Shown one piece after another: positions 1 through 34,225 of a stretch of DNA of 34,225 nt (positions within the stretch are counted from its first letter, which is position 1; each line of letters starts with the position of its first letter). The stretch covers positions 1 to 34,225 of the forward strand of contig JACSRF010000504.1 of the NCBI GenBank assembly GCA_014879875.1. The letters run 5' to 3'. A program made the position numbers and the translations under genes. The stretch is from Anaerolinea sp. (GTDB lineage Bacteria > Chloroflexota > Anaerolineae > Promineifilales > Promineifilaceae). Under the pieces are notes generated by a model. That model was not told where the DNA came from and made no database searches. It saw nothing but the letters and a program-made list of their open reading frames with translations.

Positions 1-153
1 GGTCCCACGCTGGACGACTAAAGTCGTTACTACAAACCAGACCCAAAATGATTTTCTGAACATCTATAGTAACTGCTTTAGCGGTCCTACGCTGGACGAC
101 TAAAGTCGTTACTACAAACCAGACCCAAAATGATTTTCTGAACGTCTATAGTG
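1..153. repeat. Two tandem copies of an 82-bp hairpin-bearing unit
   Basis: The first 82 bases are repeated almost exactly from 83 to about 153; the copies differ at single positions (for example ccc/cct near the start and acatc/acgtc near the end). The segment 67-114 is an imperfect inverted repeat beginning TAGTAAC and ending GTTACTA, with an inner stem ACGACT/AGTCGT. A related single copy lies at 25524-25567. It looks like a non-coding MITE-like element; no ORF of note is inside. The window edge may cut further copies. Confidence 0.75.
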
Positions 154-159
154 GTCAAG

Positions 160-222
160 CCCATCGGATTACCGCTCACCGATTACGGATTACGGATTAC
201 CGATTACCGCTCACGGTCTTCC
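160..222. repeat. Heptamer-periodic intergenic repeat (GATTACC/CGGTAAT type)
   Basis: Runs of GATTACCG and GATTACGG with about 7-base spacing, partly self-complementary. The array overlaps the 3' end of the minus-strand phosphoesterase, whose TGA stop (211-213) lies inside it. Same family as 13777-13871, 25290-25351, 25595-25632, 27475-27537 and 29060-29083. Confidence 0.7.
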
Positions 223-1017
223 TATCACATGTTGATGCACAATCGTCTGCTGTGGCAGCAGATGGACAAAATTAAAAGCAGGCGGGTACGCTGTATCTGG
301 GACGACCACCTCATCTTGCGGCCAGGCGGTGAATTGGGCAAAGGTACTGGGGACGGCCACGTATAAAATGCCATCGCGCATCGTTTGCATACTCCGATGA
401 ACGTGCCCGTAAAAAACGCCGCGCAGCCGTTCCCGCGCCGGCAGCAGCGCCCGGTGCAGTTCCGGCCCGCCCACAACGAGCATGTTCCTATCCATCCAGG
501 GGGAATTGAGCGGCTGAATTGGATAGTGCATAAAAATCGTCAACGGCGGGCCTTCTGGCCGCGCTTCCTGCCGCGCCACGGTCAACTGTTCCGGCGAGAG
601 CAGCCCGTGCGGGTCAATCTCGTCCGGGCCGCGCATGTCCAGGACGACAAAGCGGTATCCTTTTACCGCAAAGGCGTAGCTGAGGACGTTAGGGTCATCG
701 CTCAGGTCTTGTTTGGGACCCATGGGCAGGTATTTTTTGAGGGAAACGGCCGTATCATGATTCCCCGTCACGTAATACACCGGCGCTTCCAGCCTGCCCA
801 ACACCTCCCGCGCTAACCGGTACGCGGCCGGGTCAGGGTCGGTGGCGACATCGCCGGTATGCACCACAAAATTCGGCCGCTGCGGCAGCTTATTAATCGC
901 CGCCACTAACGCCTCGGCGCAGGGAAACGGCCGAAACCCGTGCCGCTCATACACGCGCGTCGGGCCAAAATGGGTATCGCTGATGTGAACGAAGTAGACA
1001 GGTTCGGTAGGGGACAT
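211..1017 (-). CDS. Calcineurin-like metallophosphoesterase (CpdA/Icc-like)
   Basis: A 268-residue protein of the binuclear-metal phosphoesterase family. The visible metal-site motifs are in the expected order: D14-T-H16, G55-D56, G85-N-H-D88, a mid-protein M-H-Y, and G-H-V-H near the C-terminus. The arrangement is closest to CpdA/Icc-type enzymes that hydrolyse cyclic nucleotide or other phosphodiesters in the cytoplasm; the substrate cannot be read from sequence. I start it at the Met beginning MSPTEP (1017), because an upstream in-frame extension to 1059 would be encoded by the palindromic hairpin at 1030-1064. It follows nuoM on the same strand, at the place where nuoN is usually found. 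Its stop codon lies in a heptamer repeat. The family is secure, the role is not. Confidence 0.85.
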   Translation of the reverse strand: MSPTEPVYFVHISDTHFGPTRVYERHGFRPFPCAEALVAAINKLPQRPNFVVHTGDVATDPDPAAYRLAREVLGRLEAPVYYVTGNHDTAVSLKKYLPMGPKQDLSDDPNVLSYAFAVKGYRFVVLDMRGPDEIDPHGLLSPEQLTVARQEARPEGPPLTIFMHYPIQPLNSPWMDRNMLVVGGPELHRALLPARERLRGVFYGHVHRSMQTMRDGILYVAVPSTFAQFTAWPQDEVVVPDTAYPPAFNFVHLLPQQTIVHQHVIGRP

Positions 1018-1029
1018 GGCGTGAGGCGT

Positions 1030-1064
1030 GAAGCGTGAAACGTGATTAGCACGTTTCACGCTTC
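1030..1064. repeat. Perfect 15-bp hairpin of CGTGAAA heptamers between nuoM and phosphoesterase
   Basis: Arms 1030-1044 and 1050-1064 are exactly complementary with a 5-base loop. The upstream flank continues the 7-base period (GCGTGAG, GCGTGAA, GCGTGAA, ACGTGA). No U-run follows on the minus strand, so it is a weak terminator candidate. It more likely acts as an RNA-processing or attenuating hairpin after nuoM. Same family as 19373-19453. Confidence 0.7.
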
Positions 1065-1070
1065 AATCAT

Positions 1071-2564
1071 TTACGGCATCATCAGCGCGCCGGCGGCCAT
1101 AATATCCGCCACCAGTTTGGCGACGGTGCTGTCCATCAGCAAAAAGTAAGCCGAGGGGGCAAGGCCAATCCAGAAGATGAAGAGCAGGAAGGAGAGCATA
1201 ATCGCCAGTTCACCGCCGTTCATGTCGCGCAGCTTCTTGTTCTCTTCCTTGTCCAGCGGCCCCATGAAGACGTTTTGGTACATCCACAGCAGGTAAACGG
1301 CCGCCAGAATCACCCCCGTCGTCGCAAACGCGGTGTAAATCCAGGGGCGCGCGCCCAACGCCGTGGACCCCATCGAGCCGAGCAAAATGGTGAATTCGCC
1401 CACGAAGCCATTCAAGCCGGGCAGCCCCATGCTGGAAAGCGTCACAATCAACGACAGCACGGCGAACACCGGCATTGCCTTCCACAGCCCGCCAAAGTCC
1501 GACATCAGGCGCGTGTGCCGCTGTTCGTAAATGACGCCGACCAGGAAAAACAGCGCGCCCGTGCTCAGGCCATGGTTCACGCCTTGCAAAATCGCGCCTT
1601 GCAAACCCGCTTCGTTCAGGGCAAAGATACCAAGCATCACAAACCCAAGATGGCTGATGCTGGAATAGGCGACCAATTTCTTCACGTCTTTTTGCGCAAA
1701 GGAGACAATGGCCCCGTAAATGATGCCGATGATCGCCAGCACGGCAATGGCCGGGGCAAAGTGGTAAGCCGCCTCCGGGAAGAGGGGCAGGTTAAAGCGT
1801 ATGAAGCCATACGTGCCCATTTTCAGCAGCACGCCCGCCAGGATGATCGAACCGGCCGTTGGCGCTTCGGTGTGCGCGTCGGGCAGCCAGGAATGGAACG
1901 GGAAGACCGGCACCTTGATGGCGAAGGCGATGGCAAAGCCGATGAAGAGCCAGTTTTGCGCCGCCGCAAACGCCGCCCGCCCGGTGATCAGGTCCGGCAG
2001 GGAAAAAGTCTCATTGGTGATGCCCATGTACAAAATCGCCAGCAGCATCAGCAGCGACCCGGCCATGGTGTAGAGGAAGAACTTGATGGAGGCGTAGATG
2101 CGGTTCTTGCCTCCCCAAATGCCGATGAGGAAGTACATGGGGATGAGGGTGAACTCCCAGAAGATGTAGAACAGGAACAAATCCTGCGCCAGGAAGACGC
2201 CCAACATGCCCGCTTCCAGCAGCAGCATGAAGATGTAATACTGTTTCACCTGCATGGTGATGGCCGTCCATGAGGAAGCAATCGCCAGCATGGAGATGAA
2301 GGTGGTCAGCAGTATCATGAGGATGCTCAGGCCATCCACGCCCATGTGGTACTCGATGCCCCAGGAGGGAATCCACGGGATGCGGTCAATTATTTGCAGG
2401 CCGCTGATGGCCGGTTCAAACCGCCTTAGCACAACCAGCGACAATACAAACGTAACAATGGAGAAGCCCACAGCCAACTGTTTGATCAGCAGTTCTTTTG
2501 ACGGCTTCAACGCTAAAAGAATCAGCGCCCCCAGGACTGGGAAGAAAGTTAAGATGGTAAGCAT
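1071..2564 (-). CDS. nuoM: NADH-quinone oxidoreductase subunit M
   Basis: A 497-residue antiporter-like membrane subunit of complex I that translocates protons in the membrane arm. It is multi-spanning throughout, with the conserved TM5 glutamate (E137 in a W-E-F-T motif) and the TM7 lysine (K217 in A-I-K-V-P) followed by the family's F-H-S-W-L-P-D-A-H-T-E-A-P signature. Length is normal for NuoM. The start at 2564 is supported by a strong GGAGGG ribosome site just upstream. It is the last nuo gene here, 50 bases downstream of nuoL; a phosphoesterase follows instead of nuoN. Confidence 0.97.
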   Translation of the reverse strand: MLTILTFFPVLGALILLALKPSKELLIKQLAVGFSIVTFVLSLVVLRRFEPAISGLQIIDRIPWIPSWGIEYHMGVDGLSILMILLTTFISMLAIASSWTAITMQVKQYYIFMLLLEAGMLGVFLAQDLFLFYIFWEFTLIPMYFLIGIWGGKNRIYASIKFFLYTMAGSLLMLLAILYMGITNETFSLPDLITGRAAFAAAQNWLFIGFAIAFAIKVPVFPFHSWLPDAHTEAPTAGSIILAGVLLKMGTYGFIRFNLPLFPEAAYHFAPAIAVLAIIGIIYGAIVSFAQKDVKKLVAYSSISHLGFVMLGIFALNEAGLQGAILQGVNHGLSTGALFFLVGVIYEQRHTRLMSDFGGLWKAMPVFAVLSLIVTLSSMGLPGLNGFVGEFTILLGSMGSTALGARPWIYTAFATTGVILAAVYLLWMYQNVFMGPLDKEENKKLRDMNGGELAIMLSFLLFIFWIGLAPSAYFLLMDSTVAKLVADIMAAGALMMP

Positions 2565-2614
2565 ATTATCCCTCCGAAAGGCTATTTCACTCTGTTGCCT
2601 ATCATGTGAAAAGT

Positions 2615-4891
<2,277 letters not shown>

Positions 4892-4903
4892 AATGTCCCC
4901 TCC

Positions 4904-5218
4904 TTATCCTTTCAGCGTGTTGATGTCATCAATATTGATGCTCTTCTTCGTGCGGAAAATCGTCACGATCAACGCCAGACCCACCGCCACTTCGGCCGCG
5001 GCCACGGTGATGACAAAAAAGGTCAACACCTGCCCATCCAGGTCGCCCAGGTGGCGCGAAAAGGCCACAAACGCCAGGTTGGCCGAGTTCAGCATCATCT
5101 CCACCGACATAAAGACAACAACGGCATTGCGGCGCAGCAGCACACCCATCGCCCCAATCGTAAACAGAATGACGCTCAAGGCCACGTACCAATCAATGCT
5201 TACCGTATCAGGCATCAT
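4904..5218 (-). CDS. nuoK: NADH-quinone oxidoreductase subunit K
   Basis: A small 104-residue subunit with three membrane helices that links the quinone module to the antiporter-like subunits. The two conserved buried glutamates are present (E40 in M-S-V-E-M-M-L-N and E76 in A-A-A-E-V-A). The start overlaps the end of nuoJ by 11 bases. Two consecutive ATGs exist (5218 and 5215); the AAGGAGGGG site fits the second better, so the true start could be one residue shorter. Translational coupling to nuoJ is likely. Confidence 0.95.
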
Positions 5219-5741
5219 CCCCTCCTTGCGCCAACTGCGCCATCTTCTTGCGGCGTCCCAAGACGACGACGCCGATCATCGCCGTCAGCAGCAAGACGCC
5301 GGTGAGTTCAAAGGGAAAGACATACGCTTCAAACAGGCGCAGCCCCAATGCGGCCGGGCTGGTATCTATAAATGGCGCGGTATCGCCCCCGGCAGTTGGG
5401 CGCAAGACCAGGTTCGTCACAAACAGCACCACCAGCGCCGCGCCTAAAAATCCGGCCAAAACCCATTCCCAGTCGCGCAGCCCCTGGATACCGCCGCCTG
5501 AACGCTCGGCCCCCAGCAGCATGATGACGAAGAGGAACAGCACCATGATCGCCCCGGCGTACACCGTCACCTGCACGACGGCGATAAATGGCGCATTCAA
5601 GACCAGGTACAAGACAGCAATGGTGACGAAGTTCAACGCCAAAAACAGGGCGCTGTAAATGGCATTGCGGCTGGCTAACATCCCCGACGCCGAAGCAATG
5701 GCAATGAACGCCAAAATGAAAAACACAATTGGATTACCCAT
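5208..5741 (-). CDS. nuoJ: NADH-quinone oxidoreductase subunit J
   Basis: A 177-residue membrane subunit with about five hydrophobic segments and the NuoJ pattern ([12 protein letters not shown] near residues 24-35, then [16 protein letters not shown]). The V-Y-A-G-A-I-M segment corresponds to the flexible TM3 region implicated in coupling quinone reduction to proton pumping. It begins 8 bases after nuoI and overlaps nuoK by 11 bases. The ribosome site is weak, so it probably relies on coupling. Confidence 0.95.
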
Positions 5742-5749
5742 TCATACAC

Positions 5750-6259
5750 CTATTTTGGATCCGCCATATCCGGGATGGCGCGGTCAAACGTGCCCGCTTC
5801 GACCTGCTGCGGGGTGGAACGGCCGTTAATCGGCACATCCACAATCAACATATCCTTCGTATAAATGGCGCTCGCCCGGTCATAAAAGCTCAACTCATAA
5901 TTGTGTTCCAGGACAATGGCCTCGGTCGGACACGCATCTTCGCAAAAACCGCAAAAGATACAGCGCAGCATATTAATCTCGTAAGTCTTCGCATACCGTT
6001 CCCCTGGCGAATACCGCTCTTCGTCTTTGTTTTCCGCCGCCTCCACAAAAATAGCATCCGCAGGGCAGGCGGCCGCGCACAACGCGCAGCCAATACATTT
6101 TTCCAGCCCATTGTCATACCGCTTTAGCTCGTGCCGCCCCTTAAAACGATAGCGCACCGGCCGTTTCACTTCCGGGTATTGAATGGTCACCGGCGGCATA
6201 AACGCATGTTTGAGGGTTATGTACATTCCTTGCAAAAGCGCTTGAATTTCACCTAGCAT
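5750..6259 (-). CDS. nuoI: NADH-quinone oxidoreductase subunit I (two 4Fe-4S clusters)
   Basis: A 169-residue ferredoxin-like subunit carrying clusters N6a and N6b in the peripheral arm. Two classical C-x2-C-x2-C-x3-C-P motifs are visible: C55, C58, C61, C65 and C100, C103, C106, C110. I chose the ATG at 6259 because GGAGAG lies about 9 bases upstream. An upstream in-frame start at 6295 would read through a hairpin (6277-6306) and is unlikely. It sits between nuoH and nuoJ in the normal order. Confidence 0.96.
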   Translation of the reverse strand: MLGEIQALLQGMYITLKHAFMPPVTIQYPEVKRPVRYRFKGRHELKRYDNGLEKCIGCALCAAACPADAIFVEAAENKDEERYSPGERYAKTYEINMLRCIFCGFCEDACPTEAIVLEHNYELSFYDRASAIYTKDMLIVDVPINGRSTPQQVEAGTFDRAIPDMADPK

Positions 6260-6276
6260 AACGTATCTCTCTCCCA

Positions 6277-6306
6277 GACCTGATAGGTTTTGCAAACTAT
6301 CAGGTC
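6277..6306. repeat. 10-bp intercistronic hairpin between nuoH and nuoI
   Basis: GACCTGATAG at 6277-6286 pairs perfectly with CTATCAGGTC at 6297-6306. No U-run follows. It shares the GACCTG/CAGGTC core with hairpins at 19315-19349 and 31191-31207. It may stabilise or cut the polycistronic nuo message. Confidence 0.6.
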
Positions 6307-6313
6307 GGCGACA

Positions 6314-7420
6314 TCATCGGCCAATAAACTCCAGCAGCGCGTTCGCAATTGGCTGGAAGACGCCTTCCGCATCCAACACCAGCACCACGGCCATCACCAC
6401 AAAATTCGCCACCGCCACCGGCAGCAGCACCTTCCAGCCAAAGCTCATCAACTGGTCATAGCGCAAACGCGGAAATGAGGCGCGAATCCAGATCATGATC
6501 AGCAGGCCGATGATGATTTTGATGCTAATGTACACAAAGCCGAGCAATGGAAACTCATCTACAAATGGGCCGCGATACCCGCCAAAGAAGAGCGTCGCGG
6601 CAATGGCGCTCAACGACCCCATCTTCATGTACTCCGCCATGAAGAACATGCCAAAGCGCATCCCGCCATACTCCACGTTGAACCCGGCCGACAACTCTTG
6701 TTCCGCTTCGAGCAGGTCAAACGGGGCGCGCTGCAACTCCGCCATCACCGCAAGGGAGAAAACAATGGCGGCAATCGGCTGCAAAAACACAAACCAACCA
6801 TTTTTTTGCGCGGCCACAATGCTGCCCATGTCCATGCTGTCGGCCAGCATGATGGGAATGAGAATAGAAAGGCCCATCGCCAATTCATAGCTGATCATCT
6901 GCGCCGAGGCGCGAATACCGCCCAATATCGCGTATTTGCTGTTAGAAGCCCATCCTGCCAGCACCACGCCGTAAACGCCAATTGACGTAATTGCCAGAAC
7001 AAACAACACGCCAATGTTCACGCCGGGGGCGATGGCAAAATATTGGTACGGGTCGGGCACAAGCCAGGGCACTTTTCCCGCCAGCGGGATGACAGCCAGG
7101 ATTAAAATGGCGGGGATGACGGCCAGCATAGGAGCTAAATTGTAGGTAACGATGTCCACCTTGCCCGGCGTGATGTCTTCCTTAAAGAATAGTTTCACGG
7201 CGTCGGCGCCTGGCTGCAAAATGCCACCCAGCAGTTTCCGCTCCTTGCCACTGCGCGTCGGAATCGGGATGTAGCCGGCGCGGTTAGGGCCAACACGATG
7301 CTGCAAACGCGCCAGCACCTTGCGTTCGAGTAATGTTGTGTAAGCAAAGCCGGTAATAAAGGCAAAGGTAACGATAAAACCGACAATGAGCGCGCGTAAG
7401 GCTATTTGACCCGGCGTCAT
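6314..7420 (-). CDS. nuoH: NADH-quinone oxidoreductase subunit H
   Basis: A 368-residue membrane subunit forming much of the quinone-access channel. Signature segments are visible: E-R-K-V-L-A-R-L-Q-H-R-V-G-P-N near residues 31-45, the R-A-P-F-D-L-L-E-A-E-Q-E-L motif in the middle, and several membrane helices. Length is slightly above the common 320-350. The ATG at 7420 is preceded by a good AAAGGAG site. It is separated from nuoG by a perfect 15-bp hairpin (7449-7481). Confidence 0.97.
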   Translation of the reverse strand: MTPGQIALRALIVGFIVTFAFITGFAYTTLLERKVLARLQHRVGPNRAGYIPIPTRSGKERKLLGGILQPGADAVKLFFKEDITPGKVDIVTYNLAPMLAVIPAILILAVIPLAGKVPWLVPDPYQYFAIAPGVNIGVLFVLAITSIGVYGVVLAGWASNSKYAILGGIRASAQMISYELAMGLSILIPIMLADSMDMGSIVAAQKNGWFVFLQPIAAIVFSLAVMAELQRAPFDLLEAEQELSAGFNVEYGGMRFGMFFMAEYMKMGSLSAIAATLFFGGYRGPFVDEFPLLGFVYISIKIIIGLLIMIWIRASFPRLRYDQLMSFGWKVLLPVAVANFVVMAVVLVLDAEGVFQPIANALLEFIGR

Positions 7421-7448
7421 AAGCTCTCCTTTCCTCGTCCTTGTCTCT

Positions 7449-7481
7449 AAATTGGTTCAATCTTGGAGATTGAACCAATTT
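7449..7481. repeat. Perfect 15-bp hairpin between nuoG and nuoH
   Basis: Arms 7449-7463 and 7467-7481 are perfectly complementary with a 3-base loop; the core is GGTTCAATCT/AGATTGAACC. It lies in the 68-base gap between the nuoG stop and the nuoH start. A full terminator would silence nuoH-M, and there is no good U-run on the minus strand. A mobile palindrome or RNA-processing site is more likely. Confidence 0.7.
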
Positions 7482-7488
7482 GTATTAT

Positions 7489-10056
7489 CTACTGTTCACT
7501 TTTGCGGATGTCGGCCACGGCCGTTCCCGGCCAATAGGGTACACCACGCAGCGCCGCAACGCTGGCAGGCATGTCTTCATCCACCTGCACACGGGCGACG
7601 ACGGCCGTTCCCCGTACACCCACCCGCGCCGCTACTTGCGCCATCTCCCCCGCCGCCAATGCCAACTTCGCGGCCTCAGCGGGGTGCAGCAGCAGCGTCG
7701 GCTGCGCCAGCCGTTGCGCAATAACCGGGGAATAGCGGTTCAACGTGCCCGGCGTGTACAACGCGGCCGCGCGCACCAGCGCCAGCCCGTCAGGGGGCGT
7801 CACATCCACATCCGGCACGGCAAACGGCTCCTTCGGCGGCGTGATCGGGCACTGCTGCCCCAGCCCAGAGCGGTTCTCAAACGCCGTGCCGCCATAATAC
7901 AGCGCCTCGTCGCTAACCATCGGCCACTGCTGGACGACCTGCGCCAGTGTGCGGTAATCCATCGCCTTGTACGATTTCACCGCCTTGCTGATATCGCGGA
8001 AGACCAGGCTGGCGGCAAAAGGCGGTTTACCCAGGCCGACCCGCTCGCCCACCTGCGCCAATATTTGCCAGTCAGGGCGGCTCGCGCCCACCGCCGTCAC
8101 CGCCGGATAATAGCGCTGCACGCGCCGCTCGCCGCTGGTGAAGGTTCCTTCACGCTCCGCCCAACTTTGCGCCGGGAGAACGACGTCGGCCAGAGCGGCC
8201 GTTTCCGTCATAAACAATTCCTGCACGACGAGCAGTTCCAACTGCCCGCGCCCGGCCAATAAGCCATCGCCAACGGGGTCGGCGGCCATCACGTAAAGGG
8301 CTTTGATACGGCCGTCGCCCACCCCATCATATACCTCAGCCGCGCTCAACCCCGCCTCTTTAACCGGCTTGTACCCCGGCTCAAACGCCGGATGTACGCC
8401 CATATCCCACGCCCCTTGCGTGTTGTTGTGCGGCCAGACGGGGATGAGGCCATTGTTGGCGCGCCCGACGCGCCCTTCGCCCCCATTTTTCAGCAGCAGC
8501 AGGTTGCCCAACAGCCGCGCAATCGCTTCGGTTTCCGCATAGGTGACGCCCTCAGCGCCATAGAAGGCGACCAGGTTGTTGGCTTTCACCAATATTTGCG
8601 CTGCCGCCACCAGGTCATTTTCAGGATTGTCTACTTTCACTTTAGCGGCATTGAGCAGGTCGCGCACGGTGGCGACGGCCGTTCCCGGCCGGTAATGCAG
8701 CGCATACGTCGCCAACGGGTCCAGGCGCGTCGGGCGGACGTTCAACACCACCAGGGTCGCCCCCCGTTCCGCCGCCTGCTTCACGCGCAGCCACCAGATC
8801 GGCTCCTCTTCGTGCAAATCGGCAGCGACGACGAGAATGGCGTCCCCTTGCCCCAACCGCTGCGGGTTGTCGTAATTCTCTTCGTGGACAATGCCCACCT
8901 GCGCCGCCACGTCGCCCCCCGCCAGGCGCGGATTCGCCAGCCCGACGTTGTTGCTCTTCAACCCTTTGCGCAGCAGCTTTTGCAAGAGGAAGAAATCCTC
9001 ATTGCTCACGCGGTCGCCGCCGAGACCGGCAACGGCCGTGCCGCTAAATCCTTGCAGCTTACCGGCCACAAAATCGAGCGCTTCATCCCAACTCACCTCA
9101 ACCAGCTTGCCATCCTGGCGCAGCAATGGCTGCCGCAGCCGTTCTGGCGCAGCGGCAAAATGATGCACAAAGCGGTCGCGGTCCGCAATCCACGTTTCGT
9201 TGATCTGTTCATGCTGGCGCGGCATCACGCGCTTGATGACAGTGCGCCCACCGGCGGCCGCCTCAATGCGCGTGCTAAAGGTCATGTTGCTCCCGGCCGG
9301 CCCGTGCGGGGAAAGGGTCGCCACCGGCGTCATCTCCCAGGGGCGCGCGCCAAACCGGAAATCGGCCGTTGTCAGCGCCCCCACCGGGCAAATATCCGTC
9401 GTGTTTCCACTCCAATAGCTGTCGAAACCGGGGTCAGAGAGCGTCACAATTTCCAGGCTGCGGCCGCGATTGTGGAACTGGATCACCGGGTCGCCGACCA
9501 CCTCCTCCTGGAAGCGAATACAGCGGGCGCATTGAATACAACGCTCCCGATCCAGGAAGATCATCTCGCCCAATGGCACATGTTTGTCCAGCTTCAGCTT
9601 GTCGGCGAAGACCATGCGGCTGTCGCCCTTGCCATGTTCCATGGTCAGGTTTTGCAGCGGACATTCCCCCCCTTTGTCACAGATGGGGCAGTCCAGCGGG
9701 TGGCTGCTCAACAAAAATTCGATCACCGCTTCGCGCGCTTCGATCACCGGTGGGGTTTGCGTGCGCACCACCATGCCCGGACTGGTCTGCACAGTGCAGG
9801 CCGTTTGCAAAGTCCGGCCAAAGTTGATCTGCGGGCTGCCGTCCGCATTGGTCAGCAGTTCGCCGGTCGCCCGGTCACGCACCGGCAGCCCAATTTCCAC
9901 CAGGCACATGCGGCACATGCCCACCGGGGACATTTTCGGGTGGTAACAAAAGACGGGGATGTCATTCTCAATACGCTTGGCGGCGTCTACGACCAACGTC
10001 CCTTTGGGCACGCTTACTTCAACGCCGTCAACGGTCAACGTTATCAGATCACTCAT
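7489..10056 (-). CDS. nuoG: NADH-quinone oxidoreductase subunit G
   Basis: An 855-residue Fe-S subunit of the peripheral arm. Visible from the N-terminus: a 2Fe-2S ferredoxin domain (C37, C48, C51, C87), the His-Cys3 N5 ligands (H119, C123, C126, C132), a 4Fe-4S site (C173, C176, C179, C223), then a long molybdopterin-oxidoreductase-like domain. I chose the start at 10056 (MSDLITL) because AGAGGA lies just upstream and the ferredoxin fold begins directly. The track-style start at 10086 would add an unconserved lysine-rich lead. The start overlaps the Uma2 gene stop by 8 bases, which suggests translational coupling. Confidence 0.96.
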   Translation of the reverse strand: MSDLITLTVDGVEVSVPKGTLVVDAAKRIENDIPVFCYHPKMSPVGMCRMCLVEIGLPVRDRATGELLTNADGSPQINFGRTLQTACTVQTSPGMVVRTQTPPVIEAREAVIEFLLSSHPLDCPICDKGGECPLQNLTMEHGKGDSRMVFADKLKLDKHVPLGEMIFLDRERCIQCARCIRFQEEVVGDPVIQFHNRGRSLEIVTLSDPGFDSYWSGNTTDICPVGALTTADFRFGARPWEMTPVATLSPHGPAGSNMTFSTRIEAAAGGRTVIKRVMPRQHEQINETWIADRDRFVHHFAAAPERLRQPLLRQDGKLVEVSWDEALDFVAGKLQGFSGTAVAGLGGDRVSNEDFFLLQKLLRKGLKSNNVGLANPRLAGGDVAAQVGIVHEENYDNPQRLGQGDAILVVAADLHEEEPIWWLRVKQAAERGATLVVLNVRPTRLDPLATYALHYRPGTAVATVRDLLNAAKVKVDNPENDLVAAAQILVKANNLVAFYGAEGVTYAETEAIARLLGNLLLLKNGGEGRVGRANNGLIPVWPHNNTQGAWDMGVHPAFEPGYKPVKEAGLSAAEVYDGVGDGRIKALYVMAADPVGDGLLAGRGQLELLVVQELFMTETAALADVVLPAQSWAEREGTFTSGERRVQRYYPAVTAVGASRPDWQILAQVGERVGLGKPPFAASLVFRDISKAVKSYKAMDYRTLAQVVQQWPMVSDEALYYGGTAFENRSGLGQQCPITPPKEPFAVPDVDVTPPDGLALVRAAALYTPGTLNRYSPVIAQRLAQPTLLLHPAEAAKLALAAGEMAQVAARVGVRGTAVVARVQVDEDMPASVAALRGVPYWPGTAVADIRKSEQ

Positions 10057-10663
10057 GCTGATCCTCTTCTTCCACTTGTTTTTCACCCATCAACTCGGCC
10101 AGGTTCAGCACGAAGCCTGGAAAAAGCTGGGGCGCGAAGGAATCTGATGGCGGCACGCTGGCGGTCAGCAGAAAGCCATCAGGTGTGTTTTTGTATTCGG
10201 AAATCAACAAGGTATCCGCTTCCACCAGCCAATACCAGGATACGCCGGCGCGTTGGTAGGTTTGCAGCTTGGTGGATTTATCACGCACGGCCGTTCCCGG
10301 TGACAACACCTCCACCACCAGATCAGGCGCGCCCACAATACGCAGCCCATCTTCAATGCGGTCAAAATGCTCCGTCAGCAAGAAAGCCAGGTCGGGCACA
10401 TAAGTCGCCGTCTCGGTGATGTCCACCTCAATTTCCGGCCATACTTTACCTGACCGCTTTTCGCGCAAAAAGATAAGTAACGCAGCATAAATCTGCCCCA
10501 TAATTTCTTGGTGACGTAAACGAGGTCTGGGCATTGGGATCAACTCTCCATCTTCCCATTCGTAATAGGGATGATCTTCGGGCAGGGTGCGATATGCCTC
10601 CCGTGTCCAGGGTTGCGTGGCTATAACCAGAGGGGGGGCAACGGCCGTTGCCATCACACTCAT
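10049..10663 (-). CDS. Uma2 (DUF820) family PD-(D/E)XK nuclease-like protein inside the nuo operon
   Basis: A 204-residue protein of the Uma2/DUF820 family, a restriction-endonuclease-like fold that is expanded in cyanobacteria and Chloroflexota. The core is clear: P-D-L-A-F near residue 90, D114 and E118 in P-D-L-V-V-E-V-L-S-P, K129/K132 and the G-V-S-W-Y-W-L-V strand. The putative catalytic residues are intact. It begins 3 bases after the nuoF stop and overlaps the nuoG start by 8 bases. It must therefore be transcribed and probably translated with complex I, although nothing in its sequence suggests a complex I function. The biological role of the family is not established. An ACGGCCGT palindrome lies in its first codons. 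Confidence 0.9.
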   Translation of the reverse strand: MSVMATAVAPPLVIATQPWTREAYRTLPEDHPYYEWEDGELIPMPRPRLRHQEIMGQIYAALLIFLREKRSGKVWPEIEVDITETATYVPDLAFLLTEHFDRIEDGLRIVGAPDLVVEVLSPGTAVRDKSTKLQTYQRAGVSWYWLVEADTLLISEYKNTPDGFLLTASVPPSDSFAPQLFPGFVLNLAELMGEKQVEEEDQHE

Positions 10664-10666
10664 CTA

Positions 10667-11914
10667 CTACGCCCCATTCCTTTGCAGTTTCGCCCGATAC
10701 TCTTGCGGGAAATGGCGAATGGTCGAAAGCACCGGGTTAATGGCAAACTCGCCCAACGCGCACAACGTCTTGCCGCCCACCTGCTTCGCTACACTTTCCA
10801 ACGTCTGCAAATCCTTTTCCGTGCCATGCCCATGATAAATGCGGTGCAGCGCCTTCTCCATCCAGAACGTCCCTTCGCGGCACGGTGTACATTTTCCGCA
10901 CGACTCATGCTTGAAGAAGTGAGCCATCTTCAGCGCCGCCCACACCATATCCGTGTCCTCATCCATCACAATCACAGAGGCGGACCCCATCACCGATTGG
11001 TGCGCATCCAGCCCTTCGTAGGTCATCGGCGCGTCCAGCGCCTCTTCCGTGATCACCGGGCCAGAGCCGCCGCTGGGCAGCAGCGCTTTGAACTTTTTGC
11101 CACCGCGCATCCCACCGGCCATATCCAAAAGCTGGCGATAGGTTGTGCCCATCTCCACTTCATAGTTGCCCGGTTTCTCCACGTGGCCGCTCATGCAGAC
11201 GATCTTGACGCCCGTGCTGCGCTCCGTGCCCATGCTTTTGTACCAATCGGCCCCATTCAGGATGATGGGGGGCACGTTCGCTAACGTTTCCGTGTTGTTG
11301 ACCACTGTTGGTTTGCGGTACAGTCCTTCGATGGCCGGGAACGGCGGTTTCGACCAGGGTTGCCCCAATTCTCCCTCCAACGACTTGATCAACGCCGTCT
11401 CTTCGCCGCAAATGTAAGCGCCGGCGCCATAATGGCAGTAAAAATCGCAGCTAAACCCGCTGCCCAAAATATCCTTGCCAATCAATCCGGCCGCATACGC
11501 CTCTTGCAGCGCCTCTTCAAAAGCGTAGGCCGCATCCATATACTCACCGCGGAAATAGTTGAAGATGGTTTTCGCGCCGATGGCATAAGCGGCGATCAAC
11601 GCCCCTTCAATAACCTGGTGCGGGTTTTTTTCCACCAGTTCGCGGTCTTTGAAGGTGCCGGTCTCTGACTCATCGGTATTGATAACGACGTATTTATCGC
11701 CTGGCGCTTTGGGAATGAAGCCCCACTTAACGCCGGTGGGAAAACCGGCGCCGCCGCGTCCGCGCAAATTAGAATCGCGCACGACGTTAATGACTTGCTG
11801 TGGTTCGTATTCGGTCAGGACTTTTTGCCACGCCGCGTACCCATCATGCGCCTGATAGACGCTCAGTTTGTGCAAATTTGGAATATCTCGGTGACGTAGG
11901 AGAATGTGTGCCAT
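10667..11914 (-). CDS. nuoF: NADH-quinone oxidoreductase subunit F (FMN, NADH, 4Fe-4S)
   Basis: A 415-residue subunit that oxidises NADH through FMN at the tip of the peripheral arm. The glycine-rich NADH/FMN region is seen at residues 51-61 (R-G-R-G-G-A-G-F-P-T-G), with a second flavin motif I-C-G-E-E-T-A-L. The N3 cluster ligands are E-S-C-G-K-C-T-P-C near residues 335-345 with a later Cys in T-L-C-A-L-G. Length is normal. It lies 14 bases after nuoE, with GAGG ahead of the ATG. Its need for FMN gives a functional link to the riboswitch-controlled flavin uptake genes at 25.2-28.3 kb. Confidence 0.97.
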   Translation of the reverse strand: MAHILLRHRDIPNLHKLSVYQAHDGYAAWQKVLTEYEPQQVINVVRDSNLRGRGGAGFPTGVKWGFIPKAPGDKYVVINTDESETGTFKDRELVEKNPHQVIEGALIAAYAIGAKTIFNYFRGEYMDAAYAFEEALQEAYAAGLIGKDILGSGFSCDFYCHYGAGAYICGEETALIKSLEGELGQPWSKPPFPAIEGLYRKPTVVNNTETLANVPPIILNGADWYKSMGTERSTGVKIVCMSGHVEKPGNYEVEMGTTYRQLLDMAGGMRGGKKFKALLPSGGSGPVITEEALDAPMTYEGLDAHQSVMGSASVIVMDEDTDMVWAALKMAHFFKHESCGKCTPCREGTFWMEKALHRIYHGHGTEKDLQTLESVAKQVGGKTLCALGEFAINPVLSTIRHFPQEYRAKLQRNGA

Positions 11915-11928
11915 GTGCTAACCTCGTG

Positions 11929-12462
11929 CTACTTTTTCACCGCGTAAGATGCAATTTTGGGGGCAACGGCCGTACCCTCTCCCCCTGTCTCCGCTTCCGA
12001 CCGCAGCCGCGACAACAACAACTCAAACTTACCCTCGTCCAGGTTCTCCTCAAACTTCAAGTTGCATTGCAGCATTGGCGCGCGGTCACAAGCTCCCAGG
12101 CACATCACCGTCTTAATGGTAAACAAGCCATCGGCCGTTGTGCCATCAACCGGAATGCCCAGCTTGTTGGTCGCCATCTCCACAAATTCGTCAGCGCCAC
12201 GCAAAGCACAGGCCAGATCGTTACAAATTTCCAGCACGTACTTGCCTTGTGGCTCCTCATAATACAGCGAGTAAAAACCAGACAGCGACAAGACGTGTGT
12301 GGGGTCCAGGTCAAGGATACCGGCCACTTCGCGCATCGCCTCCTGGCTCATGTAGCCATATTCCCGCTGCGCCAGGTGCATCAGGGGCAGCACGGCCGAT
12401 TTCTTCGTTGGAAAGCGCGCCAGAATCCCTTCAATCTCTTTCGCGTATTTTTCCTTAATCAA
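11929..12462 (-). CDS. nuoE: NADH-quinone oxidoreductase subunit E (2Fe-2S)
   Basis: A 177-residue thioredoxin-like 2Fe-2S subunit (cluster N1a) that docks on NuoF. The four ligands have the family spacing: C80, C85, then C121 and C125. The initiation codon appears to be TTG at 12462, because no in-frame ATG or GTG precedes it and CGGAG sits about 6 bases upstream. The product then begins M-I-K-E-K. It follows nuoD after a 60-base gap. Confidence 0.94.
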   Translation of the reverse strand: MIKEKYAKEIEGILARFPTKKSAVLPLMHLAQREYGYMSQEAMREVAGILDLDPTHVLSLSGFYSLYYEEPQGKYVLEICNDLACALRGADEFVEMATNKLGIPVDGTTADGLFTIKTVMCLGACDRAPMLQCNLKFEENLDEGKFELLLSRLRSEAETGGEGTAVAPKIASYAVKK

Positions 12463-12522
12463 GGCAAACTCCGTATCTACAGGGATCGCATTCCCTCTGA
12501 GGAACGCGGTTCCTGCCTTTCA

Positions 12523-13776
12523 TTAGCGGTCAATCTCCCCCAACACAATATCAATCGAGCCGATAATCGCCACCAGATCAGCCATAAACAAATTCTTCGC
12601 CATCTTCGGCAGTGAGGCCAGGTTCACGTAAGAGGGGGCGCGAAAATGGACGCGCGCCGGGTTGGGGCCGCCATCGCCGCGCAAATAGCAGGCAAATTCA
12701 CCACGCGGTGACTCCACGCTCTGGTAGACAAACCCCTTTGGCGCCTTAAACCCTTCGGTCCACAATTTAAAGTGATGGATGACCGCTTCCATGCTGTGCC
12801 CTAATTCCGAACGGGGGGGCGGCACAAATTTGCGGTCGGCCGCATTCACCGGGCCATCTGGCAGTTTGTCCAACGCCTGCTGCAAAATGCGTAAACTCTG
12901 GCGGAACTCTTCGATACGCACCAGGTAACGCGCGTACACATCCCCCTCGCTGCGCAGCGGCACGTCAAACTCATACTGTTCATAGCCGCAGTAAGGCTGC
13001 ATCTTGCGAATATCCCAATTCACGCCCGACGCGCGCAAGCCCGGGCCGGTCAGCCCCCAAGCCACCGCATCTTCGGCCGAAATAACGCCGATGCCTTTGG
13101 TGCGCTTCAAGAAAATGGGGTTTTTCGTCAACAGCGCCTCATAATCAGCCAGGCGCGCGGGGAAGAAATCGAGAAAATGGCGCACGGCTGGGACAAACTC
13201 TTCCGGTAAATCGCGCCACACGCCACCGGGACGGAAATAGCTGACCATCATGCGCTGCCCGGAAACCATCTCGAACAGGTCAAGGATGTACTCGCGCTCG
13301 CGGAAGCAGTAGAGAAAGACAGACATAGCCGCCAGATCCAGCGCGTGCGTCCCCAACCAGACCAGGTGGCTGGCAATGCGCTGCAATTCCGTCAAAATGA
13401 CGCGAATGGCCTGGGCGCGCGGGGGCGCTTCGAGGTCAATCAGCTTTTCAACGGCCAAAATGTAGCCAAGATTGTTAGACATTGGCGAGAGGTAGTCCAT
13501 GCGATCCGTCATCACCAGGGCTTTGGTGAACGTTTTGGACTCCATATTCTTTTCAATGCCCGTATGCAAGAAACCTATGTCCGGGGCCAGATTAATGACT
13601 GTCTCCCCATCTAGTTCGACGAGCAAGCGCAGTACGCCATGCGTGCTGGGATGCTGTGGCCCCATGCTGAGGAGGAGATGTTCCTCTTCATTGGCAATCT
13701 CCATGCCCGTGCCAACTTTGGCGCGCAGCTCCTCAATGGTCAGTTCTTGAATTGTATCGCTACCGGTTGCTAACAT
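12523..13776 (-). CDS. nuoD: NADH-quinone oxidoreductase subunit D
   Basis: A 417-residue 49-kDa-type subunit that builds the quinone site with NuoB. The conserved G-P-Q-H-P-S-T-H-G motif (near residue 39) and the C-terminal M-A-D-L-V-A-I-I-G-S-I-D-I-V-L-G-E-I-D-R end are intact. The ATG at 13776 directly abuts a heptamer repeat and has no ordinary ribosome site. A downstream Met (residue 25, at 13704) could serve as the start and would begin nearer the usual NuoD N-terminus. The repeat separates it from nuoC by 95 bases. Confidence 0.95.
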   Translation of the reverse strand: MLATGSDTIQELTIEELRAKVGTGMEIANEEEHLLLSMGPQHPSTHGVLRLLVELDGETVINLAPDIGFLHTGIEKNMESKTFTKALVMTDRMDYLSPMSNNLGYILAVEKLIDLEAPPRAQAIRVILTELQRIASHLVWLGTHALDLAAMSVFLYCFREREYILDLFEMVSGQRMMVSYFRPGGVWRDLPEEFVPAVRHFLDFFPARLADYEALLTKNPIFLKRTKGIGVISAEDAVAWGLTGPGLRASGVNWDIRKMQPYCGYEQYEFDVPLRSEGDVYARYLVRIEEFRQSLRILQQALDKLPDGPVNAADRKFVPPPRSELGHSMEAVIHHFKLWTEGFKAPKGFVYQSVESPRGEFACYLRGDGGPNPARVHFRAPSYVNLASLPKMAKNLFMADLVAIIGSIDIVLGEIDR

Positions 13777-13871
13777 AATCCGTAATCCGTAATCGGTAAT
13801 CCGTAATCGGTAATCGGTAATCGGTAATCACTTTCTTCACTGACTACCGTTTGCCGATTGCCGTTTACCGG
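13777..13871. repeat. Heptamer array CGGTAAT/CCGTAAT between nuoC and nuoD
   Basis: The whole nuoC-nuoD gap is repeat: at least seven CGGTAAT or CCGTAAT units in a 7-base register at 13779-13830, then diverged units in the opposite sense (ACCGTTT, GCCGATT, GCCGTTT, ACCGG) at 13845-13869. The two halves can fold into a hairpin. The array lies within the operon and abuts both the nuoC stop and the nuoD start. Confidence 0.85.
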
Positions 13872-14393
13872 CTACTCTTGGGCATAGGGTTTCTTGGCGT
13901 CAATGGCCTCCCAGTTGAAGGAGAACTGCACTTCCTCATAGCCCAGGGGGTAATCTTTGCGTAGGGGGTGGCCTTGCCAATCTTCAGGCAGGAAGAGGCG
14001 GCGCAGGCTGGTGTTATCTTTGAAGCGCACGCCCATCAAATCCCACACTTCCATTTCCAGCCAGGTAGCTATCGCCCATATTTTGGCCACTGTCTCCGGC
14101 CCTTCGTCAGGGTCTTCGACGCGCACGCGCAGGCGCAGGCGGTGGTTGTTGGGGATGGAGTACAGGTGGTAGTTGACGGCAAAGCGGGGGTAATCTGGCA
14201 GCAGATCATCGGCGCACACGTCGGAGAGAAAGTTGAATTGCAACTGGGCATCGTCGCGCATGAGCTGGCAAACGGCTTTCAGATGCTGTTGGTGAATGAA
14301 GATGGTACGCTCTCCCCGGAAGTCAAGAATTTCTTCGATGGCGTCGGGGATGGCGGCGTTAATTTTCTCGACAACGAGTTGATTGCGATCCAT
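13872..14393 (-). CDS. nuoC: NADH-quinone oxidoreductase subunit C
   Basis: A 173-residue 30-kDa-type subunit of the peripheral arm. The family segments N-H-R-L-R-L-R-V-R-V and the end D-L-M-G-V-R-F, then L-R-R-L-F-L-P-E-D-W-Q-G-H-P-L-R-K-D-Y-P-L-G-Y-E are present. I prefer the ATG at 14393, which overlaps the nuoB stop as TGATG and has AAAGGA about 10 bases upstream. A TTG at 14402 would add three residues. Translational coupling to nuoB is expected. Confidence 0.95.
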   Translation of the reverse strand: MDRNQLVVEKINAAIPDAIEEILDFRGERTIFIHQQHLKAVCQLMRDDAQLQFNFLSDVCADDLLPDYPRFAVNYHLYSIPNNHRLRLRVRVEDPDEGPETVAKIWAIATWLEMEVWDLMGVRFKDNTSLRRLFLPEDWQGHPLRKDYPLGYEEVQFSFNWEAIDAKKPYAQE

Positions 14394-14875
14394 CAGGCCC
14401 AATCCTTTAATTTTTCCCCGCGAATTCGTTCGTGCAGGGTCAAGATGCCGTTAATGAGCGCTTCGGGGCGTGGGGGGCAGCCGGCGACGTAAACGTCTAC
14501 GGGGAGGATTTCATCCACGCCCTGAACGATGGCGTAGTTGTTGAAGATGCCGCCACAGGAGGCGCAGTCGCCCATGGCGATGACCCATTTGGGTGCGGCC
14601 ATCTGGTCATAGAGGCGGCGCACGACGGGGGCCATTTTGCGCGAGACGCGGCCGGAGACGATTACGAGGTCAGATTGGCGCGGCGACGGCCGATTCAGTT
14701 CCATGCCGAAGCGTGACGCATCATAATTGGACGCTTGCGATCCCATCATCTCAATGGCGCAGCAGGCCAATCCAAAGAGGATGGGCCACATGGCGTTGGT
14801 TCTCCCCCAGTTCACCAAATCTTCGAGGCGATAGGTCACAATGCCCATCGTCCCCAATTTCTGCTCTATTCCCAT
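14393..14875 (-). CDS. nuoB: NADH-quinone oxidoreductase subunit B (cluster N2)
   Basis: A 160-residue subunit holding 4Fe-4S cluster N2, the electron donor to quinone. The tandem cysteines C38-C39 (A-C-C-A-I-E-M), C104 (G-D-C-A-S-C-G-G) and C133 (G-C-P-P-R-P-E-A-L) are all present. The ATG at 14875 is chosen for the AAGGAG about 8 bases upstream; it overlaps the end of nuoA by 10 bases. An upstream in-frame Met at 14902 adds nine residues and has no ribosome site. Confidence 0.96.
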
Positions 14876-15234
14876 TCCAATACTCCTTTTTTCCAAACCC
14901 AAATGTCACCGAGGATGAAGATGACCATGAAGATGAGCATGGCAACCAGGCCGTAGATACCCAATTTGCGGAAGGTGATGGCCCAGGGTACCAGGAGGAT
15001 GATGTCTACATCAAAGAGGATGAACAGCACAGCGATGCGGTAAAACTTGACGGGCAACCGCCGCTGCGCTTCGCCGATAGCCGCCATGCCTGATTCGTAA
15101 GGCTGTTGTTTGCGGGTAGACGGCCGTTTCGGACCTATATTCAGCGATAAAATTGGCAGCAAGATTGCGAAAAAGATAGCAATCCCCAGCAAAACGGCGA
15201 TTGGGAGAAAGTCGTTCAGTATTGGGTTTGTCAT
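14866..15234 (-). CDS. nuoA: NADH-quinone oxidoreductase subunit A
   Basis: A 122-residue three-helix membrane subunit at the junction of the two arms. Typical features are the charged loop K-Q-Q-P-Y-E-S-G-M after the first helix, with the redox-state-dependent loop region, and [12 protein letters not shown] at the second helix. First gene of the nuo operon, with a candidate promoter about 90-115 bases upstream. Two ACGGCCGT palindromes lie in its leader. Confidence 0.95.
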
Positions 15235-15322
15235 ATGCTATGTGCATCCTGAGGTGTTGGCGCAACGGCCGTACAAATGTGCTGTATGGTTGGTAACGGC
15301 CGTTCACGTAATTTGCCTGTGC

Positions 15323-15351
15323 ATTCTATCACAAGCAAAATATGGGAGCAA
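15323..15351 (-). promoter_or_regulatory. Candidate sigma-70 promoter of the nuo operon
   Basis: On the minus strand TTGCTC (15351-15346) and TAGAAT (15328-15323) are separated by 17 bases. The -10 matches consensus at five of six positions, the -35 at only three. It lies in the 147-base gap between rpoD and nuoA. Read-through from rpoD is also possible, as I see no strong terminator after rpoD. Confidence 0.45.
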
Positions 15352-15381
15352 AAGCAATCAGCAGCCATTCATCAGCGTGGC

Positions 15382-17073
15382 TTAACTTAAATAATCACGC
15401 AGCGACTTGCTGCGGCTGGGGTGGCGTAATTTGCGCAGCGCCTTTGCTTCAATCTGGCGAATGCGTTCGCGCGTCACGCCAAAGCTGCGTCCTACTTCTT
15501 CCAGCGTATGGTCTTTGCCATCATTCAGTCCGAAGCGCATCTCCAACACTTCCCGTTCCCGCTCGCTTAAGAAGCTGAGGACGTTGCGTATTTGCTCGCG
15601 CAGCAGTTCCTTCGAGGCGGCGTCCACCGGTTCGATAACGCTCTCATCTTCAATGAAGTCACCCAACTCCGTAGAATCCTCGTTATTACCGACAGGCGTT
15701 TCTAGCGACATTGGATCCATGGAAATGCGTAAGATGTCGCGGATTTTGCTGATGGCCTGGCGCCATTTACGGTTCAGGAGCGGATCAATCGGCAGATTCT
15801 TCTCTAAAGACACCTTAATCGTGTCCACTTCATCCTGTTCCAGGTAATTCAGTTCCAGGGCTAACTCTTCTACGGTTGGTTCGTGGCCCAATTTCTGCAC
15901 CAGATCACGCTGCACTCGCACAATTTTGTTAATGGTTTCAAACATATGCACCGGGATGCGAATGGTCCGCGCCTGGTCGGCAATGGCGCGGCTGACTGCC
16001 TGCCGAATCCACCAGGTGGCATAGGTGCTGAATTTGTACCCTTTGGTGTGGTCAAACTTTTCGACGGCGCGCAGCAGGCCAACGTTGCCTTCTTGCACCA
16101 GGTCTAGCAGGTGAATGCCCCGCCCCATATACCGCTTGGCGACGCTAACCACCAAACGCAAGTTAGCGCGGGTCAGATTTACTTTTGCTTCTTCTGCCAG
16201 GTTGTAAATCAGGAATTCGTTGACTTTGAGCGCAATGTTTGCGCCTGACAACCAGGCATGAAAGGTGTCGGCATCAGCCAGCTTGTTGTGTTCCTGGTAA
16301 TACTCTTTAAGCTCTTGTACTGTTTGTGGTGGCAGCAGGTAGAGCGCGGTAAAGATGACAAAGCAGCCTGTCGCCAGATCTGCCCAGACCAGAAATTGTC
16401 CCCAATTCCCTTCGTTCAAGTATTGACGCAAATAAGAGTTCTGGTTGGCATCCCAACCACGGCGAAGCTGCTGTGCTTCGTTGAGCAGTGGCAGCAATGC
16501 CGGAGGTTCTACTTCGAGGAGGGCGCTGGCTTTGCATACCGTCTGCCAATGGCCTTCAATTGCCGCATAGTTAGCCATCATGGCGCGGAAGCGGGCGCTT
16601 TCCAGGGCGTCTTCATCATCTTCGCCATTGATGAGTTGTTCCTTTAAGGATTCAAGGGCGGAGACGGCCGTTAACTGCGTAGACAACCAGATTTCCTGTT
16701 CGGCCGTTAGCAAGGGTACCTGCCCTATTTCACGCAAATAGGTATGAACCGGGTCGTCTTCCACGTCTAGCGCCAGGTAGCCAGACCCGCCTATGTCATC
16801 ATCGTCTAAGGAAGACAACAAGTCAGACTCGGCAAAGTTGTCTATGGCTTCCCCGGTAGCAGAAATGATTTGCACATTCAGCCGCTGCAATTGCGCGTAC
16901 AGACGATCGGACTGCTCTTCACTGGCCGAGGCCAGGATCGCCTGCATATCCGCCTCGTCAATAACACGGGTGCGACGCGCTTTTTTAACAAGCGCCTCCA
17001 TATCCAGTTCTTCGACCTCATCCAGGTCGTCAACTGCATTCAAATCGTCATCCAGGTCTGGTTCAAAATCCAT
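15382..17073 (-). CDS. rpoD: Primary RNA polymerase sigma factor (sigma-70, RpoD/SigA)
   Basis: A 563-residue sigma-70 factor. An acidic N-terminal region is followed by region 1.2 ([11 protein letters not shown]), a long non-conserved segment, region 2 ([12 protein letters not shown], then the -10 recognition helix around [10 protein letters not shown]), region 3, and region 4.2 with the -35 helix ([10 protein letters not shown]). All promoter-recognition segments are intact, so this is a housekeeping group 1 factor. It follows dnaG on the same strand by 155 bases, the classic primase-sigma arrangement. Confidence 0.96.
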
Positions 17074-17148
17074 GTTTGTTTACTGCCCCTCATCAAATCA
17101 CTAAATCACTTGGGGATCTCTAGGAAGGCAAAGGGTTGGCTGTGAAAC

Positions 17149-17183
17149 ATTGCGTATTGCTTAACTAGAGGTCAATACGCAAT
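17149..17183. repeat. 11-bp hairpin between dnaG and rpoD
   Basis: ATTGCGTATTG (17149-17159) pairs with CAATACGCAAT (17173-17183), loop 13 bases. It lies in the dnaG-rpoD gap. In E. coli the equivalent gap holds an internal terminator/processing site; this hairpin could play that part, but no U-run follows it on the minus strand. Confidence 0.5.
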
Positions 17184-17228
17184 AGGCTGATATGGCTAAG
17201 ATTCCTCGTATTCCCAAAGAGCCAAGAA

Positions 17229-19202
17229 TTAATGATCGCGTTCTTCAGTACGCCGCCGATTGAGCGCCGACATCGAAGCAATGGCCTTGTCAATATCGCG
17301 CTTGGCTGCGGTCAATGTATTTGCCTGCTGCTGGTGCAGTCGCAGTAGTTCCGGCTCGGCTTGCTGTGCAGCGCTGTGTACCAACTGTTTGATTTCTTGT
17401 GACTGGCGCTTGATCGCCTCTAGTCGCCATTGCAATACAGATAATGCTAACTTGTCCGGCGTGTCCGGCAGCCGGGCTAAGTTAGCCTGGGAATGAGATG
17501 ATGCTTTTTTCAGGGCTTCAACCCGACGCAGCAGCACCGGATCGTCTAAACTATCGCACAAATCACGGTCAGCGACAACTAAGCCGGCTGTCAGGCTTTG
17601 CCACAACAGCTTATCTTCGATTGTCGGAAAGTCATTGGCGGAAACGGCCGTTTGCCCCATCTGCTGCAACAATTGATTGACGCGCACGCCAAGTTGTGGA
17701 TCCACCAGACATTGGTACAGGAAGTTTTCTTCACGGGAGGGTTTGGTTGACGGCCGTACTATAACCGGTTTTATCTGCGTCCCTTCAGGCCAGGGCGTAT
17801 CTGGTTCTGGCGGCATAAAAGATGACGTTGATGGGGCAGACGGGCGCGGAGCAGGCGGTTTGGTATCGAGACGTACCTGGCGCAGCGCCCGCTCATCAAT
17901 TTGCAGCGCGTGGCCTAACTGCTGCCAGTAATGATCGCGCTCCACCGGGTCTTGAATATCTTTGATCAGCGGGATCACTTGTTGGGCGACGGCCGTTTTC
18001 GCTTTTGCATCCCCCATATCCAGGCCGCGCGTCAACACCTCAATCACATACGCCACCACCGGCTGCGACTGCGCCAGCAGTTCCGGCCACTGCGCCGGGT
18101 TTGTGCGGATCAATTTGTCTGGGTCGTTCCCTTCCGGCAGCGTGACCACGTGAATATCCGCTTGCAGCCGCGACTCGTAGCGCACCAGGTTGGGTGCGTC
18201 AAAGCGCGCCTCCAACTCATGATCTAGCGATTGCCGCGCCACCTGCAAGCCGCGCAGCGTCGCTTTGGCCCCGGCGGCGTCTGCATCCAACGCCAGCACA
18301 AACCGCTTCGTGTACCGTTTCAACGCCTGCAACTGCGGTTCGGTCAGCGCCGTGCCCATTTGCGCCACCAGGTTGCGGTAGCCATGCTGCCACCCCTGCA
18401 TCACATCCATGTATCCTTCGACAATGACCACCTGGCGCGCTTCGCGGATGTGCCGCTTCGCCGTGTCCAACCCGTAGAGCAGGCTGCTTTTGTCAAACAA
18501 CGCCGTCTGCGGCGAGTTGAGATACTTAGGCAGGCCATCTTTGTCCAGCGTGCGCGCGCCAAAACCGACGACACGGCCGTTCACATCCCGAATCGGAATC
18601 ATCAGCCGGTTACGAAAGCGGTCATAGCGCCGCTGCTTCTCCTCGTTCACCGTCAGCAAGCCGACGGCAATCAAATCCGCGTCATCATACCCCTGGTCAT
18701 TGAAATGGTTGCGGCAGGCGTCCCACGAAGGCAGCGCAAACCCCACCCGAAACGTGTCTAGCGTCTCCTCGGCTAATGCCCGCTCGCCGACGTATTGGCG
18801 CGCGTAGGTCGCTTCGGGCGCGTGCAGCAGCAGCATGTGGAAATAATCGGCGGCCGCCCCTAGCAAATCAGCCAGCTTCTGTGCGGCCGCCTGTTTCGCC
18901 TTATCTACGCCCTGCCCGGTGTCCAGTGTTACCCCTGCCCGCTGCGCCAGATTTTGCAGCGCTTCCTTAAAATCCCACCCCTCCTTTTTCATGACAAATG
19001 AAAAAATGTCTCCGCCCTCGGCGCACGCGCCAAAGCAGCGCCACGTCTGCGTTTCGGGAAAGACGTAAAATGAGGGGGTGCGGGTGTTCTGATGAAACGG
19101 GCAGAAACCGGCATAATTGCGCCCCGATTTGCGCAGGGGCAAATAGCCCGAAACAAAATCTACGATATCTAACCGGTCTTTAATTTCTTGGGTTACGCTC
19201 AT
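17229..19202 (-). CDS. dnaG: DNA primase
   Basis: A 657-residue bacterial primase that makes RNA primers at the replication fork. The N-terminal zinc site is C34, H37, C56, C60; the last pair has three residues between the cysteines rather than the usual two. The catalytic TOPRIM region follows, with V-V-I-V-E-G-Y-M-D-V and A-L-D-A-D-A-A-G near residues 255-310. The remaining C-terminal part should contain the helicase-interaction domain, and is diverged. The ATG at 19202 has a weak ribosome site. Transcribed ahead of rpoD. Confidence 0.96.
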   Translation of the reverse strand: MSVTQEIKDRLDIVDFVSGYLPLRKSGRNYAGFCPFHQNTRTPSFYVFPETQTWRCFGACAEGGDIFSFVMKKEGWDFKEALQNLAQRAGVTLDTGQGVDKAKQAAAQKLADLLGAAADYFHMLLLHAPEATYARQYVGERALAEETLDTFRVGFALPSWDACRNHFNDQGYDDADLIAVGLLTVNEEKQRRYDRFRNRLMIPIRDVNGRVVGFGARTLDKDGLPKYLNSPQTALFDKSSLLYGLDTAKRHIREARQVVIVEGYMDVMQGWQHGYRNLVAQMGTALTEPQLQALKRYTKRFVLALDADAAGAKATLRGLQVARQSLDHELEARFDAPNLVRYESRLQADIHVVTLPEGNDPDKLIRTNPAQWPELLAQSQPVVAYVIEVLTRGLDMGDAKAKTAVAQQVIPLIKDIQDPVERDHYWQQLGHALQIDERALRQVRLDTKPPAPRPSAPSTSSFMPPEPDTPWPEGTQIKPVIVRPSTKPSREENFLYQCLVDPQLGVRVNQLLQQMGQTAVSANDFPTIEDKLLWQSLTAGLVVADRDLCDSLDDPVLLRRVEALKKASSHSQANLARLPDTPDKLALSVLQWRLEAIKRQSQEIKQLVHSAAQQAEPELLRLHQQQANTLTAAKRDIDKAIASMSALNRRRTEERDH

Positions 19203-19312
19203 TGCTCAGTTGGGTTTGCCCGCTCAAGTGGAAGGATTTCTTACTCGTCGCGCCTGATTATACTCAATCTGTGGCAAATGTTGTAAAAAATGGCAACTGC
19301 TCATCCATAATG

Positions 19313-19355
19313 AAAAGAGACCTGTGCCCGGAAAGGTTACAGGTCTCTTGTTTTT
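19313..19355. terminator. Bidirectional rho-independent terminator between glyQS and dnaG
   Basis: AAGAGACCTGT (19315-19325) pairs perfectly with ACAGGTCTCTT (19339-19349). On the minus strand the stem runs into TTTTC; on the plus strand it is followed by GTTTTT. It should end the glyQS transcript before dnaG. Confidence 0.7.
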
Positions 19356-19372
19356 GGCTCTTTGGGAATTCA

Positions 19373-19453
19373 CGGGGTTTACAGCCCGTGAAACGTGAAA
19401 CATGACCAGGGAGACATCACGTTTCACGTTTCACGCTTCAGCCAAAACCCCGC
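19373..19453. repeat. CGTGAAA heptamer inverted repeat downstream of glyQS
   Basis: GTGAAACGTGAAAC (19388-19401) is matched by GTTTCACGTTTCAC (19421-19434), flanked by CGGGGTTT and AAACCCCG at the outer ends. The units have a 7-base period. Same family as the hairpin at 1030-1064, and again located directly after a minus-strand gene end. Confidence 0.65.
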
Positions 19454-19470
19454 GAAATCCTGATGAGCCT

Positions 19471-22440
19471 TTAGAACCCTTCCAGGTAAGAAAGGTCCAC
19501 AATACCGATCGCCAGATCGGCCACATGTTGCAGCAGCGCCAGCCTGTTTTCGCGGACAGACGCATTCTCATCCATCACTAACACCTCATCAAAGAAGGCG
19601 GTAATGGCCGGCAGCATGTGGCGCGCGCCGTTGATAAAGGCGTCCACAGAGCCATCACGCAGTTGCGCGGCCGTTGCATAAGCCGCATACAAATTCGTCT
19701 CCGCCGCCAGCGTGAAATCTTCTGGGCGCAGGGCGAATTGTTCCGCCTGGCTGCGCGTGATACGCACACAGCGCGCATACCCATCCAACAGCGCCGACCA
19801 ATCTGGCGCTTGTAGCGCCTGCTGCAAGGCCAACGCCGCCTGGCGCGCGCCATAAGGATTGTGCCCCTGCTCGGCCAACACCGCTTTCACCACACTGGTA
19901 GCAAACCCTTCCTCGCGCAGCACGCCTTCCAGACGGCCGGCCACAAAGGCCAACACTTCCTGTAACGTCGCGGCGCTGCTGGCTGCGGGCAAGAATTTGG
20001 CCGCAGCGGCGGCGGCGGCGCGCAAGTCAAACAGCGTTTCGTTTCGTACCAGGTTCTCAATGATCTGCAAGGCGGCGCGGCGCAGCGCAAAGGGATCGTT
20101 TGACCCTTTTGGCGCTAAGCCAACAGTGAATAACCCAACCAGACTGTCCAGCCGGTCAGCTAACGCGAACGCCAGTGCGGCGCCGGTCTGGTTGACGGCC
20201 TGGTATTGGGCGGCGATCACGGCGGCGACATCCTCTGGTTCGCCGCTCAACCGGGCGTAATGCGCGCCCATGATCCCTTGCAGCGAGGTCATCTCGACGA
20301 CCATCGCGGTCGCCAGGTCGGCTTTGGCTAAGGCGGCGGCGCGGGTGGCAACGGCCGTTTCCGCTTCAGTCAACCCCAGCATCCCGGCCAACACCGGCGT
20401 TAGTTTTTGCAGGCGGTGTGTCTTATCCAGCATCGAGCCGAGGTCTGCCTGGAACGTGAGCGTATCTAGCCTGGGCAAAAAGTCGGCCAGCTTGTGCTGC
20501 ACGTCATGTTTATAGAAAAATTCGGCGTCGGCAAAGCGGGCGCGAATGACGTGCTCATTGCCATGAATCACGCTGTCTAGATGTTTTTCATCTCCGTTGC
20601 GCACAGCGATGAAGTAAGGCATCAGGCTGCCTTGCTCGTTGTACACCGGGAAGTAGCGTTGGTGCTTGCGCATCACGGCGACCAGCGCCTCGCCGGGCAA
20701 GGTCAGGAACCGTTCCTCAAATTGGCCGCGCAGGGGGGTCGGCCGTTCCACCAGATTAGCCACTTCATCTAACAAAGCGGAGTCTTCGGGGATGACGCCT
20801 CCCTTCTCGGCCGCCAATTTGCTGCCGATGCTCACAATACGCTCTTTGCGTTTTTCCGTGTCCAGCACAATGTCGTTTTTGCGCATGATGACGGCATAGT
20901 TGGCGGCATCGTCAATTTGCACCAGGGGAGACCCATAAGGGCGCAAGCCCCGACTGGCGCTGCCGGCCAACACGCCGGCATAGACGAAGGGGACAACATC
21001 TGGGCCATACATGGCTACGATCCAGCGCAAGGGGCGGCTGTAGGCGACGTTAGTCTGATTCCAGCGCATATTTTTTTCAAATTTGAGGCTGGCAACGAGG
21101 TTAGGCAGGGCTTCTTTGAGCACAGCGGCCGTCAGTTGACCTGCTTCATGGACAACGGCCGTTACATACCGTTTGCCATCCTCTTCCACCACTTGCAAAT
21201 CGGCCACATTCAGGCCACGGCTGCGCGCAAAGCCCTCGGCCGCTTTCGTCGGCTTGCCGGCCGCATCAAAGGCGCGGTCGGCCGGTGGCCCTTTCACCAC
21301 GCTTTCCAAATCCTGCTGACGGCCGTGCAGCCGATGTACCAACGCTACCAGCCGGCGCGGCGTGCCAAATACTTCAACCTTGCTGTATCGCAAACGCAGC
21401 CCATCTAACATCTCCGGTACCAGCGTTTGCAACTGTCTCATCGCTGACGTCAAATCGCCAACCGGCAGCTCCTCACTGCCAATTTCCAGCAAAAATGTAT
21501 GGGGCATCTCACTTTGCGCAAATTGCAAAACTGTCTGTGCTGCTTTTGACGTGGTGGTTTCTGGCGGCAGCAGCGGGTATTCCAGGCGCTGTCGCTGTGC
21601 TGCGTACATATCGGCCACGCGCCGCGCCACATTGCGCATCCGGCGGAAATAATTGGCGCGTTCTGTCACCCCAATAGCCCCGCGCGTATCCAAAATATTG
21701 AATAAATGGGAGCACTTCAAATTATAATCATGCGCCGGCAGTACCAGGTTAGCATCCAGGCAGCGCAGCGCCTCACGTTCGTAAGTGTCGTACACATTGC
21801 GGATGGCCTCTACGTCGGCTACCTCGAAGTAGTAGTGGCAATGTTCGATCTCACTTTGCAGCAAAATGTCGCCATAGGGCACGCCGGCGCCATAATTTAA
21901 TTCCCAGACGCTGTTGACGTCTTGCAGCGCCAGGGCAATGCGATCCAGGCCATAAGTGATTTCGACGGAAACAGGATCAAGCGTATGCCCGCCGGCCTGT
22001 TGGAAGTAGGTGAATTGGGTGATTTCTTGCCCATCCAGCCACACTTCCCAACCCAACCCCCACGCGCCCAGCGCCGGGCTTTCCCAGTTGTCCTCGACAA
22101 AGCGAATATCGTGACGGCGTGGGTCAATGCCGATGGCTTCCAGGCTTTTGAGATACAGCTCTTGCGGGTTGCCGGGGTCTGGTTTGAGGATGACTTGCAA
22201 CTGGTGGTGCATTTGCATCCGGTAGGGGTTGTCCCCGAAACGGCCGTCATCCGGGCGAATGCACGGCTCCACGTACACCACATTCCACGGCTCTGGCCCC
22301 AACACGCGCAGCGACGTGGCCGGGTTCATGGTACCGGCCCCCACCTGCACGTTATAGGGCTGCTGCACCAGGCAGCCATGTTCTTGCCAATACGCCAAGA
22401 GGCGTAAAATAATACCTTGAAAACTGCGCGCATCGCTCAT
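19471..22440 (-). CDS. glyQS: Glycyl-tRNA synthetase, alpha and beta subunits fused
   Basis: A 989-residue single chain for the bacterial-type glycyl-tRNA synthetase. Residues 1 to about 300 are the catalytic alpha part (F-Q-G-I-I-L-R-L near the start, [29 protein letters not shown]). After a short linker, Met312 begins [15 protein letters not shown], which is the normal first segment of a separate beta subunit. Most bacteria use two genes, glyQ and glyS; fusions are known, for example in Chlamydia. The start is the ATG at 22440 rather than the in-frame GTG at 22449. No frameshift is seen across the junction. Confidence 0.95.
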
Positions 22441-22461
22441 AAAAATCACGCTTCCATAGAT

Positions 22462-22621
22462 TAATAGACATTATCGGAAATAAGCATTTATCCGCAGATT
22501 ACGCAGAACTTGTCCTGAGCCTACCGAAGGATTCCACAGATTTTTTCTTCTTAATCTGCGAAATTTGCGCAATCTGCGGTTCGATTTTCTTTGACATAAC
22601 GTTAATTCCAACAATATCTAA
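22462..22621. repeat. MITE-like inverted-repeat element (CCGCAGATT type)
   Basis: The left end AATAGACATTATCGG and the right end, read in reverse, ATTAGATATTGTTGG are imperfect inverted repeats. Inside are several CGCAGATT/AATCTGCG units. The 70 bases at about 22537-22606, read in reverse, match 34156-34225 closely. At 22508-22530 the element contains CTTGTCCTGAGCC...GAAGG, a second short repeat-like motif. No ORF. The rest of the gap, 22622-22945, contains only the promoter below and an imperfect AGTTTGTT/AACAAACT inverted repeat at 22851-22903. Confidence 0.65.
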
Positions 22622-22775
22622 TGTATCGAAAATACCAGGGAAGAATTATAACATGAGGTGAAACGCCTGCCACATCAGGTAAAAGGTTCCCTAATATGGG
22701 GCCTGGAACAACTATTCGGGGTCCCACTCGTATATATTGGCAAATGCGCACGGTCACGGCCGTTACCTGAACTGG

Positions 22776-22805
22776 TTGCGCTGGCTGATACCCTCTTTGT
22801 ATAAT
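22776..22805 (+). promoter_or_regulatory. Candidate promoter of the nfeD-flotillin operon
   Basis: TTGCGC (22776-22781) and a perfect TATAAT (22800-22805) are separated by 18 bases, about 140 bases ahead of the NfeD-like start. The -35 is weak. An imperfect hairpin at 22851-22903 lies in the resulting leader. Confidence 0.45.
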
Positions 22806-22945
22806 GAGTTTGTAACCGACGAATGATTGCCTGATTTGCAGCAGCTACTCAGTTTGTTGGTTTGTTAGTCGGCTGGCAAGCAAACCAGCAAACTAACAAA
22901 CTTTCCCAGAGAGGCTTAGTCGTTACGATTTTCAAGGATAACCCC

Positions 22946-23503
22946 ATGTTACATGAGTTTTGGGCTTCTGGTACACTCAACATTGTGTATGCTGGCGTTG
23001 TATTTACCAGCTTTGTGTTTGCTGTCATTACACTGGTGGGCGCAGAGTTTGGCGATGCGCTAGACTTTGGCGCCGATGCGGATGGCGGTGTGGATTTCAT
23101 CAGCGTCAGCCCCTTTGCCCTGGCGATGTTTGGCGCCGGTTTTGGTACGGCCGGTTTGGTGACGCGGCTGTGGCTGGATATGGGGACGATACCGAGTGTG
23201 TTGTGGGCAACGGCCGTTGGGCTGGTCTTTGGGGTGCTGGCGCAGGCTTTCTTCATTTACATTCTATCCCCCAGCAAATCGAGCCATTTTAGCCTGTCTG
23301 ATGACGCGGCCGGCCGCGAAGTGGAAGTGATCACGACCATTCCGGCCAATGGGATGGGGGAAATTGCGTATGATAATGTCAGCGGCCGGGTTAAATTAGG
23401 GGCGCGTTCGGCTACCGGCAAACCGATCAAACGGGGCAGCCTGGTCACGATCGAACGGGTCACTGGCCGGGTTGCTGTCGTGCGGCCGTTTGAAGAGTCA
23501 TAA
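22946..23503 (+). CDS. NfeD/YqiJ-like membrane protein, flotillin partner
   Basis: A 185-residue protein. The first half has about three hydrophobic segments (N-I-V-Y-A-G-V-V-F-T region, F-A-L-A-M-F-G-A-G-F, and V-L-W-A-T-A-V-G-L-V-F-G). The C-terminal 60-65 residues form a small beta-rich domain of the NfeD/YqiJ OB-fold type (G-R-E-V-E-V near 127, ending R-V-A-V-V-R-P). I chose the ATG at 22946 because AAGGA sits about 7 bases upstream; the longer frame from 22862 would read through a palindromic leader. Pairing with a flotillin 78 bases downstream is the conserved YqiJ-YqiK / YuaF-YuaG arrangement, which supports a role in membrane microdomain organisation. Confidence 0.85.
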   Translation: MLHEFWASGTLNIVYAGVVFTSFVFAVITLVGAEFGDALDFGADADGGVDFISVSPFALAMFGAGFGTAGLVTRLWLDMGTIPSVLWATAVGLVFGVLAQAFFIYILSPSKSSHFSLSDDAAGREVEVITTIPANGMGEIAYDNVSGRVKLGARSATGKPIKRGSLVTIERVTGRVAVVRPFEES

Positions 23504-23581
23504 AGTTTTGTTATCGGGAAACGAGAGCATGATTTAACGTTCATTCTCCCATTTCCCATCTCCCAAGACAGGAGGAGAATT

Positions 23582-25084
23582 ATGGAAGGCATTGTTGCCA
23601 TTGTGATCCCAGTTATTATCTTCGTGAGCTTTGCCCTCGTATTTGTGTACGCCAGCCGCGTCAAGAAAGTTGGCCCGAACGAAGTGTTGGTCATCTCCGG
23701 GCGTGGCGAGGGGCACAAAGGGCGCGATTTTCAGGGCATCGAGAGTAAGTTTCGTATTGTCACCGGCGGCCGTTCCTTCATCTGGCCCATCTTGGAGCGT
23801 GTGGATGACCTGTCGCTGGAAATCATGACCATTGACATTACCACCCCCGACGTGCCCACCTTACAGGGTGTGCCCGTGACGGTGGAGGGGGTCGCGCAAA
23901 CAAAAATTGGCAGCGATCAAAATTCAATTCGCACGGCCGCCATCCAATTCCTTTCCAAAAGCAAGGATGAGATTAAATATGTGGCGCACGAAACGCTCGC
24001 CGGCCATTTACGCGCCATTCTGGGGACGCTGACGGTGGAGCAGTTGTACAAAGACCGTGAAGCGTTTGCGCAGAAAGTGCAAGAGGTGTCTGGCGAAGAC
24101 ATGGCGAGCATGGGTCTGGAGATCGTCTCCTTCGTCATCAAGGACATTAGCGACAGCGAAGGGTATCTGGAAGCGTTAGGACGGCCGCGTATTGCCCAGG
24201 TGAAGCGCGACGCCACCATCGGCGAGGCGGAGGCGGCGCGTGACGCGACCATCGAAAGCGCCCGCGCCCGCCAGCAAGGGGAATCGGCCAAATTCGACGC
24301 CGAAACGAAGATCGCCGAAAGCCGCAAGAGCTTTGAGGTGCAAAAGGCGGCCTACGAAGCGGAAACAAACCGCAAGAAAGCGGAAGCAGAACTGGCTTAC
24401 ACCTTGCAAATGAACATCACCAATCAGCAGGTGAAGGCGGAAGAGGTGGAGGTCGAGGTCGTCGCCAAGCGCAAATCTATTGAAGTGCAGGAGCAGGAAG
24501 TGTCGCGCCGCGAAAAGGAATTGGAAGCGATGGTGCGCAAACCGGCGGAAGCGGAACGCTTCAAGGTGCAAACGTTGGCCGAAGCGCGGCAGTTCCAACT
24601 GCAAACAGAAGCTTCCGGTGAAGCGGAAGCGATTCGGTACAAAGGGCAGGCGGAAGCGGACGCAACCAAGGCGCAAGGGTTGGCGGAGGCGGATGTGCTG
24701 CGGCAAAAGGGTTTGGCCGAGGCGGAAGTGATCCGGCAGCAAGGGTTGGCCGAAGCGGAAGCGACGCTGAAGAAGGCGGATGCGTGGAAGGAATATACGC
24801 AAGCGGCCGTTATCCAACAATTGCTGGACAGCCTGCCGGAAATCGCCGCCGCCATTGCCCAGCCCTTGTCGAAGACAGACCGCATCGTCATTGTCAGCAA
24901 TGGCGGCGATGCCAACTCCGGCGTCGGCGCATCCAAAATTACGCAAGACGTGACGAATATCATCGCCCAGGTTCCGGCGACCATTGAGGCGCTGACCGGC
25001 ATGGATTTGATGGGCGCTATTGGCAATTTGCCAGGCTTGAAGCAGACAAAAGCGGAGCAGGAAGCGGTAAGCCGTAAGCAGTAG
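23582..25084 (+). CDS. Flotillin-like SPFH domain protein
   Basis: A 500-residue flotillin of the YqiK/FloT type. An N-terminal hydrophobic anchor (residues 4-25) is followed by the SPFH/band-7 domain (about 30-210). Then comes a long Ala/Glu/Lys-rich coiled coil (about 210-410) and a hydrophobic C-terminal segment. Within the coiled coil near residues 360-395 the phrase G-L-A-E-A is repeated three times at about 12-residue spacing, the flotillin EA repeat. A strong AGGAGGAG precedes the ATG. It forms an operon with the NfeD-like gene and ends at a good terminator. Likely scaffolds ordered membrane domains; its cargo is unknown. Confidence 0.93.
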   Translation: MEGIVAIVIPVIIFVSFALVFVYASRVKKVGPNEVLVISGRGEGHKGRDFQGIESKFRIVTGGRSFIWPILERVDDLSLEIMTIDITTPDVPTLQGVPVTVEGVAQTKIGSDQNSIRTAAIQFLSKSKDEIKYVAHETLAGHLRAILGTLTVEQLYKDREAFAQKVQEVSGEDMASMGLEIVSFVIKDISDSEGYLEALGRPRIAQVKRDATIGEAEAARDATIESARARQQGESAKFDAETKIAESRKSFEVQKAAYEAETNRKKAEAELAYTLQMNITNQQVKAEEVEVEVVAKRKSIEVQEQEVSRREKELEAMVRKPAEAERFKVQTLAEARQFQLQTEASGEAEAIRYKGQAEADATKAQGLAEADVLRQKGLAEAEVIRQQGLAEAEATLKKADAWKEYTQAAVIQQLLDSLPEIAAAIAQPLSKTDRIVIVSNGGDANSGVGASKITQDVTNIIAQVPATIEALTGMDLMGAIGNLPGLKQTKAEQEAVSRKQ

Positions 25085-25117
25085 TTGGCAATACGCGGCA
25101 CAGGTTTTATAGGAGAG

Positions 25118-25147
25118 GCGACCAGCACTATGCTGGTCGCTTTTTTT
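25118..25147 (+). terminator. Rho-independent terminator after flotillin
   Basis: GCGACCAGCA (25118-25127) pairs perfectly with TGCTGGTCGC (25131-25140), 3-base loop, followed by seven T residues. It ends the nfeD-flotillin operon 34 bases after the stop codon. Confidence 0.92.
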
Positions 25148-25158
25148 ATGGGTGGTAG

Positions 25159-25186
25159 TTGACTTGGAAGCCATGCCCGTTATAAT
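25159..25186 (+). promoter_or_regulatory. Promoter of the riboswitch-controlled transporter operon
   Basis: TTGACT (25159-25164), a 16-base spacer and perfect TATAAT (25181-25186). This is the best sigma-70 match in the window. Initiation near 25193 would place the FMN aptamer about 25 bases into the transcript. Confidence 0.75.
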
Positions 25187-25217
25187 CATTGTTATATTTT
25201 GCACAAACTCATAATAA

Positions 25218-25413
25218 CCTTCGGGGCAGGGTGTAATTCCCGACCGGCGGTAAGGCGAACGCAAGCCAAGCCCGCGACCCGTTGGCGGTGAACGGTAAGC
25301 AGTGATCAGTAAACGGTAAGCAGTTTGTAGACCGATTACCGACTACCGATAACCGCCAACGGTGGATCTGGTGTGAATCCAGAGCCGACAGTGATAGTCT
25401 GGATGGGAGAAGG
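25218..25413 (+). promoter_or_regulatory. FMN riboswitch (RFN element)
   Basis: The conserved RFN segments are present in order: CTTCGGGGCAGGGTG, AATTCCCGACCGGCGGT, AGCCCGCGA, then GGATCTGGTG, AATCCAGAGCCGACAG and AGTCTGGATGGGAGAAGG. The closing stem P1 is CCTTC (25218-25222) with GAAGG (25409-25413). This RNA binds flavin mononucleotide and normally lowers expression when flavin is plentiful. It is about 196 bases long because one variable stem (CCGTTGGCGGT 25279-25289 / ACCGCCAACGG 25352-25362, 11 perfect pairs) carries a 62-base loop made of dispersed heptamer-type repeat. A terminator follows at 25438-25458, so control is probably by transcription attenuation. Confidence 0.95.
25290..25351 (+). 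repeat. Heptamer-type repeat inside the FMN riboswitch loop
   Basis: AACGGTAAGC units at the left and ACCGATTACCGACTACCG at the right resemble the intergenic heptamer arrays elsewhere in the window and can pair with one another, extending the variable stem. The core of the aptamer on either side is intact. Confidence 0.75.
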
Positions 25414-25437
25414 GAAACAGCGTGTTGTTTGCCATTG

Positions 25438-25458
25438 CCCCCTTTGTGGGGGTTTTTT
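25438..25458 (+). terminator. Riboswitch expression-platform terminator
   Basis: CCCCC (25438-25442) pairs with GGGGG (25448-25452), followed by six T residues. It lies 25 bases after the FMN aptamer and ahead of the transporter genes, the standard arrangement for FMN-induced termination. An antiterminator could form from the 3' part of the aptamer; I have not modelled it. Confidence 0.85.
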
Positions 25459-25523
25459 GTTAATGGCGTCGGTAGCTGAAATGGACTAAGGGTTCCATCG
25501 AAAACAACTTTGGACTTTTGTTC

Positions 25524-25567
25524 GTAGTAACTGCTTCAGCGGTCTGGACGGCTAAAGCCGTTACTAC
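25524..25567. repeat. MITE-like hairpin GTAGTAAC...GTTACTAC
   Basis: A 44-base element with perfect 8-base ends (25524-25531 and 25560-25567), containing ACGGCT/AGCCGT as inner stem. It is related to 67-114, where the inner stem is ACGACT/AGTCGT; the pair changes together, so base pairing is conserved. It lies in the transporter mRNA leader after the riboswitch terminator. Confidence 0.7.
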
Positions 25568-25594
25568 AAACTTGTTTACGCGCGAACCCTAAGC

Positions 25595-25632
25595 AGTTTT
25601 ACCGACCACCGATCACCGCTTACTGATTACCG
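25595..25632. repeat. Heptamer repeat in the leader of the flavin transporter
   Basis: TTACCGACCACCGATCACCGC followed by TTACTGATTACCG: the intergenic heptamer family again, just upstream of the permease start. The 585-base gap 25085-25669 is otherwise accounted for by terminator, promoter, riboswitch, second terminator and the GTAGTAAC hairpin. Confidence 0.6.
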
Positions 25633-25669
25633 TTCCCCCTCCCCCTGCCCTATAGCGACAAGTGAACCG

Positions 25670-26449
25670 ATGCGCTGGTTAAATGCACAACCGACCTGGT
25701 TGATGGTGTTTGTTTCCTTCCTGGCTTTGCTGCTAGGGTGGGAACTCCTGGTTATGTGGGGCGAGTATGACCGGTTTATTTTGCCCGGTCCCGGCGATGT
25801 GTGGCGGCAGTTGCAGATTGTGGTGGGCGACGGCCGTTTGCCCAAACACACCCTCATCACCCTCAGCGAAGTCATTCCGGGGCTGCTCATCGGCTGCATC
25901 ATCGCCCTGCCCCTGGGCTACCTGCTCGCCAAATCTCCCCTCGCTGCCCGTCTCATTTCCCCGTACCTGATTGCCTCGCAGGCCATTCCGGTGATCGCCA
26001 TCGCCCCTTTGCTCACCATTTGGGTGCGCTCCACCTATTGGGCGCGCGTCCTCGTCGCTGTGCTTGTGGTTTTTTTCCCCATCCTCATCAACATTATCGC
26101 CGGGCTGCGCTCCGTGCCGGCCGAACTGTATGATCTGATGACCTCCTTACAAGCCACACGCTGGCAGACGTTTCGTAAATTAGAAATCCCGGCGGCGCTG
26201 CCCGTCATCCTCGCCGGACTCAAGGTGGGGGCTACCTTGTCGGTGATTGGCGCATTGGTGGGCGAGTTTGTGCAGCCCAAAAGCGAGGGGCTTGGCTTTT
26301 TGCTGGTAACGGCGCGTTACCAATTCAAAACAGACCTGGTCTTTGTGGTGTTGTTGACGCTATCACTCATGGCCCTCAGTTTATATGGAGTGGTGGCTTT
26401 ATTGGAAAAACGGCTGCTGCGCTGGCAGCAAGCAGGCAGCCGACAATAG
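25670..26449 (+). CDS. ribX: ABC transporter permease, probable riboflavin/flavin-precursor uptake (RibX-like)
   Basis: A 259-residue permease of the SsuC/TauC/ThiX type with about six membrane helices. The cytoplasmic EAA-type loop is seen around residues 145-175 (L-R-S-V-P-A-E-L-Y-D-L-M, then W-Q-T-F-R-K-L-E-I-P-A-A-L-P). First gene after the FMN riboswitch, followed by a THI5-like lipoprotein and an ATPase. Family alone would allow thiamine precursor, taurine or nitrate transport. The FMN riboswitch makes riboflavin or a precursor the likely substrate, as proposed for RibXY of Chloroflexus. The ribosome site is weak. Gene name rests on context. Confidence 0.85.
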   Translation: MRWLNAQPTWLMVFVSFLALLLGWELLVMWGEYDRFILPGPGDVWRQLQIVVGDGRLPKHTLITLSEVIPGLLIGCIIALPLGYLLAKSPLAARLISPYLIASQAIPVIAIAPLLTIWVRSTYWARVLVAVLVVFFPILINIIAGLRSVPAELYDLMTSLQATRWQTFRKLEIPAALPVILAGLKVGATLSVIGALVGEFVQPKSEGLGFLLVTARYQFKTDLVFVVLLTLSLMALSLYGVVALLEKRLLRWQQAGSRQ

Positions 26450-26493
26450 TGCGATTGGCTAAAGGGTGTGTTTCATTAATTTGGAGGAAAACC

Positions 26494-27477
26494 ATGAAAC
26501 GATTATCAAGACTTCTATTCTTAATCGCCGTTGGGTTGCTTATGGCTTGCAGCAGTCAGAATGAGGTAACGGAAACGGCCGCTTTAACACGTATTCGCCT
26601 GCCGATGGGGTACATTCCAGACCCACAGTACGCCCCCATCTACGTGGCCGTAGACAAAGGGTATTATGCCGCCGAAGGACTGGAAATCGAATTCGACTAC
26701 AGCTTTGAAACTGACGGCATGGCGCTGGTCGGCGCGAACCAGGTCCCGCTGGCCATTGTCAGCGGCGAGCAGGTGGTCCTGGCGCGCGCGCAGAAATTGC
26801 CGGTGGTGTATGTGTTGGAATGGTTCCAGCGCTATCCGGTGGCGATTGTCAGCAAAGCGGATGCCGGTATCGTCAGTCCGGCCGATTTACGCGGCCGCAC
26901 CGTTGGCCTGCCCGGTTTCTTTGGCGCTTCTTACGTCGGTTATGTGGGGCTGCTCGCGGCCAATGGGTTGGCGCAAACAGACGTAAACGCCAACGACATT
27001 GGCTTTACGCAGATCGAATCCTTGTTAACCGGGCAGTCGGAAGCGGTGGTGGTGTATGTCAACAATGAGCCGGTGCAGTTGGCGGCGCGCGGCGAAGCGA
27101 TTAACGTCATGAACGTGGCCGATTACATTGACATGGTCGCCAACGGCATCATCACCAACGAAACAACCATTGCCAATAATCCGCAACTGGTGCAGGGGTT
27201 TGTGCGCGCCACGCTGCGCGGCCTGGCGGATACGCTGGCCGATCCGCAGGCGGCGTATACCATCTGTAAGAAGTTTGTTGAAGGGTTGGATGACAGCCGC
27301 ATGAATGTGCTGGAGGCGTCGTTGCTGCTCTGGCAGGCGGAGACATTGGGCGAAACAGACCCCGCTTCCTGGAAGCAAACGGAAGAGATTTTGTTGCAAA
27401 TGGGGCTGCTGGATGCGCCAGTCGCCAATCTGGACGCGGCGTATACCAATGAATTCATTTTGAACGCCCAGCCGTAA
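26494..27477 (+). CDS. ribY: ABC substrate-binding lipoprotein, NMT1/THI5-like (RibY-like)
   Basis: A 327-residue solute-binding lipoprotein. The signal peptide (M-K-R-L-S-R, then a hydrophobic stretch) ends in the lipobox L-M-A-C with Cys19 as the lipidated residue. The mature part has NMT1/THI5-type features: Y-I-P-D-P-Q-Y-A-P-I-Y-V-A, then K-G-Y-Y-A-A-E-G-L-E-I-E-F. The start at 26494 is fixed by GGAGG 7-8 bases upstream and by the signal peptide; the longer frame from 26449 is not needed. Its TAA stop lies in the first unit of a heptamer repeat. It presents the ligand, inferred to be a flavin, to the permease at the outer membrane face. Confidence 0.9.
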   Translation: MKRLSRLLFLIAVGLLMACSSQNEVTETAALTRIRLPMGYIPDPQYAPIYVAVDKGYYAAEGLEIEFDYSFETDGMALVGANQVPLAIVSGEQVVLARAQKLPVVYVLEWFQRYPVAIVSKADAGIVSPADLRGRTVGLPGFFGASYVGYVGLLAANGLAQTDVNANDIGFTQIESLLTGQSEAVVVYVNNEPVQLAARGEAINVMNVADYIDMVANGIITNETTIANNPQLVQGFVRATLRGLADTLADPQAAYTICKKFVEGLDDSRMNVLEASLLLWQAETLGETDPASWKQTEEILLQMGLLDAPVANLDAAYTNEFILNAQP

Positions 27478-27537
27478 ACCGTAATCCGTAACCGGTTTAC
27501 GGTTTACGGTTTACGGTTTACAGTTTACGGTTTACGC
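27475..27537. repeat. GGTTTAC heptamer array between lipoprotein and ATPase genes
   Basis: The entire 60-base spacer is repeat: CCGTAAACCGTAATCCGTAACC in one sense, then at least five GGTTTAC units in the other. The halves are complementary and should form a hairpin in the mRNA. The last unit runs to within one codon of the ATPase ATG, leaving no recognisable ribosome site. Confidence 0.85.
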
Positions 27538-28311
27538 ATGGTTACAGAACGGCCGTTTCTCATCACCCACGAACTTAGCTTCATCTTTGAAGGGCGGCTG
27601 CACGTCCTTGAGGATGTGTCGCTGACCATTGCCGCCGGGGCGTTTGTGGCCCTGGTTGGGCCATCCGGCGTGGGCAAGTCAACGCTGCTGCGTCTGCTGG
27701 GGGGGCTGCTGCCGGCTACCGGAGGCGAGGCGCTGCTGCAAGGTCAGCCGCCCCATTTGCATGGCTCTCCCATTGGCATTGTGTTCCAGCGAGATGGGCT
27801 GATGCCCTGGCGCACCGTTTGGGACAACGTGGCGCTGCCGTTGGAGCTGCAAGGGGTGCAGAAGGGGGAGGGGAACGGCCGTATTCAAGCGGTGTTAGAC
27901 CTGGTAGGCTTAAGCGACTTTATCCACAGCTATCCGGCGCAGCTTTCCGGTGGCATGGCGCAGCGCGTCTCCATTGCCCGCGCCCTGGTGCATGAGCCGG
28001 CGCTGCTGCTGCTGGATGAGCCGTTTGGCGCGCTGGACGCCCTGACCCGTGAACGGATGGGGCAAGAACTGCTGCGTATTTGGGAGGCCATGCCCGTCAC
28101 CGTCTTCATGGTGACGCACAGCATTATGGAGGCGGTGCTGCTGGCTGATGAAGTGATGGTGATGAATGGGGAGCCGGCCGCCGGCAAACCGGCCAGGATT
28201 ACGGCGCGCATTCCCATTAGTTTACCGCGCCCGCGCCACCTGCACATGCAAGCGACGGCCGACTTTCAACAACACGCTGCGGCCGTGCGCCAGGCCATTG
28301 CCGGCGTTTAG
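27538..28311 (+). CDS. ABC transporter ATPase of the flavin uptake operon
   Basis: A 257-residue nitrate/sulfonate/taurine-class ATPase. Walker A is G41-P-S-G-V-G-K-S-T49, Q-loop Q84, signature L-S-G-G-M-A-Q at 136-142, Walker B L-L-L-L-D160-E161, and the switch His194 (V-T-H-S). All catalytic motifs are intact. Third gene of the FMN-riboswitch operon and presumably the motor of the RibXY permease; such ATPases may also be shared with other importers. No ribosome site is seen because a heptamer repeat fills the upstream spacer. The next 0.75 kb downstream is non-conserved, AT-rich DNA. Confidence 0.92.
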   Translation: MVTERPFLITHELSFIFEGRLHVLEDVSLTIAAGAFVALVGPSGVGKSTLLRLLGGLLPATGGEALLQGQPPHLHGSPIGIVFQRDGLMPWRTVWDNVALPLELQGVQKGEGNGRIQAVLDLVGLSDFIHSYPAQLSGGMAQRVSIARALVHEPALLLLDEPFGALDALTRERMGQELLRIWEAMPVTVFMVTHSIMEAVLLADEVMVMNGEPAAGKPARITARIPISLPRPRHLHMQATADFQQHAAAVRQAIAGV

Positions 28312-28407
28312 TAATCGGTGTTCGGTGAGTTTCATTCACCGGAAAAAAGAATGCCCGACAGTATCACTGCTTGAAACCGTTGACCTCCACTGTGGCAGGC
28401 TTACCGT

Positions 28408-28566
28408 TTATCGTCTGGACGTTGCTTTTAGCAAAAATGACAGTAGCAAAAAACCTACCAGGAACGCACCAAAATTAAGCAAGATTTCCATTATTGCCGG
28501 TAAGCAGATGTACAACACAACCAATGCTATGATTACTTTAATGAAAGGGTTGTTCAGGATGCCCAT
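28408..28566 (-). CDS. Small two-helix membrane protein, unknown (52 residues)
   Basis: An ATG at 28566 opens 52 codons to TAA at 28408-28410. The product is strongly hydrophobic: F-I-K-V-I-I-A-L-V-V-L-Y-I-C-L-P near residues 8-23 and F-G-A-F-L-V-G-F-L-L-L-S-F-L-L near 32-46, ending in a basic K-A-T-S-R-R tail. It starts 3 bases after the stop of another open frame (28570-28704), suggesting coupled translation. The codons are AT-rich compared with neighbours. I recognise no family. The long hydrophobic runs and the basic tail favour a real small membrane protein, but chance is possible. Confidence 0.4.
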   Translation of the reverse strand: MGILNNPFIKVIIALVVLYICLPAIMEILLNFGAFLVGFLLLSFLLKATSRR

Positions 28567-28569
28567 ATA

Positions 28570-28704
28570 TTATCCGTTAGCTAAAAATGTAAGCAATGTG
28601 CGGGTGTCGGTTTCAGACACAACAACAGTATTGGCAATCATTAGTTCAACATTGTCCAAGTCGTGTGTGGCATGGACAATTAAAACTTCATTGGTGAAAC
28701 GATC
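28570..28704 (-). pseudogene. C-terminal remnant of an unknown protein, cut by a hairpin element
   Basis: An open frame of 44 codons, with protein-like composition (N-E-V-L-I-V-H-A-T-H-D-L-D-N-V-E, then N-T-V-V-V-S-E-T-D-T-R-T), ends at TAA 28570-28572, three bases before the small membrane ORF. Its upstream side runs straight into the inverted-repeat element at 28702-28762 with no plausible start codon or ribosome site. It could be the tail of a gene disrupted by that element. Function unknown, and chance cannot be excluded. Confidence 0.3.
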
Positions 28705-28762
28705 TTTACAATTTCGTAGCCGCGATTTCCAATCGCGGCTACAAGCGGAAATTTGTAAAGAT
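28702..28762. repeat. Nested inverted-repeat element (GTAGCCGCGATT type)
   Basis: A perfect 12-bp stem GTAGCCGCGATT (28716-28727) / AATCGCGGCTAC (28731-28742) is nested in an outer pair ATCTTTACAATTTC (28702-28715) / GAAATTTGTAAAGAT (28748-28762) with one bulge. It is MITE-like and shows no terminator tail. Confidence 0.7.
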
Positions 28763-28826
28763 GATTTGGTTTACAGTGAACCATGCCCAAACTTGTTACC
28801 ATTGAGTGTATAGGCGCTAACAGCGC

Positions 28827-28953
28827 CAAGGTCGACAAAAAATTGTCGACCTTGTAAACACGGATGGGAAAAACACGATTTTTGGGGACTTTATCCGTGT
28901 TTCTCCTATCTGTGTTTACACCATCTTTTGCCAGCATCGCCTGGCAAAAGATG
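28827..28953. repeat. Cluster of three strong hairpins in an AT-rich spacer
   Basis: CAAGGTCGACA/TGTCGACCTTG (28827-28837 / 28844-28854, 11 bp); AAACACGGAT/ATCCGTGTTT (28856-28865 / 28893-28902, 10 bp); CATCTTTTGCCAG/CTGGCAAAAGATG (28922-28934 / 28941-28953, 13 bp). They follow one another closely. The 765-base gap 28312-29076 otherwise holds the small ORF, the remnant, the element at 28702-28762 and a heptamer tract near 29060. An unannotated structured RNA or accumulated palindromes are both possible. Confidence 0.6.
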
Positions 28954-29059
28954 TAGTTACCTTTGTCTGTTTCGATAACTACACTGACAAAACTTTTGCG
29001 CCGTATGTAATGTAGCCACCGCATGATTTGGGACATCTTTAGCTTACCGACAAATGTTC

Positions 29060-29083
29060 GTTTTACCGCTTACCGTTTACCAC
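29060..29083. repeat. Short heptamer tract overlapping a stop codon
   Basis: TTTTACCGCTTACCGTTTACC in a 7-base period. The stop codon of the minus-strand phosphoesterase (TAA, 29077-29079) is formed by this tract. Confidence 0.55.
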
Positions 29084-29805
29084 CCATACTCCAGGCGATT
29101 GACCAATCGCGACGGCATGTCGCAGGCGCGCATACGCTTTTGCACTTTGTTAATATCATAAGGAACGCGGCGATATTCCCAGCACAACGTTTCCGTGTCT
29201 AGCAGCGCATACGCCGCTCGTGGGTCTGAATCGCGCGGTTGGCCGACACTGCCCGGATTGATGATCAGGCGGTTTTGCGGCAGATGCATGGGCCGCCCAT
29301 ATTCTGGCATTCGCGGCACAACCTGGTACACATCTTCCTCCTCAAACCAGACCGGCACATGTGTATGCCCCACCAGGCAGTATACCGTATTGAAAAAATC
29401 AAAATTAAGCGCCGCTGTGTACGGATCAAGGATATATTCCCATACCGGTTGGCGCGGGCTGGCGTGGGCCAGAGTAAAAACGCCTTCAATGCGCATGGCC
29501 GGCAGCGATTTCAAGTAATCACGGGTTTGCTCGTTAAGGGTTGCACGCGTCCAGGTGATAGCTGCTTTGGCTTCGGCGTTGAATGTCGAAATATCCAATT
29601 TCCCCAAAACGGCCCAATCGTGATTGCCAGAAAGAGCAATGGGATCATACTGGCACAACAGTTCGGCGCACTCGTTGGGATCAGGCCCATAACCGATTAA
29701 ATCACCCAGAAACCAGATTTTGTCCCATAATCCGGCAGCATCTTCTAGCACGGCTTCAAAAGCGGTCAGATTGGCATGAATGTCTGATATGACGAGTACC
29801 CGCAT
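29077..29805 (-). CDS. Metallophosphoesterase, YfcE/PrpE-like
   Basis: A 242-residue cytoplasmic phosphoesterase of the calcineurin superfamily. It opens directly with the metal motif (I-S-D8-I-H10-A-N). G-D at 34-35 (F-L-G-D-L-I-G-Y-G-P-D-P), G-N-H-D, and G-H-T-H-V-P follow in the usual order. The G-Y-G-P-P/N-type loop and N-P-G-S-V-G-Q-P-R end are typical of the YfcE/MJ0936-like group. The start at 29805 is chosen for the AAGGAG and AAAGGA just upstream and for starting the fold at residue 1. Substrate is unknown. It is unrelated in detail to the nuo-linked phosphoesterase at 211-1017. Confidence 0.88.
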   Translation of the reverse strand: MRVLVISDIHANLTAFEAVLEDAAGLWDKIWFLGDLIGYGPDPNECAELLCQYDPIALSGNHDWAVLGKLDISTFNAEAKAAITWTRATLNEQTRDYLKSLPAMRIEGVFTLAHASPRQPVWEYILDPYTAALNFDFFNTVYCLVGHTHVPVWFEEEDVYQVVPRMPEYGRPMHLPQNRLIINPGSVGQPRDSDPRAAYALLDTETLCWEYRRVPYDINKVQKRMRACDMPSRLVNRLEYGW

Positions 29806-29925
29806 TCCTTTTTCTCCTTGATAGAGCAACCCCTGTTCCTGCACGCAAATCTAATTGAATGGATTAACCGACGGGATTCTGGTTACACCTAATTTTTGCT
29901 CTATTGGTTCTGCTATTCTGTCGTT

Positions 29926-29961
29926 TGGTATGATACCATGATTAACAGGTGAAGGTATAAT
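29926..29961 (+). promoter_or_regulatory. Candidate tsaE promoter with operator-like palindrome
   Basis: A perfect TATAAT stands at 29956-29961, 47 bases before the tsaE start. The expected -35 area has only weak matches and is covered by TGGTATGATACCA (29926-29938), a palindrome around one central base. That placement would suit a repressor or activator site. No regulator can be named. Confidence 0.35.
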
Positions 29962-30008
29962 AGCCAAGAACTGTTACAAATACACTATCTATTTCTTGAT
30001 AAATAGTC

Positions 30009-30509
30009 ATGGCAATTTTAGACAAGTGGACACTTGATTTTATCAGCAGCAGTGTAGTGCAAACGGAGCGCCTGGGCGTCCGTTTGGGTGAACTGCTGCA
30101 TAGTCAGGATGTTATTTGCCTTTCTGGCGAGTTGGGCGCCGGGAAGACGGCGTTGGCGCGGGGTATTGGGCGTGGTTGGGGTACGTCGCTGCGGGTGACC
30201 AGCCCCACGTTTACCCTGGTGAATGAGTACCCGCGTTTGCATGACGGCCGTACCCTCTACCACATTGATTGTTACCGACTAGAATCGGCGCTGGACATCA
30301 GCACAGTCGGTTTTGAGGACGTTCTCGACGGCTTTGGGGCGGTGATGATTGAATGGCCGGAACGGATCGAAGCGCTGCTCCCGCAAGATTGTTTGTGGGT
30401 GCAGTTGGCTTACCTGAATGAAACCCGCCGTTCGCTGCGTTTTGTTGCCAGGGGAGAACGGTCGGCGGCTTTATTGGAGGCGTTCAAGCGCAGTGCGTTT
30501 GGCGTGTAA
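30009..30509 (+). CDS. tsaE: tRNA t6A biosynthesis ATPase TsaE
   Basis: A 166-residue P-loop ATPase that works with TsaB and TsaD to make threonylcarbamoyladenosine (t6A37) on ANN-decoding tRNAs. Walker A G40-E-L-G-A-G-K-T47 is intact, and T-S-P-T-F-T-L-V-N-E-Y, H-I-D-C-Y-R-L and V-M-I-E-W-P-E-R motifs follow in family order. Length is normal. No clear ribosome site precedes the ATG. It is 5 bases ahead of tsaB, so the two are co-transcribed. Confidence 0.95.
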   Translation: MAILDKWTLDFISSSVVQTERLGVRLGELLHSQDVICLSGELGAGKTALARGIGRGWGTSLRVTSPTFTLVNEYPRLHDGRTLYHIDCYRLESALDISTVGFEDVLDGFGAVMIEWPERIEALLPQDCLWVQLAYLNETRRSLRFVARGERSAALLEAFKRSAFGV

Positions 30510-30514
30510 TCATT

Positions 30515-31183
30515 ATGATCTTAGCGATAGACACCGCAACCCGCTGGACAGGGTTGGCTTTACATGATGGAACGGCCGTGATCGCCGAAGCAGGTTGGCA
30601 CAGCATTAATACCCAAACTGTTGCCCTGGCGCCGGCCATTGTGGGGATGTTGCAGCGCGCCAATGTTGCCAGCAGCGATTTGAAAGGGATAGCCGTGGCG
30701 TTGGGGCCTGGCTCTTATACCGGTTTGCGCGTGGGGCTGGCTGTGGCCAAGGGCATCGCCCTGGCGCACCAGACGCCCCTGCTCGGCGTCCCGACCCTGG
30801 ACATTGTGGCCGCCGGGTTTGGCGCGCTGCCGGGCAAGCTGGCGATTGTCGCCGAAGCGGGGCGCACGCGGATTTGCGCGGCCGTTTATCAGTGGAACGG
30901 CCGTAAAGGGTGGCAGGCGGCCGCCCAACCCCTCATCGAATCCTGGCCTGACTTTCTGGGCACATTAAACGACGAATCCATCACCTTTGCCGGGGAAATA
31001 ACCGCTGACGCCGCCAAACAAATTCGCGCCGCCAACAAAGCATATCGCCTGGCGACGCCGGCCGCCTCCACCCGTCGCGCCGGTAATCTGGCTGAACTGG
31101 GCTGGCAGCGGTTGCGCAAAGGGTCGCCTGACGATGCCGCCAGCCTGTCGCCCATCTACCTGAAAGACCCAGGGGGTAATTAG
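30515..31183 (+). CDS. tsaB: tRNA t6A biosynthesis protein TsaB
   Basis: A 222-residue ASKHA-fold protein, the non-catalytic partner that stabilises TsaD in the t6A complex. N-terminal I-L-A-I-D-T-A-T and the conserved G-P-G-S-Y-T-G-L-R-V-G (residues 67-77) are clear. The C-terminal part is diverged, as is usual. Neither tsaD nor tsaC is in the window. A short palindrome (31191-31207) follows before rimI. Confidence 0.95.
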   Translation: MILAIDTATRWTGLALHDGTAVIAEAGWHSINTQTVALAPAIVGMLQRANVASSDLKGIAVALGPGSYTGLRVGLAVAKGIALAHQTPLLGVPTLDIVAAGFGALPGKLAIVAEAGRTRICAAVYQWNGRKGWQAAAQPLIESWPDFLGTLNDESITFAGEITADAAKQIRAANKAYRLATPAASTRRAGNLAELGWQRLRKGSPDDAASLSPIYLKDPGGN

Positions 31184-31190
31184 CTAAAAA

Positions 31191-31207
31191 AAGACCTGAC
31201 AGGTCTT
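31191..31207. repeat. Short palindrome between tsaB and rimI
   Basis: AAGACCTG-A-CAGGTCTT, symmetrical about one base, directly preceded by seven A residues. On the minus strand it would read as a stem followed by T-run, so it could be a terminator for antisense transcription. It shares the GACCTG/CAGGTC core with 6277-6306 and 19315-19349. Confidence 0.5.
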
Positions 31208-31222
31208 CACAACTCCCCCTTC

Positions 31223-31765
31223 ATGACATCCACTATGCTCACTCCCCCCCCACCCTATAGTCTGCGTTCCATGACCGTTGATGATATTGATGTAGTGCGC
31301 GCCATTGATCGCCTTTCCTTTCCCACCCCCGTTAAGGCCGGTCTGTACGTGCATGAGCTGACGCAGAACAAAATGGCGCATTACCAGGTCTTAACCGCGC
31401 CGGAAAAGATTATCGGCTACACCGGTTTTTGGATGTTGGCGGACGAGGCGCATGTTATCACCATTGCCACGCATCCCAAATGGCGCGGGCGGGGATTGGG
31501 CGAACTGCTGCTGCTGAACTTGCTTTATCTGGCCGGGGAAGCGGGCGCGACGTTGGCGACGTTGGAAGTGCGGCGCAGTAACACGGTCGCGCAGGCGTTG
31601 TACCAAAAATACGCCTTTGATGTGGTGGGGGAACGGCCGCGTTACTACCAGGATACCGGTGACGATGCGCTGATCATGACCGTGATGCTCAAAGATGATT
31701 ACTATGCGCGCACGCTGGCGCAGGCCAAAAAAGCATTATTTATGCGGCTGCGCGGTGCGGATTAA
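31223..31765 (+). CDS. rimI: GNAT N-acetyltransferase, RimI-like
   Basis: A 180-residue GNAT protein in the position usual for RimI, the ribosomal-protein S18 N-alpha-acetyltransferase, after tsaE-tsaB. The acetyl-CoA binding loop (A-T-H-P-K-W-R-G-R-G-L-G) and the R-R-S-N-T-V-A-Q-A-L-Y-Q-K-Y segment are clear. A Met five codons in (31235) could be the true start; the proline-rich first residues are unconserved. Context with tsaB supports the RimI name more than the sequence alone. Confidence 0.85.
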   Translation: MTSTMLTPPPPYSLRSMTVDDIDVVRAIDRLSFPTPVKAGLYVHELTQNKMAHYQVLTAPEKIIGYTGFWMLADEAHVITIATHPKWRGRGLGELLLLNLLYLAGEAGATLATLEVRRSNTVAQALYQKYAFDVVGERPRYYQDTGDDALIMTVMLKDDYYARTLAQAKKALFMRLRGAD

Positions 31766-31813
31766 GAGCGCAACACCTGTATAAGGAAATATATCACTAC
31801 GAATGAGAAGTTG

Positions 31814-31845
31814 GGATTTGGGGATTAAGAAAAATCCCCAAATCC
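31814..31845. repeat. Perfect 13-bp hairpin between rimI and the epimerase
   Basis: GGATTTGGGGATT (31814-31826) pairs with AATCCCCAAATCC (31833-31845), loop AAGAAA. The following sequence is pyrimidine-rich (TTGCTCTTTCC) but not a full U-run, so it is an incomplete terminator. It may insulate rimI from the epimerase gene. Confidence 0.55.
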
Positions 31846-31875
31846 TTGCTCTTTCCTTTAAGCAAGGGGGCAAAC

Positions 31876-32904
31876 ATGAAAGTTTTTATCACCGGCGGCG
31901 CCGGTTTTATTGGCTGTAACAGCGCCGACCATTTTTTGACACAGGGACACGACGTTGTTATTTACGACAACTTGTCGCGTATTGGCGGGCAGGCGAATCT
32001 GGAATGGCTGTATGAACGACACGGCCGTTCCCGATCCCAGTTCATTCATGGCGACATTCGAGATTATGACCGGCTGCTAGAGAGTATCGGCGGCGCAGAC
32101 GTGGCGCTGCACCTGGCCAGCCAGGTTGCCGTCACCACCTCGGTACTCAATCCGCGCGAAGATTTTGAGATCAACGCCCTGGGCACGTTTAATGTGCTGG
32201 AAGCTGTGCGCCATCGCTGCCCGGAAGCGGCCGTTCTTTATGCCTCTACCAACAAGGTGTATGGCGGGATGCAAGAGATCGCCATCGTTGAACAGCCCAC
32301 ACGCTACGCCTATGCCGATCATCCACATGGCATTGGCGAACGATATCCGCTCGATTTTACTTCCCCTTATGGCTGTTCCAAAGGCGCCGGCGATCAGTAT
32401 ACCCAGGATTATGCGCGCATCTATGGCTTGCGCACGCTCGTTTTTCGCCAATCCTGCATCTATGGGCAGCGGCAGTTTGGTGTGGAAGACCAGGGATGGG
32501 TGGCGCATTTTGTCATCGCTACCACGCAGCAGCGCCCCATCGCCATTTACGGGGATGGTAAACAGGTGCGCGATCTGCTGCACGTTTCTGACCTCATTCG
32601 CGCTTACGAGTTGGGCATTGCGCACATGGATGCCCTCAGCGGGGAGGCGTTTAACCTGGGCGGTGGCCCGGCTAATACGTTGTCGGTTTGGGCTGAATTT
32701 GGGCCGTTGTTGGAGAAGTTGGCGCAACGGCCGTTACCCATCACCTATCACGATTGGCGGCCTGGCGATCAGCGCGTCTTCATCGCCGACATCCGCCAGG
32801 CGGCAGCCAAACTGGGCTGGCAGCCACGCATCTCCCCACAAGAGGGAATTGGCGACCTGTATCAATGGGTAGCGCGCAATCCACACCTGTTCCACCGCTC
32901 ATGA
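31876..32904 (+). CDS. NAD-dependent sugar-nucleotide epimerase, CDP-paratose 2-epimerase-like
   Basis: A 342-residue short-chain dehydrogenase-type epimerase. The Rossmann motif G7-G-A-G-F-I-G13, the catalytic S124-T125 and Y165-G-C-S-K169 pair, and the motif F-R-Q-S-C-I-Y-G-x-R-Q-F-G-V-E-D-Q-G are as in CDP-paratose 2-epimerase (RfbE/Tyv), which makes CDP-tyvelose for surface polysaccharides. I chose the ATG at 31876 because AAGGGGG lies just upstream and the Rossmann strand begins at once. It overlaps the following dipeptidase gene by ATGA. The lack of other CDP-sugar genes here means the precise substrate is inferred. Confidence 0.87.
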   Translation: MKVFITGGAGFIGCNSADHFLTQGHDVVIYDNLSRIGGQANLEWLYERHGRSRSQFIHGDIRDYDRLLESIGGADVALHLASQVAVTTSVLNPREDFEINALGTFNVLEAVRHRCPEAAVLYASTNKVYGGMQEIAIVEQPTRYAYADHPHGIGERYPLDFTSPYGCSKGAGDQYTQDYARIYGLRTLVFRQSCIYGQRQFGVEDQGWVAHFVIATTQQRPIAIYGDGKQVRDLLHVSDLIRAYELGIAHMDALSGEAFNLGGGPANTLSVWAEFGPLLEKLAQRPLPITYHDWRPGDQRVFIADIRQAAAKLGWQPRISPQEGIGDLYQWVARNPHLFHRS

Positions 32905-34067
32905 TGCCTAAACAATGGCATAACCTTTTTCTGGGAGTGACCGGCGCCGTAGCCCTCCTGTGGTGGGCCGGCAAAAACCTGGAAGGATGGCTGAACCGCG
33001 TGCGGCCGGAACCACTGCCAGCTATCTCCCCCGCCGTGCAACGCCTGCATCACAGCAGCCTGGTCATTGATTTGCACTGTGATTCGCTGCTCTTTGGCCG
33101 TGATTTGCGCCGGCGCAGCGACGTGGGGCACGTTGACCTGCCGCGGTTGCAGGCGGGTAACGTTGCCATTCAGGTGTTTGCGGCGGCGACGCGCATTCCC
33201 CTGAGTTTTAATGTGAACCGCACGCCGGCGCATTTGCCCGATTTGCTGCGCCTGGCCGGGGTGGCGCAAGGGTCGCGCCTGGCCTGGCTTTCGCCGTTGG
33301 GGCGGGCGCTGTGGATGGCGCAGCGGCTGCATGAAATGGCGGCGCAGTCGGGCGGGCAGTTGGTAGCGCTGCACAACCAGGGGGAGTTGGTCGCTTTGCT
33401 GGCGGCGCGGGCGAAACGGCCGTTTCCCAGCGGCGGCATCCTGGCGATTGAAGGTGCGCAGGCGCTAAATGGCGACCCGGCCAATGTGGACACGCTGTAT
33501 GCGGCTGGCTATCGGATGCTTGGCCTGACCCATTTTTATGACACTCCGTTTGCCGGGTCGGCGCATGGCTGGCGCAAAGGGGGACTCACCGCCAAAGGGC
33601 TAGACTTGCTGATCCGCATGGCCGGGCATGGGATGATCCTGGATGTGGCGCACCTGTCGCCGCAGGCGTTAGACGATGTGCTGACCATCTGGCAGCGGCC
33701 GCTGCTCATGTCGCATGGCGGCGTGCGCGCGACCTGTGACAACCCGCGCAACCTGGCGGATGATCAGATACGCGCTATTGCGGCGACGGGTGGGGTGATG
33801 GGGGTGGGGTATTGGCAAACGGCCGTTGGCGGCCGTCATCCACGCTACATCATCGCCGCGCTGGAACACATCATCAACCTGGTCGGGGACGATCATGGCG
33901 CCCTCGGCTCCGACTTCGATGGCGCCATCACCACCGCTTTCGACACCGCTCAGCTTGCCGTGCTCACCCAACAAATGATGGAAGTTGGCTTCTCGGAAAC
34001 GACCATCTGCAAAGTCCTCGGTGGCAACGCCCTGCGTCTGCTGCAAACTTCATTGCCGGTCAATTGA
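32901..34067 (+). CDS. Membrane dipeptidase (renal dipeptidase family, M19)
   Basis: A 388-residue zinc dipeptidase. An N-terminal hydrophobic anchor (residues 9-24) is followed by the M19 zinc motif D-L-H59-C-D61-S. A bridging glutamate is seen in A-I-E-G-A-Q-A-L, then histidines in L-D-V-A-H-L-S and M-S-H-G-G-V-R, and the late L-G-S-D-F-D-G motif. Family members hydrolyse dipeptides, including D-amino-acid and cell-wall-derived ones. I chose the ATG at 32901 that overlaps the epimerase stop (ATGA); the longer frame reads through the epimerase gene in another frame. Probably translationally coupled to the epimerase. Confidence 0.9.
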   Translation: MMPKQWHNLFLGVTGAVALLWWAGKNLEGWLNRVRPEPLPAISPAVQRLHHSSLVIDLHCDSLLFGRDLRRRSDVGHVDLPRLQAGNVAIQVFAAATRIPLSFNVNRTPAHLPDLLRLAGVAQGSRLAWLSPLGRALWMAQRLHEMAAQSGGQLVALHNQGELVALLAARAKRPFPSGGILAIEGAQALNGDPANVDTLYAAGYRMLGLTHFYDTPFAGSAHGWRKGGLTAKGLDLLIRMAGHGMILDVAHLSPQALDDVLTIWQRPLLMSHGGVRATCDNPRNLADDQIRAIAATGGVMGVGYWQTAVGGRHPRYIIAALEHIINLVGDDHGALGSDFDGAITTAFDTAQLAVLTQQMMEVGFSETTICKVLGGNALRLLQTSLPVN

Positions 34068-34138
34068 TACCGGTTTGGTTGCCAATGGCGCGCGACCAGC
34101 CCCAATCGCCACCATTCGCCAAGAAACAACTGGCAATT

Positions 34139-34225
34139 CAATAGACATTATCGAGATTAACGTTATGTCAAAGAAAATCGATCCGCAGATTCCACAGATT
34201 TCGCAGATTAAAGAGAAGAAATCTG
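34139..34225. repeat. Second copy of the CCGCAGATT element, running off the window
   Basis: It begins AATAGACATTATCG, the same end as the element at 22462, and continues as a close copy of 22537-22606 read in reverse (ATTAACGTTATGTCAAAG, CCGCAGATT, CGCAGATTAA). The right end lies beyond the window. It stands directly after the M19 dipeptidase gene. Confidence 0.75.

What the first reader, a model, noticed from the sequence alone, without database searches (positions are those of the whole stretch)
25279..25362. Dispersed repeat lodged in a variable stem of the FMN riboswitch
An 11-bp perfect stem of the aptamer carries a 62-base loop made of the heptamer family that otherwise lies between genes. 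All conserved RFN segments are intact. This looks like a mobile or expanding repeat tolerated inside a regulatory RNA, at exactly the one place where length variation is harmless, or possibly a repeat adopted as part of the fold.
Basis: partly seen in the sequence, partly recalled or inferred. Interest (0 to 1): 0.7.

Follow-up and report, generated by a model that had tools for sequence, protein, structure and literature searches.

The report
Heptamer-repeat hairpin inside FMN riboswitch
A short repeat that is scattered between the genes of an uncultured Chloroflexota bacterium has also settled in an outer stem of a vitamin-B2 sensing RNA; relatives carry their own versions of such repeats in the same stem, and other structured RNAs (RNase P RNA, B12 riboswitch) carry them too, much as known cases in cyanobacteria, so it shows where conserved RNAs can absorb spreading DNA repeats.

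Summary
Window 25213-25418 (+) is an FMN riboswitch (RF00050, 106.6 bits), upstream of a RibXY-like riboflavin ABC transporter. Its P4 stem-loop (25278-25364) carries the 11-bp stem plus 62 nt as described. The 62 nt are not an open loop: they are two opposed heptamer arrays that fold into a long hairpin continuing P4. BLAST finds about 40 related copies, mostly intergenic hairpins, in the same genome. I extracted P4 from 42 riboswitches of the same family. Eleven are heptad-periodic, using different heptamers (CGGTAAT, TGAACAA, CAATTGA, TTAATTG types). The rest of the aptamer has no such array. In one genus P4 differs by exactly 7 or 14 nt. The same kind of array also sits in the P3 loop of this organism's RNase P RNA, in P12 of a relative's RNase P RNA, and in two stems of relatives' cobalamin riboswitches. 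Best reading: a dispersed heptamer-hairpin repeat spreads and is retained where it merely lengthens a peripheral stem. Known precedents are cyanobacterial heptamers in RNase P RNA and the trnL intron P6b stem. This is a new variant of a known kind. How it moves, and any effect on FMN sensing, are untested.

The parts
25213..25418 (+). FMN riboswitch aptamer (RF00050), complete
   Evidence: cmscan 106.6 bits, gathering 66.2
25278..25364 (+). P4 stem-loop enlarged by the heptamer hairpin (87 nt; heptad-free members of the same family 13-55 nt, apart from two long non-heptad P4s of 89 and 93 nt)
   Evidence: RF00050 alignment; family P4 table
25279..25289 (+). 5' strand of the 11-bp P4 stem; CCGTT is shared with the congener G001, GGCGGT belongs to the repeat-like part
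25287..25326 (+). left heptamer arm (C[GA]GTRAN)n of the repeat
   Evidence: direct repeats and inverted repeat I1; BLAST to dispersed copies
25331..25358 (+). right heptamer arm (ACCGATT)n, complementary to the left arm
25352..25362 (+). 3' strand of the 11-bp P4 stem
25437..25459 (+). intrinsic terminator (GCCCCCTTTGTGGGGGTTTTTT), expression platform
25159..25186 (+). sigma-70-like promoter TTGACT-16-TATAAT upstream of the riboswitch (11 of 12 consensus bases)
   Evidence: consensus match only
25585..25640 (+). second, one-armed heptamer array between terminator and first gene; 31 nt of it are 77% complementary to the P4 left arm
   Evidence: inverted repeat I2; pattern matches
25670..26449 (+). 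ABC permease (BPD_transp_1), RibX-like
   Evidence: Pfam 4e-29
26449..27477 (+). NMT1/THI5-like substrate-binding protein, RibY-like
   Evidence: Pfam 2e-49
27538..28311 (+). ABC ATPase of the same operon
   Evidence: Pfam ABC_tran 2e-32

Best explanation
A dispersed heptamer-hairpin repeat has come to sit in the tip of P4 of an otherwise ordinary, intact FMN riboswitch. The element consists of two opposed heptamer arrays and folds on itself, so it only prolongs P4 outward and leaves the FMN-binding junction alone. P4 of this riboswitch in this bacterial family is a recurrent landing or expansion site for whichever heptamer family is active in the genome. The arrays then gain and lose single heptamers. 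Shown: the insert, its membership of the dispersed family, its recurrence in P4 with different heptamers, its absence from the rest of the aptamer, and the same kind of array in peripheral stems of RNase P RNA and cobalamin riboswitches. Inferred: that it spread by copying (mechanism unknown) and that it is retained because it is nearly neutral for folding.
For: The own genome has about 40 dispersed copies, many matching both arms and the loop. 11 of 42 same-family P4s are heptad-periodic; 7 or its multiple 14 is the best lag in all 11. There are 0 arrays in 5,301 nt of the rest of the aptamers, against 11 in 25,017 nt of flank. The heptamer type in P4 tracks the genome: TGAACAA-type copies occur in only 4 of 52 genomes, and the three of those with an FMN riboswitch all carry that type in P4. 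P4 arrays occur in 11 of 19 repeat-rich and 0 of 22 repeat-poor genomes (Fisher 2e-5; counts; test). In genus g22, P4 is 42, 49, 56 and 56 nt, and the gaps are exactly 7 and 14 nt and lie only in P4. Predicted pairing of P1, P2, P3 and P5 is unchanged with or without the insert (P1 0.93 against 0.94). RNase P RNA of this same genome has a ~53-nt (CCGATTACGGATTA)n insert in the P3 loop. Other cases: RNase P P12 in G032 and cobalamin riboswitches in G005, G009, G025 and G030.
Against: No strain pair with and without the insert was available, so the insertion event is not seen directly. The congener G001 has a 55-nt P4 with a possible eroded relic (local match 16/21, shuffle p 0.002), which would make the insertion older. 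No mobilising enzyme was linked: of five Y1 transposase matches in the genome only one has a strong 7-nt array on its locus, of another sequence. The enrichment of repeat-rich genomes is partly circular, because the queries were P4 inserts. A published structure study gives P4/L4 a role in the apo state (PMC7573352), so neutrality is not guaranteed.
Confidence: 0.85

Rival explanations
1. The heptamer hairpin has been adopted: the longer P4 is selected because it tunes the riboswitch, for example by delaying completion of the aptamer during transcription or by stabilising P3/P4 stacking in the ligand-free state.
For: P4/L4 is proposed to stabilise the apo state, and FMN riboswitches are kinetically driven (PMC7573352). 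All 11 P4 arrays fold as hairpins with z <= -2, against 67% of dispersed arrays (Mann-Whitney p 0.055).
Against: The G000 insert is no more stable than ordinary dispersed copies (-40.4 against -22.9 to -56.5 kcal/mol). G-U pairs do not favour the transcribed strand (3 on either strand). Most relatives do without (31 of 42), and sequences are unrelated between lineages. The hairpin bias can simply be a filter against misfolding.
Confidence: 0.08
2. P4 heptads arise locally by slippage of P4's own sequence in each lineage and have nothing to do with the dispersed repeats.
For: Single-heptamer length differences in g22; variable stems in general grow by slippage.
Against: The whole G000 insert, both arms and loop, matches dispersed copies at up to 85% over 75 nt; the heptamer type matches the genome's own dispersed type.
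Confidence: 0.05
3. Assembly artefact of a metagenome-assembled genome: repeats collapsed into the riboswitch.
For: The genome is a fragmented assembly (680 contigs) and repeats are where assemblers err.
Against: Both halves of the aptamer, still mutually pairing, flank the insert in the right order with the usual riboflavin transporter behind it; independent assemblies of other species show the same phenomenon.
Confidence: 0.02

Closest known systems
STRR heptamers in RNase P RNA of heterocyst-forming cyanobacteria (Vioque 1997, Nucleic Acids Res 25:3471; seen here only as cited in PMC2858038 and PMC4046671)
   Same: Short tandemly repeated repeats lie within the gene of a conserved structured RNA. 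That they are dispersed heptamers is from my own knowledge. Here the same is found in RNase P RNA, in this organism's P3 loop and in a relative's P12.
   Different: Other phylum (Chloroflexota), other heptamers, and a ligand-sensing riboswitch as host RNA.
Heptamer-built P6b stem-loop of the trnL(UAA) group I intron in Nostoc (PMC4476775)
   Same: A variable stem of a structured RNA is built from 7-nt repeats (TDNGATT or NNTGAGT), differs by 7- and 14-nt indels, and switches repeat class repeatedly.
   Different: A self-splicing intron, two repeat classes only; here a riboswitch, at least four heptamer types, and many species without any.
BOX repeat between two T-box riboswitches of the pneumococcal trp operon (PMC3049150)
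   Same: A dispersed hairpin repeat is co-transcribed with riboswitches that apparently still work.
   Different: BOX lies between riboswitches, not inside an aptamer stem; BOX is not a heptamer array.
FMN riboswitch / RFN element (RF00050) with variable P4
   Same: All core segments, terminator platform, RibXY-type operon (RibXY under FMN riboswitch in Chloroflexi: PMC4418817).
   Different: P4 is filled by a dispersed repeat instead of a short private hairpin.

Membership tests
FMN riboswitch (RF00050) | Full-length covariance-model match above gathering score | tested here: met
   106.6 bits against 66.2, model 1-138
FMN riboswitch (RF00050) | Controls riboflavin synthesis or transport genes, with an expression platform | tested here: met
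   Terminator 25437-25459; ABC permease, THI5-like binding protein, ATPase downstream; RibXY known in Chloroflexi. Control itself is inferred from position.
FMN riboswitch (RF00050) | Binds FMN | not testable with these tools
   needs in-line probing or a binding assay
Dispersed heptamer-hairpin repeat of this genome | Insert is homologous to copies elsewhere in the genome | tested here: met
   79 BLAST matches in about 40 places, best 85% over 75 nt
Dispersed heptamer-hairpin repeat of this genome | 7-nt periodicity | tested here: met
   lag-7 fraction 0.60 against 0.25, z 7.4
Cyanobacterial STRR | Same heptamer sequences in a cyanobacterial genome | tested here: not met
   relatives named are Chloroflexota/Anaerolineae; heptamers are CGGTAAT-type. 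Works like STRR, is not STRR.
MITE / REP element moved by a Y1 (RAYT) transposase | Fixed ends and an associated transposase | tested here: inconclusive
   Copies vary in length and show no fixed ends by eye; five Y1_Tnp matches in the genome, none flanked by this heptamer type in the loci seen

The most novel reading that the evidence does not exclude
P4 of the FMN riboswitch works as a heptamer-number-tunable element: gain and loss of 7-nt units in a kinetically controlled aptamer shifts the FMN threshold, so that a spreading repeat supplies heritable, quickly reversible variation in riboflavin-uptake control.
Probability: 0.08. Interest if true: 0.8.

Novelty: new variant of a known kind. 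Interest (0 to 1): 0.5.

Why it matters
Comparative RNA work usually treats variable stems as private drift. Here one bacterial family shows them being filled repeatedly by the genome's current repeat family, in at least three RNA classes (FMN riboswitch, cobalamin riboswitch, RNase P RNA). That makes conserved RNAs a natural map of where insertions are tolerated. It extends the cyanobacterial precedent to riboswitches and to Chloroflexota, and offers matched RNAs with and without inserts for testing what P4 does.

Tried and rejected
Hairpin better than other copies, as adoption would predict: not so, ordinary stability. Strand-specific G-U pairing as a sign of RNA-level selection: equal on both strands for the P4 copy. 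Y1/RAYT transposase as mover: five matches, no link to this heptamer. TPP riboswitches: none of 30 has an internal array, although 8 of the 30 have arrays in their flanks. A first RNase P scan cut off the 5' part and missed the P3 insert of the window's own genome; and the alignment corrected it. L142 RNase P lag-7 signal (p 0.02) was dropped because the alignment shows no clear heptamers. G008 P4 (89 nt) is long but not 7-periodic (best lag 8), and G059 P4 (93 nt) is only weakly so (p 0.035); neither is counted. The first regex extractions failed or were incomplete and were replaced. The Vioque 1997 paper itself is not held. P6 pairing was looked at separately: two competing registers in either form, so it says nothing about the insert.

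Full report
What is there. Window 25213-25418 (+) matches the FMN riboswitch model RF00050 over its full length with 106.6 bits. A sigma-70-like promoter lies upstream (25159-25186) and an intrinsic terminator follows at 25437-25459. The next genes are an ABC permease, a THI5-like binding protein and an ABC ATPase. This is the RibXY arrangement known under FMN riboswitches in Chloroflexi, with riboflavin transport shown for Chloroflexus aurantiacus RibXY (PMC4418817). Nearest named relatives of the binding protein are uncultured Chloroflexota, class Anaerolineae, one labelled Ardenticatenaceae.

The insert. The fourth aptamer helix, P4, spans 25278-25364. The 62 nt are not single-stranded in prediction: they are a left array (C[GA]GTRAN)n and a right array (ACCGATT)n that pair with each other, so the whole is one long hairpin (z -5.7, inverted arms of 32 nt). 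In the folded full aptamer P1, P2, P3 and P5 keep the same pairing probability with or without the insert.

It belongs to a dispersed family. The P4 sequence as query gives 79 BLAST matches in about 40 places in the own genome, the best at 85% over 75 nt. Many copies contain both arms and the loop, and several end just before a start codon. In the window itself a heptamer-pair pattern has 25 matches against 1.4 expected.

Relatives. RF00050 was found in 41 of 52 genomes of the same family, and 42 P4s were extracted. Eleven are heptad-periodic: G000 (g1), G005 and G025 (g5), G029 and G063 (g11), G014 (g14), and G022, G034, G060, G061 and G062 (g22). The heptamers differ: CGGTAAT-type in G000 and G005, a related but diverged type in G022, TGAACAA-type in G014, G029 and G063, CAATTGA-type in four g22 species, TTAATTG-type in G025. 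By type and genus I count about six separate acquisitions (inference, no tree was built). No array lies in the other 5,301 nt of these aptamers, while 11 lie in 25,017 nt of flank. In genus g22 the alignment gaps are exactly 7 and 14 nt and fall only in P4. TGAACAA-type repeats occur in only four genomes of the family, and the three of these that have an FMN riboswitch carry this type in P4 (P4 list). P4 arrays occur in 11 of 19 repeat-rich and 0 of 22 repeat-poor genomes (Fisher 2e-5; rich means at least 10 matches in one). This test is partly circular, since the queries were P4 inserts.

Other RNAs. The RNase P RNA of the window's own genome (G000:C464:617-1032, minus strand; L124) has a 53-nt stretch of (CCGATTACGGATTA)n in the loop of P3, in a 278-bit match. 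G032 has a heptad hairpin in P12. Cobalamin riboswitches carry arrays in G030, G005 and G025 in the variable stem on the 3' side of the conserved CCGCAACTGT segment, and in G009 in the L5 hairpin. TPP riboswitches, which are compact, have none inside in 30 loci, though 8 of the 30 have arrays in their flanks. So the phenomenon is general for length-tolerant peripheral stems, not special to this riboswitch.

Mechanism. I think the most likely course is that a self-complementary heptamer repeat spreads in the genome by an unknown route and is removed by selection wherever it breaks an RNA or a gene, so that within structured RNAs only copies prolonging an outer stem remain. All 11 P4 arrays fold as hairpins (z <= -2), against 67% of dispersed arrays (p 0.055), which fits such a filter. 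The G000 copy is neither more stable than other copies nor biased in G-U pairs, so I see no sign of adoption. The age of the G000 insertion is open: the congener G001 has a 55-nt P4 in which 16 of 21 nt match the left arm (shuffle p 0.002), possibly a relic, while its genome gives no match to the CGGTAAT-type insert at E <= 0.01. Whether P4 length is harmless is also open, because a crystal study assigns P4/L4 a part in the ligand-free state (PMC7573352).

Relation to what is known. Heptamer repeats inside structured RNAs are known from cyanobacteria: RNase P RNA (Vioque 1997, by citation only) and the trnL intron P6b stem (PMC4476775). A dispersed hairpin repeat between two T-box riboswitches is known in pneumococcus (PMC3049150). 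Tandem heptamers are also on record for another member of the phylum, Chloroflexus aurantiacus (PMC6749651), without a link to RNAs. My searches of the held papers found no report of such repeats inside a riboswitch aptamer; that library is incomplete. I therefore rate this a new variant of a known kind.

Noticed in passing
G000:C464:617-1032 (-), locus L124: RNase P RNA of the window's own genome carries a ~53-nt CCGATTACGGATTA array in the P3 loop, the same heptamer family as the riboswitch insert.
   Followed up: yes
L242, L249, L252, L253: Cobalamin riboswitches of four related genomes carry heptamer hairpins in two different peripheral stems.
   Followed up: partly
L119 1501-1909: RNase P RNA of relative G032 has a heptad-like hairpin insert in P12.
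   Followed up: partly
25056-25084: A heptamer array (GCGGTAAGCCGTAAGCAGTAG) forms the last codons and stop of the flotillin-like gene 23582-25084.
   Followed up: no
27472-27536: A long heptamer hairpin fills the gap between the RibY-like gene and the ATPase gene; its first heptamer supplies the RibY stop codon and it ends just before the next ATG.
   Followed up: no
25585-25640: A second, one-armed heptamer array follows the terminator and is 77% complementary over 31 nt to the P4 left arm, so read-through transcripts could pair it with P4.
   Followed up: no
1-152 and about 25525-25570: Another dispersed repeat, GTAGTAACNNCTTTAGNNGTC-like inverted pairs (TRF period 82 at the window start), apparently also intergenic.
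   Followed up: no
L027 (G008) P4: An 89-nt P4 with best lag 8 instead of 7; possibly an octamer-based or eroded insert.
   Followed up: no
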